The notes beneath the pieces are model-generated. The model saw only the letters and a list, made by a program, of their open reading frames with translations, ran no database searches and had not been told where the DNA came from. Position numbers and translations under genes: made by a program. Source: Myxococcota bacterium (GTDB lineage Bacteria; Myxococcota_A; Polyangia; Polyangiales; Houyiibacteriaceae). From it: DNA of 64,000 nt. Shown one piece after another: positions 1 to 64,000 of this stretch. Within the stretch, counting starts at the first letter, position 1. The number at the start of each line of letters is the position of its first letter. Location of the stretch: positions 1 through 64,000 of the forward strand of contig JANQQS010000078.1 of the NCBI GenBank assembly GCA_028284955.1. Direction: 5' to 3'.

Positions 1-78
1 ACGTGCCTCCTGGCGGGGGAGTTTGGGTGAATCGGCGGGGTCGTACCCCGACGAGAGGGTCTGGGTGCCAGACCCTCA
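1..78. repeat. Dispersed hairpin repeat, copy 1
   Basis: About 78 bases that recur with few changes at 16239-16316. It holds a short hairpin (CGGGG/CCCCG, near 36-50) and a perfect 10-bp stem (55-64 with 68-77, 3-base loop). It lies 19 bases beyond the stop codon of the minus-strand HAMP gene, so it may act at the 3' end of that transcript. The window may cut its left end. There is no T-tract, so it is not a classical intrinsic terminator. Confidence 0.8.
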
Positions 79-96
79 GGCAAACTGATCAGTGCT

Positions 97-720
97 CTAC
101 TCGAGGGCGGATTGCATGCGATCTCTTACTTCGATAATGCCCTGGAGCGAGTCGTTTTGCACGCCGGCCTGGCGGCATTGTTCGATGGCTGCGTCAAGCT
201 GTGCGATCTCTTCTGCCTGCGCGCCGCGCAATGACTCCACCATCTCTCGAAACGCTTCAAACACTTCTTGAAGCTCGTCTCCCTTGCGAAGGCGCCCGGC
301 GAGCCTGAGCTTCCCCGCCGATACTTCGTTCAACAGCATCCTCAGCTTGTAAGCCGGCCCGACCAAACGGTGAGTGACCATGATGCCGGTCAGCGCCAGC
401 GTGAGCGTCAACACCAGAATGCCCATGACAATGGCCGTCAGTACTTTCCTATCCTCTCGCTCGGCCCAACCTTCAAGCTCGGCGACCGTCTCCGGAGGAA
501 GGTCCGGCTGCATGGACATGTTGATGCTCAGCGCCTCGGTCAGGCCTCGGGAGTAGTCATACGCGAAGTACCCAAGCACTCCCGCAACGACAACCGTTAC
601 AGCCACAACCATGAACGTGTACTTCAGCTGAAACCGCGGATTCAGTAGATAGTTTCGGATTCTCCGGCGCGGTGGGCCGCCACTCATGCGCGGTTTGACC
701 GCTTCTGCGTCTGCCCCCAT
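97..720 (-). CDS. HAMP-domain membrane protein
   Basis: A 207-residue inner-membrane protein with two transmembrane segments at about residues 33-56 and 92-118, a short periplasmic loop between them, and a HAMP-type linker from about 118 to 170 that starts at a conserved Gly-Pro. There is no kinase, cyclase or methyl-accepting domain after the HAMP. Short HAMP-only proteins of this kind occur in myxobacteria and are presumed to pass signals to partner proteins; that role is inference. The N-terminus is basic and Pro-rich before the first helix, which orients it cytoplasmic. It is followed at its 3' end by a hairpin repeat. A divergent neighbour is absent: the next gene upstream (823-1695) is also on the minus strand, about 100 bases away. 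Confidence 0.8.
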   Translation of the reverse strand: MGADAEAVKPRMSGGPPRRRIRNYLLNPRFQLKYTFMVVAVTVVVAGVLGYFAYDYSRGLTEALSINMSMQPDLPPETVAELEGWAEREDRKVLTAIVMGILVLTLTLALTGIMVTHRLVGPAYKLRMLLNEVSAGKLRLAGRLRKGDELQEVFEAFREMVESLRGAQAEEIAQLDAAIEQCRQAGVQNDSLQGIIEVRDRMQSALE

Positions 721-822
721 GTCTACGCCTCCCTACTCGTTCTTGCTCTGCGCGAACGCGCCTTTATCTAATTATCGGTGGCGGACGACGGGACCGCAAC
801 AAAGCGTTGTTTCCCATCCCCG

Positions 823-1695
823 CTAGAAGCCAGACCGAGCCGCGCTAGCCTGCATCGCTTGCGGCAATCTTCGCATCGCGCCACGCAACGCACCTTCAAT
901 AGCCTGTTCACGAGCCTCACGACCGCGGCCTCCAGGCACCGACGCAGCGCCTTGGAGAATCGCGCGCATGTCTCTACCTGGGTACGTTCCTAGAATGACC
1001 GAAACGACCGCACGAACGCCTGACCCAGTACTCTCTACGCTGACAATCGAGCTGTCGAGAAAGTATCCGATAAGCCTTCGTTGGCGCAGCACCCTCCCCG
1101 CCTTTTTCCGGGTCTCGTTGGCCGGGGCCACTTCTACGCCGTCTAGTTGACGAACCTCTTTGGCGAGAAACTCGCGAACGCTTCGCAACGTCGCCTGGTC
1201 CACTGACCGACTCTTCGCCCCGGGCATACCGACGCCCACGTAGTAACGTGCGGGGCCGCGCGAAGGAGCCGGCCTCGAGGGAGGCGTGGTTCGACGCCTC
1301 GCGAGGAGCCCTCGAATCGCCCGCTCGACCGCAGCACGAACAGAACGAGATCGATCTCGGCGTGCGCGGCGAAGTGCAGGCAACGCGGACGTGGCTCCAA
1401 GGCGCCTCAGAGAGCTCGCGGCGGCCGTACGAACCGCCGGGTGACGATCCCGAAGCGCAGCGGTCAGAGCGCGCACCACCGGTTGTTCCAAATCTGAGCG
1501 TCCAAGAGAGATTGCCGCCTGCACACGAACGCGAAACGCCCGTGAACGGCGCAGCTTCCGTACTAGATAATCTGACCGCGCGTCGGCATGAGCCGGCGAC
1601 GCTTCGCCAAACGCGAGCAGCGCACCCAGCACGCTCAACAAAATCAGTCGCCATAACCCGCGCCCAGCACACTGCTGGAGCCTGCACCTGCTCAC
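823..1695 (-). CDS. Secreted HEAT-repeat protein
   Basis: A 290-residue protein from a GTG start, with a signal peptide whose hydrophobic core spans about residues 15-30 and ends in an Ala-rich cleavage region. Residues 40-130 form two or three HEAT repeats, seen as paired helices with the pattern of Arg, Ala and Leu typical of PBS-lyase HEAT proteins (VRxAAAxSLxxLG). The C-terminal half (about 150-280) is a mixed alpha/beta region not recognised. HEAT repeats bind other proteins, so it is probably an exported scaffold; the partner is unknown. The start could be shifted a few codons because no clear ribosome site is visible. Confidence 0.7.
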   Translation of the reverse strand: MSRCRLQQCAGRGLWRLILLSVLGALLAFGEASPAHADARSDYLVRKLRRSRAFRVRVQAAISLGRSDLEQPVVRALTAALRDRHPAVRTAAASSLRRLGATSALPALRRARRDRSRSVRAAVERAIRGLLARRRTTPPSRPAPSRGPARYYVGVGMPGAKSRSVDQATLRSVREFLAKEVRQLDGVEVAPANETRKKAGRVLRQRRLIGYFLDSSIVSVESTGSGVRAVVSVILGTYPGRDMRAILQGAASVPGGRGREAREQAIEGALRGAMRRLPQAMQASAARSGF

Positions 1696-1896
1696 TGCCC
1701 GCTACCTCCCCGGCCGCTACTTCTTCTCTCAAACCGGAACTTGCGTTTGGACGAGCGCACGTGCGATTGCTTCATCGGTAGATGGTAGTATCGCAGGCAA
1801 TAAGCAGCTTGGGCAATGCCCCATCAGGGATTCTTTCCACGTTGGCCGCACGATGCGGTGGTTGCAGCTTCCGTTGACAGCACGCACCCTCAGCTC

Positions 1897-3618
1897 ATGC
1901 GTGGGGTGACCCTCTGCCTCATCGGAGTGCTGGGCGTTATTGAAACAGTGGCGTCGCCCACACTCGCACAGCCAATGCTTCGCGTTCGCGCTGAAACACG
2001 CGTTGAGCTGAACGTGACCGACTCGAATGACAGCCTCCGGATCACCGGCTCGCTGCACGATGATGTAGGTACCCCGCTGCGGCATACATACATCGGAATC
2101 CGAGTCGTCGAGAAAGACAACAGAGCGCACCTCAAGCGACAACTTCGCACCGACTCCGACGGCAACTTCCAATTCGAGACCGAACTGCGTCCCGCGATCA
2201 CACGCATTACCGCTGCTTTTCCCGGCACGTCGTTTTACGAGCGTTCCGAAGCCGAACAGGAGATCGACCTCATCCGCATTCCGATTCGCCTCTCGCTCCA
2301 ACTGGACAACCAAGGTCAACTCGATCTCGATCAGACGTTTCATGTCGTGCACATTGTCGCGAGCGTGCGCACGCAACGTGCTTTGCCTGGTGATTCCGCA
2401 ATCCCTTCGGAGTCTGACGGTTCGGCGACAAGCCACTCATTGTCGGGATTGCCGATCACGCTCCGTGACGAACTGGGTCGGAAGCTGGGCTCGTCGTTCA
2501 CCGACGATGCAGGCCGAACGTCCATGCGCATTCGCAGCGACGAACTGGGTGAACCGGGAGCAGGACGACTAAGCGGTCAGTTCGCGGGGAGTGCAGCGTA
2601 CGCTCCGGCGCAAATCGAAACGCCGATTCTGCGGCATCGAAAGACAATGCTGACCCTGCGTCGCAGCGCTTCGGTGAACCCTCGCGAAAGGGTGACCCTA
2701 TCGGGCAAGTTGTATGACAGCCAAGGGCCACTGACGAATCGCGCAGTCGGCATTTTCTTTGAAAACGAACACGCGCGCACCATCCTTACGAGTCGCGACG
2801 GGACCTTTCGCTGCGCATTTGAGCGGTCGGATAAGTTCCCCTTCGACGGGACGGTGGTCGCACGTTTTGAAAGCGACTCGCTCGGTTGGGATTCTGCGGA
2901 GTCCAACCCAGTGGCAATTCGAGGCCAGGATGCATGGAACCAACCGTGGCCATGGATGGTGCTCTCCGCGGTCATATGTTTGCTGCTGTTGCTCACGGTC
3001 GGCCGGCGCCCGGGTTCGAACCGGAGCCCTGAACGCGCGCGAGGTGACCTCGCGCCGGGGATTGCGGAACGGCCCCGAGGTTCGCTCCGCAGCACGATTT
3101 TTCGAGTATCAGGTCGGGTGCTCGATCACCACACCGGTCGTCCAGTCGCAAACGCCTGGGTGTGGATTGACAGCCACGGCGCGTCTCAAAACGTGCCACT
3201 CGATCAGGTGCACGCATCCTTTGCTTCGGCGGATGTACGGCGCGGCGAGCCGCGGATACGAGCCGGCGCACCTGGCTATGAGCATGTGGAACGCGTAATC
3301 AAAATTCCTCATAGCGGGGAATGGTCCGACTTCGAGGTTCGACTGCAAAGCACGAGAGCGCTGGCGCTCGGAGCGTTTCAGCGAGTCGCGAACAAGATTC
3401 TGCCTCGGTCGCGAGACTGGTTCGTCACGACAAACCAAGAAGTTTCAGCACGTCGTCCTCACGACGCGTCCTTGGCTCGGCTCGCTCAACAGACCGATTC
3501 CGCTTACTACGGACCAGAAGCGCCAGACTTGGCAGAGGTCACGGAGCTGAACAGCAAAGCTCAAAAAATCGTTGCGGAGGAATCCGAACGCGACAAACTC
3601 TTCAAACCGTCTCGTTGA
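1897..3618 (+). CDS. Exported Ig-like/carboxypeptidase-regulatory-like membrane protein
   Basis: About 573 residues from the ATG at 1897, chosen because a good signal peptide follows directly; an in-frame start at 1816 would place about 27 odd residues in front of it. The exterior part holds three beta-sandwich-like units in which a default clause (GSLHD..., SGKLYD...) is followed by a strand pattern common to carboxypeptidase-regulatory or bacterial Ig-like domains. One transmembrane helix lies near residue 355, then a cytoplasmic part opens with another such unit (VSGRVLDHHTGRPV). No enzymatic motif is seen. Its 3' end is 61 bases before ftsY, so co-transcription is possible. Function unknown; adhesion or envelope structure is a guess. 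Confidence 0.7.
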   Translation: MRGVTLCLIGVLGVIETVASPTLAQPMLRVRAETRVELNVTDSNDSLRITGSLHDDVGTPLRHTYIGIRVVEKDNRAHLKRQLRTDSDGNFQFETELRPAITRITAAFPGTSFYERSEAEQEIDLIRIPIRLSLQLDNQGQLDLDQTFHVVHIVASVRTQRALPGDSAIPSESDGSATSHSLSGLPITLRDELGRKLGSSFTDDAGRTSMRIRSDELGEPGAGRLSGQFAGSAAYAPAQIETPILRHRKTMLTLRRSASVNPRERVTLSGKLYDSQGPLTNRAVGIFFENEHARTILTSRDGTFRCAFERSDKFPFDGTVVARFESDSLGWDSAESNPVAIRGQDAWNQPWPWMVLSAVICLLLLLTVGRRPGSNRSPERARGDLAPGIAERPRGSLRSTIFRVSGRVLDHHTGRPVANAWVWIDSHGASQNVPLDQVHASFASADVRRGEPRIRAGAPGYEHVERVIKIPHSGEWSDFEVRLQSTRALALGAFQRVANKILPRSRDWFVTTNQEVSARRPHDASLARLAQQTDSAYYGPEAPDLAEVTELNSKAQKIVAEESERDKLFKPSR

Positions 3619-3679
3619 CTGCGCTCCCGAGTCGTTTCTATATTGCGCGTCCACGCGAGCCCGGATCCCCAAAGAGACC

Positions 3680-4921
3680 ATGGAAATCACGATTATCCTA
3701 GTCGCCCTGATCGTCATCATCGGCATCGGCATCGCGCTACGCCGTAAGGGCGCGAAATCACTGACTGGTGGAGGGCAAACGGCCCAACCACTGGCCCGCG
3801 ACACGACGGCACGAGCGCCAGACAAACAAGCACCAGGACGGGAGCCGGAGGCAGATGCCGCCGATACCCCCCGAGCGCCGCTACCGCCCGGAGCCGCCGC
3901 TGCGGTGCCGCAGAAGAAACCGGATGTCGAAGCGCCTCCGCAAGAGCCTGAGCCTCAACCCGAGCCGCAAGCGAAACCGTCCCATGAAGACCTCAGCGCA
4001 CTGCGCAAAGGCCTCAAATCAACCCGCGGTGGATTCATCTCGCGACTGGCAAAGTTGTTCCAGAAGGCCGACGCGATCGACCCGGCGCTACTCGACGAAA
4101 TCGAAGAGGTACTGATCACCGCCGATGTGGGAGTCAAAACGTCTCAGAAAATTCTGTCGCGACTGCGTGAACGTCTTGAGCGAAACGAACTCACCGATAG
4201 CGACAAAGTTTGGGAAGCGATCCGAGAAGAGGCGCGAGGAATCCTGGAGACCAACGGTGACTCGTTTCAGCTCTCGTCTCAAACTCCATCCGTCGTATTG
4301 GTCGTCGGCGTCAACGGTGCCGGCAAGACCACCACCATCGGAAAACTGGCGAGTCGTTTCGCCGCCGCCGGGCAGAAGACGATCCTCGCCGCGGGGGACA
4401 CGTTTCGCGCAGCTGCGGTGCTGCAGCTCGAAGTCTGGGGACGCCGCGTGGGCTGCCCCGTGGTCAAAGGAAAAGAGCGAGCAGACCCCGGATCGGTCAT
4501 TTTCGACGCCATCAAGAACGCGCAGCAGAGCGGGGCGAACGTCGTCATCGCCGACACGGCGGGACGGCTTCACACCAAGACACCTCTCATGGACGAACTG
4601 AAGAAGGTGGGTCGAACGGTCGAAAAGGCTTTGGGTCGGCCGGCGGATCACGTAATCTTGGTTCTCGATTCGACAACAGGCCAAAATGCCATTCAACAAG
4701 CCCAGCTGTTCAAAGAAGCGCTTCCCATCTCCGGAATTGTGTTAACGAAACTTGATGGCACAGCCAAAGGTGGGGTTATATTGGGCATCGTGGACGAGCA
4801 CGAGGTACCAGTTCGGTTTATCGGAATCGGAGAACGGGTTGAGGATTTGCGCGAGTTCGATGCGCGGAGCTTTGTGGAAGCGTTGTTCGAAAAACCAGAC
4901 GACGAATCGCTCGCCGCTTAG
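3680..4921 (+). CDS. ftsY: Signal recognition particle receptor FtsY
   Basis: GTPase that docks the SRP-ribosome complex at the inner membrane for co-translational insertion. The ATG at 3680 gives 413 residues and begins with a hydrophobic segment (about 3-20), a membrane anchor seen in delta-proteobacterial FtsY. A Pro/Glu-rich linker follows to about residue 105, then the NG domain. Visible GTPase motifs are GVNGAGKTTT (P-loop, from about 210), DTFRAAA, DTAGR and TKLDGTAKGG. An in-frame start at 3572 lies inside the preceding gene and is unlikely. Assignment is secure. Confidence 0.97.
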   Translation: MEITIILVALIVIIGIGIALRRKGAKSLTGGGQTAQPLARDTTARAPDKQAPGREPEADAADTPRAPLPPGAAAAVPQKKPDVEAPPQEPEPQPEPQAKPSHEDLSALRKGLKSTRGGFISRLAKLFQKADAIDPALLDEIEEVLITADVGVKTSQKILSRLRERLERNELTDSDKVWEAIREEARGILETNGDSFQLSSQTPSVVLVVGVNGAGKTTTIGKLASRFAAAGQKTILAAGDTFRAAAVLQLEVWGRRVGCPVVKGKERADPGSVIFDAIKNAQQSGANVVIADTAGRLHTKTPLMDELKKVGRTVEKALGRPADHVILVLDSTTGQNAIQQAQLFKEALPISGIVLTKLDGTAKGGVILGIVDEHEVPVRFIGIGERVEDLREFDARSFVEALFEKPDDESLAA

Positions 4922-5058
4922 CAAGCCAAACCAATTGATTGCGTTCGTGCCAGCGTGATATAGTTCGGCGGCCAACCAGCAAGGACTATTTTGCAAGTGA
5001 TTTCAAAGGTTTGCTTTCGTGTCAGCTCAAAACTCTGGAGACGGAGGAAAACCTGACA

Positions 5059-6042
5059 ATGAAGTTTCCCGTGTCTGGTTGGATGTGGATCGCCCCTGCG
5101 CTCCTGCTGACGGTTCCTTCGATGTCGCATGCGCAGATGGACTTCAGCTTGGACGAGGCAGAAACCGACGAGTCCGCTGACAGCTCGGAATCGGCCGACG
5201 GTTCCGAAGGTGCCGGCACGGACGAGTCGGGCCCTGAAGGCGTAGATGCCGAAGGTCAAGCGGGAGCCGATTTCGGCACCGGCGACGGCGACATCATCGG
5301 CGAGCTCGCAGCGGAGGCGAATAAGCCGGAGCAGCGGGCTGAAAAAGGCCCCAAGAGGACCGAGACCGTCGAGGAAATCTACGCCGTGCAGCAAATCTAC
5401 GCGCTGCGCATCAATCGCCTAGAACTCGCCCCCTCGTTTGCGTTCACATTGAACGATCCGTACGTGCGTCGCACCGGGCTCGGGGTCGCGCTCAACTACT
5501 GGTGGACGAACGTACTCGCGCTTGGCGCGAACTTCCTGTGGTACGAAGGGCTCGAGTCCGAATCGGACGTGAACTTCTTCGTGCGCCGCTCGACCCGGCT
5601 CGCTGTGCCGCTAACGCAGTGGCAACTTGGCGCATGGCTCAACTTCACCTACGTCCCGTTGTACGGAAAGTTTGCAGCGTTTCGGCGGCTTATCTTCCAG
5701 TGGGATGCGTACGTAGTGGGCGGCGTCGGGCTCATGCGAACACGTCCGATTCCTGTCATCGACCCAGCGATTCGCGAGTTCGATTACGAGTTACGCGTTG
5801 CGTTTAATATCGGTCTCGGAATACGAGTTTTCATTACCCGCTACCTCGCCGCGTTCATTGAGTTCCGCGACTATCTACATCTCGAGCGCTTCGAAAATAT
5901 TGAAGTCGCGCTGGGTGACGAGCAGCGTGAAGATTCTTCCACCTGGTTCGCAGACAGTCCCACACTCAGAAACAACGCGACGGTGCAGGTTGGCTTGACG
6001 ATCTTCTTCCCCTTCAGGTTTGAATACCGCTTGCCGAAGTGA
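5059..6042 (+). CDS. Outer membrane beta-barrel protein (myxobacterial type)
   Basis: 327 residues from the ATG at 5059, which is preceded by a purine-rich ribosome site (GGAGACGGAGGA). A signal peptide ending in SHA-Q is followed by an acidic, low-complexity Asp/Glu/Ser/Gly stretch (about 30-90) and then by a beta-barrel with alternating aromatic strands. The barrel ends in a strand closing on FRFEYRLPK. It is similar in layout to the next gene, and both match a family of barrels found in tandem in myxobacteria; the function of that family is not established. The acidic stretch may sit in the periplasm. The stop codon overlaps the next start by one base (TGATG), indicating translational coupling. 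Confidence 0.8.
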   Translation: MKFPVSGWMWIAPALLLTVPSMSHAQMDFSLDEAETDESADSSESADGSEGAGTDESGPEGVDAEGQAGADFGTGDGDIIGELAAEANKPEQRAEKGPKRTETVEEIYAVQQIYALRINRLELAPSFAFTLNDPYVRRTGLGVALNYWWTNVLALGANFLWYEGLESESDVNFFVRRSTRLAVPLTQWQLGAWLNFTYVPLYGKFAAFRRLIFQWDAYVVGGVGLMRTRPIPVIDPAIREFDYELRVAFNIGLGIRVFITRYLAAFIEFRDYLHLERFENIEVALGDEQREDSSTWFADSPTLRNNATVQVGLTIFFPFRFEYRLPK

Positions 6043-6911
6043 TGAGAGCCTTGCGAATGATGACTAAGAAGATCTTGATCTCCCTACTCGGCGCCGGTTT
6101 GGCGTGCGTTGCGCTGCAATCGCCCGTCCCTGTCCGTGCTCAGGAAGTGCAGATCACCGGACCACTCGCCGGCGCCCCCGCCGTGCGCAAGATGCGCCTT
6201 TACCGAAAAGGCAGAGTTCAACTGCAGCCTTTCTTGGGCTTCACAATCCGCGACGAGTTTTCACGGTCGCTCATGTTCGGACTTCAAGCCAACTACCATT
6301 TCACGGAGTGGTTGGGGCTCGGGTTTTGGGGCGGATTTGCTGGAGTGAATCTCGATACACAGCTGACGAAAGAAGTAGACTCCAAAGGCGTCAGCACCGA
6401 CCGGAACCGCCTGAGTCTTCCCTCGCGCCAAGGTTTTGATAGCCAAATCGCCACGCTCACGTGGGCAGCGGCGATTCAAGCGACCTTCATTCCGCTGCGC
6501 GGCAAGCTCGCCTTGTTTCAGAAGGTGTTCAGCGATACCGACTTCTATATTTTCGGGGGAGCGGCCTTCATTGGATTGGAAGAGCGCGCTGATGTCTCCG
6601 ACGGATCAGTGTGTTCGGCGCCCGGCCAAGCTTGTTTGGACACACAAACCGCTCGGTCTAGCCGTGTCGCGATTGCTCCCACGTTCGGCGCCGGGCTCAC
6701 CATGTACTTCAACGAGTACCTAGGTCTGTCGGTGGAGTGGCGAGGTCTGCCATTTGCTTGGAATACATCCGGTACCGACGAGTCGGGTTCACCGGCTGGA
6801 GACTTCCCCGACGGACAAATCGATTCGGACGACCGACGATTTCAGTTCAATCAGATGATCAACATCGGCTTGGTCTTCTATCTTCCGGTTCACGCGCGAA
6901 TCACCGACTAG
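6042..6911 (+). CDS. Outer membrane beta-barrel protein, paralogue of the preceding gene
   Basis: 289 residues from the ATG that overlaps the previous stop codon; an ATG at 6057 or 6060 would give a cleaner signal peptide. After the signal peptide (cleavage near VRA-Q) come beta strands that share motifs with the preceding protein, such as FTxxDxF/YxRS, a WLGLGF-type strand and FIPLRGKLALFQK, which matches YVPLYGKFAAFRR upstream. It has an additional loop with a pair of Cys (about 193-200) that could form a disulphide. Probably works with the preceding barrel. Confidence 0.8.
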   Translation: MRALRMMTKKILISLLGAGLACVALQSPVPVRAQEVQITGPLAGAPAVRKMRLYRKGRVQLQPFLGFTIRDEFSRSLMFGLQANYHFTEWLGLGFWGGFAGVNLDTQLTKEVDSKGVSTDRNRLSLPSRQGFDSQIATLTWAAAIQATFIPLRGKLALFQKVFSDTDFYIFGGAAFIGLEERADVSDGSVCSAPGQACLDTQTARSSRVAIAPTFGAGLTMYFNEYLGLSVEWRGLPFAWNTSGTDESGSPAGDFPDGQIDSDDRRFQFNQMINIGLVFYLPVHARITD

Positions 6912-6945
6912 CGCATCGCGACGACACGTTCACGTCGGGAACAAG

Positions 6946-6976
6946 CGCGATTCTTCGGAACCGCGATTCTTCGGAA
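6946..6976. repeat. Two tandem copies of a 16-bp unit
   Basis: The 15-base string CGCGATTCTTCGGAA occurs at 6946-6960 and again at 6962-6976 in the 165-base gap between convergent genes. It may be part of a transcript end. Nothing else is seen in this gap. Confidence 0.6.
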
Positions 6977-7076
6977 CTTCGGCAGATCGTCTCACGAGGT
7001 TCTTCAATCGCTTGGAAGCCGAGTTAAACGAATTCTCTCGTCGCTCGACCTAATAACTCTGCGTGACGAGAGTCCT

Positions 7077-7793
7077 CTACGTACGACGGGGGTTCCCGGA
7101 TGAATCGAGCGCGTATCCGGTGGGCAACTTCTCCAGTAGTTCCGCACGTGGCCCAGGGAGCTTCCAGTTTCGCTCGATAAAGCCATCCAAGATTCGGGCT
7201 CGGACGCGAACGCTCTCTTCTCGAAGCAGGAGCTCGGAGAGCGCCTGAGCACCCTCTTCTTGATTTTGGGCGACCAGCGCGCCGACCGCGTGGAAGCGAG
7301 TTGTCTCGTTGACATCTTCCAAAAACGGTCGAACTGCATCGAATACCTGAGTACTGACGTGATCTTCGAGCGCAGAGAGAACCTGAATTTTCTTCTGGGG
7401 ATCCCGCTCGTACTCCGTATCCATGGTGGAAAGAAGATCGAGCAGTGCACGCTCCACCTCTTCGGAACCAACCAGTTTCCCAAGCATTTTCAGCGGCCAG
7501 GAAATCGATTCACTGGATTGCAAGAACGCAAGGATCGGCTGCACGGCTGTTTCGCCGCTCGCGACGATTGACTGAAAAACGGCGTCTTTTTCCTCTTGGT
7601 CGGTGATGCTCGGGTCCACTCGAAACGTAAACCGCTTGAGCAAAGCACCGATCGACTCGGGAGTTCCCATTTTGGTCAGCGCTTGAATCGATTCCCAACG
7701 ATCCTGCGCTTGAGATCGCTTATTGGCAACTCTCGCCGCGTGCTTCTTGAGGGCACCGTCCGGAGTTGACTTTAGAAAACCAAATATTCCCAT
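7077..7793 (-). CDS. HEAT-repeat protein, cytoplasmic
   Basis: 238 residues from the ATG at 7793 (an upstream in-frame start adds 11 poorly supported residues). It begins with an amphipathic segment IFGFLKSTP and has no signal peptide. The rest is a run of helix pairs of HEAT/PBS-lyase type, for example around residues 35-60, 75-100 and 140-200, with the pattern RFHAVGALVAQ. Similar HEAT proteins are common in myxobacteria and probably serve as scaffolds. It sits 47 bases downstream of the Cache/HAMP sensor gene on the same strand, so the two are likely co-transcribed and may share a pathway. Confidence 0.75.
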   Translation of the reverse strand: MGIFGFLKSTPDGALKKHAARVANKRSQAQDRWESIQALTKMGTPESIGALLKRFTFRVDPSITDQEEKDAVFQSIVASGETAVQPILAFLQSSESISWPLKMLGKLVGSEEVERALLDLLSTMDTEYERDPQKKIQVLSALEDHVSTQVFDAVRPFLEDVNETTRFHAVGALVAQNQEEGAQALSELLLREESVRVRARILDGFIERNWKLPGPRAELLEKLPTGYALDSSGNPRRT

Positions 7794-7840
7794 GCGACAC
7801 GCAACAGCGAGAGTTTCCTGCATCAACTAGCGAATACTGC

Positions 7841-9304
7841 TCAGCGAATCAAGACGGGGCGGAGCACAACTTGTTTGCCTTGGGCCTGAACCTGAAACCG
7901 AACCATGCGGCATCCATGCTTTTGAGCCAAACCCTGGGCATTCCGCTCCAAGCGCTTGATGAATCGATCCTGCGAAATACCCGAAACGTCTTCTCCGACG
8001 GACTGTTTGGCAGACACGTACTCCTGATAGACGCGCGTCTGATAGGCATCCTCGGGCTCGGATGCGAGCTGTGCCGCGAGATTCGCATCCTCGATGACAT
8101 CGCTGCCTCCGGCCGAGGATGCAGCCGCGGCTGGTGCTTCACCACCCGCGCCACCGGGCATGCCGGCCCACTCGCCGCCGCTCGACACGCCATCTTCATC
8201 GGTTTCAGAAACGCCCGTGAATACATTGATGAGCTGGTTTATGCGATATGCAAGCCCGCCGAACTCGGCGCTTTCGACATCCAGACGAAGGTCTGTGCGC
8301 CCGTTGATCACCGCAAGCACCCCTTCCTCGATTTCCTCGAGGGGTCGAAGCAACCCTGTGCCGATCATGAACCCGTACAGCACGACGCCGAGAACACCCA
8401 CCGCCATGAGCAGCAAAATGACCATGCTCACATCCGCGAGCTCCATTTTGCGGGTCTTGTTCGCGAGCACGACATAAGCCACTTTCGCCGAGGGCGTCAT
8501 CGGAAGCGATGACGTGACCCCTACGTACTCCTGCCCGCCGAAGGCGGCGCTCCAACGCCCGCTCGAGCCGCCTCCGAGCGCTGAGCGCGTGCTGGATTCG
8601 GACTCTCCGTAGAGCTGTTTTTGCATCTTCGCAGCGAGCGGCGCGGAAAGCGATGAGCTGTAGACTTTTTCCTCAGTCAAGATCGCAACGTCTCGACCCA
8701 GCACCTTCGACTCCGCGCGCGCCATGCCGTTGGACAAGTCGTAGCCCACGAGGAGCACCCCCACCACGCCGCCTCGCTGGCTGTGAATCGGCGCAACCGC
8801 GATTTGGAGCAGCTTGTTTTCGTCCGCGTGCATCCATACGTCGTGCTGCGGCCGCCCTTCTTTGAGAGCCGCACTAAGCGCGGGAACCTGTTTGACCAGC
8901 GACTGGCCGTACAACCGGTTGATATCCTGGTTTCTGGCTACGACCTTCCCTGTTTCATCGGTAATCACGACGATGTCGGGAAGACTCCCGCGGCCTCGCG
9001 CTGGATCTTGAAACCACGCCGCGACCTGGTCTGCCGCTTCAAACGCTCGTCTTCGGCGACTGGATTCGTCCAACGCGGCAAACACCCCGCGAACGCTTCG
9101 ATTCCTTGCGCGGTCGCGTACGTGGTCAAGGAACTCGATGCCGGACAATCGCCATGTGATCGCGAAAAGCGCATTGTCGGAATCGATTCGAGCGTCGATC
9201 TCTTTCGTGACGGCCGATTCAATCTGGGATCGAACCACGAAAAACGAAACCAAACCGACCACCAGAACGGCAACTACGTTACCGGCTATGATCTTTAGCC
9301 GCAT
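7841..9304 (-). CDS. Cache/HAMP membrane sensor, MXAN_5187-like
   Basis: 487 residues from the ATG at 9304. A first transmembrane helix (about 6-24) is followed by a periplasmic region of about 265 residues with Cache/PAS-like features (PDIVVITDETGKVVAR and VGVLLVGYDLS), a second helix (about 292-316), a HAMP linker (about 317-375), an Ala/Gly-rich hinge, and a conserved C-terminal module of about 70 residues rich in helix (YQEYVSAKQ... to the end). The layout agrees with proteins named after M. xanthus MXAN_5187, which I recall rather than verified. No kinase or cyclase domain is present, so output must go through the C-terminal module or a partner, possibly the adjacent HEAT protein. Confidence 0.8.
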   Translation of the reverse strand: MRLKIIAGNVVAVLVVGLVSFFVVRSQIESAVTKEIDARIDSDNALFAITWRLSGIEFLDHVRDRARNRSVRGVFAALDESSRRRRAFEAADQVAAWFQDPARGRGSLPDIVVITDETGKVVARNQDINRLYGQSLVKQVPALSAALKEGRPQHDVWMHADENKLLQIAVAPIHSQRGGVVGVLLVGYDLSNGMARAESKVLGRDVAILTEEKVYSSSLSAPLAAKMQKQLYGESESSTRSALGGGSSGRWSAAFGGQEYVGVTSSLPMTPSAKVAYVVLANKTRKMELADVSMVILLLMAVGVLGVVLYGFMIGTGLLRPLEEIEEGVLAVINGRTDLRLDVESAEFGGLAYRINQLINVFTGVSETDEDGVSSGGEWAGMPGGAGGEAPAAAASSAGGSDVIEDANLAAQLASEPEDAYQTRVYQEYVSAKQSVGEDVSGISQDRFIKRLERNAQGLAQKHGCRMVRFQVQAQGKQVVLRPVLIR

Positions 9305-9504
9305 GCGGGCTCTCCTTCCGCGAGCTTCGGACCATTCCATCCGCCCCTGCGACTGCCGGGGAACCTCCGAAACCTAGTATTCAAAACCCTGTCTTCAGAC
9401 GAACGTGGGAGCCGCCTGCCCCCCCGACAAACCCCAAATTGCTGCAGAATAGACAACTTACGATGCGCCTGGAGTATCACTTGGTAGTCGGCTCGGTCAA
9501 CATC

Positions 9505-10452
9505 CTAGCGCGAGGCCACAACGCGACCGTCGGGTCCCACGCGTTCAGTGGCCACCGCGCGACCTTCCACGAAATAAAGAATCACTGCGCCAACTCCCAG
9601 CACAAGCGCCCCTCCCAAAGCGAAGTCCGAATATCGGGCCCAGTCTCGCGCGCCATCAAGATCCCCGTCGTTGTCCAGACGCGCAGCACGGATTCCCAAT
9701 CCCAGGCTCGCGACCGCAGCTCCGGCCGCAAGGCCTCCTACGACCCAAGTCCAGACCCGCCGCCCCCGCACCGCCCGATACCGGGTCTCCGGTACGAGAT
9801 CGGCGTACGCCGCAGTGGTCTGACCGGCCCGAACCCCGACCTTGGATCGAAAGGGTATGTACCCCTCGCGCGCGACCTCGAGCGCGTGTCGGCCGGGAGG
9901 AAGCGTGAGCGCGAGATTTAGGGGGGTTTTTCCGGATCGCTTCCCGTCTACCTCGACGTCGGCCCCCTTCACGTTGGACCGAACGCGCAACGTGCCTTCG
10001 GTGGGGCGCTGCGTCTGAGCGCGCCGCGCTTCCTCCGCCCGTTCCTTGAGTCGCTTGATCAGAGCATCAACCTGCGCGCGATCTGGCGGATCCACCCGGT
10101 CACGGAGGTACAACGAGTAGTGATCCGCAGCCTCTTGATATTCGCTGAGCTCTTCGTGGGCCCGGGCAATATTGAACCAGAGGTCCGCGCTCGGCACCAG
10201 CTGAGCGGCCAGGCGAAACTCTTGTATGGCTTCGCGGAACGACCGCTTATTGAAGTGGCGCATACCTGCCTCAAAATGCTGGCGCGCTCGAGCAGACCGG
10301 CCTTCGTCTTCGGGACCGGAGTCGGCCCGAGGCCGGGCCGGAGACTGGGCTTCCGGCTGGGCCGCCGCCGTGACAGCTCCAAGCGGCACGATCAACGCCA
10401 AGCTGACCAGTCCGATAGACCCATTTCTCGTGGATTCGGTGCGATCCTTCAT
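9505..10452 (-). CDS. TPR and PEGA-domain membrane protein
   Basis: 315 residues from the ATG at 10452. A signal peptide or N-terminal anchor is followed by about two TPR motifs (residues 55-130; HFEAGMRHFNKRSFREAI, then ADLWFNIARAHEELSEYQEA), a charged helix, a PEGA domain (about 160-230; GADVEVDGKRSGKTPL, then LPPGRHALEVAREGYIPF), and two transmembrane helices near the C-terminus. PEGA domains are thought to bind surface layers or other envelope proteins. Myxobacteria carry many such TPR-PEGA proteins of unknown function. The gene is divergent from the CoA-ligase-like gene, with about 80 bases between. Confidence 0.82.
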   Translation of the reverse strand: MKDRTESTRNGSIGLVSLALIVPLGAVTAAAQPEAQSPARPRADSGPEDEGRSARARQHFEAGMRHFNKRSFREAIQEFRLAAQLVPSADLWFNIARAHEELSEYQEAADHYSLYLRDRVDPPDRAQVDALIKRLKERAEEARRAQTQRPTEGTLRVRSNVKGADVEVDGKRSGKTPLNLALTLPPGRHALEVAREGYIPFRSKVGVRAGQTTAAYADLVPETRYRAVRGRRVWTWVVGGLAAGAAVASLGLGIRAARLDNDGDLDGARDWARYSDFALGGALVLGVGAVILYFVEGRAVATERVGPDGRVVASR

Positions 10453-10533
10453 CGGTGACACCTCGAGAGAGACCATATCACGGTCGGCTCCTTTTCGACG
10501 GATTGTGGGACGACGACTACACTGGCATGCGCG

Positions 10534-11913
10534 ATGTACACTGGTTGGACGATCTTCTGCCCCGACCCCGAAACGGCAATCGAGTGCAAGCGCTTGGCCG
10601 AGCGCGGAGGAGACGAAATCGTGCTCGACGTCGTCGAACACGTGTGGGACGCGGCACTCGCTCATCTTTCCTCCGGTGGCTTCACCGCAGCCGTGTTGAC
10701 CGACGAGGTCTCGGCCGCTGAGTGGGTGCAGGCGGCATCGATCGCAAAAAGCAAAACGTCACGATTGGTCGTCGCACTTATGGGAAGCGAATCGGCCACC
10801 GCCCATATCGCGTCGGATCTTGGGATTGTCGTACTTCGCGAGCTGCGTCCGCTGCTCTGTGCCCTTCGGCTGCTTCCTCTATCGAGCACTCCGTGGAACG
10901 CGTCGATCCGAGACCTTCCCAAGATTGACCAAAAGCGATTCGAGGCTGTGGTAACCCGCGGGGGCGCCGATCGCTGGCGCCACGTGGACGAGGGTCTCAT
11001 CGAATATTGCCCGGCGAATTCGGCAGTCTCCACCGTGATCGGAGAATCGGTTGACGTAGGTCCGGCACTCGAGGCGCTAAGGGCCGCCAAACAAGTGGCA
11101 CACCCGCCCATGCCGTCGGTTCAAGGCGTGGAACGCCAGTCCGTGTTGGACGTGATCCTGGGACCTCCGCGTGCTTTGTCCGATCCAGCCAGCAAAGCAG
11201 CGCTGGCCCCCTATGATATCCCAGTGCCCATCGAGGAACTGTGCGCCAGCCCTTCCCGCGCCTCCTCAGAGGCCGCGCGGATTGGCTTCCCGGTTCGAAT
11301 CGCGTTGGCTTCACCCGACTTGCGCGTATGGCAGCACCCCGATCTTGTGGTCGATCGCGTGGACAACGCTGCGCGGGTCCGAGACGTCTATCGGCAGATC
11401 ATGAATTTGGCGCGCACCCGAGCACCACACGCGCGTTTGCTCGGGGTTACGGTGCGCGCGGCAACCCTCGCGCGTGCCCTTTTGTGGCTGCACATGCGGC
11501 CCCTACCCGACTCCGCGGCGCTGGTACAAATCGGATTCGCAGACCCGCACGGCGCGGCCGCGGGTGACGCCACCGAGACGGTCTTGCCGATCACGCACGA
11601 GCGACTCGAACAGGTACTCAAACGGCTCCGAGGAAGCTCGCTCGTGCTGCCTTCAGAAACGTCAGCGAGAAGAGAAACGGTGAGCGCGCTGGGAGATGTC
11701 CTGATGCGGCTCGCGGCATTTATCCACGACTGGAGAGATGAGATCGAAGCAGTGCATATCGAACCACTTGCTTTGTTGATCAGCGGTGATGTTGAACTAC
11801 GCGAGGCATGTGTTCAGGTATCCGACGCGTTCGAGCGTTCGTTGGAACACAGCTCTTCGGAGCGAACATCCCCGGAGCAAAGGGTTCCTCGACCGGCGAA
11901 GGCCGCTTCGTGA
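10534..11913 (+). CDS. Degenerate ADP-forming acyl-CoA synthetase-like protein (ATP-grasp fold, probably non-catalytic)
   Basis: 459 residues. The middle and C-terminal parts follow the plan of the beta (ATP-grasp) domain of ADP-forming acetyl-CoA synthetases: a YDIPVPIEEL element, then A..IGFPVRIALASPD, then near the end IEAVHIEPLALLI in place of the usual ElDINPLlv. Residues 75-115 (TSRLVVALMGSESATAHIASDLGI) resemble the end of the CoA-ligase alpha part. The key positions are altered: the nucleotide-binding Lys of VvLKi is missing (RIAL), the HKS motif is replaced by VWQHPD, and the Gly-rich FGlGG loop is absent. I infer a pseudo-enzyme with a regulatory or binding role. The family match is by eye and needs a profile search. 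Confidence 0.6.
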   Translation: MYTGWTIFCPDPETAIECKRLAERGGDEIVLDVVEHVWDAALAHLSSGGFTAAVLTDEVSAAEWVQAASIAKSKTSRLVVALMGSESATAHIASDLGIVVLRELRPLLCALRLLPLSSTPWNASIRDLPKIDQKRFEAVVTRGGADRWRHVDEGLIEYCPANSAVSTVIGESVDVGPALEALRAAKQVAHPPMPSVQGVERQSVLDVILGPPRALSDPASKAALAPYDIPVPIEELCASPSRASSEAARIGFPVRIALASPDLRVWQHPDLVVDRVDNAARVRDVYRQIMNLARTRAPHARLLGVTVRAATLARALLWLHMRPLPDSAALVQIGFADPHGAAAGDATETVLPITHERLEQVLKRLRGSSLVLPSETSARRETVSALGDVLMRLAAFIHDWRDEIEAVHIEPLALLISGDVELREACVQVSDAFERSLEHSSSERTSPEQRVPRPAKAAS

Positions 11914-12028
11914 CGGATGGAGCGCTCGTCGAATGCAATTCGGCGGCGCGCGCCCACCTCACACGAAAGCCCCACGCTTATCCATGGCTAGACGCCCGAT
12001 GAGCGTGTGCTCCCCGACGGTCGAGTCG

Positions 12029-12193
12029 CTATTGCGGAACTTCTTGTAGTCCGCGGACCTGAGTGGTCGGCGCTTCCGTTCCCGCGTCAAACGGCGGCAC
12101 CCCGAAGAGCGCCAACAGGCCCACGAGCGCACCGATCGCGCCCACAACAATCGCACCTTTCACCACCGGACTGGTCTCTTGCCAGAATGACAT
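12029..12193 (-). CDS. Small membrane protein (54 aa)
   Basis: The ATG at 12193 is preceded by AAGGAGG with a 7-base spacing, a near-perfect ribosome site. The product has one transmembrane helix at about residues 14-33 and a short polar C-terminal tail (about 34-54). No family is recognised. A strong sigma-70-like promoter lies about 60 bases upstream. It is the last gene after pdxA on the minus strand but likely has its own transcript. The combination of strong promoter, strong ribosome site and small size suggests an abundant small protein. Confidence 0.75.
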   Translation of the reverse strand: MSFWQETSPVVKGAIVVGAIGALVGLLALFGVPPFDAGTEAPTTQVRGLQEVPQ

Positions 12194-12252
12194 TGAAGGC
12201 CTCCTTGAGAGCCACAAACAGGGATCGGCGCAATCCCGTCCCCACTTGAAAG

Positions 12253-12300
12253 ACTAGAGAAACTGTAAGCCCGCGGTCAACTTTTTTCTGTTTTTTTATA
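12253..12300 (-). promoter_or_regulatory. Sigma-70-type promoter with UP-like A/T tract
   Basis: Reading the minus strand: a -35 TTGACC (12275-12280), a 16-base spacer and a -10 TCTAGT (12253-12258). An A-rich tract on the minus strand (12281-12300, runs of 6-7 A) lies just upstream of the -35, as an UP element would, and AT-rich sequence continues to about 12310. It would start transcription near 12246 and drive the small membrane protein gene. This is the most AT-rich patch in its neighbourhood. Confidence 0.6.
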
Positions 12301-12315
12301 TATATTTTGTAAAGT

Positions 12316-13350
12316 TCACACCATGGTGAGCCGCCTAGCGAGTAGCAGCGCCGATCGCATCCCGGAATCATCCGCCGCGCCCTCTCGCGCTGCCTCGTAC
12401 GCCACACCGTGGTCAACGCTCGTTCGAATATACGGCAAGCCCCAAGTTACGTTTACCGACGAGCCAAAATCGAGCAACTTCGACGCGATGGTCGCTTGGT
12501 CGTGGAACATCGCCACAACGCCGTCCACATCCCCCCGTTGCGCGTTCCGAAACGACGTCTCCGCCGGAGTTGGACCGGTCAACTCCAAATCACCCCCAGG
12601 ACGTAGCCGAGAGCGAACCGTGGCGATCGCGGAACGCACCACCGCTTCTTCGTCGCCCAACAACCCGCTCTCGCCAGCGTGAGGATTGAGACCAGTGACA
12701 TCGATGCGAAGGGTGCGCCGGTATCTGCCCACGCGGGAGAGCGCAGCGTGAAGATGCTGAATGGTTCGTACAACCCTTGGTTCGGTAACCTGGCTCGGGA
12801 CGTTGGAAATTGGTTCATGCGTGGTCACAAGCCCGACATTAAGAGAATCACCCAAAAACATCATGGTTACCGAGTCTCGTTTCAGCGAAGCCCGCTCCGC
12901 AAGATACTCGGTGTGTCCAGTGAACCTTGTCCCCGATAGCGTAACCGCAGCCTTGCTGATGGGACCGGTCACCAGCGCGCGAGCGCGTCCGGCCAATACC
13001 GCGTCGAGCGCAGCATCCAGACACTGAAGTTGGGCAAGGCCACCCTCTGCCGTCGGTTGATGCATACCTCTGATTTCGAAAGGCCACCGGCCGGCGGAAA
13101 CCACGCCGACGCTGCCCTTTCGCAACGAGCTCCAATCGTCTGCGGGCAACAACGCACACGGGGCTCTCGCCTCACGTAACTTGTCCATCAAGTACGGAGC
13201 GTCTCCAAACAACACGATCTGGTCGACGCTCACCGCGCTTTTGGCTGCGGAGACCGCTATGAGAGGTCCTATCCCCGCCGGGTCACCCACAGAGACCGCG
13301 AGAGGCGCCAGAGGTTGCGACTCTGCGCGTTCTACCTTCGTCGACCCCAC
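12316..13350 (-). CDS. pdxA: 4-hydroxythreonine-4-phosphate dehydrogenase PdxA
   Basis: 344 residues. Cytoplasmic NAD-dependent enzyme of pyridoxal phosphate synthesis that oxidises 4-phosphohydroxy-L-threonine. Recognisable motifs are SVGDPAGIGP near the N-terminus, FTGHTEYLA, LNPHAGESG, AMFHDQ and RTSVDHGVAYEAA, which carry the metal-binding His and substrate residues of the family. Only 4 bases separate it from the response-regulator stop codon upstream, so the two are an operon; a regulator-pdxA pair is unusual. The start could also be a few codons later. No pdxJ is seen nearby. Confidence 0.95.
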   Translation of the reverse strand: MGSTKVERAESQPLAPLAVSVGDPAGIGPLIAVSAAKSAVSVDQIVLFGDAPYLMDKLREARAPCALLPADDWSSLRKGSVGVVSAGRWPFEIRGMHQPTAEGGLAQLQCLDAALDAVLAGRARALVTGPISKAAVTLSGTRFTGHTEYLAERASLKRDSVTMMFLGDSLNVGLVTTHEPISNVPSQVTEPRVVRTIQHLHAALSRVGRYRRTLRIDVTGLNPHAGESGLLGDEEAVVRSAIATVRSRLRPGGDLELTGPTPAETSFRNAQRGDVDGVVAMFHDQATIASKLLDFGSSVNVTWGLPYIRTSVDHGVAYEAAREGAADDSGMRSALLLARRLTMV

Positions 13351-13354
13351 TGTT

Positions 13355-14032
13355 CTACGGGGATTTCATCTTGTAGCCGACTCCGCGAACGGTCTCCAGC
13401 ACGTCGACAGCTTTGCCAAGCTTCATGCGCAGCCGTCTGACGTGTATGTCAACCGTTCGGCTGCTCCCGTAGTAGTCGACGCCCCACACCCGCTCCAGCA
13501 GCTGCTGGCGCGAAAACACACGGCCTCGGTTTTGACAAAGAAATCTGAGCAGCGCGAACTCCTGATGAGTCAGATGCCTGGGACGTCCATCCACGGTGAT
13601 CTCATGAGCCGCTAAGTCAACGCAGAGCGAGCCGATTTTGATCCGTTCTTGACCCGCAAACTCGCTGCGCTGCCAATCGATTCGTCGGATGCGCACATAG
13701 ACTTCAGCGGGTACGTAAGGCACGAGAACGAAGTCGTCGAATCCATCCGCGGCGTCGAGTCGGGACAACGCGGGCACACTGACGCCGATTAGTACAGGAA
13801 CCTCCGCGAGCGAAGGCACCGCCCGCAGTCGCATGAGCGCGGCGCGGCCCGCATCCACCTCATCGATTGCTTCCACCAAGACTACGGTGGGTGGCTCCTC
13901 GGCCAAACTTGGATCGTCGAGAGAGTCCCAGAGGTCGGCTGTCTTCACGCGGCATCCAAGCTCACGCAGAACCTGAACTCCACCGTTTTCGCGCTCCGCA
14001 ACCCCCTCCGGTCCAACCACAAGGATCCACAT
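13355..14032 (-). CDS. OmpR/PhoB-type response regulator with atypical receiver
   Basis: 225 residues from the ATG at 14032; a TTG start at 14140 would add 36 residues ahead of the receiver. The receiver-like domain (about 1-115) has lost the acidic pair after strand 1 (ILVVGPEG instead of ILVVDDE), and the phospho-acceptor position in VLVEAID is Glu54 rather than Asp. The C-terminal winged-helix DNA-binding domain (about 125-222) is intact, with LTHQEFALLRFL, VFSRQQLLERVWG and RTVDIHVRRLRMKLG. It is likely a transcription factor that does not depend on phosphorylation. It forms an operon with pdxA, 4 bases downstream. No histidine kinase is adjacent. Confidence 0.88.
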   Translation of the reverse strand: MWILVVGPEGVAERENGGVQVLRELGCRVKTADLWDSLDDPSLAEEPPTVVLVEAIDEVDAGRAALMRLRAVPSLAEVPVLIGVSVPALSRLDAADGFDDFVLVPYVPAEVYVRIRRIDWQRSEFAGQERIKIGSLCVDLAAHEITVDGRPRHLTHQEFALLRFLCQNRGRVFSRQQLLERVWGVDYYGSSRTVDIHVRRLRMKLGKAVDVLETVRGVGYKMKSP

Positions 14033-14285
14033 GTCGGCCTGCCTTTTCCGCGCGGAACATAGCTCCAGGACATGTTCGGGGCAATCAACGGATGCTTCAT
14101 TGCGCCAAGCTCCCGGTTTCTCAGGCTCGTTTGAGCGCAATGCGAGGAGTCCCGCGACCTATCGTTGTTGTTGAGACCGTTGTATGACAAAAGGACCTCG
14201 CTAGGCTCATAATACGGACAAGCGCTGGACCGCGCGAAGTACATCATCGCGGGAAGCTGCGCGAAGGCGTGCTGAGGAGACACTC

Positions 14286-15812
14286 GTGACGACGAAGCAA
14301 TGGCGACTCAAAATCGCACCGCTTGGTGCTGACATCGAGACGTCGGAGCGCACGGTGCTCGCAGAACATTGGATGGAGGCCCTGACCAAAACTCTCGACT
14401 CACTCGGCGAACCCGCGTCCATGCCCCAACGCGCAAGCTGCTCATTTGCGTCGAACGGGGTCGTGACCGTCATCGATGCCGACCACCGTCGAAGATTTTC
14501 GATTCAGGAAGTCGTCGAGACTTCGACGGCTACCGATGACGTCGAAACGAAGACCGACGTTGAAACGAAAACCATCGTCGAAAAGCAAACCGGCGTTGAG
14601 ACGCAAACCGACGTTGAGACGCAAACCGACGTCGAGACAAAGACCATCGTTGAAGGGCAAACCGACGTAAACGCGCCGGGCGATGACCGAGGCGGCGCAG
14701 ACAAGCAAACAAGCTACCGTCCACCCACCCCCGCCGCGCTGAGCAGTAGACCCCCGCCGCCGCCTCCACCATCTCCGCGCGTGAGCAGTGTTCCGCCGGC
14801 AACGACATCTGGCGTATCAGCATCGTCAGACGTGGTCACCAAACATGGCGGCGAGAACCACACGCTAATTATGAAACGCGACGAAGACCCGAGCCCCGAC
14901 AACCCACTCCGCTATCGGGAGAGAGCATATGCGGTGGCGGCCGATATCGACATCGAACACGCAGAGCGAATCGCAAAAGAACGTATCAACCAGCTGATCG
15001 CAGAGGCGAAACACGATCCGCCGGGAAAGTATTTCAGCGTCGCCATGTTCGACCACCACTGGGACCGCGCGCCCGCCCGTCCGCCGATCGTTGCGCTCCA
15101 GTGGAAGGATTGGCGCGACGAACTGGAAGTCGAATACCCGCTCGAAAAAGTTGCGCGGCGCGGGAGCGTTCAAGCGCCCAAGGCCGCCGATGAAATCCGG
15201 CCCGCGCCGATGCCCGCTCCCGCTGCGACCCCATCAACGATTGCCTCCCCGCCTAGACGTGATGGTGGCGATGATCGTGAAGCACCGCCGACAGGCGAAC
15301 ACGATGCTCGGCTCGCCAAAGCATTCGAGGCATGCCAGGATTTACTCTTCTTGGCGACTCCAGTGGAGGCTCTGGAGTTCGTGATACGGCTTCTCGACGA
15401 GCTGCTTCCTACCGAAGCGTCAAGCGCGTGTATCTACGATATTAATCACGATGAATTTCGATTCGTAGCCCTCCGCGGAATCGGCGCGGAGGCTCGACGA
15501 GGTCAGGCAGTTCCATCCAAAGCTGGACTGTTCGGGGCGGCGTCTTCGATGCTTGCCAAGATCTTGCGCGTCGACGACGTAGCCGCGGAATCTCGTTTCA
15601 AGTCCGACACTGACGGACGAACGGGTCTCGAAGTCAGAAACTTGATGTACTTGCCGCTGAGTATGCATGGCCGACTTCTGGGAATGATTCAGTTCATCAA
15701 TCGGAAAAATCGCAACTCATTCACCAATGCCGACTCAGATCTCGCAACGTACATCGGGCGCCAACTCAGCGAGTTTCTGCACGGCGCCAGAATCTCCGCC
15801 GGCGGCGACTAG
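14286..15812 (+). CDS. GAF-domain protein with hexapeptide repeat linker
   Basis: 508 residues from a GTG with a GAGGAG site 7 bases upstream. A small N-terminal domain of about 80 residues is followed by seven hexapeptides of the type VETKTD (residues 86-127), a Pro/Ser-rich region, a second unrecognised domain (about 200-295), a Pro-rich linker, and a GAF domain (about 342-500). The GAF has the usual core: an N-terminal helix, SSACIYDINHDEFRFVA, a mid-domain VRNLMYLPLSMHGRLLGMIQF strand pair, and a closing helix. GAF domains bind small ligands or signal as dimers. No output domain is present. Partner unknown. Confidence 0.82.
   Translation: MTTKQWRLKIAPLGADIETSERTVLAEHWMEALTKTLDSLGEPASMPQRASCSFASNGVVTVIDADHRRRFSIQEVVETSTATDDVETKTDVETKTIVEKQTGVETQTDVETQTDVETKTIVEGQTDVNAPGDDRGGADKQTSYRPPTPAALSSRPPPPPPPSPRVSSVPPATTSGVSASSDVVTKHGGENHTLIMKRDEDPSPDNPLRYRERAYAVAADIDIEHAERIAKERINQLIAEAKHDPPGKYFSVAMFDHHWDRAPARPPIVALQWKDWRDELEVEYPLEKVARRGSVQAPKAADEIRPAPMPAPAATPSTIASPPRRDGGDDREAPPTGEHDARLAKAFEACQDLLFLATPVEALEFVIRLLDELLPTEASSACIYDINHDEFRFVALRGIGAEARRGQAVPSKAGLFGAASSMLAKILRVDDVAAESRFKSDTDGRTGLEVRNLMYLPLSMHGRLLGMIQFINRKNRNSFTNADSDLATYIGRQLSEFLHGARISAGGD
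14541..14666 (+). repeat. Seven tandem 18-bp coding repeats (VE-x-K/Q-T-x)
   Basis: Seven in-frame units of 18 bases inside the GAF-protein gene, each encoding a hexapeptide such as VETKTD, VETQTD or VEKQTG. Two adjacent units are identical at the DNA level (the fourth and fifth, GTTGAGACGCAAACCGAC), which suggests recent slippage. The repeat is acidic and polar and probably forms an extended or coiled linker. Confidence 0.9.
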
Positions 15813-15900
15813 TTTTCGGAGGGTCTGACCCCGCAGACCCCCCCCCCACGCGGGTACAACCCGCGTGGGGCCCCCCTCCCAACGCCGCTTCGCGCTGCGC
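15813..15900. repeat. Hairpin unit A of the non-coding repeat block
   Basis: Just after the GAF-gene stop. It contains a 7-bp stem (15821-15827 with 15834-15840), then a perfect 12-bp stem (CCCCACGCGGGT 15844-15855 with its complement 15859-15870, 3-base loop), then a C-rich run. The same order of parts recurs in unit B (16100-16160) with different stem sequences. The strong GC stems close to the stop might end transcription of the GAF gene, but no T-tract follows. Confidence 0.75.
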
Positions 15901-16052
15901 GGGGGCCCCTACGCCCCCTTGCTCACTTCGTGCAGCGCTCGCAGTGAACTGCTTTCTTTGTGGGGTGTTTTTGGGGTGAGCTGCAGCTCCGCGCGTTACG
16001 GTCCGGCGAACTGTCCCATCTGTATCTGCAGGAAAACTGACTCGGTCCCCGT
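15901..16052. other. Non-coding stretch within the repeat block
   Basis: About 150 bases between hairpin units that hold no convincing gene. At 16032-16041 lies GAAAACTGAC, whose complement GTCAGTTTTC occurs at 16095-16104, so together they could form the outer stem of a structure enclosing the first 42-bp repeat. Open frames here give low-complexity Gly/Arg/Pro translations and are not genes. Confidence 0.5.
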
Positions 16053-16094
16053 CCGGCCGCTTCGCGGCCACCCCACCGCGTAGCGGCGGGGCCC
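16053..16094. repeat. 42-bp direct repeat, copy 1
   Basis: Identical to 16169-16210. It folds into two adjacent hairpins: GGCCGC/GCGGCC with a TTC loop, and CCCCaCCGC/GCGGcGGGG with a GTA loop. Confidence 0.85.
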
Positions 16095-16099
16095 GTCAG

Positions 16100-16160
16100 T
16101 TTTCTGGAGGGGCTGGCCGCAGCCCCTCCCCCCGTCGGGTACGACCCGACGGGTCCCCCC
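16100..16160. repeat. Hairpin unit B of the non-coding repeat block
   Basis: Same architecture as unit A with different bases: TTTTCTGG leads into a perfect 10-bp stem (16106-16115 with 16120-16129), then a C-run, a perfect 10-bp stem with a 3-base loop (16131-16140 with 16144-16153), then a second C-run. Pairing is kept although the stem sequences differ from unit A. Confidence 0.75.
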
Positions 16161-16168
16161 ACCCGCCG

Positions 16169-16210
16169 CCGGCCGCTTCGCGGCCACCCCACCGCGTAGC
16201 GGCGGGGCCC
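16169..16210. repeat. 42-bp direct repeat, copy 2
   Basis: Identical to 16053-16094. It is followed by GGCAGTTT, similar to the GTCAGTTTT after copy 1, so the repeated unit extends slightly beyond the 42 identical bases. Confidence 0.85.
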
Positions 16211-16238
16211 CGGCAGTTTACCCTCACGAAACCAGGTC

Positions 16239-16316
16239 ACGTGCATCCTGGCGGGGGAGCTTGGGTGAATCGGCGGGGTTGTACCCCGACGAGAGGGTTT
16301 GGATGCCAAACCCTCA
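16239..16316. repeat. Dispersed hairpin repeat, copy 2
   Basis: Matches bases 1-78 with few differences. The 10-bp stem here is 16293-16302 with 16306-16315. Against copy 1 the stem has one C-to-T change on one arm and the matching G-to-A change on the other, so pairing is kept. As with copy 1, it lies a few tens of bases beyond the stop codon of a minus-strand gene (here the TlpA-like gene at 16345-16896) and in the same orientation relative to that gene. Confidence 0.8.
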
Positions 16317-16344
16317 AAAAACAGACGGCCAGACCCTCAAACAA

Positions 16345-16896
16345 TCAGCGCAGCAGCTTGCGGATTTCTGCCTCCAGCTTTTTTGCGTCGGCTTTTCCTC
16401 GGAAACCCGCATGCACGTAGCGAACAAGTCCATTCTTGTCGATGAGATACGACGACGGCATTTTGGGGGGTCGGTAGCGCGAAGCGACACGGTGCTCCGC
16501 ATCGTGAACAACAGGAAATGCCACCCGTGTTCGTTGCAGAAACCCGCGCATGTTCCGCCGCTCGCGATCTAGGTTCACCCCGATCACCGTAAAACCTTGC
16601 GCCTTGTATTTCGCATATAACGAGTTGAGCACCGGCATTTCTTGCCGACACGGAGCGCACCACGATGCCCAGAAGTCCACCAGCACAACCTGGTTTCGTA
16701 AGCGAGCCAACCGAATCGACCGACCGTTGAGATCAGACAGACCGATTTCGGGGGCTCGTGAGCCTCCCTGCAGCGCGAACGCGGGACCAGCTAGAGTTAG
16801 CGCGGCCCCGACCAAAGAAACACACAAAACACTACGCAGCACGGACGGCATGGACGTGAGCGCGCCAAACCTATTCAGAGACCACGAACATTTCAC
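16345..16896 (-). CDS. TlpA-like periplasmic thioredoxin
   Basis: 183 residues from a GTG that overlaps the upstream stop by 4 bases (GTGA); an ATG at 16851 gives an equally good signal peptide. After the signal peptide (cleavage near AFA-L) comes a TlpA/ResA fold: VVLVDFWASWC at strand 1, the redox pair C80-A-P-C83, QGFTVIGVNLDRE, and a cis-Pro element MPSSYLIDKNG. It probably reduces disulphides in the periplasm, for example during cytochrome c maturation or for other secreted proteins. It is coupled to the DsbA-like lipoprotein gene, suggesting a thiol-exchange pair. No cytochrome c biogenesis genes are adjacent. Confidence 0.9.
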   Translation of the reverse strand: MKCSWSLNRFGALTSMPSVLRSVLCVSLVGAALTLAGPAFALQGGSRAPEIGLSDLNGRSIRLARLRNQVVLVDFWASWCAPCRQEMPVLNSLYAKYKAQGFTVIGVNLDRERRNMRGFLQRTRVAFPVVHDAEHRVASRYRPPKMPSSYLIDKNGLVRYVHAGFRGKADAKKLEAEIRKLLR

Positions 16897-17816
16897 TGAT
16901 TGAGCTCCTCCCGAATATAGTCTGCCAGAGATTCGAGCGGCTCGTCGAAGCGACGTCCGGAAACAAAGATCGTCGGCGTGCCATCTACTTTGACACGCTG
17001 GCCAAGCGCGCGGTCCTTTTCCACCACTTCGCGCGTTTCTGGTTTCTGAATGGCAGTTCGAAAACGGTCCATATCGAGGCCGAGCTCCTCCGCATATCGC
17101 TCCAATGCCTCGGAAGATAAATCCGATTGTGCATCGAAGAGCTTGTCATGCATCTCCCAGAATTTTCCCTGTTTTGCGGCCGCGATAGACGCAATCGCGG
17201 CTGGCACCGCCTGGGTATGAGCGGGGAGAGGATAATGGCGAAACACGATCTGCACCCGCCCGGGGAACTCTCGTAAGGTCCGCTCGAGAATCGGTCTCGC
17301 GGCTTTGCAAAACGGGCACTCAAAGTCGCTGAACTCCACGATCCGAATGCGCGCCATAGTGGCGCCGCGTACCGGAGCGCTCCCCGTCGGCAGGTCGACT
17401 TTCGTTTGTTCGTCGTACCGGTTTCGATAAAATTGACGAATTTCCTTAGCCGAGTAGCCCCCAGTCACCAATCTCGCAAGATAGCGGGCGGCAGGAACAC
17501 ACCGGCGGCATTTCCGTTGCTGCTGAACGCAGCGCGCAACGGTGATAGGCTCGCCGCACGGAGATAACGCGTTGTTGATGTGCTCGACCCAAGCCTTCCG
17601 GGCGTCCGGGTCTAGCTTGCTCACGTCAACCCGGGGAAGCTTGCGAATCAGCTCCTCACCTCCCGCCGCCCCCTTCTTGTGCTCATTCCCTTTGCTCTCG
17701 GAGCATCCAAGAGCGACAACAACAACGGCAGCTGCACATAAGGTGAGCCCGGAAGCTCGGTCGAGAATGCTAAGACTCGCTGTAGGTGATGAGCTGGCTG
17801 CGCACAACATCTTCAT
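16893..17816 (-). CDS. DsbA-like thiol oxidoreductase lipoprotein
   Basis: 307 residues. An N-terminal hydrophobic segment ends at a lipobox-like LGC (Cys38), so it is probably lipidated. Residues 87-106 carry four Cys (87, 96, 103, 106) in a small extra domain before the thioredoxin fold; the fold then has VEFSDFECPFC with the redox pair C167-P-F-C170, a helical insertion, and the cis-Pro segment VDGTPTIFVSGRRF. Members of this class introduce or isomerise disulphides outside the cytoplasm. The extra four-Cys domain may bind metal or act as a second redox site; that is inference. Its start overlaps the end of the small upstream gene by 47 bases, so the true start may be later. Confidence 0.88.
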   Translation of the reverse strand: MKMLCAASSSPTASLSILDRASGLTLCAAAVVVVALGCSESKGNEHKKGAAGGEELIRKLPRVDVSKLDPDARKAWVEHINNALSPCGEPITVARCVQQQRKCRRCVPAARYLARLVTGGYSAKEIRQFYRNRYDEQTKVDLPTGSAPVRGATMARIRIVEFSDFECPFCKAARPILERTLREFPGRVQIVFRHYPLPAHTQAVPAAIASIAAAKQGKFWEMHDKLFDAQSDLSSEALERYAEELGLDMDRFRTAIQKPETREVVEKDRALGQRVKVDGTPTIFVSGRRFDEPLESLADYIREELNQ

Positions 17817-18024
17817 TGATTCCGGTGCGAATGTATTCTTTCAAACAATCAGCAACGGTGACCATCAGTTCGTCCACGCCTTTATCTTCGATAAGCTTCG
17901 AAAGCAGGGTCCTGGATTCTCGGCTATCTTCTTCTCGTAGGAATTGCCGAACTTTGTCGATCGAGACCCCGCCCTGGAAGTCGATATACGCGTTCTCGAG
18001 CAAATAGCGTGCGAGCTCATTCAC
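17770..18024 (-). CDS. Small helical protein of unknown function (84 aa)
   Basis: Chosen start is the GTG at 18024, which has AGGAAGGA 8 bases upstream; longer in-frame extensions run into the divergent glycosyltransferase gene and are not coding. The product is highly charged and predicted helical: VNELARYLLENAYIDFQGG, then a segment with many Glu/Arg (about 30-45), and DELMVTVADCLKEYI. No family is recognised. It overlaps the DsbA-like gene by 47 bases, so the two are probably co-transcribed. Confidence 0.65.
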   Translation of the reverse strand: MNELARYLLENAYIDFQGGVSIDKVRQFLREEDSRESRTLLSKLIEDKGVDELMVTVADCLKEYIRTGINEDVVRSQLITYSES

Positions 18025-18053
18025 ACCAAAATCCTTCCTGTAATTCCCGACAG

Positions 18054-18073
18054 CCCAGACCCGCCTGTCTGGG
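18054..18073. promoter_or_regulatory. Inverted repeat in divergent intergenic region
   Basis: A 7-bp perfect inverted repeat (CCCAGAC at 18054-18060 and GTCTGGG at 18067-18073) with a 6-base loop, in the 129-base gap between the divergent genes starting at 18024 and 18154. It may be an operator or the base of a leader hairpin. Confidence 0.4.
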
Positions 18074-18153
18074 TAGCTTGTAGTCGTTAGATCCGATGGG
18101 GCGCAAGCGGAATCCTGCAAGCCATCGATTCTGCATATAAGATTGTAGCCGTC

Positions 18154-19581
18154 ATGGCCAACCCTCGGATTCGCGTCCTCGTCACCGCATTCGCGCCGGT
18201 TCCTGGCTCCAACGCCTACGCCGCTGCGCTGATCGGAATGGCCGCCGCCGTCCGCGCCGAGATCGACATGATCACCTTGAAAACGGAAACCTTGCCGCTT
18301 CAACAACGTCTGGGTGACGCGCGTTTGTACAGGGTGCCGGTGTCGGGTGAAACGCCCAAGGAGCGGCGCGCGAGCTTCGGTCGGGCTATCCGCAGGCAGC
18401 TTGAAGCTCAGCCCTACGACATCGTCCACGCACACGGCCCATTCGAAGGACAAGTGATCGCAGTCCATCGTCCCGACATGGATTTTCGGTTTGTGTACGA
18501 GGTGGGCACGTTCGCGGACGAAGCGGAAGGGCCAGACTCCGTGCAAATCTGGGAACAGGCCCACCTTCGATGCCTGCATACCGCCGACTTGATTTTGGTC
18601 AGCACCGAAGCTGCGTGCCGCGCGCTCGCCGACCGAGGATTCGGCGACAAGCTCGCTGTCGTTCCCCCCGGGGTCGACGTGAACGCACTCGATTGGTGGC
18701 CTGCTGCGCGCCATGATCTGGGGCGCGTGTTGTATCTCGGCTCGTTCGCCGCAGACCGAGAACTCGCCACCCTGCTCGGGGCGGTCCGCAAAGTATCCAA
18801 ACAGCGCGGAGTGCGTGTGTTGATCGCCGGAGAACCCGATTCGGGCCGAAGACGGCGCCTCCGGCGGCTGGTCGCAAACCTTGGTCTAAGCGATTCAGTG
18901 GTTGTGCGAGGAGAACCGCGAGCGGGCAGCCTCCCGATGTTGATTGCAGCGTGTGATGTCGGTGTGGTTACGGCCAGTGCGTCGCCGCGCTTTCAGGAAT
19001 TTGGAGATTTGCCGGTGCCGCTGCTGGAGTATATGGCGTGTCGCCGAGCCGTTGTCGCTGCAGGGATCCCTGGCGTAGCCGAGGTAATTCGCGATGAACG
19101 CGAGGGCTTGCTCTATCCTCCGGGCGACGAAGATGTGTTGGCCGACGGAGTGCTGTCGCTGCTCAAAGGTGGTCCCCTCCGCGAACGACTCATCGAGCGA
19201 GCGTATCTGAGAGCCCGCTCTCGCTTCAGTGGAGCCGCACGACGACGCAGAATCGCTGAAGTATACGAGCGGCTCGCTCCGGGTTCGCAGCGTTTTGATG
19301 CGTGGGAAGACGAGTTTGACAAAGCGGGATCGCCGTTTGTCGATCTCTCGTCGTCGATGTTCGAGGTGCCCACCCAGGAGCGCGAAGCCCCGCCGACCCA
19401 TCGGGTGGAGCGGCCACACTCCGACCTGGACGCCTCGACATCTGCAGAGACGCCTCTCGAAACGGACCTCGCCGCGTTGAACGAGGTGCAGACGCGCATC
19501 GACGCCATCACCGATATCGAAGGACTGCGGGAAACCCGCGACGAACCGGACACCGGGGTCAACCGCACATCGGACGACTAG
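18154..19581 (+). CDS. Glycosyltransferase, GT4-like
   Basis: 475 residues. Two Rossmann-like halves of a GT-B fold: the N-terminal half has RRQLEAQPYDIVHAHGPFEG, and the C-terminal half (from about 190) has GRVLYLGSFAADRE, VRVLIAGEPDSG and the sugar-nucleotide element EFGDLPVPLLEYMACRRAVV followed by GIPGVAEVIRDEREGLLYPPGD. Such enzymes move sugars from NDP-sugars to lipid or polysaccharide acceptors. A charged, low-complexity tail of about 75 residues after residue 400 is unusual. No capsule or LPS locus surrounds it; donor and acceptor are unknown. Confidence 0.87.
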   Translation: MANPRIRVLVTAFAPVPGSNAYAAALIGMAAAVRAEIDMITLKTETLPLQQRLGDARLYRVPVSGETPKERRASFGRAIRRQLEAQPYDIVHAHGPFEGQVIAVHRPDMDFRFVYEVGTFADEAEGPDSVQIWEQAHLRCLHTADLILVSTEAACRALADRGFGDKLAVVPPGVDVNALDWWPAARHDLGRVLYLGSFAADRELATLLGAVRKVSKQRGVRVLIAGEPDSGRRRRLRRLVANLGLSDSVVVRGEPRAGSLPMLIAACDVGVVTASASPRFQEFGDLPVPLLEYMACRRAVVAAGIPGVAEVIRDEREGLLYPPGDEDVLADGVLSLLKGGPLRERLIERAYLRARSRFSGAARRRRIAEVYERLAPGSQRFDAWEDEFDKAGSPFVDLSSSMFEVPTQEREAPPTHRVERPHSDLDASTSAETPLETDLAALNEVQTRIDAITDIEGLRETRDEPDTGVNRTSDD

Positions 19582-19623
19582 GTGGCTTGACGCCGCAGCG
19601 CGGGTCACGTAATCGCCAGACTT

Positions 19624-20952
19624 GTGGATGGCACCATCGTACTTCGGCAGGGCCGAGTTCTCGACCCAAGTCGCGGCGTCGACGCAATCGCCGATGTCGT
19701 GATCGTCGATGGCGCGATCCAAAAGGTCGACGTAAACGCCGGCTCAGAGCAACACGAAGTCTCAGAAGCCCGAGACGAAACGCTCGCCGAGGCAACGATC
19801 ATCGACTGTCGCGATCGTTGGATATGCCCGGGTTTTGTAGATCTGAATGCTGAGTTCGGCGAACCCGGCTTTGAGTATCGCGAGACGATCGATACTGGAC
19901 TAAACGCTGCCGCAGCGGGCGGTTTCACCACCGTCAGTGCAATCCCCAGCGGTTCGCAAACCGCCGACGGTCGAAGCGTGGATGCGCGAAACTCGACCGA
20001 GCACTTGCTCCGAGAGGCCTCCTCCGCGGTCTTTGGTCGTCTGGAGGTATTTGGACCCATTACCGCGCAAGACGAGGAAGAACTCTCAGAGATGGGGGAG
20101 CTCAAACGCGCCGGTGTAGTGGGAATGAGCAACGGGGATCGGCCAATCAGAAATGCAGTCACCATGCGTAGAGCGCTGGAATACGCTCGCAGTTTCGACC
20201 TGCTCGTGAGCCACCGTTCGGGAGATCCGGGGATGGAGGCAGGCGCGGGCATGCACGAAGGTGCAGTGGCCGCGGTGCTGGGGCTTCGAGGGATTCCGCA
20301 CGCGGCGGAGGACATCGGGACGGCACGTGACCTCATGCTTGCAGAGTTGACAGGGGCGCGACTGCATCTCTCGCTCGTGTCTTCCGCTCGCTCGGTCCAC
20401 CTCATCGAAGCCGCCAAGACCCGAGGAATAAGCATCACCGCCGACGTTGGTCCTCACCATCTTGTGTACACGGACGAGGATGTCGGGCGCTACCGCACAG
20501 AAATGAAATCTATTCCTCCGATTCGTACGGCGAAAGACCGTGAGGCTCTGCGTCAAGGGCTGGCGTCCGGGGTCATCGACTGCGTATCCACGGGGCATCG
20601 TCCGCGCAGCGATATCGAGAAAGACTGTGACTTCAAGAGCGCGCAGTGCGGCATGATCGGGCTCGAAACAACGCTGCCGCTCGTGCTCGCAGCAGCCCGG
20701 GAGGCCGAAATTCCGCCGTTGCGGATTGTGGACGCGCTAGCCACTCGACCCGCTGGAACTCTGAAAACCGGCGCCGGAACACTGAAACCCGGTGCGGTGG
20801 CCGACATCGCGGTAGTCGACCCCGCGCGCAGGTGGACGGTCTCGCCGAACGCGCTACGCTCGCGCTCGAAGAACACTCCGCTACTTGAGCAAGAAGTCAC
20901 GGGACAGGTCATGGTGACCATTGTCGGTGGAAATATTGTTCATCAGGTATGA
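19624..20952 (+). CDS. pyrC: Dihydroorotase-like protein, probably non-catalytic (PyrC')
   Basis: 442 residues of the amidohydrolase fold, clearly of the class I dihydroorotase family: LRQGRVLDPSRG, then PGFVDLNAEFGEPGFEY and AAAAGGFTTVSAIPSG, a mid-domain RRALEYARSFDLLVSH, and DVGPHHLVYTDED. The metal ligands have been lost. The usual HxH after the PGFVD strand is N75-x-E77; the DDGRP-type motif reads SNGDRP; the CHVST-type His is replaced (LSLVSSARS); and the DHAPH Asp is changed (STGHRPRS). Inactive PyrC' proteins in other bacteria act as structural partners of aspartate transcarbamoylase. carA follows about 100 bases downstream, so a pyrimidine role is likely. pyrB is not in the window. 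Confidence 0.85.
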   Translation: MDGTIVLRQGRVLDPSRGVDAIADVVIVDGAIQKVDVNAGSEQHEVSEARDETLAEATIIDCRDRWICPGFVDLNAEFGEPGFEYRETIDTGLNAAAAGGFTTVSAIPSGSQTADGRSVDARNSTEHLLREASSAVFGRLEVFGPITAQDEEELSEMGELKRAGVVGMSNGDRPIRNAVTMRRALEYARSFDLLVSHRSGDPGMEAGAGMHEGAVAAVLGLRGIPHAAEDIGTARDLMLAELTGARLHLSLVSSARSVHLIEAAKTRGISITADVGPHHLVYTDEDVGRYRTEMKSIPPIRTAKDREALRQGLASGVIDCVSTGHRPRSDIEKDCDFKSAQCGMIGLETTLPLVLAAAREAEIPPLRIVDALATRPAGTLKTGAGTLKPGAVADIAVVDPARRWTVSPNALRSRSKNTPLLEQEVTGQVMVTIVGGNIVHQV

Positions 20953-21054
20953 ACCGACCATGCAGCCACTCGCCGCGCAAGAACTCCCCGCGCGAAAAAT
21001 CACTGCGCAACCATCGCATCGCCCATATTCATCCGTGAGCCGTATCGTTTGCCC

Positions 21055-22278
21055 ATGACCCGAATCGCAAAAACCAACGCTCCGGAGCGGTGTCACCTTG
21101 TTCTCGCCGACGGAACCCGGTTTCCAGGCCTGGCGATTGGCGCCCGCGGTCACACCGTGGGCGAAGCGGTGTTTACGACTGGGATGACGGGATACCAGGA
21201 AGTCCTCACAGATCCTTCCTATTGTGACCAGTTGGTATGCATGACCGCGCCTCAGATCGGGAATACCGGCACCAATCACGAAGACCAGGAAGCCGAGGCG
21301 CCTGTGCTACGCGGGTTTGTCGTGCACGAGCTGAGCACCAGATCAAGCAACTGGCGCGCTACCGAGGAACTCGACGCGTACCTCGCGCGCAATGGAGTGG
21401 TCGGCATCACGCAAGTGGATACTCGGGCGCTTACCCGGCACATTCGTGATTTCGGTGCGCAAATGGCTGCGATCGGCACCGAGGACCCGAACACGCTGCA
21501 CGATCGTGCAAAGTCGGCGCCCCCGATGAATGGTCAAGACCTGACGGGTAAGGTTTCTACGCCGGAGTCATACGAGTGGACTGAGGGCACGGGTTCTTGG
21601 AAACCGCTAGACAGTGCGTTTCCCGCGGACAGCGCGTTTCCCGATGAGGATTCCGCAGGCAAGGTTTCCCTTGATCGTGCTTTGCAGAGCAGTGCGACCC
21701 GAGCCGCGACGAAGGACTATCACGTCGTCGCCATGGATTTCGGAGTGAAGCGCAGTATTCTGCGATGCCTGGTCGACGCCGGATGTCGCGTCACGGTGGT
21801 GCCCGCAAAGACCGCCGCCCGTGACGTGCTCGCACTCAATCCTGACGGCGTTTTTCTATCCAACGGGCCCGGGGATCCCTCCGCCGTGGAGCGCGGCATC
21901 GCCACCGTATCCGAGCTGCTCGGTAAAAAACCCCTCTTTGGAATCTGTCTCGGCCATCAGCTTCTCGCGTTGGCGTTGGGAGCGCGCACGTACAAGCTCA
22001 AGTTCGGTCACCGAGGGCTCAACCAGCCTGTACAAGACTTGAGTACGAAACGGATTGAAGTGACCACTCAAAACCACGGTTTTGCCGTAGATGTCGAATC
22101 GCTCGCCGACAAATGCGAAATGACGCACGTGCACCTTAACGATTCTACCTGCGAGGGCATCCGGCACCTCGAGACCGGGGCGTTCGGCGTGCAGTATCAT
22201 CCGGAAGCATCGGCGGGGCCGCATGATGCCCGCTATTTGTTCGCAAGGTTCGTGCGAGCTATCGAGGACAGCCGCTAG
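21055..22278 (+). CDS. carA: Carbamoyl phosphate synthase small subunit
   Basis: 407 residues from the ATG at 21055. This glutamine amidotransferase subunit supplies ammonia to CarB for carbamoyl phosphate, used in arginine and pyrimidine synthesis. The N-terminal CarA domain shows FTTGMTGYQEVLTDPSY; the class I glutaminase domain has the Cys298 nucleophile in GICLGHQ and the His-Glu pair in GVQYHPEAS. An extra linker at about residues 178-205 contains a duplicated element (DSAFPADSAFPDED). It follows the dihydroorotase-like gene and supports a pyrimidine cluster. carB is not in the window. Confidence 0.96.
   Translation: MTRIAKTNAPERCHLVLADGTRFPGLAIGARGHTVGEAVFTTGMTGYQEVLTDPSYCDQLVCMTAPQIGNTGTNHEDQEAEAPVLRGFVVHELSTRSSNWRATEELDAYLARNGVVGITQVDTRALTRHIRDFGAQMAAIGTEDPNTLHDRAKSAPPMNGQDLTGKVSTPESYEWTEGTGSWKPLDSAFPADSAFPDEDSAGKVSLDRALQSSATRAATKDYHVVAMDFGVKRSILRCLVDAGCRVTVVPAKTAARDVLALNPDGVFLSNGPGDPSAVERGIATVSELLGKKPLFGICLGHQLLALALGARTYKLKFGHRGLNQPVQDLSTKRIEVTTQNHGFAVDVESLADKCEMTHVHLNDSTCEGIRHLETGAFGVQYHPEASAGPHDARYLFARFVRAIEDSR
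21610..21645 (+). repeat. Tandem 18-bp duplication inside carA
   Basis: GACAGTGCGTTTCCCGCG at 21610-21627 and GACAGCGCGTTTCCCGAT at 21628-21645 encode DSAFPA and DSAFPD in the linker between the two CarA domains. In frame, so it does not break the gene. Confidence 0.85.
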
Positions 22279-22325
22279 CTGGCACACGATTCGCGTCCAA
22301 GTCCACCGTGCTGACCCAGGACCAG

Positions 22326-22766
22326 ATGGCATTTCGTGCCGCCAGCGAAACGGAAGGAGCTCGCTCCGTGCGGCTCATTGGTGACGTCGCGCAAAACGTT
22401 CAACCCTATCTCTCGGACTCAATCTGCGCGGTCTCGGAAAGCGCAGACGTCACCATCCTCTCCACTTCCGAGGTTACGGAACACGGAATCGCCGCGTGTT
22501 CCGAGGTGATGGACAACACTAAGCTCGTTGTCATCCTCACGCGACACGACGGTATCGTTTCTGACGAAGCCAACGGATCACAAGGCCCCAAAGCGCAACG
22601 CATCATCACGCCAATGGCCGTCCTCGACGTCACCCCGATTGGATTGATCGTGAGTGAAGTGGCCCATGGCATCGCAGCCGCAGACGTGCAGCAGAACACG
22701 ACCGTACGTTTGCGCGCTGGCCCGAATCTGCGTGCGATTCCAGTACCTAGTCCAAGCCGCGGATGA
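22326..22766 (+). CDS. Hypothetical protein (146 aa)
   Basis: Start set at the ATG at 22326, which has an AGGA a few bases upstream; a GTG at 22308 is also in frame. The sequence has strand-like stretches such as LVVILTRH and GLIVSEVAHGIAA and no signal peptide or membrane helix. I do not recognise a family. The reading frame on the opposite strand is rich in Arg and Cys and looks like a shadow. A weak sigma-54-like element (TGGCAC-N5-TCGC at about 22280) lies upstream; TTGC is expected, so this is doubtful. Confidence 0.5.
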   Translation: MAFRAASETEGARSVRLIGDVAQNVQPYLSDSICAVSESADVTILSTSEVTEHGIAACSEVMDNTKLVVILTRHDGIVSDEANGSQGPKAQRIITPMAVLDVTPIGLIVSEVAHGIAAADVQQNTTVRLRAGPNLRAIPVPSPSRG

Positions 22767-22960
22767 GGCGTGACCACGGTACGCCTCGCGGCGAGCCGGT
22801 GACGCTTTGTCAAAACACGCGATTGGGTACACGGAACACGTGCCAAAATGTCTTGCCGAGCGACCCTCGACGCGCCTCCGCTCCCGAGCTAGCGTCTGAT
22901 TCGCCAGGCTTGCTCCTGAACCACATGCTTCTGGATCGAAAGTTGCTTCGGATAGACCCC

Positions 22961-24187
22961 ATGAGGTTGTCTAGAAATATCGTCGTCTTCGGTGCGCTCG
23001 CGGTCATCGGAGCCGTTTTGCCTGCATCCCGCACGCAAGCACAGTTCAGCGTTGCCCTCTCTGCGATTTTGGTGGATGGCGAGATCGACCGCACGGACCG
23101 GGAGGATCTCGCGCTGGGCATCAACGCTCAGGATTGCGCGAGCCCCGACAATGTCGCGTTGCGTTTCGTGGTCACGGGCAGCGCCGCAACCTCAGTCGAC
23201 CTTTGGCGCGGCCAAGACAACGAAACATGCGTGGAAGAAGATGCGCGGCAGCCCGATACGCGTACCTGTACGCCGCTCGGTGACAGCAATCCGCAAATCG
23301 ACTCTACCGACTCGACCTTCGATGTCAGTCTGAACGACTTTATCGAAGGCAGCTCAGCCTGTAGCAACAGTGGGGGCATCACCGGTCAGGTGTTCAACCT
23401 GCTGGTGATCGCTACTGGGAACCGGCAAGTAGTCAGCGAGTTGAGCGGTATCGATCATTTTGTCCTTCAAGGAGTGAGCGACGGCCAGTCGGGGGGAATT
23501 CGCGTGGATGCGGTGCCGCCGGGGCAAGCGACGATTACGAACAGCAGCCCGGTAACCGGAAACACCTCGGTTGGAATCGAGTGGAACAACGGGTTTAACG
23601 ACGTGACCGCCGACGGGGTGGTGTACTTGGTGCCGATCGCAGACTGCGATGCATTCGTGACCACTCCCGGCACCGGGTCTACCGGGGACGCCGATGCAGG
23701 CAACGATGCGGGCACAAGCATTGCTGTCGACGCTGGGGTGGCCGACGCGGGAACCGCCGACGCTGGGTCGACCGGCTCAGACGTCTCCTCCGGATCCGAC
23801 ACGACGTCCACCAGCAACGCGAGCGGATTCGTTCCCGGAGAGATTCCTCCAAGCGGAGCCGAAGACTTCATTGCCGCACGAACGGACGACAACGTGAGCA
23901 ACGCAAGCCTCAATCTGGCCAATGCGGGCCTCGCGCTGGGCGAGGAAGGCCTCGTGTTCGTGGCGGGGAGCGATGAAGCAGGGAACGTCGGTCCCCTCTC
24001 CCCCCCCATCTGCGCCCAACGCGTCAATGTGGTCGGGCTTTGCGACTTACTTGGAGACTGCCCCGAAAGTAGCTGCTCGGTTCACGTTCCTGGCTCTTTC
24101 GGGAGCGCCTTCGGCCTGTTTGCGATTGCGGTCGTAGGAGGCGGTCTGTTCGTTCGACGTCGACGGAGAACATCACGATGCGAATAG
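22961..24187 (+). CDS. Secreted protein with MYXO-CTERM-like tail
   Basis: 408 residues from the ATG at 22961; the upstream extension of the frame is not protein-like. The signal peptide ends near SRTQA-Q. The mature part has beta-rich segments with paired Cys and a low-complexity Asp/Ala/Gly/Thr/Ser stretch (about 245-290). The C-terminus has two Cys (CPESSC), a single transmembrane helix and a final Arg cluster, the layout of MYXO-CTERM sorting tails that anchor surface proteins in myxobacteria. The body of the protein is not recognised. It overlaps the next gene by 10 bases, so the two are probably co-expressed. Confidence 0.75.
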   Translation: MRLSRNIVVFGALAVIGAVLPASRTQAQFSVALSAILVDGEIDRTDREDLALGINAQDCASPDNVALRFVVTGSAATSVDLWRGQDNETCVEEDARQPDTRTCTPLGDSNPQIDSTDSTFDVSLNDFIEGSSACSNSGGITGQVFNLLVIATGNRQVVSELSGIDHFVLQGVSDGQSGGIRVDAVPPGQATITNSSPVTGNTSVGIEWNNGFNDVTADGVVYLVPIADCDAFVTTPGTGSTGDADAGNDAGTSIAVDAGVADAGTADAGSTGSDVSSGSDTTSTSNASGFVPGEIPPSGAEDFIAARTDDNVSNASLNLANAGLALGEEGLVFVAGSDEAGNVGPLSPPICAQRVNVVGLCDLLGDCPESSCSVHVPGSFGSAFGLFAIAVVGGGLFVRRRRRTSRCE

Positions 24188-24924
24188 GACTCGTACCCGG
24201 AAGAGCGGCGGCGCTGGTCGTGCTGAGCGCGTTGATACCCGGTGGGCTGATCATGACCGGACCGACGACCGTCGCCGCTCAACGCGCGCCACGGTCTTAC
24301 GAATCCCCCGAACGTTTCTCTTGGGAATTGCTTCGCATCGGGACGTATCGCCCTGCTTTTGACAATTCTGTCGATTCATCCGGAAACAACCCCTTCGGTC
24401 TCTTGTTTGACGGCGATAGAGGGCCCCTCGTGGCCACCGAACTCGATGTCTATATTTACCGGATTCCGTACGTCGGCCCCATTGGCGTCGGGGTGGGTGC
24501 CGGTTGGGCGCGCTACAAGGCGAGCACCTGTACCGACGCGACCTGCTCCCAGCGAACCAACGAAGGCGCGCGGTTCGATTTGTTTCCAGTATCCCCACTC
24601 GCCGTGTTGCGCGTCGACGTACTCGCGCGGGAGCTCGGCATTCCTGTCGTCTTCGTTGGAAAAATCGGTGCGGATTTGGTGTTCTATCGCTACCGGCAAG
24701 GCGCCACGAACAACTTCGAAGGGTTCAGCGCAGGGCTGCGTTGGGCGGCTCAGCTCGCGCTCGAGTTGGATTTCCTAGATCGCGGATCGGCGCGAGCCCT
24801 CGATGAAGATTGGGGAATCAATCACTCCTTCGTATTTTTTGAACTCTACGGCTCGAGTGCAAACAGTGACCTTTCGGTGGGGGACAGCTTGGCCTGGGCC
24901 ACCGGTCTCGGTTTCAACTTCTAG
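24178..24924 (+). CDS. Outer membrane beta-barrel protein (MXAN_2562-like)
   Basis: 248 residues with a signal peptide (cleavage near AAQ). The barrel has the aromatic strand ends of outer-membrane proteins, a lateral element DVLARELGIPVVFVGKIGADLVFYRY, and a C-terminal block ARALDEDWGINHSFVFFELYG ending in a Phe-terminated strand (GLGFNF), as expected for insertion by the BAM machinery. The pattern resembles a myxobacterial barrel family I know as MXAN_2562; I have not verified this. Cys pair at about 119/124. Overlap with the preceding secreted protein gene suggests the two form a surface complex. Confidence 0.8.
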   Translation: MRIGLVPGRAAALVVLSALIPGGLIMTGPTTVAAQRAPRSYESPERFSWELLRIGTYRPAFDNSVDSSGNNPFGLLFDGDRGPLVATELDVYIYRIPYVGPIGVGVGAGWARYKASTCTDATCSQRTNEGARFDLFPVSPLAVLRVDVLARELGIPVVFVGKIGADLVFYRYRQGATNNFEGFSAGLRWAAQLALELDFLDRGSARALDEDWGINHSFVFFELYGSSANSDLSVGDSLAWATGLGFNF

Positions 24925-24950
24925 GCCGCCGTAGCGCGGATGGTGCTGAG

Positions 24951-25844
24951 GTGGGTACTGCCGCATCGCCCTCGTTGACGCACGGGGTACGCCTCGAGAT
25001 TGCCTACGACGGAACAAATTTCTCGGGCTGGCAATCGCAAACCGGCCAGCGAACCGTGCAAGGCACGCTGGAGTCCGCCCTGGACGCCATGGGCGTGGAT
25101 CACAGCACGATGCGCGGAGCGAGCCGGACCGACGCCGGGGTGCACGCGGAAGGCCAAGTAGCGGCGTTTGGCTGCGACCGTCTGATTCCTCCGCGTGGCT
25201 GGGTTTTGGGCCTCAACGGAGTGCTGCCAGAGGATGTTTCGGTGCTCGCCGCTGCGGCATGTCACAGGCGTTACAATCCCCGGTTCGACGCTCGCGGAAA
25301 GCTCTATCGCTACATCATTCACGTCGGACCAACCCGCCACGCCCTGACCCGGCGGATCGCCTGGCACATCGGTCCAGCGTTGGCGCGTCCAGATCGGACC
25401 ACTCGAGGACCGACGGTGGACGACTATCTGGATGTAGATGGCATGCAGGAGGCAGCCCGCCACCTCGAAGGCACCCACAGTTTTCACGCGTTTCGAGCGA
25501 CCAGCGATGGCCGCGCCACGACCGAGCGAACGTTGGAGCGCGTACGCGTGATCCCCGAGTTTCGAGGGATCTCATGCGGACGGTCCGCGCAGGCGTTGGC
25601 CATCGAAGTTCAAGGCACAGCATTTCTCAAGAACATGGTTCGCATCGTAGCCGGCACGCTGGTGGAAGTGGGTCGACTGCGCATGACGCCGGAGTCTGTA
25701 GCGCACCTTCTCGAGCCAGAAGCCAGTCGCTCCGACGCAGGTCCCACTGCGCCGCCTCAAGGGCTGACCCTCGTGCGGATTGACCTTAAGCTAGGCGATC
25801 ATCCGGACGGAACGCTGCATCGCCCAAACCGTCTGCCTCGATAG
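24951..25844 (+). CDS. truA: tRNA pseudouridine(38-40) synthase TruA
   Basis: 297 residues from a GTG start. TruA isomerises uridines 38-40 in tRNA anticodon arms. The catalytic Asp61 is in GASRTDAGVHAEGQVAAF, and other family elements are IAYDGTNFSGWQSQTGQRTVQG, CHRRYNPRFDARGKLYRYII, and FLKNMVRIVAGTLVEVGRLR near the end. There is an insertion of about 15 residues before the second domain (around 145-160). The enzyme stands alone as a conserved housekeeping gene. Confidence 0.96.
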   Translation: MGTAASPSLTHGVRLEIAYDGTNFSGWQSQTGQRTVQGTLESALDAMGVDHSTMRGASRTDAGVHAEGQVAAFGCDRLIPPRGWVLGLNGVLPEDVSVLAAAACHRRYNPRFDARGKLYRYIIHVGPTRHALTRRIAWHIGPALARPDRTTRGPTVDDYLDVDGMQEAARHLEGTHSFHAFRATSDGRATTERTLERVRVIPEFRGISCGRSAQALAIEVQGTAFLKNMVRIVAGTLVEVGRLRMTPESVAHLLEPEASRSDAGPTAPPQGLTLVRIDLKLGDHPDGTLHRPNRLPR

Positions 25845-25896
25845 ACACGGAAACCCCGTGCGCGGCCTGTGACCGGTGCAATAATTCGCCGGACCG

Positions 25897-26628
25897 ATGC
25901 TCATGCCTCGCTTCAGTTGGTTCGCGCTCGCGGCTTCGCTCACCTACGCGCCAACCGCGTACGCCATCTCGCCCAAAGTCGCGGTGGTCGTATCTGGAGA
26001 CCCCGATGTCGAGCTTCGCGAAGCTGCGGCGACGATCATACAATCCCTCAACCAACGCGAAAAAATCGTATTGCCCGGCGACGAGGTGCTCAGCAGAGTC
26101 TTGCAAGGTTCCGGACGAAACAACTCGCCGGTCTACCGCGACATCGCGCGCGCTCGTGCGCAACTCGGACGCAGCGCGCGCCGTGACCAGGTGCTTCTTG
26201 TGCGAATCGGAGAGCACACAAGCGCGCATGCATTGGTGGTGTTGACCCGCTCCCGCATCGCCATTCAGGTCGAAGTGTTCGATGTGGATGCACAAACATT
26301 CTACGAAGGCCATGCCGTCGTCGAAGGCAGCGCAACTGAAAAAGTGACATCGTTCATCATCAAACGCGCCCGCACCGCGGCGCGTCGCAACGGAAAAAGC
26401 GCCACGTCGCGGAAAACCGAACCAGGAATTTCAGACTCCTCCAAATCAACCGCTCAGAGCAACGGAAGCCCTAAAAAATCCCCCGCCCGTCGATGGTTTC
26501 GAAAAAACTGGCCGTATCTCGTGGCCGGCGTGCTGCTCGCGGGCGCGCTCACCTACGTCATCGTTCGAGAACGCGATAACGATCCCGGCGAACCAATGCT
26601 ACGATTTACGTCAGGAGATGGTGAGTAG
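25897..26628 (+). CDS. Exported protein with C-terminal membrane helix, unknown
   Basis: 243 residues. An N-terminal signal peptide (about 1-25) is followed by a predicted alpha/beta periplasmic region (VAVVVSGDPDVELREAAATIIQSL at about 30-50), a basic linker rich in Ser, Lys and Arg (about 160-200), and a transmembrane helix near residues 208-226. No family recognised. The stop codon overlaps the next gene's start (10 bases), so the two proteins are probably made together. Confidence 0.65.
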   Translation: MLMPRFSWFALAASLTYAPTAYAISPKVAVVVSGDPDVELREAAATIIQSLNQREKIVLPGDEVLSRVLQGSGRNNSPVYRDIARARAQLGRSARRDQVLLVRIGEHTSAHALVVLTRSRIAIQVEVFDVDAQTFYEGHAVVEGSATEKVTSFIIKRARTAARRNGKSATSRKTEPGISDSSKSTAQSNGSPKKSPARRWFRKNWPYLVAGVLLAGALTYVIVRERDNDPGEPMLRFTSGDGE

Positions 26629-27829
26629 TGTACATCGTTATGGACTTGTCCTGCTGGCCCTTGTCGCCATCTCTCCGAACGTCGTCATCTCCCCAAACAA
26701 GGGAAAGGCGCAAGCCCAGCCGCGCGAACCGCACCCACCGACTCGAAGTATTTCTTCCGACCTGCCGGTGTGGAATCCGCAGCGGCGGAATCAGGCGCAG
26801 CCTTCGTCAAAAAAACACAGCCTGCCTTCGCTTCCCCCCTCGTATACAGAAGAGCGCACCGATCACGCGACATGGGTGTTTCCGCGATCCGCGCGCGCCG
26901 AGGTGAGGTCATTGCAAGAGGAACTCCCCGCGATGTGGGAAGAAATCACTGGGGAGCTCACCCGAAAACCGGTTCCTCGCGAACTCCATATTCGTGTTGC
27001 GGTCAATCCCAAGGACATGCGGCTTCTGGCGCCAACAGGACTTGCCCCGCCAGGCTACGCGGTCGGGGTCGCGTACCCGCATCTTGGCGTGGTGATGCTT
27101 ACTTTGACGGCTCCGGAGACATGGAAACGACCCGAGCTCAGCACTGTGCTCCGGCACGAGCTCTCCCACGTGGCGTTGTTTCGCGTGGTTGAAGGACACC
27201 CCCTGCCTCGCTGGTTTGTGGAAGGGGTCGCGGTAATGCAGGCGGAGGAATACGGCATGGAGCGCGTTCAAGCGCTTTGGCACGCGCAACTCCAAGATCG
27301 CGTGATTCCGCTTGAAGATCTTGCTACGCGCTTTCCAACTCGTTCCCACGAAGTAAACCTGGCGTACGCGCAAAGCGCAGACCTCGTGGCGCATATGCTG
27401 CGCGACCGCAATGGAAGAGCGCGTTTTCGTGCCATGTTGAGTCGCGTATCCAAAGGCGAGCGATTCGACGCAGCCATGCTCAATAGCTACTTTTTGTCCC
27501 CGCGCGCACTTGAGGAGTCGTGGCACGACGACCTGGCGCAGCGCTTTGACACGATACCGCTCCTGATTGCTGGAAGCACCGTGTGGGCCGTCGCGTCCTT
27601 GTTGCTCCTGCTGGCGTGGCGAAGACGACGGCGGGATCATCACAAACGGCTTCAGGAGCTTGAGGAGCGCGAAGCCGAGTTCGACGTCCCTCCTCCGGAA
27701 CATGTGCGCGACCGACAAACTCCGAATTCAGACGCGATGTTGGTCGTCGTCCGCCAACCTCGATCAGGGGATCGCGATGTGTCTATTCCGACGGTGGAAA
27801 TCAATGGAGAAAGCCACACCCTTCATTGA
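26618..27829 (+). CDS. Membrane metalloprotease, peptidase-MA type
   Basis: 403 residues. The N-terminal signal segment is followed by a Pro-rich stretch and a zinc metalloprotease domain: the HExxH motif H180-E-L-S-H184 and a Glu202 in WFVEG, spaced 18 residues on, in the gluzincin manner of the peptidase MA family. The following segment (YAQSADLVAHMLRDRNGRARFRAML) is typical of these proteins. A transmembrane helix near residues 310-330 is followed by a cytoplasmic charged tail. The active site faces the periplasm. Substrates unknown. Overlaps the preceding gene by 10 bases. Confidence 0.83.
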   Translation: MVSSVHRYGLVLLALVAISPNVVISPNKGKAQAQPREPHPPTRSISSDLPVWNPQRRNQAQPSSKKHSLPSLPPSYTEERTDHATWVFPRSARAEVRSLQEELPAMWEEITGELTRKPVPRELHIRVAVNPKDMRLLAPTGLAPPGYAVGVAYPHLGVVMLTLTAPETWKRPELSTVLRHELSHVALFRVVEGHPLPRWFVEGVAVMQAEEYGMERVQALWHAQLQDRVIPLEDLATRFPTRSHEVNLAYAQSADLVAHMLRDRNGRARFRAMLSRVSKGERFDAAMLNSYFLSPRALEESWHDDLAQRFDTIPLLIAGSTVWAVASLLLLLAWRRRRRDHHKRLQELEEREAEFDVPPPEHVRDRQTPNSDAMLVVVRQPRSGDRDVSIPTVEINGESHTLH

Positions 27830-27912
27830 TGCGTCCGGTTGACAATCGTGAGGAGCAGGCTAGTTCACTGAGCCGGCGGGTAGCGCCTACGCATTCCAGG
27901 GAAGCGTCGACT

Positions 27913-28041
27913 ATGTCTGATACCAGCAAAACCAATACGCGGCGGCGTCGCAAAAAGACCGCCGCGGGTCAAAAGCGAAAAAAACTGCTCGAAAAAAACG
28001 GGACAACGCCCAAGTTCCCGGTCCATCCGCCACAATCGTAG
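27913..28041 (+). CDS. Small basic protein (42 aa)
   Basis: Start at the ATG 27913, with AGGGAA about 9 bases upstream. The product is very basic (RRRRKK near the N-terminus, then KRKK) and ends in a Pro-rich tail. It might bind nucleic acid. The last codons and the stop lie in a 17-bp tandem repeat. Coding status is likely rather than certain because the gene is so short. Confidence 0.5.
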   Translation: MSDTSKTNTRRRRKKTAAGQKRKKLLEKNGTTPKFPVHPPQS

Positions 28042-28081
28042 ATCCGCCACAATCGTAGATCCGCCACGGTCGCAGATCCGC
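28025..28081. repeat. 17-bp tandem repeat overlapping a stop codon
   Basis: The unit ATCCGCCACAATCGTAG occurs at 28025-28041 and 28042-28058 identically, then with three changes at 28059-28075, followed by a partial copy. The TAG at the end of the first unit is the stop codon of the small basic protein. The length is not a multiple of three, so further copies shift frame. Confidence 0.85.
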
Positions 28082-28115
28082 TTGCACCGAGCGGCCCGAA
28101 AGCGTTCGCCCGTAG

Positions 28116-28988
28116 TCAGAGGGCGTTCGCCTGCGCGAGTTTTCGGTATTCAGCATGCAGGCGAACTGTTATCGGCCCTGGATGACCGTTTGCGATCGAT
28201 TTGCCGTCTACCCTGACAACCGGTACCACCTCCCGGATGCTGCTCGTGATGAAGACTTCGTCGGCTGAGTAGAGGTCGCTCGGAAACAGTGCGGTTTCGA
28301 CAAAATTCACATTCAAAGCGTTCGCGGAACGTTCCACAGCCTGGCGAGTGATTCCCACGAGAATGCCCGCCTCAGGGGGCGGTGTGCGAATAACACCACC
28401 ATGGGCCGCAAACACATTGCTCGATGCACCCTCGAGAACCGCTCCTGAGGACCCAAGGATGATCGCTTCGTACGCGCCGCGAGACCGCGCCTCGTGCAGC
28501 GCCAGGAGATTCGCAAGGTAGTTCGAAGCCTTGACACCAACCGCGGTACCGCAGTCGGTGGGACGGTTTACTCGAACGAGTGAAACCGAGACACCTTGCT
28601 CGTAAAGGATCGGGTCTGGAACTGCGAGCGGGGTCACCACGATGACCCGCGAAGGTTGTGTGGCGGTCGACAGATCGTACGTAAGAGGCCCGGAACCCCG
28701 CGTAACCACAATACGAACGTAGGACTCGTCGTTACCGGCCTGTTCGATGGTTGTCGCGATTTCCTTGCGCAACACGTCCATCGACACCGGCATCTTGATC
28801 AGCACACGTCGTGCCGACTCGTATAATCGCTCGAGATGATCAGTCTCTCCGCAGAGACGGCTGCCTCCGTAGGTGCGCATGACCTCGAACACGCTGTCGC
28901 CGTAGAGAAACCCGCGATCAAACACCGATATGACGGCGTCCTGCTCGTCACGGACGACTCCATCGATGCTGACCTTTGTCTGACCCAT
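28116..28988 (-). CDS. Class IV PLP aminotransferase
   Basis: 290 residues. Fold type IV transaminase related to branched-chain and D-amino-acid aminotransferases and aminodeoxychorismate lyase. Key elements: FDRGFLYGDSVFEVMRTY at the N-terminus, the PLP Lys in GVKASNYLANLLALHEA, and VLEGASSNVFA that binds the cofactor phosphate, with the final SSIREVVPVVRVDGK. Its start is 29 bases from the stop of the giant TPR gene, so it may be its downstream operon partner. The substrate cannot be told from sequence alone; a branched-chain role is plausible. Confidence 0.88.
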   Translation of the reverse strand: MGQTKVSIDGVVRDEQDAVISVFDRGFLYGDSVFEVMRTYGGSRLCGETDHLERLYESARRVLIKMPVSMDVLRKEIATTIEQAGNDESYVRIVVTRGSGPLTYDLSTATQPSRVIVVTPLAVPDPILYEQGVSVSLVRVNRPTDCGTAVGVKASNYLANLLALHEARSRGAYEAIILGSSGAVLEGASSNVFAAHGGVIRTPPPEAGILVGITRQAVERSANALNVNFVETALFPSDLYSADEVFITSSIREVVPVVRVDGKSIANGHPGPITVRLHAEYRKLAQANAL

Positions 28989-29017
28989 GGCTCGATCCGG
29001 TCGCTCGGCGACGACGA

Positions 29018-32000
29018 TCAGCCTTTCACTTGGGCAAGCAATTCGGTCGCCGCCGGATGGCCTTTTTGTTCGGCGATTGCGCGCTCTAGCATCGATGCGG
29101 CCTTGGTTGAGTTTCCTTGCTGATGAGCAATGTCGCCCAAGTAGTAATACACGTCGGCTTTTGTGATGCCTGCTTCCGGTTTTAGGCGCTGAAGCAATAG
29201 CGCTCGAAATGTCTTTTGTGCGCGCTCAAAGTCACCGCGAGCGTGACATAGCTTCCCCAGGTCGCGAAGTATCGATACGTTCGTGAGGTCGATCTTGAAC
29301 GCCGCGTCGTAGTGCTTGAGGGCTCCATCCGCATCGTCCATCCCGGCAAGGGCTTGGCCAAGGCGATGGTGGTAGCGGGCGAGCTCTTTGTTCCTTCGGC
29401 TTCCGAAACTGGCAATGATTTTCTCCAGTACGGGAACGGCGTCCGACTCGCGATTGGCCGAAATGTAGATGTCGCACAGCGGCAGCAGCACGTCGCGATC
29501 TTCAGATGCATGCTCGGCTGCGCGCTCGAGAAAGCGCGCCGCGGCTTCTGTGTCATTCAACTGCTGAAGATAGAGCTGCCCCAAGCGCTTGAGCAGCGCA
29601 ACTTTCGCATCTACGTCGCTGGTTCGCTCCTCCACCGACTCGAGCAATGCAGCGAGGCTCTCGTGCGCTTGGTATTTTTCGTACAGAGCGACCAACTTGG
29701 AGCGAACCGGCTCGGAACTCGGCTGGAGCTCCATCGCTCTCTGTAGAGCCGCTTCCGCGCGCTCAAAGCCGCCGCCGTGACTCTCTGCGATTTCGGCAAC
29801 ATCGATCGCAGTAGCTGCGGCTTCTTCGCCGGGAAGCAAATCGATCAAGCGCTCCATCGCGTCGCACGCACCATCCCACCGCTCCGCATTCCGATGTAGC
29901 TCCACAATGGCTTTGAGCGTCGCCACGTCATTCGGCTCCATATCAAGAACACGCTCGTATGTTGCGATCGCGGTAACCGGATCGGAGCGCTGCTCGACAT
30001 GCAACTTGGCAATCTGACGCAACAGGTCCATTTGTTTGTCGGTGTCTCCGGCTTGCTCGGCGTCTTCGAGCCGTCTGCCGAGCAACTCCGTCAGCGCATC
30101 CCAATCTTCTTCCGCGGAGAATAGGCGCGCAAGTTCGTCGAGCGCGGCCTCGTGGTTCGGCTTGAGATCGAGAATGCCGCGAAGCTGCTCGATCGCTTCC
30201 GTGCGACGACCAAAAGCCTGTTCCTCGAGTCTCGCCAAACGCACACGCACACCGATCCGCTCATCGTCGTCGTCCGCAAGGTCAAGGCGCCGGTCAAGAA
30301 GCTCACGAAGCGAATCCCAGTCTTTCGCGTCTTCATAGATCGACTCGAGCCGAGACACTGCCTCCGAATCGGTGGGGTCGTCGTCCAGCACGCTGCGGTA
30401 GGCGTCTGCCGCTTTGTCCGGTTGGTGCAGCTCGCCAAGGTACGTCTCTGCGATCTTGAGCTGAAGCTCGCGCCGTCGTGCAGGGTCGGCCTCTACCCCG
30501 ACCTCTCTCGCCAGTAAGACAACGGACTCATCGTGTCGGCCTTCCGTTTCACGGATGCGAGATAGCTCGTGCAAAGCCTTCTTGTCGCTTCCATCGGTGG
30601 CCAAAATCGATTCGTAACACGCGCTCGCCAGGTCTTTATCGTTCAGCGCGGATTCCGCTACGCCCGCAGCCTCGTGGAGCAATTCTTTGCGCCGATATTC
30701 GTCCAGCTGCACGTCTGCCCACGCCTTGAGCTGCGTGACGAGTTCTTCGTTTCGACTTGCTTCGCGGAGTGCATGAACCAAGCGCTCGTGTGCCTCCATC
30801 GAGTCTGGGTCGGCCTTGAGCGCAGCGCGCAAGCACGCCTCTTCTGCTACGGCGTCAGGAATATGCTCTCGGTACCAAACCGCAGCGCGAACGTTCAGGT
30901 CACGCCGGACGCCAACATCGATGTCCGCGAGCTCGGTAACCCGCTCCACCACTCCTCGAAGCGATTCCCAGCCCTGAGACGCCGACGCGAGACGCTCGAG
31001 GTCTTCAAGAAGGGTCTCGTCGCGGGGATCGAGTTCGAAAGCACGTCGAATCGTTTCCAGAGCCTGACTCGGATTGTTCAGATCGCGTTCCCAGATTTCT
31101 CCCACCTCCTGGAGCAATCGAACACGTTCCCCATCGGTTTCTGCCAAACGGATGCGTACGTCGTAGAGCCGCGCCGCTTTTTCAACATCTCCGGTATCGC
31201 GATACGCTCGATCAAGGACGTCCACCGCGTCGGCGCCGACTTCTTGCTCGCTCGCGAGGCGCTCCAGGGATTCCATCGCTCGGGTGTCGGAAGGCCGGAG
31301 TTCCAATACTTCTTGATACGCCGAAAATGCGCCTCGAAGATCACCGAGCTGTTCCTGTCGGGTTTCGCCAAGGCGCAGAAGCAACCCCAAACGGTCACCT
31401 TCCTCGTTCTCGACCGACACCCGTCTCTCAAGCACACTCGCGAAATCACTCCATCTCTGTGTACCACCGAGCAATCGATCCAGCTCTGCGAGCATGCTCG
31501 AGTCGTCTCCGACTTGTTCCAACGCGCGCTGGTACGCTTCGATGGCGCGGCTTTGGTCTTGGAGCTTTTCCTCGGCGACGCGTGCGAGGCGTTCATAGAG
31601 TGCACGCGCCACCATCGGCTCCATCGAGTTGGCGGCGCGCAGCGAGAGCACTTCGGCGAATCGTGGCCACGCGTTGAGCGGCTCCGCGATTCGCTCCATG
31701 CGTTCGACGATCGACTCGTCGGACGGTTTTTCGGCCAGGGCCTGCTCGAGCGCGTCAAATGCCGCGTTTAGATCACCTCGGCCGTTTTCGTGAACTTCAG
31801 CCAGTTTTCGGAGGTGCTCACATTTCTCGTAGGGATCGGTCTCGCTCTCAGCTTTTCGCGACAGGACGTCTGTGAGCTCGTCCCAACGCTCCTGAACTTC
31901 GAGTCGCGGCTCGACAATCGCCGACGCGAGCGAACGATAATCTTCAAGCTGAGTAATTCTCAGCAGCGCCTGCAGCGCTGGTTCGTAGCGTCCATCGAGA

Positions 32001-35000
32001 TCGAGCGCGGCGCGGTACGTCTCGACCGCTTCCGGGACGTCGTCGAGCTCCCTCTCGAGCACCTCGCCCGCGCGTTGAACAAACGCGACTCGTTCTTGGA
32101 GCGATTCCGACATTTCGGCCTGCAGCTTGAGAATATCCAGCAGCTCAGACCACAGGGCTTGACGCTCGTAGAGTCGTGCCAGAGACCGCACCGCCTCCGG
32201 ATGCTGTGGATGTGCTTCGATCACCGCGACGAATGCGTCGATGGCGTCGTCTGGCCGGTGTAGCTGAGTCTCGCTCAGCGCACCCAGACGCAACCCGAGC
32301 TCCACGCGCTGCGACGGGTCTTGATCTCCTTCCAAGCGCCTCCGCAAAATGCTCGCAAGCGACTCGTATTCACCCGCCGCTCCGTACAAACGGTCCAACG
32401 CTTCGAGCGCAATTTGATCATCCTGATCTTCATCTGCCGCGCGGCGGTACGCCTCGATCGCGCCTCGGGGGTCGCCGAGAAGCTCTTCGAGCACCGAGCC
32501 GGCCCGGCGATGAAGTTCCCCTCGCTCAGCCGGGTCGAGACTGCGATCAACCTTGCGCCGGAGAACGTCGACCAACCCCCGCCAGTCTCCAACCATCGTG
32601 TGCAGCCCCTCAAGTGCTTCGAGAGGCGCCGGATCGTCTGCGTCGATCCCATGAAGGCGCTCGTATGTCTCTATCGCCGCGCGGGGGTCTCCTCGTTTCT
32701 CGTCGTGCACTCGCGCGACCGACGACAGGAGATCCGACACCAGCACGGTGTCGTCGGTCTCTTTGACCGCAAGTTCATAAGCCTCGACGTGCTTGTCCCA
32801 GCAACCGAGAACCTGGGCCAGGCGATCGAGTTCTGCTCGAGGTCGCGTGTCGGCCGGATCGATGACGAATGCTTGCGCCCACGCACGGAACGCCCGCGCG
32901 CCATCGTGACCACGGTTTTCGTGCAGTTCGCCGATTTCTGTCAGCAGCCGAACCCGCGTGTCCACTTCATCTGTCAGGGAAACTTGCGCATCAAGAACCG
33001 CAATGAGCTTCTTCCATTCGTCCGAAGCTCGATAAATCGGCTCCAAGATGTGCGTAATCCGAGGCCTTAGGCCTTCGTCCATCACCATCTCTTCGAGAGA
33101 TGCCACGGCGGCCTGATGATTGGGATTCGTCTGCACAATCTCTTCAAAAAGATCGACTGCGCCGTCCGAATCATCGAGATGCTCGGCAAGGAGACTGCCC
33201 AAACGATGGCGAAGGTCCGCCACTGTCTCGGAGGAATCTGTCTCGGGGGAATCCGCCGAATCGATCCGCGTCCGCAAATGGTCGGCGAGCTCCTCCCAAC
33301 GCTTTTCGGACGTAAATAGCCGATCAAGCGCGTGCACCGCGTCCGCGTCCACGGGATCGATATCGAGAACGTGCCGATACGCCTGAATCGCACCGCTCAC
33401 ATCGCTCAGCTCGTTTTCCCTGAGCGCAGCTGACCGTCGCAGGATGTCCATGCGTTCTTGATCGCTATCAAGGCCCTCCACCCGGTCGTGATACAGCTCC
33501 AAAAGCGACGAAAACGATTTCGTTCGTTGGTAGATAGACTCAAGCGCTTCGAACGCGGAGGCATTTCCCGAATCGAAACGGAGCACGCGGCGATAGAGCG
33601 CCCCCGCGTGATCCAGTTCGTTGTTTCGTTCGTCACAGATTCGCGCGGTAATCGCCGCGAGATCGATGGAATCTGGATCGTCTACCGAAATTTTATCAAG
33701 CGCTGTGCGGTAGATCTCAGCGAGACGCGGCCAGCGATCGAGCACCTTGGCCAGTCGGGAAAGAATATCCCACACGTCACGGTCAAGCGGTTCTTCGAAG
33801 AAGAGCCGGGCGTAGACCTCCATCGCGCCTTCCAAATCCTCGAGGTAATCCTCATGGATCTGCCCGAGGCGCCGCAGAAGCGTTCGACGCTCTTCCACGT
33901 CCGCCGCGCTTGACAGTCGTGCTTCAAGAACGCCGGTAACCTTCGGCCAATCCATCCGCGAAAGAAATACGGGTTCAAGGATTTCCGCAGCGGCTCCGCG
34001 ATGGTCCTCGGACTCCATCATTTGCTCGAGCGCTTCCACGGTTGGCTGATGGGTTCCGTCCTGGGCCAGCGTCTCGCGAAAATGTTCGATCGCTTGATAC
34101 GCGTCGTTTAGTTCGCGAAAACTTACCAGCCCAAGTTGGTAACGCGTCTCGCTCTGGTCGCCGACGCCGGCTTCCAACTTGCGCTCAAAAAGATCCGCCA
34201 AGTCTCTCCACTGCTCGTTGCCTCGATACAATCGTTCGAGACCCGAAAACGCTTCAGGCTGCACGCCTTCGGTCAGCACGCGCTCATACGCTTCGATCGC
34301 GATGGGCGCATCGTGCAAATGCTCATCGCTAATTTCAGCCTGACGCATCAGCAGGCCGACGCGGCTTTCCGAGTCTTCCGACAGTTCGGTCTTGCGCCGC
34401 AACACGTCGAGCAGCGCGGGGTAGTCCTTCAGCTCTTGATGGAGCGATTCGAGAGCGTCCAACGCCGGGCGATGATCCGGTCGATTGTGAAGAACTTTTT
34501 CGTAGTCCGCGCGGGCGCGGGTGCGGTCATCAAGCTTCTTCGCGGCAACCGACGCGACCTTCATCCACACATCGGTCTGAAGTTCTGCGTCAAGAATATC
34601 GGGCGCCACTTCATCGAGCAGCTTGACGTAATCCGCCCATTTGTCCGACGCGCCGGCCAAGCGCTCATAGTCCGACAACATTTGCGCCAGGTCGTCGTCT
34701 TCCAGTCCAGACTGCACCGCTCGACCCATGAGTTGGAACGCTTGTCCCGGTTGCTCCAGACCAACATCGGCCACTTCCGCGGCACGCCGAAGCGACTGTA
34801 AGCGGTCTGTGCGCTCATCGGTTTCCGCCACCACCTGAAGAACTTCGACGAGCTTGTTGTAGTCCGAAGTCCGCTCGTACTGGGGAACCAATGTTCGCGC
34901 GGCCGCGATCCGCGCGTCGCCATTTCGGTTCTCGACGACGTCTTCCAGCGCCGCAATAGACCCGAGATGACCTGCCTCGCCGTCCAAGACCTCGGCGTAT

Positions 35001-38000
35001 CCCTCGATCGCGCGTTCCACATCGCCAGTGCGCGTGCGCATGAGCTCCGCGGCTTCGAATCGCAGGCGCGCGCGGTCCGCCTCTTCGTCAACGGTCTCGT
35101 ACTTCATCTCTACGACTTCGAGCAGATCCGTCCACCGCTCTCCCGTGCGGTAGAGCCGTGCAAGGGCGTCGAGTGCGCTGGTGTCCTGCCCGAAGCGCGC
35201 AAGCACGTCGTTGTACGCAATGATCGCGTTGTCTGCGTCCTGGAGTTTCTCTTCGTAGATTTCCCCGATCCGGTGCGCGATCTGGCGCTGCTCACCTTCG
35301 TCGTCGGTGGCCTCTTCGCGACTTCGCAAGATCTCCACCAATCGCGGCCATTCTCCCTGTCGCTCATACAGGCGCTCGAGCGCATGGAGCGCTTCTCGAT
35401 CGGTCGGATCGTGTTCCAGGCGCTGTCGGTGGGCACGTACCGCGCCCGCCAAGTCATCCAGGGTGGTTTCGAGCAGCTCGGCGAGACGTACAAGAAGCCG
35501 AGACCGAGCTTCCCCATCGTCTTCAAATTTGATCTGACGGCGCAGGTCTTCGGCGAGCGCGTCGTAGTCTTCTTTCGCGAGATGGATTCGTTCGAGCGCC
35601 TTGGAGGCCTTCATGACCACGGGCGCATTGTCGCCGTCGGCATCGATCAGCCGGCTGTAGGCGCGAGCCGCCGCCTCGGGGTCGTTTTCCTGCTCGTCCC
35701 AGAGACAAGCCAGCTCGAGAAGCAAATCGGCACGTACGTACGCCGGGGTATCCTCCGCCTCGATGGTCCGCTCGAGCACCCGCGCACGCTCACGCTGGTT
35801 GTCGCAACTCTTGGCGAGCCGGTCGAGCTCGGTCCGCACACTGGCGTCTGCGGGATCGGCCTCCACCGCTCTCGTGATCGAGCGGAACGCCGCCGGGGTG
35901 TCATGGAGCTTGAGCTCTTGTAGCTCCGCCACTCGCGTCAACACCGAAACGCGCGACCCCGGATCCCGAACTTCTTCGAGCTGAACTTCGAGCACCCGAA
36001 CAAGCTCGGTCCAGGCTCCTTGCGAATCATAAAGTGGCTCGAGAATACTCGCGATACGCTGACGCTGGCTCGGCTGCTGGAGCAATCGTTCAAGGGCTTC
36101 CTGCGAACGCAAATGAGTCGGGCTCTGTTCCAGCACGCGCTCGTACAGATCGACAGCCGCGGAGGGTTCGTCGAGTCGATGCTCGTGGAGTTCCCCGAGC
36201 TCGTGGGTGAGCTCAATGGTTTCCTGTCCCTCCGCTCGAGTCAGTTCCTCGCGAAGCAACTCGGCCAAATCGCGCCAGCGCTCCGTGCGTCGATACAAGC
36301 GTTCAAGCGCCCGGCGAGATGCGTGGTGGTCGGGAGACAGTTCGAGCACGTCTCGATACGCCGAAATCGCCATATCCGGGTCGTCGAGAATCTCCTCAAA
36401 GAGGAAGCATACCTGCAAGAGGAGCTCGAGCTTCGCTTCTCCGTCCACCGTCTCAGCGATGCGATTGCGGTAGAGCTTCTGCAGCTCGTCCCATCGTTCA
36501 CCGTTGGTAAAGAGCTCTTTCAGCGCGGAAAAGGAGCTCTCGCTCAGAGGGTCGTGCCGCAACACTCGGCGGTGATAGGGCTCGGCCGCGTCCGGATGAG
36601 CCAGCACAACGTCGTAGAGCTCAGCGACGCGCGAGGAGAGTTCTGCGGCGTCTACATCGGAAAGGGTCCCTCCATCCACCGCGTCAGCAAACGTCTTGGT
36701 GAGCTCCTCGTGCTTTCCCGCTGCCTCCGCCGCGGAGGATAGTCGTTCCCACAGCTCGCGATCCGATGGACGCTCACGAAACGCCTCTTCGAGCGAACGA
36801 AACGCACCGCTCAAATCGCCCAGCTCCGATGAGCTCAGCTCCGCGAGCCGCAATCGCAACGCGCGTTTTTCATCCGCATCGTCCGACTGGTTGAGCCTTT
36901 CTTCGAGAATTGCGGCGAGCTTCGGATACGCGCCTCGCGCGGCGTACGCCCCTTCGAGCAATCGCCCGATGTCCAACCTCAGCTCGGAGTTCGCTTCGTA
37001 GAGCGCTTCGAGCCCGGCGATGGCTGCTCCGTCGTTGTCTCGTACCCGCAAGACATCGGCATACGCGTCCATGGCGGCTCGAGGATCCTCGAGCCGACCT
37101 TTATAGAGGTCGCCGAGCCGCAGAGTTAGGGCGGCCCGCTCAGCGTCGTCACCGCTCAGTTCTCGGCGCCGACGAACGATATCCGCGAGCTCTTTCCACC
37201 GCGAGGCCTCGGTCGCCAGCCGATCGAGCGCGACCAACGCCGCCGAGTCTTTCGGGTAGATATCCAGAATGGCGCGATAGCGTTCCGCGGCAGACTCCGC
37301 GTCGCCCAGCATCTCTTCCTCGACGGTGGCCAGCTCGCGCAACAGGTCGTGGCGCTCCTGGTCGGCGGTGGCGTGCGACAACCGATGCTTGTAGAGGTCT
37401 CGAAGGTCGGTGTAGCGCTCGTGCCCTCGATACAAGCGGTCGAGTACCGCGGTCGCTTCCGTGTCGGTCGGGTCGACCTCAAGAATGCTCTTGAGCTGCT
37501 CAATCGCTTCCTCGAATCGACCCAGCTGTTCCCCAGCGATGGAAGCCACTCGACGGCGAAGACGGAGTCGTTCCTCATCGTCCTCAGAAGCTTTGATCCG
37601 ATCGAGATAGATCGAGAGCAGCGTTTCGTACAGTCCGCCCGCCTCGGCGGTCGCCTCAAGGTCGGCGCGAACCTGTTCATCCGCCGGGGCCAGCTCAAAG
37701 GCTTTGGCGGCCCACTTGAGCGCGGCGTCCGAATCCCGAAGCCGATCCAAAGAAATCTCGCGCAGCCGAGAAAGCAGTTCGGCCCGCTCGCTGACCTCCA
37801 TGTCCGACGCTTGGTCTTCGCTGAGAATCTCGAGCATGACGACCAGGCGCGGCCATTTTTCTTCTTTTTCGTAGATGGGCAAAAGCCGTCGCGCCGCCTT
37901 CACGTTCTTGGTGTCGACCGTGAGAACGCGCTCGTAGCTACGAAACGCTCGATGAGGTTCTCCGATTTGGTCCTCATATACGCCCGCCGCGCGGAAGCTG

Positions 38001-40240
38001 AGCTCTACCTTGAGCTTCTCATCCGAAGTTCGCTCGGCGGCCGACCCCAAAACCTCCACCAGGCCTTCCCAATCGTCCGCCTTTTCATACAGCGCGTACA
38101 GGCCATCCCAATCCTGCGCGGCGAGGTATGTTTCTCGTAACGTCCGAAGAGCGCGCCCGTTCTTGGGATCCACCGCGAGAATCCGCTTCCACGCCTCCGC
38201 GGCACGGGCAGGGTCTTCGAGATAATCCGAATAGATGCTCCCCAGCTTCTGCAGCACTTTGACGTTGCTGGGGGAATCCGACTGAAGATTCACCCGGCGC
38301 TCCAAAGATTCGGCCAGCGTTCCCCAATCTTTTTCGCGTTCGGCAAGTCGCTCGAGCGACTCGAGCGCCCCGGGTGTATCCGGCGCCTGTTCGATCACTT
38401 CGCGCCACAAACGAATCGCGTCTTCGTGATTGTGAAGGCGATCTCCAGCGAGCTTGGCGAGTTCGATCGTCATTTCGAGCCGAGCGTCGTTGTCGCTCGT
38501 GAGCGCGAACTCTTTTCTCATGACCTCGTAGAGCGACTTCCACGCCCGCTTCTTGCTGTAGATCTCCTTTAGGCGTGACAGCGCTTCGCGATGCTCGGGG
38601 TCGATCCGAATCACTTCCTCGAGCGGGCGCGTCGCCTGGTTGTGGTTTGCAAAACGCTCGATCCACAATCCCGCGATGCGCATGAAGAGTTCGACTTTCG
38701 CGGCCGGTTCGTTGGCCGCGTCGGCTTTCTTCCCCAAAACCTGAATCAGGTCGTTCCAGCGACCCATCGACTCGTAGGTCTGCATCAGCTGCGCCAGCGC
38801 TTCCTCGTCGCCAGGCACCTCTTGAAGGATCGAGTTGTAGGTATGGATGACCATCGCATCCAAATGCAGCCGGTCGCGATAAATCGCGACCAACTCTCGG
38901 AGAAGCTCCACCCGAGCATCGGTCGACTTGGCGGGAAGCGCATCGATCTCGGCGCGAATCACCTCCACGAGCGCGTTCCATTTCTCCCCTTGGCGATAGA
39001 GCTCGCGCAACGCCTTTTGCGCTTCGTGGTTTGCCTGGTCCAGGCGCTGAACCGACTTCCATGCCTCGATGGCCCGCTCGGTGTGCTCGGTGTCTTGGGC
39101 GGTACGCGCCAACTCAACCCCAAGCGCTAGTTTTTGGTCGCTGTCGGTGGCTACCCGAAGCGCATCCCCAAGGATCGTGAGCAGCCTCGCTCCATCGGCA
39201 TCGGAACGAAGGTGTTCCCGATAAAAATCGAGCATCCCCGGGTTCGACGGATCGATTTTGCGAAGACGCGCAAAGTACGGTTCCGCCTGCTCGATCGAGT
39301 CGCGAATGCGCCAGTGCACCATGCCGATTTGCAGGAGAATCCCTCGTTCACTCTCCAGTTTCTGTCGAGAGCGAAGCGCATCTTCGTACAGCGCGACGAG
39401 ATGGTCCCATTCTTCCCGCTCGGTGAAGTACTCCACCAAAAATCGGAGCGCTTCTTCCTGTCCTGGCTTAAGCTCGAGCACGCGCTCGTAACAAGCGGCG
39501 GCTCGCTCCTGGTCGGCCAACCGGGCGACGAGCACTCGGGCAGCTTGCACGTACAGATTCAGTTTGTCGTTTCGATTCCGAGCTGAGTCTGCGGTTTTCG
39601 ACAATACCGACGCCATCGGCTCCCAGCGCTCGCGAATACGAAGCGTCTCGGAGTACAGGCGAGCGGCACGGGTCGAAGAAGGATCGGCTTCTAGGGCCTG
39701 GGTGAACAAACGATCGGCTTCCTTTGTCCTGCCCTTTTTTCCGTATTGCCAGACCAGCGACCCCGCGCGGACCAGCATCGACGTCTTGAGCGCCAGGTCG
39801 CTGGCGTCGTTCGCTTCTTCGGTGAACCGATCGGCGAGCTCGCGCCACTTTTCGGATGCGCGCTCCATGTCTTCGATCGTACGCTCGACCTCTTCGTCAC
39901 CGGCGCGAAGCTCCAAAGAACGCTGATACGCCTCGCGAGCGCCATCGTCGTCCAGCAGCTCCTCGCGGCGCAACCTTCCAAGCTCTTTGTACAAGGCAGC
40001 TTGGAAGTCGCGATCGTCCTGGATGAGCTCCGCCTCCAACTCGATCAGCCACGATGCCGCACGAAGCTCTCCGCGACGTTCGTGACCGACTCGCGCAGCT
40101 TCCAGAAGCCTGACTGGCGAATCGCCAATCTGTTCGGGATCACCGCTCGCCAGCAGCTCTTTCAAGCGCTCGAACGAATCGGAGTCATTTGGGTCTTCTT
40201 CGAGTATTCCGAGAAGGTTCGAGACCGTCAGCGACGCCAT
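29018..40240 (-). CDS. Giant TPR-repeat protein (about 3740 residues)
   Basis: A single uninterrupted frame of 3740 residues from the ATG at 40240, chosen because AGGAG lies 5 bases upstream (a start at 40267 would add 9 residues). No signal peptide or membrane helix is seen, so it is likely cytoplasmic. It is built of about 50 units of roughly 75 residues, each a pair of TPR-like helix hairpins: W.dL.evl, then LL.rlaelye, then A..aY..vLe.dP.d..al..L.rly. The protein is very rich in Leu, Glu, Ala and Arg. Superimposed on this is a repeat of about 230-385 residues marked by an ILEPxY-type element. It should form a very long curved solenoid that can scaffold many partners. Codon use is the same as in the neighbours. 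The aminotransferase gene lies just downstream. Confidence 0.9.
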   Translation of the reverse strand: MASLTVSNLLGILEEDPNDSDSFERLKELLASGDPEQIGDSPVRLLEAARVGHERRGELRAASWLIELEAELIQDDRDFQAALYKELGRLRREELLDDDGAREAYQRSLELRAGDEEVERTIEDMERASEKWRELADRFTEEANDASDLALKTSMLVRAGSLVWQYGKKGRTKEADRLFTQALEADPSSTRAARLYSETLRIRERWEPMASVLSKTADSARNRNDKLNLYVQAARVLVARLADQERAAACYERVLELKPGQEEALRFLVEYFTEREEWDHLVALYEDALRSRQKLESERGILLQIGMVHWRIRDSIEQAEPYFARLRKIDPSNPGMLDFYREHLRSDADGARLLTILGDALRVATDSDQKLALGVELARTAQDTEHTERAIEAWKSVQRLDQANHEAQKALRELYRQGEKWNALVEVIRAEIDALPAKSTDARVELLRELVAIYRDRLHLDAMVIHTYNSILQEVPGDEEALAQLMQTYESMGRWNDLIQVLGKKADAANEPAAKVELFMRIAGLWIERFANHNQATRPLEEVIRIDPEHREALSRLKEIYSKKRAWKSLYEVMRKEFALTSDNDARLEMTIELAKLAGDRLHNHEDAIRLWREVIEQAPDTPGALESLERLAEREKDWGTLAESLERRVNLQSDSPSNVKVLQKLGSIYSDYLEDPARAAEAWKRILAVDPKNGRALRTLRETYLAAQDWDGLYALYEKADDWEGLVEVLGSAAERTSDEKLKVELSFRAAGVYEDQIGEPHRAFRSYERVLTVDTKNVKAARRLLPIYEKEEKWPRLVVMLEILSEDQASDMEVSERAELLSRLREISLDRLRDSDAALKWAAKAFELAPADEQVRADLEATAEAGGLYETLLSIYLDRIKASEDDEERLRLRRRVASIAGEQLGRFEEAIEQLKSILEVDPTDTEATAVLDRLYRGHERYTDLRDLYKHRLSHATADQERHDLLRELATVEEEMLGDAESAAERYRAILDIYPKDSAALVALDRLATEASRWKELADIVRRRRELSGDDAERAALTLRLGDLYKGRLEDPRAAMDAYADVLRVRDNDGAAIAGLEALYEANSELRLDIGRLLEGAYAARGAYPKLAAILEERLNQSDDADEKRALRLRLAELSSSELGDLSGAFRSLEEAFRERPSDRELWERLSSAAEAAGKHEELTKTFADAVDGGTLSDVDAAELSSRVAELYDVVLAHPDAAEPYHRRVLRHDPLSESSFSALKELFTNGERWDELQKLYRNRIAETVDGEAKLELLLQVCFLFEEILDDPDMAISAYRDVLELSPDHHASRRALERLYRRTERWRDLAELLREELTRAEGQETIELTHELGELHEHRLDEPSAAVDLYERVLEQSPTHLRSQEALERLLQQPSQRQRIASILEPLYDSQGAWTELVRVLEVQLEEVRDPGSRVSVLTRVAELQELKLHDTPAAFRSITRAVEADPADASVRTELDRLAKSCDNQRERARVLERTIEAEDTPAYVRADLLLELACLWDEQENDPEAAARAYSRLIDADGDNAPVVMKASKALERIHLAKEDYDALAEDLRRQIKFEDDGEARSRLLVRLAELLETTLDDLAGAVRAHRQRLEHDPTDREALHALERLYERQGEWPRLVEILRSREEATDDEGEQRQIAHRIGEIYEEKLQDADNAIIAYNDVLARFGQDTSALDALARLYRTGERWTDLLEVVEMKYETVDEEADRARLRFEAAELMRTRTGDVERAIEGYAEVLDGEAGHLGSIAALEDVVENRNGDARIAAARTLVPQYERTSDYNKLVEVLQVVAETDERTDRLQSLRRAAEVADVGLEQPGQAFQLMGRAVQSGLEDDDLAQMLSDYERLAGASDKWADYVKLLDEVAPDILDAELQTDVWMKVASVAAKKLDDRTRARADYEKVLHNRPDHRPALDALESLHQELKDYPALLDVLRRKTELSEDSESRVGLLMRQAEISDEHLHDAPIAIEAYERVLTEGVQPEAFSGLERLYRGNEQWRDLADLFERKLEAGVGDQSETRYQLGLVSFRELNDAYQAIEHFRETLAQDGTHQPTVEALEQMMESEDHRGAAAEILEPVFLSRMDWPKVTGVLEARLSSAADVEERRTLLRRLGQIHEDYLEDLEGAMEVYARLFFEEPLDRDVWDILSRLAKVLDRWPRLAEIYRTALDKISVDDPDSIDLAAITARICDERNNELDHAGALYRRVLRFDSGNASAFEALESIYQRTKSFSSLLELYHDRVEGLDSDQERMDILRRSAALRENELSDVSGAIQAYRHVLDIDPVDADAVHALDRLFTSEKRWEELADHLRTRIDSADSPETDSSETVADLRHRLGSLLAEHLDDSDGAVDLFEEIVQTNPNHQAAVASLEEMVMDEGLRPRITHILEPIYRASDEWKKLIAVLDAQVSLTDEVDTRVRLLTEIGELHENRGHDGARAFRAWAQAFVIDPADTRPRAELDRLAQVLGCWDKHVEAYELAVKETDDTVLVSDLLSSVARVHDEKRGDPRAAIETYERLHGIDADDPAPLEALEGLHTMVGDWRGLVDVLRRKVDRSLDPAERGELHRRAGSVLEELLGDPRGAIEAYRRAADEDQDDQIALEALDRLYGAAGEYESLASILRRRLEGDQDPSQRVELGLRLGALSETQLHRPDDAIDAFVAVIEAHPQHPEAVRSLARLYERQALWSELLDILKLQAEMSESLQERVAFVQRAGEVLERELDDVPEAVETYRAALDLDGRYEPALQALLRITQLEDYRSLASAIVEPRLEVQERWDELTDVLSRKAESETDPYEKCEHLRKLAEVHENGRGDLNAAFDALEQALAEKPSDESIVERMERIAEPLNAWPRFAEVLSLRAANSMEPMVARALYERLARVAEEKLQDQSRAIEAYQRALEQVGDDSSMLAELDRLLGGTQRWSDFASVLERRVSVENEEGDRLGLLLRLGETRQEQLGDLRGAFSAYQEVLELRPSDTRAMESLERLASEQEVGADAVDVLDRAYRDTGDVEKAARLYDVRIRLAETDGERVRLLQEVGEIWERDLNNPSQALETIRRAFELDPRDETLLEDLERLASASQGWESLRGVVERVTELADIDVGVRRDLNVRAAVWYREHIPDAVAEEACLRAALKADPDSMEAHERLVHALREASRNEELVTQLKAWADVQLDEYRRKELLHEAAGVAESALNDKDLASACYESILATDGSDKKALHELSRIRETEGRHDESVVLLAREVGVEADPARRRELQLKIAETYLGELHQPDKAADAYRSVLDDDPTDSEAVSRLESIYEDAKDWDSLRELLDRRLDLADDDDERIGVRVRLARLEEQAFGRRTEAIEQLRGILDLKPNHEAALDELARLFSAEEDWDALTELLGRRLEDAEQAGDTDKQMDLLRQIAKLHVEQRSDPVTAIATYERVLDMEPNDVATLKAIVELHRNAERWDGACDAMERLIDLLPGEEAAATAIDVAEIAESHGGGFERAEAALQRAMELQPSSEPVRSKLVALYEKYQAHESLAALLESVEERTSDVDAKVALLKRLGQLYLQQLNDTEAAARFLERAAEHASEDRDVLLPLCDIYISANRESDAVPVLEKIIASFGSRRNKELARYHHRLGQALAGMDDADGALKHYDAAFKIDLTNVSILRDLGKLCHARGDFERAQKTFRALLLQRLKPEAGITKADVYYYLGDIAHQQGNSTKAASMLERAIAEQKGHPAATELLAQVKG

Positions 40241-40491
40241 CGCTTCTCCTGCATTCACACCGCTCAAGCACGCAGGCCAAAGCCAGCTCGCGTGCGGTCC
40301 ACTCCTGCGCGCATCAAATCAAAACTTCAAGAATTTTGCACGTTAAGGCGGCCAACGTCCGCGCCGTAGATGGTAGCGGTCGCGGGGTCGTAGGAGCAAG
40401 GGGAGAATTGCAAAACCCTCGCCGTCCCCCGCTGTCCGAAACCGACACTCTCGCCTCCATCCAACGCGTCCTGGCCATGCTCCGGGATACG

Positions 40492-41271
40492 TTACAACAA
40501 CATCAGGGTGCCTGCCCATGTTAGCGCGGCGTAGGTCAGAAGCCCGAGGCCAAGGTGGACGGTGGCGAGACCCTGAAGCGCACGATAGTCATTGGCTCGA
40601 TCGAGACCAAATCGCTCGCTGTTTGCGACGATGGCGCCAAGGAATATTTGCGCCGCCATCCCCGCCACATGAACCCAGCGAAGCAACTTGTGGGTCCGCA
40701 GCTTCTTTGCGTATTTGGTGTCGCCCTCGTCCAACTTCAACGGATCCGGCATGGCCAACGACAATCCAAACGTCGCGGAATAGAGCGCTCCCGTCAATAT
40801 GGCGGTGGACAAGTGAATCCACGGCACGCCGGTGCACTGGCCTTGTCCAAACACTGCATTGCCCTCAACACAGGGATTACCGGACTGGCTCGCAAAAAAT
40901 CCGTAGAGATTGTAGTACTGAATCGTCCCCAACACGACCGTCGCCGTCATGGCCACCCACGTGGCAATACCGAATGCTTTGTGGAGCTTCGACAGTTTGC
41001 CTCGTTTCGCCATCTGAGCTGCGATGTCCGTGCCCCCCGATGCGGCCGATGTATCCGAGCCATCCGTCACGGTGTCTTCCGTCTGGCCTCCGAGTTCCCC
41101 TGTCTGTTCAGCCGCGCCCTCCGCTTCGCCAGCAGCTTGCTGAGCGATCGAGGCGAGAAGTGGCGAAGCGCCATGCGCCCCAGGGGCTGCTCCCGTTCCG
41201 AGGCTGGGATCAAGGGTGAGGGCAAAACCGAACACAGGAGTGGCCATGGCCATTGCGGCGATTAGCGGCAT
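40492..41271 (-). CDS. Four-helix membrane protein with four His (b561-like?)
   Basis: 259 residues. After a signal peptide and a long acidic, Ala/Gly/Ser-rich stretch (about 25-85) come four transmembrane helices. Each has one His near its start or centre: LHKAFGIATW, PWIHLSTAIL, LRWVHVAGMAAQ and ATVHLGLGLLTY. Four His on four helices is the arrangement of b-type haem proteins such as cytochrome b561, so a membrane electron carrier is possible; this is inference. Two Cys (about 140-150) could form a periplasmic disulphide. The gene lies 68 bases downstream of HMG-CoA lyase on the same strand. Confidence 0.7.
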   Translation of the reverse strand: MPLIAAMAMATPVFGFALTLDPSLGTGAAPGAHGASPLLASIAQQAAGEAEGAAEQTGELGGQTEDTVTDGSDTSAASGGTDIAAQMAKRGKLSKLHKAFGIATWVAMTATVVLGTIQYYNLYGFFASQSGNPCVEGNAVFGQGQCTGVPWIHLSTAILTGALYSATFGLSLAMPDPLKLDEGDTKYAKKLRTHKLLRWVHVAGMAAQIFLGAIVANSERFGLDRANDYRALQGLATVHLGLGLLTYAALTWAGTLMLL

Positions 41272-41339
41272 GGCGGCGAGTATGAGCGAGCCTGGAGCGC
41301 GGTCTCAACACGAAAATGCACGGAAACCGCCGAACCGCG

Positions 41340-42260
41340 CTAGCGACTCAGCGCGCGAATGCCCGCGCGATGCACTTTTCCGGGCAGATCCCGGCCCACA
41401 ATAGCGCTGGCGACTTGACCTGCCTGCCACAGTCGATCGAGATTGATCCCTGTATCGATTCCCATACCGTGCAGGGCATACACCAAATCCTCGGTGGCCA
41501 AATTGCCCGCTGCGCCCGGTGCAAAGGGACACCCACCAAGCCCGCCCACCGAAGTATCGAACGTGGTCACCCCCATCTCCAGCCCGACCAATACGTTGGC
41601 GAGGGCGGTTCCCCGGGTGTCGTGTAGATGCAAGGCGACCGCATGAGCCGGTACCTCGCGAAAAAACAGTTCAAGAATTCTGCGTGTTTGGAGCGGTGTG
41701 CCCACTCCGATCGTGTCTCCCAAAGATACTTGGTAGCAACCTTGATCCAGCAAGGCGCGAGCGATTTGAAGACCCACCTGGGGATCCACCTCGCCCTCGT
41801 AGGGGCATCCCCACATCGTCGAAACATAACCGCGCACGGTCATGCCCGAGTCAAGCGCGGGACCAATAACTCCTTCAAAGGTCTTGAGGGTTCGCGCAAT
41901 GCTCTTGTTGACGTTCTTCCGATTGTGGGTCTCGCTCGCGCTCACGAACACCGCGATCTCGCTGACCCCGGCACGCTGCGCGCGGTCGAGCCCTCGACGA
42001 TTGGGGCACAACGCGGAGAACCGAACGCCATCACTGGGGGGGACCAGTCGGGCTACCTGATCGGCGTCGGCCATTTGCGGAACCCACGTCGCCGACACGA
42101 AGCTTGCAATCTCGATGCGGCGCAAACCGGCGTCCATCAAGGCTTCAATCAGCCGCACCTTGGCGTGGGTAGCCACCTGCGCGGCTTCGTTTTGTAGCCC
42201 ATCACGCGGCGACACTTCGTAGACCGATACTGCGTCCGGCAATGAATCGAGCAACGCCAT
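41340..42260 (-). CDS. Hydroxymethylglutaryl-CoA lyase
   Basis: 306 residues. Splits HMG-CoA into acetoacetate and acetyl-CoA, the last step of leucine breakdown. The (beta/alpha)8 barrel of the DRE-TIM superfamily is seen in VYEVSPRDGLQNEA (metal and acid residues), IEIASFVS, SLGDTIGVGTP, LHLHDTRG (metal-binding His pair) and the signature GGLGGCPFAPGAAGN with its catalytic Cys. Length is typical (about 300). Other leucine-pathway genes are not adjacent, although an acyl-CoA carboxylase subunit occurs at 57910. The homologous symbol would be mvaB/yngG in different naming systems. Confidence 0.93.
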   Translation of the reverse strand: MALLDSLPDAVSVYEVSPRDGLQNEAAQVATHAKVRLIEALMDAGLRRIEIASFVSATWVPQMADADQVARLVPPSDGVRFSALCPNRRGLDRAQRAGVSEIAVFVSASETHNRKNVNKSIARTLKTFEGVIGPALDSGMTVRGYVSTMWGCPYEGEVDPQVGLQIARALLDQGCYQVSLGDTIGVGTPLQTRRILELFFREVPAHAVALHLHDTRGTALANVLVGLEMGVTTFDTSVGGLGGCPFAPGAAGNLATEDLVYALHGMGIDTGINLDRLWQAGQVASAIVGRDLPGKVHRAGIRALSR

Positions 42261-42323
42261 CGTTTCAAGTATAGAAGAACCTCGACCCCAGGAGAACCCC
42301 GCGTCCTCTCCAAAACTCTATAA

Positions 42324-43502
42324 TCATTGAATATCTAGGCGGCGAAATCGGCCGTCGGCGCAGCCATATCGCCGCAGCGCGACTTCGCGCCCGATGGGAA
42401 CTCCCACCAGTATCGCTCGACCCGTCCACACCGCCCGCGAACCCGCGGGCGCCACGCGGGGAGGAAGCAACGGCGACAGTCCGGAGCGCGGCGCGGACAG
42501 CACCAGGTCCTGTCCTTCGTGCAGTTGGACGACGGGTCGCCCCTCCCGGCACTCCACCTGACGCCGAAGGGGCAGCGCAGGGCCCACGCGACGTCCCGCG
42601 TCGGAAAGCACAACGGCATGCCGACGATCCTGACAATCCGCGGCCACGAACACTTTGACGCCCATCGCGGTGACCCCCTGCGGAGCGCATCCGCGCATGA
42701 TTTGCTCAGAGTGAGCGTAGCTGGTCGATGGCTTGATTCCGAACACCGTTGTCTCCATCGACTCGCCGGCCTGCGAGCACACTGCGTAGTACCAAGATTG
42801 CCCGGCATACGCGAAACCCACCGCGCCTCGCGTGCACGGCTCGGGTACCGACATGTCGCCGTTCCGGCGCTTCGTCGACTTCGCGCGAGCTCGCGTTCGC
42901 AATCGAAATACTGCGAATCGACCGCATCGGGCGTGGCCGGATTCACACGAACCCGTGCCCAATCGGCTGAGCGCCCGAAACGCGCCGTTTGGTGATGCGG
43001 CCACGGCGATCGCGCCACGTGTCCCCACCGAACCCGTCTGCGTGGATCCAAGCTGCTGCGGAGGACCGAACGCGCCCGAATCGTTGCCCACCGCCGCCCG
43101 GACATCCAGCTGGAGCTGGTTTTGTCGAACCCAAACAACTCCGACGCGCCCTCCGCCGGCCGCCACGGCGATTTCAATGGCCTGTGGCGGGATCATCGAA
43201 CTCGCTGCATCAGGAGTCGAATCTCTCGTGGAGACCACACGGCCGTCTGCCCCCTTCACCCCTCCCTCGGGGTCGAGCGCGAGTACACGAAGGCCTCCGC
43301 CCAAAGCGCTTGGGCGTCCCCAGACTAGTAAACCACCGTGCTCCGTGGCCACCAGGTCGAACGCCGCGCGCGTCGCGATGGGTCGCGGCGCGGCGATGGT
43401 CAGCGGCGGCGGAGGGTAGGGCCCACGGTCGGCCTCCGGCGGTTCTTTGTCGCATACCGACGCGACACAAGGCATCAACATGACCACGAGTACGCGGGGC
43501 AC
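42324..43502 (-). CDS. Putative lipoprotein, beta-propeller-like, unknown
   Basis: 392 residues from a GTG start. A short hydrophobic N-terminus ends in ASVC, a likely lipobox, followed by a Pro-rich linker. The rest has a repetitive pattern of short strands such as GGLLVWGR, GRVGVVWVRQNQLQL, GAIAVAASPNGAFRALS and GFAYAGQSWYYAV, suggesting a beta-propeller. Several Cys near residues 200-300 could be disulphide bonded. No enzyme motif. Myxobacteria carry many such surface lipoproteins; its role is unknown. It lies 33 bases downstream of the small Cys-rich gene. Confidence 0.65.
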   Translation of the reverse strand: MPRVLVVMLMPCVASVCDKEPPEADRGPYPPPPLTIAAPRPIATRAAFDLVATEHGGLLVWGRPSALGGGLRVLALDPEGGVKGADGRVVSTRDSTPDAASSMIPPQAIEIAVAAGGGRVGVVWVRQNQLQLDVRAAVGNDSGAFGPPQQLGSTQTGSVGTRGAIAVAASPNGAFRALSRLGTGSCESGHARCGRFAVFRLRTRARAKSTKRRNGDMSVPEPCTRGAVGFAYAGQSWYYAVCSQAGESMETTVFGIKPSTSYAHSEQIMRGCAPQGVTAMGVKVFVAADCQDRRHAVVLSDAGRRVGPALPLRRQVECREGRPVVQLHEGQDLVLSAPRSGLSPLLPPRVAPAGSRAVWTGRAILVGVPIGREVALRRYGCADGRFRRLDIQ

Positions 43503-43535
43503 CCGGGGATCCTACGATGAAACGGATTCGATCGA

Positions 43536-43730
43536 TCAGATCAAATCAAACTCTTTGCAGAAGAACACGCGAGCAGTCGGGTCTTCATAACGATGACGAC
43601 GATGTCGATGCGTCGGAAATCCGTGCGCGCAGTTTCGATCTCTATCGAAATACACACAGTCTTCGCAGTTCCATCGCAATTCGAACCGCGTCGACTCGTC
43701 GCGAAAGCGCTTATCCTGTTCGATGTCCAT
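43536..43730 (-). CDS. Small Cys-rich protein, possible zinc binder
   Basis: 64 residues, charged, with four Cys in the pattern CEDC, NC and FFC, and a His-rich middle (FPTHRHRRHRYED). The Cys/His set is suited to binding one metal ion. It overlaps rpiB by 20 bases, so it is the last member of the fab/rpiB operon or is coupled to it. No known family was recognised. Confidence 0.7.
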   Translation of the reverse strand: MDIEQDKRFRDESTRFELRWNCEDCVYFDRDRNCAHGFPTHRHRRHRYEDPTARVFFCKEFDLI

Positions 43731-44196
43731 CGACGTCTATCTTTCCTAAGCGCCGATCGTGCCGACCGCCTTCGTAGTCGGTGGTAAAGAACTCGTGCGT
43801 GATCTCGAGAGCGAGACCGACTCCGACGACACGGGCTCCCAAACAGAGGACATTTGCATCGTTGTGGCGGCGGGCCATGCGTGCACTGAATACATCACCG
43901 CAAAGCGCGGCTCGAATGCCGGAGTGGCGGTTTGCGACGATCGCCATTCCGATGCCAGTGCCGCAAATCAGCACTCCCCGACTATCTGTTTCGCCGTCAC
44001 GAAGCGACGCTTCAATCTTCCCCGCAACACGATGGGCGAAATCCGGATAGTCCACGGACTGCTCGCTGGTCGTTCCCATATCCGCAACTGCGTGGCCCAC
44101 TTCAGTAAGACGATCTTTAACCGCTTCCTTAAGTGATAGGCCGGCGTGGTCCGCGCCAATGAACACCGGCGAGGCGGTCATCAATACCCTAGTCAT
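43711..44196 (-). CDS. rpiB: Ribose 5-phosphate isomerase B
   Basis: 161 residues from the ATG at 44196; another ATG at 44181 is also possible. RpiB interconverts ribose 5-phosphate and ribulose 5-phosphate in the pentose phosphate pathway. Family motifs are VFIGADHAG at the N-terminus, LICGTGIGMAIVANR with the catalytic Cys, and the stretch GIRAALCGDVFSARMARRHN, followed by NVLCLGARVVG. It overlaps fabF by 8 bases, showing it belongs to the fatty-acid cluster transcript. Confidence 0.94.
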   Translation of the reverse strand: MTRVLMTASPVFIGADHAGLSLKEAVKDRLTEVGHAVADMGTTSEQSVDYPDFAHRVAGKIEASLRDGETDSRGVLICGTGIGMAIVANRHSGIRAALCGDVFSARMARRHNDANVLCLGARVVGVGLALEITHEFFTTDYEGGRHDRRLGKIDVDGHRTG

Positions 44197-45430
44197 GCTT
44201 GCGCAGCGCAAGCGTCACGTTGGTCCCACCAAACCCAAACGAGTTCGAAAGCACGACGGACACGTCGCGCGACCGGGCTTGGTGGGGCACTAGGTCCATG
44301 CCTTCGCAACCCGGATCAGGGTCGTCCAAGTTGATGGTCGGCGGCACAGCCCCATGCTGAATCGTCTGCGTTGCGATTACCGCCTCGAGCCCCCCGGCAG
44401 CCCCAAGCAGATGCCCGGTCATGCTCTTTGTGCTTGATACCCACAACCCGTGTTGCGCGTGGGCACCAAACACAGACCGAATCGCCATCAGCTCCTGGAC
44501 GTCCCCAGTGGGCGTGGATGTGCCGTGGGCATTAACATAGTCAACCTGCTCGGGGTTGATCTGCGCATCGGCGAGCGCCTGTTTCATCGCTCGCTGCGCG
44601 CCCTCTCCTTCCGGAGCAGGTTGCGTGAGATGATACGCATCCGCGGTTGCGCCGTAGCCGATGACCTCCGCGAGGATCGGCGCCCCGCGGCGCATCGCTG
44701 CGTCGCGCTCTTCGAGTACGACCATGCCAGAACCCTCGGCCATCACAAAACCGTCCCGCCCTTTATCGAACGGGCGGCTGGCGGCTTCGGGATCGTCGTT
44801 GCGTTTGGAAAGCGCTCGCATGGCGGTGAAGCCACCGACGCCGATACCGGTAACCGATGCCTCGGCTCCTCCAGCAAGTGCTGCGTCGATGCCCCCCCGA
44901 CGAATCCAGTTGGTCGCTTCCCCGATCGCGTGAGCGCCCGACGAACAGGCGCTGGACGTGGTCAAGCTCGGCCCTCGAAACCCCCAACGCATGGAGAGCT
45001 GTCCGGGCGCCAAGTTCGAAATCGTCGCGGGAATGAAGTATGGGCTGATGCGACGTGGACCTTTGTCGAACAGCGCCCGCGCTGTCAGCTCAAGGGTCTC
45101 GAGGCCGCAAAAGCCTACTCCCACGAATGTTCCCACCCGCTCTTTGACCTTGTCACTCGGATCGAATCCAGAGGCCTGAAGCGCTTCCTCGGCCGCGGCC
45201 ACGGCCAGATGGATAAACCGAGCGCTTTCTCGCACCTTTTTCTTTTCGATGTATTTCTCTACATCGAACCCGGTGCACTCGCCCGCAATCTGGGATGGAA
45301 ACCCCTCGGGGTCGAACAACGTGATTCGGCCGATCCCGCTCTTGCCCGCGATTGCGGTTTCCCAGCTGGTATTCGCATCGAGCCCAAGCGGCCCCACCAG
45401 CCCTACCCCGGTGATGACAACCCTACGCAT
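44189..45430 (-). CDS. fabF: 3-oxoacyl-ACP synthase II
   Basis: 413 residues. Condensing enzyme that lengthens acyl chains with malonyl-ACP during fatty acid synthesis. The Cys-His-His active site is visible: TTSSACSSGAHAIGEA, YVNAHGTSTPTGD and TGHLLGAAGGLEAV. N-terminal VVITGVGLVGPLG is typical. The gene is 44 bases downstream of acpP and overlaps rpiB by 8 bases. It is preceded by yceD-rpmF-fabG-acpP, an order known from many bacteria, but plsX, fabH and fabD are missing here. Confidence 0.97.
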   Translation of the reverse strand: MRRVVITGVGLVGPLGLDANTSWETAIAGKSGIGRITLFDPEGFPSQIAGECTGFDVEKYIEKKKVRESARFIHLAVAAAEEALQASGFDPSDKVKERVGTFVGVGFCGLETLELTARALFDKGPRRISPYFIPATISNLAPGQLSMRWGFRGPSLTTSSACSSGAHAIGEATNWIRRGGIDAALAGGAEASVTGIGVGGFTAMRALSKRNDDPEAASRPFDKGRDGFVMAEGSGMVVLEERDAAMRRGAPILAEVIGYGATADAYHLTQPAPEGEGAQRAMKQALADAQINPEQVDYVNAHGTSTPTGDVQELMAIRSVFGAHAQHGLWVSSTKSMTGHLLGAAGGLEAVIATQTIQHGAVPPTINLDDPDPGCEGMDLVPHQARSRDVSVVLSNSFGFGGTNVTLALRKHD

Positions 45431-45474
45431 ACCCGTTCCCCATGCTGTCGGTGTTGTATCGAATTCGCGATCGA

Positions 45475-45711
45475 CTAGGACGCAGAGTGTTCTTTGATGT
45501 AGCTGACCGCATCACCAACCGTACGAATTTTCTCGGTGTCTTCGTCGGGAATATCGATTTCGAACTGCTCTTCAAACGCCAACACCAGTTCGACGATGGC
45601 CAGCGAGTCTGCCCCCAAATCGTCGATGAACGAACTCTCGTCTTTGATGTTGTCTCCGTCAACGTCCAACTGCTGACAAATGATCTCTTTGACCTTTTCC
45701 GCGATTTCCAT
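45475..45711 (-). CDS. acpP: Acyl carrier protein
   Basis: 78 residues from the ATG at 45711, preceded by GGAGGA 5 bases upstream; an in-frame upstream start is less likely. Carries growing acyl chains on a phosphopantetheine attached to the Ser of the DSL motif in [21 protein letters not shown]. Acidic and helical as expected. The 5' neighbour is fabG, the 3' neighbour fabF. Confidence 0.97.
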
Positions 45712-45801
45712 GTGTTCCTCCGCGACGAACAAACCGCCACATGACCGCTCGCGGCCAAGTTCGCTACGTTTCGTCCCTCTTTCCGCCCCATCGGCGGCTG
45801 G

Positions 45802-46548
45802 TTATACGTACATCCCCCCATTTACACGCAACACTTGACCGGTGATGTACGCGGCCTCGTCGCTCGCCAAAAACAGCACCGCGGCGGCGACTTCCTCTGG
45901 TTTGCCCACGCGCGCCAGCGGTGTCTGTCGCACGATTTCTTGCTGCAGCGAGTCGTTCAATTCCGACGTCATGTCCGTCTCGATGTAGCCAGGAGCGACC
46001 GCATTTACGGTCACCCCGCGGGAGGCGTACTCTCGAGCCAACGTTTTCGTCAACCCGATCAATGCTGCTTTGGACGAAGAGTAGGCGGCTTGCCCTGGGT
46101 TCCCGGCTTCGGCCACCACGCTCGACACGTTGATGATGCGCCCCTGTTTTGCGCGCATCATGGGGCGAATCGACGCCTTCGCGCAGTAAATTGCGCCGTT
46201 CACGTTGGTCGCCCAGGTCGCGGCAAGCTCCTCCGGCTTGAGACGCATCAACAATTGGTCGAGCGCGATTCCGGCGTTGTTGACAAGAATGTCGAGGCGC
46301 CCGTGCTCTTTCGCCACCGCCTGAATCGCCGAGTCGACCGCTGCGGGTTCAGAGACGTCGAAGCCGACCACCGACCCCTGACCTCCCGCCGCGGTCACCG
46401 CGCGAAGGGTCTCGTTCGCCGCGTCTTGGTTGCTGCGGTAGTTCACCACCACACGGGCACCCGCTTTCGCCAGGGCGACGCATACCGCACGACCAATGCC
46501 TCGCGAGCCACCGGTGACGAGCGCGACCCTATCGTCCAGACGAAACAC
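45802..46548 (-). CDS. fabG: 3-oxoacyl-ACP reductase
   Basis: 248 residues of a short-chain dehydrogenase/reductase. NADPH-dependent reduction of 3-oxoacyl-ACP in fatty acid synthesis. The cofactor motif is VTGGSRGIGRAV, and the Ser-Tyr-Lys triad is in INVSSVVAEAGNPGQAAYSSSKAAL. NNAG is also present. Lies 78 bases downstream of rpmF and 90 bases upstream of acpP. Confidence 0.96.
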   Translation of the reverse strand: MFRLDDRVALVTGGSRGIGRAVCVALAKAGARVVVNYRSNQDAANETLRAVTAAGGQGSVVGFDVSEPAAVDSAIQAVAKEHGRLDILVNNAGIALDQLLMRLKPEELAATWATNVNGAIYCAKASIRPMMRAKQGRIINVSSVVAEAGNPGQAAYSSSKAALIGLTKTLAREYASRGVTVNAVAPGYIETDMTSELNDSLQQEIVRQTPLARVGKPEEVAAAVLFLASDEAAYITGQVLRVNGGMYV

Positions 46549-46626
46549 GTTTTCCCCCTCCGGTTCGTCCTAGGGACGCGGCCGTGTCGACGGCGGATGG
46601 CCATCGACCGCGCATTCGCCCTACCC

Positions 46627-46818
46627 TCATTCAGCGCCCTCGGGAGCGGCCAAGATCGACCGGCCCTTGTATTCGCCACATGCCAGACAGACTCGATGAG
46701 GCACCATCATGTCGCCACAGGAGGGGCATGGAATCACATTGGGAGCGGCCACCCGATCGTGCTGGGCACGTCGCTGGTTTCGCTTCATTCGACTGGTTCT
46801 TCGTTTGGGAACGGCCAC
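46627..46818 (-). CDS. rpmF: Ribosomal protein bL32
   Basis: 63 residues. Large-subunit protein with the usual basic N-terminus (AVPKRRTSRMKRNQRRA) and the zinc-binding variant: CPSC and CLAC pairs. Its start is 3 bases from the end of yceD, as in many bacteria. Confidence 0.97.
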   Translation of the reverse strand: MAVPKRRTSRMKRNQRRAQHDRVAAPNVIPCPSCGDMMVPHRVCLACGEYKGRSILAAPEGAE

Positions 46819-46821
46819 GCG

Positions 46822-47379
46822 TCACTCCTTACGGTTAAGTTGAATCTCGCGCAACGGAGCGAGACGAGGGTCGATCGAATCGGCGTCTCCATGCGCGCCC
46901 CGGATCTGCGGGGGCACCCGAATAGGTTCACAGCCTCTTCCGCAGTCGATCTGCATCGGCTCTTCCAGCAAGATGTGCTCCCGAACTAGAGAATCAACAG
47001 CAATTTGGTCGCCGTCGAAGGTGTCTCGGTCCATATCTTCCGGGTTCACGTCGAGTTCCTTGAGTGCCGGTTCCAGCGTCGCACGGGGGGTCATCAGCGA
47101 TGACACGTCGACCTTCACGTCGATCGAAACGTCGTCCAGACACCGACTGCACGCTCCTCGAACTTCGGTCTCTATGTGGGTTTTGAGCACCACGTCTTGG
47201 CCGGAGCGCTGCGCCTGAACGCGCACAGTCCCGAGCGTGGAGTCCTGTGACGCACTTGGCTTCGGCGCCAGCCCGGTTCCTTCGAGTGCGTCGGTCAGCC
47301 AATGCCGGGTGATCGGAAACGTCCATTCCTTCTCCCCGGAGGAATCCAAATCTCTGATGTTGATGTTGAATTCGGACAT
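46822..47379 (-). CDS. yceD: YceD/DUF177 family protein
   Basis: 185 residues. Members of this family sit upstream of rpmF and, in studied bacteria, affect 23S rRNA accumulation. Visible marks are TEVRGACSRCLDDVSI in the core, DSLVREHILLEEPM near the C-terminus and a CGRGC pair. Length is typical. Starts the fatty-acid/ribosomal operon that runs to rpiB. Confidence 0.88.
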   Translation of the reverse strand: MSEFNINIRDLDSSGEKEWTFPITRHWLTDALEGTGLAPKPSASQDSTLGTVRVQAQRSGQDVVLKTHIETEVRGACSRCLDDVSIDVKVDVSSLMTPRATLEPALKELDVNPEDMDRDTFDGDQIAVDSLVREHILLEEPMQIDCGRGCEPIRVPPQIRGAHGDADSIDPRLAPLREIQLNRKE

Positions 47380-47510
47380 GGCGGCCAGCTTCCAATCGCC
47401 AGATCTCGCGCGTACGGAGTGCGTATCGAACTGCCAAATCGGCGAAAGAACGCGGAACTATAGGGAGAGTCGTCTTTCTGTCAAGCGGGGTTTCGACCGG
47501 CACGCGCGTC

Positions 47511-48503
47511 TTAGCGCGGAGCGCTTTCCGGGCTGCCAACAAAATTTCTGGAGGATGGGACCTCGCGCATTCCGTTCGACGAAAGCTCGAGGGTCACCGC
47601 TCTGGCGATAACGCGTGTCCCGTCCGCTTGCTCGACCGAAGGCCCCGCGAGAGGTGGAACGATGAACCATGGTCGGTGCAGCTTTTTTTCCGACGCTCCT
47701 CCCTCTGCGTCCAGCATTTTTCCGGTCTGTGTCTGCGGCCAGGCCGACAAACCGCCCCGGGCACCTATACGCCGCGCCAGATCCCGCAGCTTCGACGCGC
47801 CGGCCGGAACTCCGGCAAAGCCCTCACCGGAAGGCCCCCGCGGAGCGGCCCAGCTGAGCAGCCATCGGCGCTTCTCTTCCTTTGAAGGTTGCGCAGACTC
47901 CGTGCGTTCGAGATCTTCAGATGAGTAGCCACACGCCCGCTTCCCTCGCGCGTAGCGGCCGTCGGGCGCCCCGGAAAGCGGTACGAACACGTGGCGACCC
48001 GCCACCACCCGGGTCATTCGGGTGACGTCGATAACCCGGGCGGCACCACGCTTCGAGGGACGCTCCAACGTTGCGTCGAGCACTTCAAAAAGATCGCTTC
48101 CTCCGGCGAGAACAAGCGTCGGCCACGAAAGCGCATTCAGCGCGCGAACTCCCTCCTCAGCGTGTCGCTCGGATGCGCCGAGACCGCCGAGAAGAACCCC
48201 GAACGAGACCTCCCGAGCTCCGCGTAAGCCAAACGTGTCCCACGATATGCCCTCCGGTGGCGCAGAAAACGCCGCGATACGAATTCGGTCAGGCAGTCCC
48301 GATAGCTCTAGTTCCCGACCGGATCGCCGAATCGAAACTCCACCGACTTTCCACGATCGAGATTCACGTGGCTCAGCCGCACCGCACCGCATGAACGGGT
48401 GAGGTCCGCGCGCTTCCAGCGCCGTCGCGCCGCATCCGCCACAAGAACTCAGGGTTGCCCAACCGGCGAGAAGCAGGCTCCGATAGCGTGTATTCGTCCG
48501 CAC
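47511..48503 (-). CDS. Lipoprotein with degenerate metallophosphoesterase fold
   Basis: 330 residues from the GTG at 48503, chosen because a signal sequence with LSSC (lipobox) follows; further upstream residues look non-coding. The body matches the plan of calcineurin-type phosphoesterases, but the metal ligands are changed. GDxG is GGLG, GNHD is GGSD (LVLAGGSD), the SHAPP-type His is Trp (WLLSWAAPRGP), and the GHxH block reads AWPQTQTGK. I infer a non-catalytic relative; no family was verified. It is divergent from hisS with an 83-base gap. Confidence 0.6.
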   Translation of the reverse strand: MRTNTRYRSLLLAGWATLSSCGGCGATALEARGPHPFMRCGAAEPRESRSWKVGGVSIRRSGRELELSGLPDRIRIAAFSAPPEGISWDTFGLRGAREVSFGVLLGGLGASERHAEEGVRALNALSWPTLVLAGGSDLFEVLDATLERPSKRGAARVIDVTRMTRVVAGRHVFVPLSGAPDGRYARGKRACGYSSEDLERTESAQPSKEEKRRWLLSWAAPRGPSGEGFAGVPAGASKLRDLARRIGARGGLSAWPQTQTGKMLDAEGGASEKKLHRPWFIVPPLAGPSVEQADGTRVIARAVTLELSSNGMREVPSSRNFVGSPESAPR

Positions 48504-48586
48504 ACGCGAAGGCGTACACGAAACTCGTCGCGCCTTCCATGGCCTCCGATGGCTTGCTTTGAAAACGGAACGAGGTAAGTGGAGTC

Positions 48587-49855
48587 GTGGTGACACCACT
48601 GCGCGCAGTCAAAGGAATGCACGATCTCCTGCCCGCCGATATCCATCGCTGGCAGGACCTCGAGTCACGATTCCGCGCCACCGTTCAGCGGTACGGGTTT
48701 GGTGAGATTCGCACCCCGATTGTCGAACCTACCCAACTCTTCGTTCGGTCCATCGGGGCCAGCACCGATATCGTTGAAAAGGAGATGTACAGCTTTCACG
48801 ACAAGGCGGATAAATCTCTCACCCTTCGGCCGGAAGGAACAGCGTCATGCGTCCGCGCATTTCTTGAGCACCGCATGTCCGGCCAGCAACCCACTCAGCG
48901 TTGGTACTATCTGGGCCCGATGTATCGACGCGAACGCCCCGCGAAGGGCCGTTATCGTCAGTTCTTCCAGGCCGGCGTTGAAGTGTTTGGTGATCCCGGC
49001 CCTTATGTCGACGCCGAAATCGTCGAAATGCTTGTCGGCTTTCTGGAGCAGGTCGGCGTCCCCAACGTGAGCGTCGCCATCAACTCCCTGGGCAGCGGGA
49101 CGACCCGCGAACGCTACCGCCACGCCCTGCTCGAATACCTTACCCCACACCGCGAGGCACTGAGCGCCGACAGCCAGCGGAGACTAGAATCCAACGCGTT
49201 GCGTGTGCTCGACAGCAAGGCCCCTCAAGACCAGGACATCGTTCGGGAAGCTCCGCGCATCTCCGAGTATCTGGAGCCCGACGACGCGGAACATTTTCGC
49301 CAGTTTTCCGAATGTCTCGTCGCGCTCGATATACCTTTTGTGGTCGAACCGCGGCTTGTTCGGGGGCTCGACTACTACAGTCGAACCCTCTTCGAAGTGC
49401 GGAGCGATAGCGACGGGCTTGGCGCCCAAAACGCGATTTGCGGCGGCGGGCGATACGATGGACTGGTCGAAACTTTGGGAGGCCCCAGCACCCCCGCAAT
49501 CGGTTTCGCGCTGGGTATCGAACGCGTGCTCATGGCGTCGCGCTCGGCCGTCGCGCCACAAACAGCCGACGCATTCATCATCAGCGCGCAACCCGAACTG
49601 CGCACAGAGGCTCTTTTGGTCGCCACCGAACTGCGCAACGCAGGCTTGCACGCTCTGGCCGATCTTCGCGGAACATCGGTGAAGAGCCAAATGCGGAGGG
49701 CCGACAAATCCGGCGCCGGGTTCGCGGTAATTTTGGGGACCGACGAACGAGACCGCGGCGTCGTCCAAGTCAAACAGCTCGAGGATCAAGGTCAGCAACA
49801 CGAAGTACCCCGTCACGCGCTCGCAACACACCTCGCATCCAAAGCTCGGATGTAG
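48587..49855 (+). CDS. hisS: Histidyl-tRNA synthetase
   Basis: 422 residues from GTG. Class II synthetase charging tRNA-His. Motif 1 lies in the FRATVQRYGFGEIRTPIVEPTQLF block, motif 2 in YYLGPMYRRERPAKGRYRQFFQAGVEVFG, the His A motif in LVRGLDYYSRTLFEV, and motif 3 in IGFALGIERVLMAS. The C-terminal anticodon-binding domain runs from about residue 325. The upstream lipoprotein gene is divergent. Confidence 0.97.
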   Translation: MVTPLRAVKGMHDLLPADIHRWQDLESRFRATVQRYGFGEIRTPIVEPTQLFVRSIGASTDIVEKEMYSFHDKADKSLTLRPEGTASCVRAFLEHRMSGQQPTQRWYYLGPMYRRERPAKGRYRQFFQAGVEVFGDPGPYVDAEIVEMLVGFLEQVGVPNVSVAINSLGSGTTRERYRHALLEYLTPHREALSADSQRRLESNALRVLDSKAPQDQDIVREAPRISEYLEPDDAEHFRQFSECLVALDIPFVVEPRLVRGLDYYSRTLFEVRSDSDGLGAQNAICGGGRYDGLVETLGGPSTPAIGFALGIERVLMASRSAVAPQTADAFIISAQPELRTEALLVATELRNAGLHALADLRGTSVKSQMRRADKSGAGFAVILGTDERDRGVVQVKQLEDQGQQHEVPRHALATHLASKARM

Positions 49856-49932
49856 CCACACCGCGACGTTGAAACGTCCGGGAGGGTTCGCGGGGTTTGC
49901 CGCGACGCGCGCCCCGCCGCTATCCTCTCGCC

Positions 49933-51462
49933 GTGACCACGATCGCAACCCTCACGATCTGCTGGGCTGCTCTGTTTGCGTACGTGGGAACGTATCATTG
50001 CCTGCTCTACGCGCGTCGTCGCGCCGAACGCGAGTATCTCTTGTTCGGGCTCTTGGCGTTCGCAATGGCCGGTTATACCTACGCGAACGCATGGTTCGTC
50101 GGCGCCCGGCACCTTTCTGAGTCAACGTTTGCGTTTCAGTTCGCGGGCGGCGCAACCGTTGTGGCCGTTCCTTTGTTCGTTCATTTCTGCGGCGCGCTTG
50201 GTCGAACGACGCAGCGCCTGATCGGAACGGCCTATCTTTGGTCCATCATGGGCGCTCTAGGTTTGGCGCTAAACCTGCTCACCGAAAAGGGTGGTGTTCC
50301 TCAGCCCAGTTTCGGAATTGATTGTGCCCCGCTGTACATTCAACCGCGCGTCTCTCTCGTCGCCCAAGTTCACCTATGGGTTGGTGTCAGCCTGTGTGCT
50401 GCGAGCGCCTGGCAGCTGACGCGCCACGCCAGGAGCAACAAAGAGTTCGTGGCCATCGCGGTGACCATGACGGCAAGCGTGATCGCGACGATCCATGACC
50501 TGCTCGTGAGACTCGGTCATGTGCGTTCGTTCTACCTTCTGGAGCACTGTGCGCTGCTCTGTACAGTAGCGATGAGCTACATCTTGCTCGACCGTTTTGT
50601 ACGGACCAGCGAAGCTCTCGAACTGCGAACCACCGAGTTACGCACGAGCTACGAGGAGCTACGCGCAACTCAAGCAATTCTCGTGCGCAAGGAACAGCTT
50701 GCCGCGGTAGGAGAGCTCTCCGCAGTCATCGCCCACGAAATCCGGAACCCTCTCGCGGTGATCAAAAACGCGTCGAGTGCTCTGCGGCGCCCCAACTTGG
50801 AAACAAGCGATCGCTCGACACTGCTCGACATTCTTGATGAAGAAACCGATCGTCTCAATCGCGTCATGCACGACCTGCTCGCATACGCACGCCCCATCAC
50901 CCCCACCCTAGAACCACTCGTCGTAGACTCTCTGATCGCGGAAGCGCTCGAATACTCAGACGAGACCCTTCGCTCCCAAAGCATCGCCATTGAACTCGAT
51001 TTCGACAACTCGGCTACCCAGCTTTTCGGCGACCGAGAACTTTTGCGACGAGCCATTCGCAACGTGGTGGAAAACGCAGCTCAAGCGATGCCTGAGGGAG
51101 GCGTATTCAGGGTTCGCACGGAGGCCACATCCATCGCAGACATTCCCGCAATCGCAATCGTTTTAGAAGACACCGGCGAGGGAATGGACACCATCGTGCG
51201 AAAAAAAGCCCGGGATCCGTTTTTCACGACGCGCTCCACGGGAACGGGCCTTGGCCTGGCGATTGTCGACCGTGTGATTCGTAACCACGGCGGAATGCTG
51301 GAGCTAGAAGCACAACATGGTGCAGGCACGCGCGTCACACTCATCTTGCCGATCCAACCTGATCTCAGAACCTCCCTAAGACCTCATGGAAGTTCGCTCG
51401 CGCCACGTACGCCGGGGATGTCGAATTCGCGCGCACCGGAGCCCCCGCGCCGCACTTCGTAA
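49933..51462 (+). CDS. Membrane histidine kinase (first of two tandem paralogues)
   Basis: 509 residues from the GTG at 49933. About seven hydrophobic segments fill residues 1-220, followed by a short coiled linker (SYEELRATQAILVRKEQLA). HisKA domain with the phospho-His at 268 in AHEIRNPLAVI; HATPase domain with N box NVVENAAQAMPEGG, G1 DTGEGMD, and G2 TGTGLGLAI. The second kinase gene follows with the same plan, so the two arose by duplication. The C-terminal tail (about 35 residues) is basic/Pro-rich. No receiver gene adjoins; the nearest regulator is a convergent sigma-54 activator without a receiver. Confidence 0.93.
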   Translation: MTTIATLTICWAALFAYVGTYHCLLYARRRAEREYLLFGLLAFAMAGYTYANAWFVGARHLSESTFAFQFAGGATVVAVPLFVHFCGALGRTTQRLIGTAYLWSIMGALGLALNLLTEKGGVPQPSFGIDCAPLYIQPRVSLVAQVHLWVGVSLCAASAWQLTRHARSNKEFVAIAVTMTASVIATIHDLLVRLGHVRSFYLLEHCALLCTVAMSYILLDRFVRTSEALELRTTELRTSYEELRATQAILVRKEQLAAVGELSAVIAHEIRNPLAVIKNASSALRRPNLETSDRSTLLDILDEETDRLNRVMHDLLAYARPITPTLEPLVVDSLIAEALEYSDETLRSQSIAIELDFDNSATQLFGDRELLRRAIRNVVENAAQAMPEGGVFRVRTEATSIADIPAIAIVLEDTGEGMDTIVRKKARDPFFTTRSTGTGLGLAIVDRVIRNHGGMLELEAQHGAGTRVTLILPIQPDLRTSLRPHGSSLAPRTPGMSNSRAPEPPRRTS

Positions 51463-51476
51463 CGACTGTGTTGTCT

Positions 51477-52934
51477 ATGACGAGCCTCACAACAATCCTC
51501 ATCTCTTGGACCACAGTGCACGTCTTTGTCGCCGTGTCGTACAGTTTCCTCTATCTCCGCCGCTCTCCCTCGCTTGAGTATCGAGCGTTTTCTTTGATGT
51601 CGGTGGCAGCCGCGATCTATTCGCTGGGCGGCGCTTGGGTAGAGTCTGCGAGCACCCTCCAAGCGCTGACCTACGCCCAGCAGGTTCAATTTCTTTCTCT
51701 GGCCGTCGTCGCATATGCCTTCATCGAGCTTGGTTTCCTTGTCATCGACAACGGGAATGCCCGCGTTCTTCGCTGGATGTTCGCGTGGTCCGCGATCACG
51801 GTTGGGTTCACCGTCGGCGGCTTTCTCTTCGATGCAAATCGCAACACGCTCACGTCCGAAGCGATTCCTTCCCACGCTCGGTCTGCGCTCATCGCCAGCC
51901 TGTCGCCCGCCGGGATCGTGATTACAGGATGCGGATTTCTCTTCGTCGCGTACTCCACCGTCCGCTTTTTTTGCGCGCGCGCCGGGGGCAAGCCTATTCG
52001 GCCGTTGTACTCAAGCGGCATGCTCCTCAGCGCCGCTCTCGCCCACGATGTCGTCGTGTCAGCAACCGAGGCCGCGGAGCGATATGCGTTCGAGCACGCG
52101 CTCCTCGGGACCAGCGTGATGCTGAACTTCATGTTTCTAAGAGGATTCGTGGTCGCGGGAGATACACTGGAAGAGCGCACCCACGAACTCAAACACAGCT
52201 ACGACGAGCTTCGCTACGTCGAAGAAGAACTGGTGCGCAAAGAACAGCTTGCCGCCGTCGGAGAGCTGTCCGCGGTCATCGCGCACGAAGTAAGAAACCC
52301 GCTCGGCGTTCTGAAAAATGCGGTCGCCGGCTTGCGGCGCCAACACATTCGTGACGAAGAACAACGCGTCTTGCTCGGCGTCGTCGACGAAGAAACAGAC
52401 CGTCTCAATCGACTGGTCAGAGACTTGTTGACCTACGCGCGCCCCGTAGAACCTCAGTCACTTCCTCTCCCGCTGAATCATCTGGTCCGTCGCGCGCTCG
52501 ATCTCGCACGGCGAGGCACGGCCCGCTCCGAGCTGGTGGAGTTTGACATCGACGTCAGCGGCGCGCCTTCGCACGTCGACGGTGACCGAGACCTTCTCGA
52601 GCGAGCCTTCATCAATATTACGGAAAACGCGATGGAGGCAATGCCGACCGGCGGCACGCTATCGGTGCGCGCCCGCAACGCAGAGATGAACGGAAGACCG
52701 GCCGTAGCCCTGTCGTTTCACGACACCGGTGAGGGAATGGACACCATGGTACGAGCCCGAGCGCGCGACCCTTTCTTTACGACTCGCCCTTCGGGCACGG
52801 GCCTTGGGCTAGCCATCGTGGAACGCGTGGTGCGCGCTCACGAGGGCACCGTGGAGCTCTCCAGCGGCACACGCGACGGCACGACCGTAACCGTCACGCT
52901 TCCTCGCAAAGAAACCCCAAGGCGATCTCGATGA
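51477..52934 (+). CDS. Membrane histidine kinase (second tandem paralogue)
   Basis: 485 residues from the ATG at 51477 (a TTG at 51468 is also possible). Architecture as in the preceding gene: about seven hydrophobic segments, a linker, HisKA with His270 in AHEVRNPLGVL, and HATPase with ENAMEAMPTGG, DTGEGMD and TGLGLAI. The stretch VRKEQLAAVGELSAVIAHE is identical in both kinases, while the membrane parts differ clearly. That pattern suggests the sensor parts have diverged for different signals while the output is kept. The stop is 7 bases from the end of the convergent FHA/sigma-54 regulator. Confidence 0.93.
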   Translation: MTSLTTILISWTTVHVFVAVSYSFLYLRRSPSLEYRAFSLMSVAAAIYSLGGAWVESASTLQALTYAQQVQFLSLAVVAYAFIELGFLVIDNGNARVLRWMFAWSAITVGFTVGGFLFDANRNTLTSEAIPSHARSALIASLSPAGIVITGCGFLFVAYSTVRFFCARAGGKPIRPLYSSGMLLSAALAHDVVVSATEAAERYAFEHALLGTSVMLNFMFLRGFVVAGDTLEERTHELKHSYDELRYVEEELVRKEQLAAVGELSAVIAHEVRNPLGVLKNAVAGLRRQHIRDEEQRVLLGVVDEETDRLNRLVRDLLTYARPVEPQSLPLPLNHLVRRALDLARRGTARSELVEFDIDVSGAPSHVDGDRDLLERAFINITENAMEAMPTGGTLSVRARNAEMNGRPAVALSFHDTGEGMDTMVRARARDPFFTTRPSGTGLGLAIVERVVRAHEGTVELSSGTRDGTTVTVTLPRKETPRRSR

Positions 52935-52941
52935 TCTGCGC

Positions 52942-54495
52942 TTATGGATCTTCCTCGCTCGTCTTTTCCGCCGCCTTCTTAATTCGATCCCGCAACGTCG
53001 ACCGCGGAATACCGAGCGCGCGGGCGGCAGCGCTGCGGTTGCCTCCGTGATGCTCAAGCACGCGGAACAATCGCTCGTCGCTTAGTTCGGGCCGGACGAA
53101 ACCTGACAGCTGTTGAATCGCCCGCTCGATATCCTGAGCATGAACCGTCCGACTGGAGGTGTTCGCCGCCGCGGCACACACAACGTTTCTCAGCTCCCGT
53201 ACGTTCCCGGGCCAATGATGACCAATGAGAACGTCGAGCGCACCCGTCGAAAGCACCCGACCTCCGGTTTCGTTCTCCGCGTGATTCAGGAAATGTTGCG
53301 CGAGCGGCTCGACATCGGCGAGGCGGTTTCTAAGGGGGGGGACGGAAATACCCAGACGGTGCACGCGGTAGTATAGATCGGAACGGAAATTCCCCCGAGA
53401 AACCTCCTGTTTGAGGTCTCGGTTGGTCGCACAGATCAGTCGCACGTCCACTGGATGCTCCACATCGCCACCCACGCGACGCACGCACCATGATTCGAGC
53501 ACCCGCAGCAGACGGGTCTGCATGGAAAGAGGCAACTCGCCGATCTCGTCCATGAAGAGCGTCCCCTTATGCGCACGCTCAAACGCGCCTTTACGAGCCT
53601 GAGTCGCACCGGTGAACGCGCCGCGTTCGTGACCAAAAAGCTCGCTCTCGACGAGTTCTCGAGAAAGCCCTCCCGCGTTGAGCGCCACGAAAGGCCCGCG
53701 ACATCGGCTACTCTGCTCATGAAGCGCTTGCGCAACGCCCTCCTTACCAGTCCCGCTTTCTCCCGTCACGAGCACCGGCCAAGGAATCACTGCGTACCGA
53801 CGCACTTCGGACATCACCCGCACCATCTCCTCCGAAACAGCAACAAACTCGGTGGTCGGCTGAATTTTGCCGTCGTCACGGGTGACGACCCAAAGATCCG
53901 TGCGGCCAAGACGCAGCACCGACCCAGCAAACACCCAACCAAGCGCGATGCGATGTCCATGCACCCACGTACCGTTCAGACTATCCAGATCTCGAATCAT
54001 CAAGCGGTCGCGACACGGTTCAACACGGCAGTGATGCGCGCTCACGCTGCGATCGGTGAGGACCAGATCGTTGTCCGGTGCAGAACCTACGGTAATCGGG
54101 TGAACACCAAGCGCGATCGACCGAGCTCCTGCACCGCGTCCGACCACCAGAGAAAACCCATGTTGCTCCGCTCTGTCCCCGCCAAGCGCATCCGTTTCGT
54201 GGCCGTCTCGTGGGCCGGCCGGGTCGACCTGCGGCAGGCGAACCAGGCTGTGCTGGTCGCCTACCGAGATCGGTTCGTTGTAGGGAAACACACAGGCCGG
54301 CCCCACTTGGCCGCCGGCAAGCCGGTGGACGTAGACGCTTCCACCGCTGGGGACGATGAGCAGCTCTCGATCCGCCACCGACGAGTCGTGAATCACGATG
54401 TCGCAGAAACGGGATCGACCGACCTCAAGCGGGCGATCGTTCAACCCGAACTCCCGTAGAGGCTCGCCCCGATACGACAGCAGCAACACGGTCAT
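52942..54495 (-). CDS. Sigma-54 activator with two FHA domains
   Basis: 517 residues. The N-terminal FHA-like domain (about 1-90) is divergent; the second (about 113-205) has the classic VGSAPDNDLVLTDRSVSAHHCRVE and LNGTWVHGHRI. FHA domains bind phosphothreonine peptides. The AAA+ domain follows with Walker A GESGTGKE (about 245-252), the sigma-54 contact GAFTGA, Walker B-type TLFMDEIGELP, and R-finger region. A Fis-type helix-turn-helix ends the protein (GNRSAAARALGIPRSTL). It has no receiver, so it is likely controlled by a Ser/Thr kinase rather than the adjacent histidine kinases. Such FHA regulators are frequent in myxobacteria. Confidence 0.94.
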   Translation of the reverse strand: MTVLLLSYRGEPLREFGLNDRPLEVGRSRFCDIVIHDSSVADRELLIVPSGGSVYVHRLAGGQVGPACVFPYNEPISVGDQHSLVRLPQVDPAGPRDGHETDALGGDRAEQHGFSLVVGRGAGARSIALGVHPITVGSAPDNDLVLTDRSVSAHHCRVEPCRDRLMIRDLDSLNGTWVHGHRIALGWVFAGSVLRLGRTDLWVVTRDDGKIQPTTEFVAVSEEMVRVMSEVRRYAVIPWPVLVTGESGTGKEGVAQALHEQSSRCRGPFVALNAGGLSRELVESELFGHERGAFTGATQARKGAFERAHKGTLFMDEIGELPLSMQTRLLRVLESWCVRRVGGDVEHPVDVRLICATNRDLKQEVSRGNFRSDLYYRVHRLGISVPPLRNRLADVEPLAQHFLNHAENETGGRVLSTGALDVLIGHHWPGNVRELRNVVCAAAANTSSRTVHAQDIERAIQQLSGFVRPELSDERLFRVLEHHGGNRSAAARALGIPRSTLRDRIKKAAEKTSEEDP

Positions 54496-54588
54496 GACAC
54501 CTCCGCTGCTCTTATCGGTGCGTACTCGGTGCAGTTGCGTGCCCGGCCAGAAAACGTGACGCGCTCCGACCCTCCGGCTTGGGGAAGG

Positions 54589-54720
54589 TCAGGCGGTCGC
54601 GGCTTTTTCCCGCGATTTTCTGCTTCGTCGGTAGTCCGCCACGATCATCGGAAGGAGCAAGATCCCCCCTGGGAGCACTACGGCGGCTGTCCACATCGCA
54701 ATTTTTATCCAGTGAGCCAC
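54589..54720 (-). CDS. Small membrane protein (about 43 aa)
   Basis: A short minus-strand frame read by eye from the sequence: GTG at 54720 and TGA ending at 54589, or ATG at 54696 for a 35-residue form. The product is a hydrophobic helix with a Pro-Gly-Gly centre (WTAAVVLPGGILLLPMIVA), followed by a basic tail (DYRRSRKSREKAATA). Positive charges after the helix point to a cytoplasmic C-terminus. No clear ribosome site, so it needs experimental proof. Confidence 0.4.
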   Translation of the reverse strand: MAHWIKIAMWTAAVVLPGGILLLPMIVADYRRSRKSREKAATA

Positions 54721-54790
54721 GGAAAGTTACAGAAGCACAAACCGTGCCCATCTAGTTTCAGGGTTTTTCGCGACATATTTCATGAACACC

Positions 54791-54806
54791 CTGACAACAG
54801 TGTCAG
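54791..54806. other. Short hairpin upstream of gcvT
   Basis: CTGACA-ACAG-TGTCAG forms a 6-bp stem. It lies about 160 bases before gcvT. No glycine-riboswitch-like core was seen here, and no other element in the 245-base gap. Confidence 0.35.
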
Positions 54807-54965
54807 AGTGCTGTCGTCGAATGAGGTGAATCGGACACACCTTGTTCCTCAGGCGACAACGCCGTTCGTTTCGAGATGTATCCGAGCCGACCACCCCCAC
54901 ACACAGTTCGCCAACGATCTCGTCCAGGTTGAACCCGTCGTGCCTCGCAGCTATCGTCCTCGCCC

Positions 54966-56114
54966 GTGTCCACCAGTCGACGCACACCGCTCCATCCAAT
55001 CCACCGGTCCCTCGGGGCACGCATGGTCCCATTCGCGGGCTGGGACATGCCCGTGCAGTACGAATCGATCGTCAAAGAACATCATCGGGTCCGCTCCAGC
55101 GTTGGCCTCTTCGACGTGTCCCACATGGGCCAACTGGAAGTGCGAGGTCCGCGCGCGCTCGAAACCATCAACCGGCTCATCACCGGCTCACCAATGCATG
55201 TTCCCGATGGCGGCGCCTTGTACACTCTCTGCTGCAACGCAGAAGGCGGAATCCACGACGATCTCATCGTCTATCGACACCACACGGAGCTCGCCTCGAT
55301 CATCTGCAACGCCGGAAATCGAACGAAGATCGCGAGTCTTGTGCAGGACGCCGCGGATGGCGCGTGCGACTTCGTCAACCGGTCGGACGAACGAGCGCTT
55401 CTGGCTCTCCAAGGCCCGCGGGCAGCCGAGGTTCTTGGCCTCGTCGGCGCAAATCGTGCCCAAGAACTTCGTCCATTCCGATTCGCTCAGATTTCCGTGG
55501 CGGGGTCCGAGTGCATGGTCGCGCGAACCGGGTACACCGGTGAAGACGGTTTTGAGCTTTCGTGTTCAGCAGACCACGCCCCCGCCCTCTGGAACGCTCT
55601 CACCGACGCGGGAGAGCCCTGCGAAATCGGGCCTGCGGGATTGGGTTGTCGCGACACGCTGCGGCTCGAAGCCCGGCTCCTGTTGTACGGCAATGACATT
55701 GACGAGACGACAAACCCCTTCGAAGCCGGGTTGGGATGGGTCGTAAAGCTTGACAGTGGAGACTTCGTCGGCCGCGACGCCCTGCAAAAGATCAAAGCAG
55801 AGCGAAAAACCAAAGCAGGGGGAACGGAGAGACGACTGGTTGGGTTTCGAATGATCGGCCGCGGCATCGCGCGCCACGGATACCCGATCGTCGACATCGA
55901 TGGAACCGCGCTCGGCGTGGTGACCAGCGGCTCGCCGGGCCCTACGGTTGGCAGCAATATCGGTCTCGGCTACGTCCCTACGGACAAAACCGCGATCGGC
56001 ACCAAGGTGGGCATTCGAATTCGCGAAAAGACCGTCGACGCGGAGGTCGTAGCCACACCGTTTTATCGTCGACCCCGTTTGTCTGAACCACGAGGTCCAT
56101 CCAAAAACGAGTAG
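54966..56114 (+). CDS. gcvT: Glycine cleavage system T protein
   Basis: 382 residues from GTG. Aminomethyltransferase that moves the C1 unit from the lipoyl arm of GcvH to tetrahydrofolate. Marks: MVPFAGWDMPVQY, GLFDVSHMGQLEV, ARTGYTGEDGFELSC, and LGCRDTLRLEARLLLYGNDID. Length is typical (about 370). The operon continues with gcvH (5 bases gap) and gcvPA. Confidence 0.96.
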   Translation: MSTSRRTPLHPIHRSLGARMVPFAGWDMPVQYESIVKEHHRVRSSVGLFDVSHMGQLEVRGPRALETINRLITGSPMHVPDGGALYTLCCNAEGGIHDDLIVYRHHTELASIICNAGNRTKIASLVQDAADGACDFVNRSDERALLALQGPRAAEVLGLVGANRAQELRPFRFAQISVAGSECMVARTGYTGEDGFELSCSADHAPALWNALTDAGEPCEIGPAGLGCRDTLRLEARLLLYGNDIDETTNPFEAGLGWVVKLDSGDFVGRDALQKIKAERKTKAGGTERRLVGFRMIGRGIARHGYPIVDIDGTALGVVTSGSPGPTVGSNIGLGYVPTDKTAIGTKVGIRIREKTVDAEVVATPFYRRPRLSEPRGPSKNE

Positions 56115-56119
56115 GAAGC

Positions 56120-56509
56120 ATGGCATACCCCAGTGACTTAAAGTACACAAAGGACCACGAATGGGCGCGGCAAGAGGATGGCCTCGTCCGCGTGGGCGTA
56201 ACCGCATACGCGGTTCAGCAGCTTGGTGACGTAACTCTGATCGACCTTCCACCGGTCGGCTCCGATGTGCAGGCGCAGGAACGTTTCGGCGACATCGAGT
56301 CCGTAAAAACGGTGAGCGAGCTCTTCGCTCCCATCGGCGGCGAGATCGTGGAGATCAATACGGAGCTCGAGTCCAGCCCTGAGCTGGTCAACGAAGGGCC
56401 CTACGACCGCGGATGGATGATCCTGATCCGGCCTTCGGACCCGGGGGAGCTCAACCGGCTGATGGACCCTCCCGCGTACGAAGACTTTGTCGGAAGCCTC
56501 GAAGGCTAG
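56120..56509 (+). CDS. gcvH: Glycine cleavage system H protein
   Basis: 129 residues. Lipoyl-carrying shuttle; the lipoylated Lys is in DIESVKTVSELFAP. N-terminal TKDHEWARQEDGLVRVGVTAYA and VELPPVG-like VTLIDLPPVG are the usual beta-barrel hammerhead. Follows gcvT by 5 bases. Confidence 0.97.
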   Translation: MAYPSDLKYTKDHEWARQEDGLVRVGVTAYAVQQLGDVTLIDLPPVGSDVQAQERFGDIESVKTVSELFAPIGGEIVEINTELESSPELVNEGPYDRGWMILIRPSDPGELNRLMDPPAYEDFVGSLEG

Positions 56510-56560
56510 CCGCAGCCCGTCACCATCCTATCGTCAACGAATCCAGATAGCGGGAAGCAA

Positions 56561-57913
56561 ATGCGATATCTGCCGCATACCGAACAAGAGATCCGCGCGA
56601 TGTTGAATCGTATTGGCGTGCGCTCCATCGACCAGCTCTTCGAAACGATACCCCCGAACCAGCGTATCGAAGGGCTCAACATCGAAAAGGGAATCGACGA
56701 AGCACAGCTGATGCGCGAGCTATCCGAACTCGCGGCGGAGAATCAAACGTCCGGGGTGCGCGCGTTTTTGGGCGGCGGCATGTACGACCACCATATCCCT
56801 CCCGCGGTCGACCAGCTCCTGCTTCGAAGTGAATTCTACACTGCCTACACACCCTATCAGGCGGAACTATCCCAAGGCACACTGCAGGCGACCTACGAGT
56901 TTCAGACCATGGTCTGTCAGATCCTAGGCACGGAAATCGCGAACGCGTCGATGTACTGTGGGGCCAGCGCCGCCGCGGAAGCTGTGCTCATGGCTCGACG
57001 CGTGACCCGGAAAAACCGTTGCGTACTCAGCCAGGGGCTTCACCCTCATTACATAGAAGCGATCCGCGGATATCAAAGCGGCATCGACGGCGGCGAGACC
57101 AACATCGACATGGTTGGCCTCGATTCGGCGGGGACCACAAACGGTGGTGACCTTGAAACGATCATCGACGACAACACGGCGGCGGTGGTGGTGGGGTACC
57201 CCAACTTCTTGGGTTGTGTCGAACACCTGGGGCGTTTGAGAACACTCGCTGCCGCGCGGGGGGCTTTTTTGATCACGACCACCGCCGAGCCGTATGCACT
57301 CTCGCTCATCAAACCACCGGGGGCGTTCGATGCCGACGTGTGCGTGGGCGAAGGGCAAGCCCTTGCCGTACCTCCGCAGCTGGGAGGCCCTGGAGTCGGC
57401 CTGTTCGGGTGCAAAGAGCGCTATGTCCGCAACATGCCTGGACGCATTGTGGGCGAAACCGTTGACACAAACCAAGAGCGAGGGTTCGTCCTCACGTTGT
57501 CCACCCGCGAGCAGCACATTCGCCGGGAACGGGCCACCTCGAACATCTGCACCAATCACGGATTGATCGCCCTCGCGTTCGCGATGCGCACCGCGTTGCT
57601 CGGACGAACCGGATTTCGCGCAGTGGGGCGCATTTGCCACAGCCGCGCGGAGTATGTGAAGAAGCGCATTGCTTCGACTCCCGGGTTCTCGCTGCCCTAC
57701 TCCGCGCCCACGTTCAACGAGTTCGTGGTGCGCGCCGAGCACGGCAGCGCATCAGATCTCTTGGCGAAACTCGAGAAAAACCAAATCCTGGCCGGAATAG
57801 ACCTTGGTGCGTACCAAGACGATTGGAAACAAGATTTTCTAGTCGCGGTCACTGAGAAACACGCAAAAGAGGACCTCGACGCGCTCGTCGACGCTTTGAG
57901 AGACGCATCGTGA
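56561..57913 (+). CDS. gcvPA: Glycine dehydrogenase (decarboxylating) subunit 1
   Basis: 450 residues. N-terminal half of the two-subunit P protein, which decarboxylates glycine with PLP. Marks: [37 protein letters not shown] and [18 protein letters not shown], with a C-terminal [20 protein letters not shown]. The PLP Lys resides in subunit 2 (gcvPB), which is not next to it: the following gene is a carboxyltransferase, overlapping by 4 bases. gcvPB must be encoded elsewhere. Confidence 0.95.
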
Positions 57914-59484
57914 GCACCGAACGCCCCCCGGCGTCAGCCCCCGACTCTCCAGCGAAGCGACTTGACGAGATGAACCGCCGAGCACTCGAGGGCGGAGGCG
58001 AAGAACGAATCGCGCGTCAGCACAACGCGGGCAAGATGACCGCGAGAGAACGAATTGACGCATTCCTAGACGAAGGGTCGTTCGTCGAAACAGACCGCTT
58101 AGTCGTGCACCAGTGTAGCGACTTTGGAATGGAGCAAAAAAAGATCCTTGGAGACGGAGTGGTCACCGGTCACGGCACCGTCCACGGACGGCGGGTGTTC
58201 GTATTCGCCCACGACTTCACCGTCTTCGGAGGCTCGCTAAGCAGCGCGTTCGCAAACAAAGTCGCCAAAATTATGGATCTCGCGCTCAAAGTCGGCGCTC
58301 CCATCATCGGACTGAATGATTCGGGCGGCGCTCGGATTCAAGAAGGCGTGGTCTCGCTGGCAGGATACGCCGAAATCTTCTTGCGCAACACGCTGGCATC
58401 GGGCGTCGTCCCTCAGATCAGCGCGATCATGGGCCCCTGCGCGGGGGGCGCAGTCTACAGCCCGGCGCTCACCGACTTCATCTTCATGGTGAAAAACACC
58501 AGCTACATGTTCATCACCGGGCCCGACGTCATCAAAACCGTGACCCATGAAGAGGTCACCAAAGAAGAGCTCGGCGGAGCCTCCGCGCATGCACGCCGAA
58601 GCGGGGTTGCCCACTTCACCAGCGAAGACGACCAGGATTGTTTGGAGTCCATCCGTGAACTGCTGGGGTATTTACCGAGCAACAATCAAGAAGATCCACC
58701 CGCCCGTCCATGCGCCGATCCCGAAGATCGAGAAGATTCAGCCCTGGACAGCTTGGTTCCCGCGGATCCGCAGAAGCCCTACGATATCGTCCAGCTCATC
58801 GAACGCGTCGCCGACCTCGATTCTTTCCTCCAAGTCCAAGCCGATTTCGCCGCCAACATCGTGATCGGATTCGCAAGGTTCGCGGGTCGTCCGGTAGGCA
58901 TCGTGGCCAATCAGCCCATGGTGCTCGCCGGCTGCCTCGATATCGATGCATCCATCAAAGCCGCGCGATTTGTCCGCTTCTGCGACTGCTTTCATTTGCC
59001 GGTGGTCACCTTTGTCGACGTCCCCGGATTTTTGCCGGGGACGGAACAGGAATACGGGGGCATTATCCAGCACGGGGCCAAGTTGCTGTACGCGTTTTGT
59101 GAAGCCACGGTTCCCAAAGTGACTGTCATCACGCGGAAAGCATATGGTGGCGCGTACGACGTCATGAGCAGCAAGCACATTCGCGGGGATATCAGCTACG
59201 CGTTCCCGACGGCGGAAATTGCCGTGATGGGTCCCGACGGCGCGGTCAATATCGTGTACCGCAAAGAAATCGAGCAGTCGTCCGACCCCGAAGCCACCAA
59301 GAACCGGTTCGTTGAGGAATATCGCGAAAAGTTCGCGAACCCTTACAAGGCCGCGGAACTTGGGTTCATTGACGAGGTGATCGCGCCGCGCACGTCGCGA
59401 TCTCGAATCTGCCAGGCGCTCGCGATGCTTCGCAACAAGCGAGACGTCAATCCGCCCCGCAAACACGGAAACCTACCGCTATAG
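57910..59484 (+). CDS. Acyl-CoA carboxylase, carboxyltransferase subunit
   Basis: 524 residues from the GTG overlapping the gcvPA stop (GTGA). Carboxyltransferase beta chain of propionyl/acetyl-CoA-type carboxylases: [26 protein letters not shown], two crotonase-like halves with [17 protein letters not shown] and the [18 protein letters not shown] block, and [19 protein letters not shown] with the C-terminal [13 protein letters not shown]. Length is typical of PccB (about 510-530). The biotin carboxylase partner is not seen. Gene order after gcvPA is unusual. Confidence 0.93.
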
Positions 59485-59488
59485 ACGG

Positions 59489-59932
59489 TCAGAGCCCGAA
59501 ATCGGGGTGTCCGCCGAGATAACCGGCCAATCGCGCGCCCCACACGAGGCCCACCGCCGTCACCAGCACAATCCAAACCGGAGCCGGAAATCGGGATATT
59601 GGGTCGGGCGAGCGGCGCGCAACCAGTCCGACCTCGACGAGCACCGCGCGACCGACAATCCAACCGAAAAGCGGTACCAACACGGGGGCCAAGGGATGCA
59701 TCGCCCACATGCCCCGGAAATTCAGCGCGACCATCGCGAGCGCCGCACGCGTTAGGCCGCATCCTGGACATGGGATACCCAACAAGTTCTTGGTAGGGCA
59801 AAGCGACACCTCCGCCCACACACACCACGCGAACGCTGCGAGCATGGCGAGAATGCCGGCCGCCGCAATGTTGGAGCGACGGCCGTCATTGCGACACCGC
59901 GGGCTAGAACGATGCTGGGGCGCCTCCACCAC
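59489..59932 (-). CDS. DUF2752 membrane protein
   Basis: 147 residues from GTG. The DUF2752 signature CPGCGLTRAALAMV is present, with an N-terminal hydrophobic helix (about 22-42) and more helices near residues 80-100 and 118-138. The function of the family is unknown. It overlaps the adjacent DUF4234 gene by 29 bases, a pairing seen with small membrane proteins in several bacteria. Confidence 0.87.
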   Translation of the reverse strand: MVEAPQHRSSPRCRNDGRRSNIAAAGILAMLAAFAWCVWAEVSLCPTKNLLGIPCPGCGLTRAALAMVALNFRGMWAMHPLAPVLVPLFGWIVGRAVLVEVGLVARRSPDPISRFPAPVWIVLVTAVGLVWGARLAGYLGGHPDFGL

Positions 59933-60269
59933 TTTCCCAAATTCGGTTCATTTCTTCTTGAACCTTGGCATATCCATAGCCGCAAAGCAGCATGAACAAT
60001 AAGAACATCATCCCTTGATCCTGTGCGTTTGCATCGCCCGCGCGCTGCTGAGCTTCCTGGATGTATTTGCCATACTTGATCGGCAAATATAGCGCGTAGA
60101 CGCCGCATAGAAGCGATATCACGATGTCGAGCACGGGATTGATCTCTTCCCGCCCGAGATAGTTACGAAGCTCCGTGCCGACCAAGTACCACCAGTAATA
60201 CGCATACAAACCGCACGTAACCAGACACAATATCCACACCGTCATCGGATTGCGAACTTCGCCTTTCAT
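59904..60269 (-). CDS. DUF4234 membrane protein
   Basis: 121 residues with about three hydrophobic segments. MKGEVRNPMTVWILCLVTCGLYAYYWWY matches the start of the DUF4234 family (the V..CGiYgiYW pattern). Function unknown. Followed by the DUF2752 gene, overlapping it by 29 bases. The 5' side is 235 bases from the Ser/Thr kinase gene, which runs divergently. Confidence 0.83.
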   Translation of the reverse strand: MKGEVRNPMTVWILCLVTCGLYAYYWWYLVGTELRNYLGREEINPVLDIVISLLCGVYALYLPIKYGKYIQEAQQRAGDANAQDQGMMFLLFMLLCGYGYAKVQEEMNRIWESGGGAPASF

Positions 60270-60504
60270 CGTGAGCTCCCCCCTTTTTGCTCCTGAGAAT
60301 GTACCGACGAGACAAACCGTCGGTCAACACCGAAGCGGAGGATCGCTCCAAGCGGGCTGAGACAGACTGCCCAGTTTCGCGTTAGAATGGGCGGGCCCTA
60401 CGCACCGTCCTAGACGAATATGTGTCTCGTTTCCCTACATCCCCAGCAAGGGAAGCCCGCGTGTTCCTGAACGCCAGTTGATGCTATAGCCCTCGCGGTT
60501 GTCT

Positions 60505-62382
60505 ATGTCTCGTACCTGCCAGCGTTGCCAGCACCAAAACTCCGACGACGCTCGTTTCTGCCTGAAGTGTGGCGCGATGCTCGAGGTCAACGACGAAAAC
60601 GATGCCGACCCTCTAATCGGTCGAATTCTGCTCGGTCGGTATCGCGTCAAACAGATGATCGGCGAAGGCGGGATGGGCAAGGTCTATCTCGCCGAACAAA
60701 AAATGGGCACGGCGACTCGAGAAGTGGCCATCAAAACGTTGCACCCCGAGCTGAGCGGCGATCCCCAGATCGTGGCCCGATTTCATCGCGAATGCGAAAC
60801 CGTGATCGAATTGCACCACCCCAACACGGTGCAGTTCTACGATTTCGGTGAGCTTGAAGACAAGACGCTGATTATCGTGATGGAGCTCATCCGCGGCGAG
60901 GACCTTGCACATGTGCTGGGACGTGGCCCGATCAATATCGATCGAACCAATCGCTTGCTCATTCAAATCTGCGGTTCCCTCCACGAAGCCCACCAACGAG
61001 GAATCGTTCATCGAGACCTCAAGCCTGAAAACATCTTGCTCACAGAGCGAGGTGGTCAAACCGATTTCGTCAAAGTGTTGGATTTCGGAATCGCAAAACG
61101 CAGCGAAGCCGAAGATGATTCCCGCGCCAAGCTCACCAAGCAAGGCATGGTGCTCGGCACACCCCCGTATATGAGCCCCGAGCAATTCAGCGGTCAGGCT
61201 CTCGACGCTCGCTCGGATATCTACTCTCTAGGCGTAATGACCTACGAGATGGTCACCGCGCATCTTCCGTTTCAAGCAAACACACCGTGGGAATGGGCCA
61301 CCCAACACCTTACCTCTCCGCCGCTCCCCATCGAAACCTATCCTCAAGGTGCGAGTCTAAACGATCGTCAGAAGGCCGCGATCGCGCGCGCGCTGTCGAA
61401 AGATAGAGACGCGCGACCTGCCGATGCGCTCACGTTTATGCGAGAGTTCACTGGGTTAAACGACGCGCAGAGCGCGTGGACCATGGCGACAAGCCCCGGA
61501 ATGCAATCCAGCGCTGCAGCGTCCGTTGGCGATCATCAACCGCGACCCGCCGTGGGAACGCCGCAGCCGATGTCGAACCATTCGGGAGCGATGCAGTCGC
61601 ACGCCGGAGAACACTTTTCATCGGAAGCGTTTCCTCTGCCGACCAGCTCAAACGTCGGGAGACTTCTCGCCATCGTAGGCGTGCTGGCCGTCATGTTGAC
61701 GGGGGGCGCGGCAGGCGCGCTGTGGTGGTGGACACAGCAAGACGATCCTTCGGAACAATCCGGCACGGGAAGCGCCGTAGCCGATCAAGGGAGCACCGGC
61801 GCGAACACGTCTGACACGCCACCAACCAAAACGAAATCGCCGAATCCCAATGAGGCCTCGCGTCAGGTTCCTTCGACTCCGCCTTCGCAACCGAACTCAG
61901 AGGAAACGAACTCGAAAGTGCCGAATTCGAAGGGGACGAAGCCAGAGAAAGCGAAAACCCAAAGCACGAAGCAATCGACGTCCAAGAGGAAACCTCCGAA
62001 ACGAAATCCGAAACGCCCCGACCGTCCTCCGACCAAGGTTGCCGATCCAGTCAAACAACCGGATCCAGTCAAACAACCGAATCCAGTCGCGCCGAACGAA
62101 GCGCAAGCAAAGCTCCAAGCCGGACAGGCCGCACTTCAGACAAACGACGTACCCGTCGCGGTACGAAATCTGGCGGCGGCACAGCGACTGTTGGGGCGCA
62201 CCGACTCGGGTGTGCGTGCGCTCCAGACCTCGGTCGCTCGCGTCGGCAGCAACAAGGTGGGCATTCTTATGCAGCAGGGAAACTGCCCCGCGGCGCAAGC
62301 ACTCTACCGAAAGCTTCGATCGGTGGGCGCCGAACGCGCATCGCGGCAGCATTTCGCGGGAGACTGGTGCCGACGTCCATGA
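60505..62382 (+). CDS. Zinc-ribbon Ser/Thr protein kinase
   Basis: 625 residues from the ATG at 60505. A double-Cys zinc ribbon (CQRCQ... and CLKCG, residues 5-25) leads into a Hanks-type kinase (about 42-300): GEGGMGKVYLA glycine loop, VAIK Lys, HRDLKPEN catalytic loop, DFGIA Mg site and GTPPYMSPEQ. A transmembrane helix (about 393-414) is followed by a Ser/Thr/Lys/Pro-rich linker with repeated KQPD/KQPN units and an exterior TPR-like end with two Cys. Myxobacteria have many such kinases; partners can be FHA proteins such as the sigma-54 regulator in this window. No phosphatase is adjacent. Confidence 0.94.
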   Translation: MSRTCQRCQHQNSDDARFCLKCGAMLEVNDENDADPLIGRILLGRYRVKQMIGEGGMGKVYLAEQKMGTATREVAIKTLHPELSGDPQIVARFHRECETVIELHHPNTVQFYDFGELEDKTLIIVMELIRGEDLAHVLGRGPINIDRTNRLLIQICGSLHEAHQRGIVHRDLKPENILLTERGGQTDFVKVLDFGIAKRSEAEDDSRAKLTKQGMVLGTPPYMSPEQFSGQALDARSDIYSLGVMTYEMVTAHLPFQANTPWEWATQHLTSPPLPIETYPQGASLNDRQKAAIARALSKDRDARPADALTFMREFTGLNDAQSAWTMATSPGMQSSAAASVGDHQPRPAVGTPQPMSNHSGAMQSHAGEHFSSEAFPLPTSSNVGRLLAIVGVLAVMLTGGAAGALWWWTQQDDPSEQSGTGSAVADQGSTGANTSDTPPTKTKSPNPNEASRQVPSTPPSQPNSEETNSKVPNSKGTKPEKAKTQSTKQSTSKRKPPKRNPKRPDRPPTKVADPVKQPDPVKQPNPVAPNEAQAKLQAGQAALQTNDVPVAVRNLAAAQRLLGRTDSGVRALQTSVARVGSNKVGILMQQGNCPAAQALYRKLRSVGAERASRQHFAGDWCRRP

Positions 62383-62674
62383 GCCAACCAACCCACGCTT
62401 CGTTCACGATCGCACGAAGTTAAATCAGAAAAAAAGTTTCCAGAGTACAAATCGAAAGTCCGACGTCTGCGCTCAAAGTGCTTGCGCCCACCGCGACCGT
62501 CTGTGATGCTCCGGGCATAGTATCGCTACAAGGCCACAGAGCCTGCTCGCGGCCGTCGCCGCATCTGTCTCAAAGCTCCCCGTAACACTGTCGTTGTTGT
62601 ATTTTTTTTGACGAGTGGAGCGCGCAATCTTTACTCACCATGGGTACGCCTGGGATCTAGCGTCGGAGGTGTCG
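62383..62674. other. AT-rich intergenic region without a clear gene
   Basis: About 290 bases between the kinase and the small Cys-containing gene. It has A-runs (AAAAAAAG near 62428) and a T-run (TATTTTTTTTGACG near 62597-62612) in an otherwise GC-rich window. TTGACG at the end of the T-run could be a -35 element of a promoter for the downstream gene, but no good -10 is present. Nothing else is seen. Confidence 0.4.
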
Positions 62675-63031
62675 ATGCCTTTACAGCGAATCTCTGAAAT
62701 TTTTGGCTTTGCACACAAGACAACGCCAGAAAACATCCGTGCTCAGGGGGCGCACCCTAGCGCAACCAATGCGTCCGCTCGTGCTAACCCAGACGAGAGG
62801 AATATTGCGGTTCGAAACGGAAACAATACCGTCCCCTGGGAACAAATTTGTGGCCGCCAAGACTGCCGCGGACGTTGGGTCGCGCTGCAATCGTGTCGCT
62901 ACGATTCAACCACCGGTCGGGCTGCCGAAGGTACCGTGGTGGATATGGACGATGACCTCGCGGAGCTATGCAGCCGTGTAAGTGCATCGGATTGGAAAGA
63001 TTGCGCCATTGTGTATTGCGCCGATCGCTAG
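62675..63031 (+). CDS. Small Cys-containing protein (118 aa), unknown
   Basis: Start at the ATG 62675, which has GGAGG 5 bases upstream; the frame upstream is not supported. The product opens MPLQRISEIFGFAHKT and has six Cys, two in the middle (CGRQDCRGR), one at QSC, and three near the end (C-S-R, DC, YC). It resembles a metal-binding or disulphide-rich protein, but no signal peptide is seen. No family recognised. Confidence 0.6.
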   Translation: MPLQRISEIFGFAHKTTPENIRAQGAHPSATNASARANPDERNIAVRNGNNTVPWEQICGRQDCRGRWVALQSCRYDSTTGRAAEGTVVDMDDDLAELCSRVSASDWKDCAIVYCADR

Positions 63032-63342
63032 CCGTCCGTATTCGAGCGACGTGGCCGTCGGAAAACAAACATAGTCAAAAAAAAGTGAGCCGATTTCTGA
63101 ACCGCGGTGCACTCCGACGATGTGGAGCTAGATCCCTCATCAATCAGGGCAGAAACCGAGTTCGGGCGATATAGCGGGTCCGCAAACCCCAGACGAGCCG
63201 CGAATTTCTGGCGCACGGTCTACTCTGACAGTGGTTCGATTGCGACTGTCGAGGCAGATCCACGAAAACGCGTGCCAGACGCGCGTGGTACGAAAAATGC
63301 TCAATCAGTGCATGTTCCGCAGCGATGCAAAAATCGGCCTCC
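63032..63342. other. Intergenic region without a clear gene
   Basis: About 310 bases. It has an A-rich patch (CATAGTCAAAAAAAAGTG near 63069) and several short frames with no ribosome site or domain. I see no structured RNA. The promoter of the ECF sigma-factor gene must lie here. Confidence 0.4.
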
Positions 63343-63978
63343 ATGGACGTGATTGGAACCCACGCTGGGTTGGGTTCCCAGGCGGTCTCTGCAAGCGCAG
63401 CGACCGACGAGGTAGCGGGCTCTCGACCTTTTGAGACGGTGTATCGATCATACGCGCCGTACGTAGCCACGATCGGGTTTCGGATTCTCGGAAATTCGGC
63501 CGAAGTCGACGATCTAGTACAGGACGTATTCATCGAGGCCCATCGCAGCCTCGATCGCCTTCGCAACAAGAACGCCATCAAAGGATGGCTCGCTACCGTC
63601 ACGGTGCGCATGGCGCGTCGACGCCTTCGCTGGAAGAAAGCGCGCCGGTTTGTTGGACTCGATATTCTCACCTACGACGCAGACTATGCTAGCAGCGAAC
63701 TTTCTCCCGAAGACGCAGCACAGCTAAGCGCGGTCTACGGCATCCTCGAGCGCATCTCCGTAGAGCAGCGGCTCGCTTGGACATTGCGGCATGCCCTCGG
63801 AGAATCGATGGAACGTGTCGCCGAACTTTGTGGGTGTTCCGTATCGACCGCCAAACGTCGTGTGACTGCTGCGCACAAGACCATTCAACGGCGATTGGTG
63901 ACGCGCGCCAACCGACCAAAAACTTCTTTATCGGATGAACGTTCCGCGGATAAGGAGGGTTGCTCATGGACAACCTGA
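63343..63978 (+). CDS. ECF sigma factor
   Basis: 211 residues from the ATG at 63343 (an ATG at 63325 is also possible). Region 2 is seen in the ATIGFRILGNSAEVDDLVQDVFI stretch, and region 4 in RISVEQRLAWTLRHALGESMERVAELCGCSVSTAKRRVTAAH. It directs RNA polymerase to stress or envelope promoters. The end overlaps the next gene by 13 bases, which has a strong AAGGAGG site inside the sigma gene. This pairing is typical of a sigma/anti-sigma operon; the partner is cut by the window end. Confidence 0.93.
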   Translation: MDVIGTHAGLGSQAVSASAATDEVAGSRPFETVYRSYAPYVATIGFRILGNSAEVDDLVQDVFIEAHRSLDRLRNKNAIKGWLATVTVRMARRRLRWKKARRFVGLDILTYDADYASSELSPEDAAQLSAVYGILERISVEQRLAWTLRHALGESMERVAELCGCSVSTAKRRVTAAHKTIQRRLVTRANRPKTSLSDERSADKEGCSWTT

Positions 63979-64000
63979 CACTCGATATGGAGAAACTGCG
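63966..64000 (+). CDS. Start of a gene, probably anti-sigma factor (partial)
   Basis: An ATG at 63966 follows AAGGAGG (63953-63959) by 7 bases and opens MDNLTLDMEKLR before the window ends. Overlap with an ECF sigma gene makes an anti-sigma or FecR-like protein likely. Only about 11 codons are visible, so identity is inferred from context. Confidence 0.6.
   Translation, partial: MDNLTLDMEKL

Follow-up and report, generated by a model that had tools for sequence, protein, structure and literature searches.

The block between two convergent genes

In the window, the whole 64,000-nucleotide stretch of DNA analyzed here, a block of repeats at 15813–16344 takes up all of the DNA separating the stop codons of a pair of convergent genes (Table 1). 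The first of these genes, which encodes a C-terminal GAF domain, also contains six tandem 18-bp repeats (14540–14683) that encode a VETQTD-like linker. Elsewhere in the window, adjacent paralogous gene segments (50680–50772/52230–52322 and 51169–51305/52722–52858) are 72–81% identical and possibly represent tandem histidine kinases.

The block contains three twin hairpins, each with a first (hp1) and a second (hp2) stem-loop. Units A and B, of type 1, are arranged in the order T-rich leader, hp1, C-run, hp2 (core TACRA, where R stands for A or G) and C-rich tail, while the type 2 unit C has the architecture GAGGGTYTGGCACCCARACCCTC–hp2–TTCACCCAARCTCCCCCGCC. A first-pass annotation, which had the block end at 16240, described two units (A and B) of the same architecture, and both are present where it placed them, as type 1 twin hairpins. 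It overlooked the inverted unit C and a second locus at 1–77; positions 1–78 of the window share 92% identity with 16239–16316. It also claimed perfect pairing in spite of differing stem bases, which is correct for the second stems of 12 and 10 bp, but not for hp1 of unit A (GGAGGGTCTG..CAGACCCCCC), which contains a single A-C mismatch (CCCCCC replacing CCCTCC).

The 42-nt duplication noted in the same annotation is real: the two copies flank unit B and are 100% identical, which looks like the trace of a nested insertion or unequal exchange. The 10-nt inverted repeat that encloses the first copy is likewise exact in this block (GAAAACTGAC/GTCAGTTTTC), but inspection by eye showed it to be imperfect or absent in other copies, and it was therefore judged incidental rather than a family feature. 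At the other end of the block, a remnant of a further hp1 is apparently interrupted by the leader of unit C.

Table 1. Features of the repeat block, its flanking genes and the second element in the window.
Feature	Position	Strand	Basis or remark
Type 2 unit, second element in the window	29–77	−	Covariance-model match, 79 bits; twin of unit C
Flanking gene, C-terminal GAF domain	14286–15812	+	Stop TAG at 15810–15812 abuts the block
T-rich leader of unit A, TTTTC	15813–15817	+	Immediately 3' of the stop codon
Unit A, type 1 twin hairpin (hp1 + hp2)	15818–15871	+	Covariance-model match, 61.4 bits
hp2 of unit A	15844–15870		12-bp stem, loop of 3, TACAA core
Long-form interior of unit A	15872–16052	+	Includes CGCTTCGCGCTGCGCGGGGGCCCCTACGCCCCCTTGC, common to other families
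Arm of 10-nt inverted repeat	16032–16041	+	Partner at 16095–16104
42-nt interior segment, copy 1	16053–16094	+	Sequence repeat; two small hairpins
Second arm of 10-nt inverted repeat	16095–16104	+	Overlaps the start of the unit B leader
Leader of unit B, TTTTCT	16100–16105		
Unit B, type 1 twin hairpin	16106–16156	+	Covariance-model match, 74.4 bits
hp1 of unit B	16106–16129		10-bp stem
hp2 of unit B	16131–16153		10-bp stem, loop of 3
42-nt interior segment, copy 2	16169–16210	+	Sequence repeat
Interior toward the type 2 end, CACGTG..CCTGGCGGGGGAGCTTGGGTGAAT	16211–16266	+	Sequence
Unit C, type 2 twin hairpin, opposite in orientation to A and B	16267–16315	−	Covariance-model match, 73.3 bits; hp1 at 16293–16315
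Remnant of a further hp1, GAGGGTCTGGCC	16327–16338	−	Sequence; same junction at other loci
Convergent flanking gene, AhpC/TSA-redoxin family	16345–16896	−	Stop TGA at 16347–16345

Other repeats occur in and beside these elements. The CGCTTCGCGCTGCGCGGGGGCCCCTACGCCCCCTTGC segment of the interior (15884–15920; 33–37 nt) is 94–100% identical in genomes of other families (L042 and L051 in G044, L047 in G038), and no twin hairpin was seen beside it at L042 and L051. A second repeat, TAGAGCAGTGGNCAGTTTGCC/TAGAGCACTGATCAGTTTGCCTG, repeatedly adjoins type 2 units (window 78–105; L060, L108, L109, L137), and a related longer inverted repeat, TAGAGCAGYGGCCTTTTG ... CAAAATTCCACTGCTC, found at L060, L063 and L066, resembles a terminator or another MITE.

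A dispersed family at gene ends

The same layout is found throughout the genome from which the window comes (G000; 6.07 Mb in 223 contigs) and, by structural search of related genomes, in other genera. Covariance models identify at least 206 copies in G000, of which at least 104 belong to type 2 and at least 102 to type 1. The pattern GGTACNACCCGN{0,8}CCCC gave 114 hits among the matches listed, a number that includes overlapping variants of single sites; its reversed control gave 0, and BLAST of the block against the genome gave 80 matches. Most loci have a canonical layout in which a type 1 unit is followed by an inverted type 2 unit (1> ... 2<), with the hp2 loops typically about 145 nt apart, or about 290–340 nt in a longer form; the whole element measures about 215 bp in the short form and 370 bp in the long one. 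Additional type 1 units form arrays such as the 1> 1> 2< of the window, and type 1 units also occur singly. Since many units lie at contig ends (C8, C37, C75, C103, C116, C196, C205, C206, C212 and others), the assembly evidently breaks at units and the true copy numbers are higher. This repeat family is probably a main cause of assembly breaks in G000.

The elements are associated with the 3' ends of genes, which make up 70 of the 90 classified flanks in G000, the gene calls being based on open frames and codon-position G+C instead of a trained gene finder. At 40 of these 70 gene ends, the stop codon lies 1–15 nt before hp1. The base preceding those 40 stops is C in 25 cases, T in 12, G in three and A in none, compared to G 20, C 18, T 11 and A 11 for the other frames of the window (n = 60); that is, a pyrimidine in 37/40 versus 29/60. 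A T-rich 5' leader with GG or TG at its end is constant among the units, but its conservation starts only at about position −13. Nested copies read CTGTGTTKTYYG there, while CTAG or CTGA is found at this place beside genes.

Of the genomes of the 57 nearest relatives, 10 carry type 1 units, and two, of a single genus, carry type 2 units. A scan of 379 genomes of the phylum gave 11 carriers, all in one class, taken to be Polyangia from the named relatives closest to the carA protein of the window, which are Myxococcota and Polyangiaceae MAGs. The same layout, with units directly 3' of stop codons or tRNA genes, is shared by further genera within the order and by one genus from a different family of the class. 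In every carrier hp1 is kept, in most as GGAGGG plus TCTG, GCTG, TTTG or CCTG, together with its C-rich surroundings, whereas the stem and loop of hp2 are particular to each genome. In one Sandaracinus-like genome (G384; L289, L294, L306), the element has an additional hairpin on its 5' side, AGAGCACGATTCA..TGAATCGTGCTCT, which makes three in all and precedes a T-rich tract. At L306 the element comes immediately after a palindrome that resembles a terminator and has a T run. Searches of plasmid, phage and viral collections gave zero matches, and a literature search on repeats in myxobacteria or Sandaracinus returned nothing relevant among its matches.

At all five matching gene ends tested between congeneric species, the unit is absent from the congener. 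Both flanks align at three of these sites. At the first, G384 has a 117-bp unit-bearing segment directly after a TGA stop, where the congeneric G044 reads ..CCGCTGAGCGCCCC.. without the segment; here the insert matches the extent of the dispersed copies. At the other two, both in G317 compared with the congeneric G134, the unit replaces existing sequence rather than being cleanly inserted: in one, it takes the place of 12 bp between two convergent gene ends and supplies a new TAG stop, and in the other it immediately follows a tRNA gene, at a point occupied in G134 by 23 unrelated bases. Two further pairs of congeners likewise include a species with no unit after the matching gene, although one of these cases (G011/G016) is weaker because the downstream flank fails to align. 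These are pairwise comparisons, in which the difference at each site may be a gain or a loss.

The dispersal of the units, together with the unit-lacking gene ends in congeners, argues for a mobile repeat that is non-autonomous and behaves in the manner of REP/BIME. The compound repeat family that the first pass had suggested is upheld, with units that are dispersed, modular, covarying and mobile. Our favored reading, with a probability of roughly 0.7, is that mobile palindromic repeats of REP/BIME type, unable to move on their own, make up the block as a mosaic, and that a single-strand nuclease or transposase acting in trans would join them at gene ends.

A classical MITE, an internal-deletion derivative of a DDE-type IS that moved via its terminal inverted repeats and whose hairpins are by-products, would share the element lengths, the related ends that face inward, and the dispersal and presence/absence between relatives. 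Such an origin is unlikely, however, considering that no target-site duplication was present at the three sites read, that the ends are alike in structure and not in sequence, that type 1 units also occur singly or in tandem (1>1>2<), and that no parental IS was seen in a non-systematic search.

Probable pairing in DNA and the proposed mechanism

The stems exceed chance. Any perfect stem of at least 9 bp appeared in only 86 of 2000 dinucleotide shuffles (4.3%), compared to four at separate places in the block (528 bp), and units A and B folded as single-stranded DNA are about 6 SD below their own shuffles (z about −6). Pairing is also maintained as the bases change: across the 54 distinct units of type 1, pairing holds in 97.1% of cells and 150 cells have changed on both sides, against 59.5 in shuffled sets, a signal that is lost when the partner column is slid. 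Type 2 units behave in the same way (60 double-change cells against 18.1), although the cells are not independent in either set, as unit copies share descent. Each set contains a single G-U cell, two in about 1650. This lack of G-U intermediates favors Watson–Crick pairing in DNA, or template-switch repair (PMC8794818), over RNA, and as far as sequence can tell, the covarying stems point to a DNA structure.

The first-pass annotation had offered a structured RNA cluster as its other suggestion. In this interpretation, the twin hairpin would be a 3'-UTR element selected at gene ends, acting as an mRNA stabilizer or as a U-less or Rho-related terminator, which would suit the strong stems and their location immediately 3' of stops and tRNA genes in several genera. 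It is slightly less probable than the MITE origin and, as a reading of the block, is not supported. Apart from the near-zero G-U count, an Rfam search of the whole window gave zero matches, units are missing from the matching gene ends of sister species, only a small share of genes have one, and many genomes of the family have none at all. An intrinsic terminator is ruled out by a scan that gave one weak site in 750 bp against 0.9 in shuffles and by the T tract, which precedes hp1 instead of trailing the hairpins. Strong covariation at a locus, as this family cautions, is no proof of RNA.

Replication template switching, which is described as a means of quasi-palindrome correction (PMC8794818), could keep the stems perfect in place of selection while the repeats spread passively by recombination, in line with multi-base blocks that change together with pairing intact and no G-U intermediates, but this is highly improbable as a full account, since it leaves unexplained the precise placement at gene ends, the insertion at new sites and the fixed order of the two hairpins across genera. 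Template switching may nevertheless contribute to the perfection of the stems.

In the favored model, that of a mobile REP/BIME-type repeat, the basic unit is the twin hairpin, and the canonical element has type 1 at one end and inverted type 2 at the other. Dispersal and the gene ends that have no unit in sister species show that elements have been copied to new sites close to where protein-coding and tRNA genes end. A single-strand nuclease or transposase, presumed to act in trans, would recognize the folded hairpins in single-stranded DNA. The element would then be joined next to a pyrimidine followed by T, at the stop codon or immediately upstream of it, and the survivors would be those insertions that leave or supply a stop. 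Compound blocks like that at 15813–16344 could be built by nested insertion and unequal exchange.

No transposase linked to the units was found. There were no units within about 1.5 kb of 30 PF01797 (Y1/RAYT) genes, including the genome's own, and PF01797 is present in 6/12 unit-bearing genomes versus 27/46 others, and thus shows no association with the units. The carriers G011, G014, G016, G038, G044 and G054, some of which are draft genomes, have no PF01797 match at threshold. RAYT is thereby ruled out as the partner, as tested by adjacency and co-occurrence. A more specific version of the model, which we offer only tentatively, is a RAYT-free mobility system confined to Polyangia, in which the enzyme would read the conserved hp1 plus the genome-specific hp2 as an address label and position new copies with precision at stop codons and at the ends of tRNA genes. 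The genome-specific hp2 could be matched to candidate recombinases, and several pairs of congeners that differ in having or lacking the unit at a site are available, as is a carrier genome in a single complete contig. How REP-like repeats such as the CGTC class spread, lacking a transposase dedicated to them, is a question on which the family bears.

Comparison with known repeat systems

The closest parallel is with REP/BIME, the repeats of TnpA-REP (RAYT) systems, which include GTAG and CGTC super-families, lie at gene 3' ends, often within 20 bp, and sometimes supply the stop codon (PMC3733652, PMC8266576). The units described here are likewise high-copy intergenic palindromes that occur as opposite-orientation pairs beside the 3' ends of convergent or co-directional genes, and the inverted dimers frequent among REPs have their counterpart in the 1> ... 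2< layout. TnpA-REP cleaves REPs at C|T, and G-T pairs are frequent in REPs (PMC3733652, PMC8266576). The pyrimidine-T preference seen here resembles this cleavage, but G-T pairs are nearly absent. In addition, a REP is a single hairpin of 20–40 nt, compared to two hairpins and about 50 nt here, and the unpaired GTAG or CGTC tag is lacking: CGTC in type 2 units is part of the hp2 stem and is replaced in many copies. The family thus works in the same way as REP/BIME but falls outside that group under the definitions of PMC3733652 and PMC8266576, because RAYT, the obvious candidate, carries no unit and is missing at threshold from six of the 12 carriers.

The TIR repeats associated with TIRYT, some of which are double palindromic, flank Y1 transposase genes (PMC3733652). 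Compared by description, they share the use of double palindromes as terminal repeats, a moderate copy number and the occurrence of dimers and clusters, but no Y1 transposase gene carries a unit here. The PIT/TMECO repeats of E. coli are intrastrand-triplex motifs with a single motif of 37 nt (PMC4666352). They are similarly intergenic, rich in GAGGG/CCCTC and inverted in opposite orientations, but differ in layout, and the CCC-N-CCC tail is variable here (CCCTCCC, CCCACCC, CCCGCCC). An intrastrand triplex (GGGAGGG/CCCTCCC/CCCTCCC) was set aside for the units since this tail base varies.

Like bacterial MITEs, the elements are short, non-autonomous and dispersed, but they differ in their covarying hairpin ends, in place of fixed terminal repeats, as well as in the points of target site and parent IS raised above. 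The BOX elements of pneumococcus are modular repeats with a variable number of inner modules. The family resembles them in this modularity, but its sequence is unrelated, and the gene-end distribution and twin-hairpin unit are different.

The REP/BIME-like kind of repeat is thus already known, and what is new here is a twin-hairpin family of mobile palindromic repeats, hundreds of which are spread through the genomes of a group of Polyangia (Myxococcota), almost exactly at the ends of genes.
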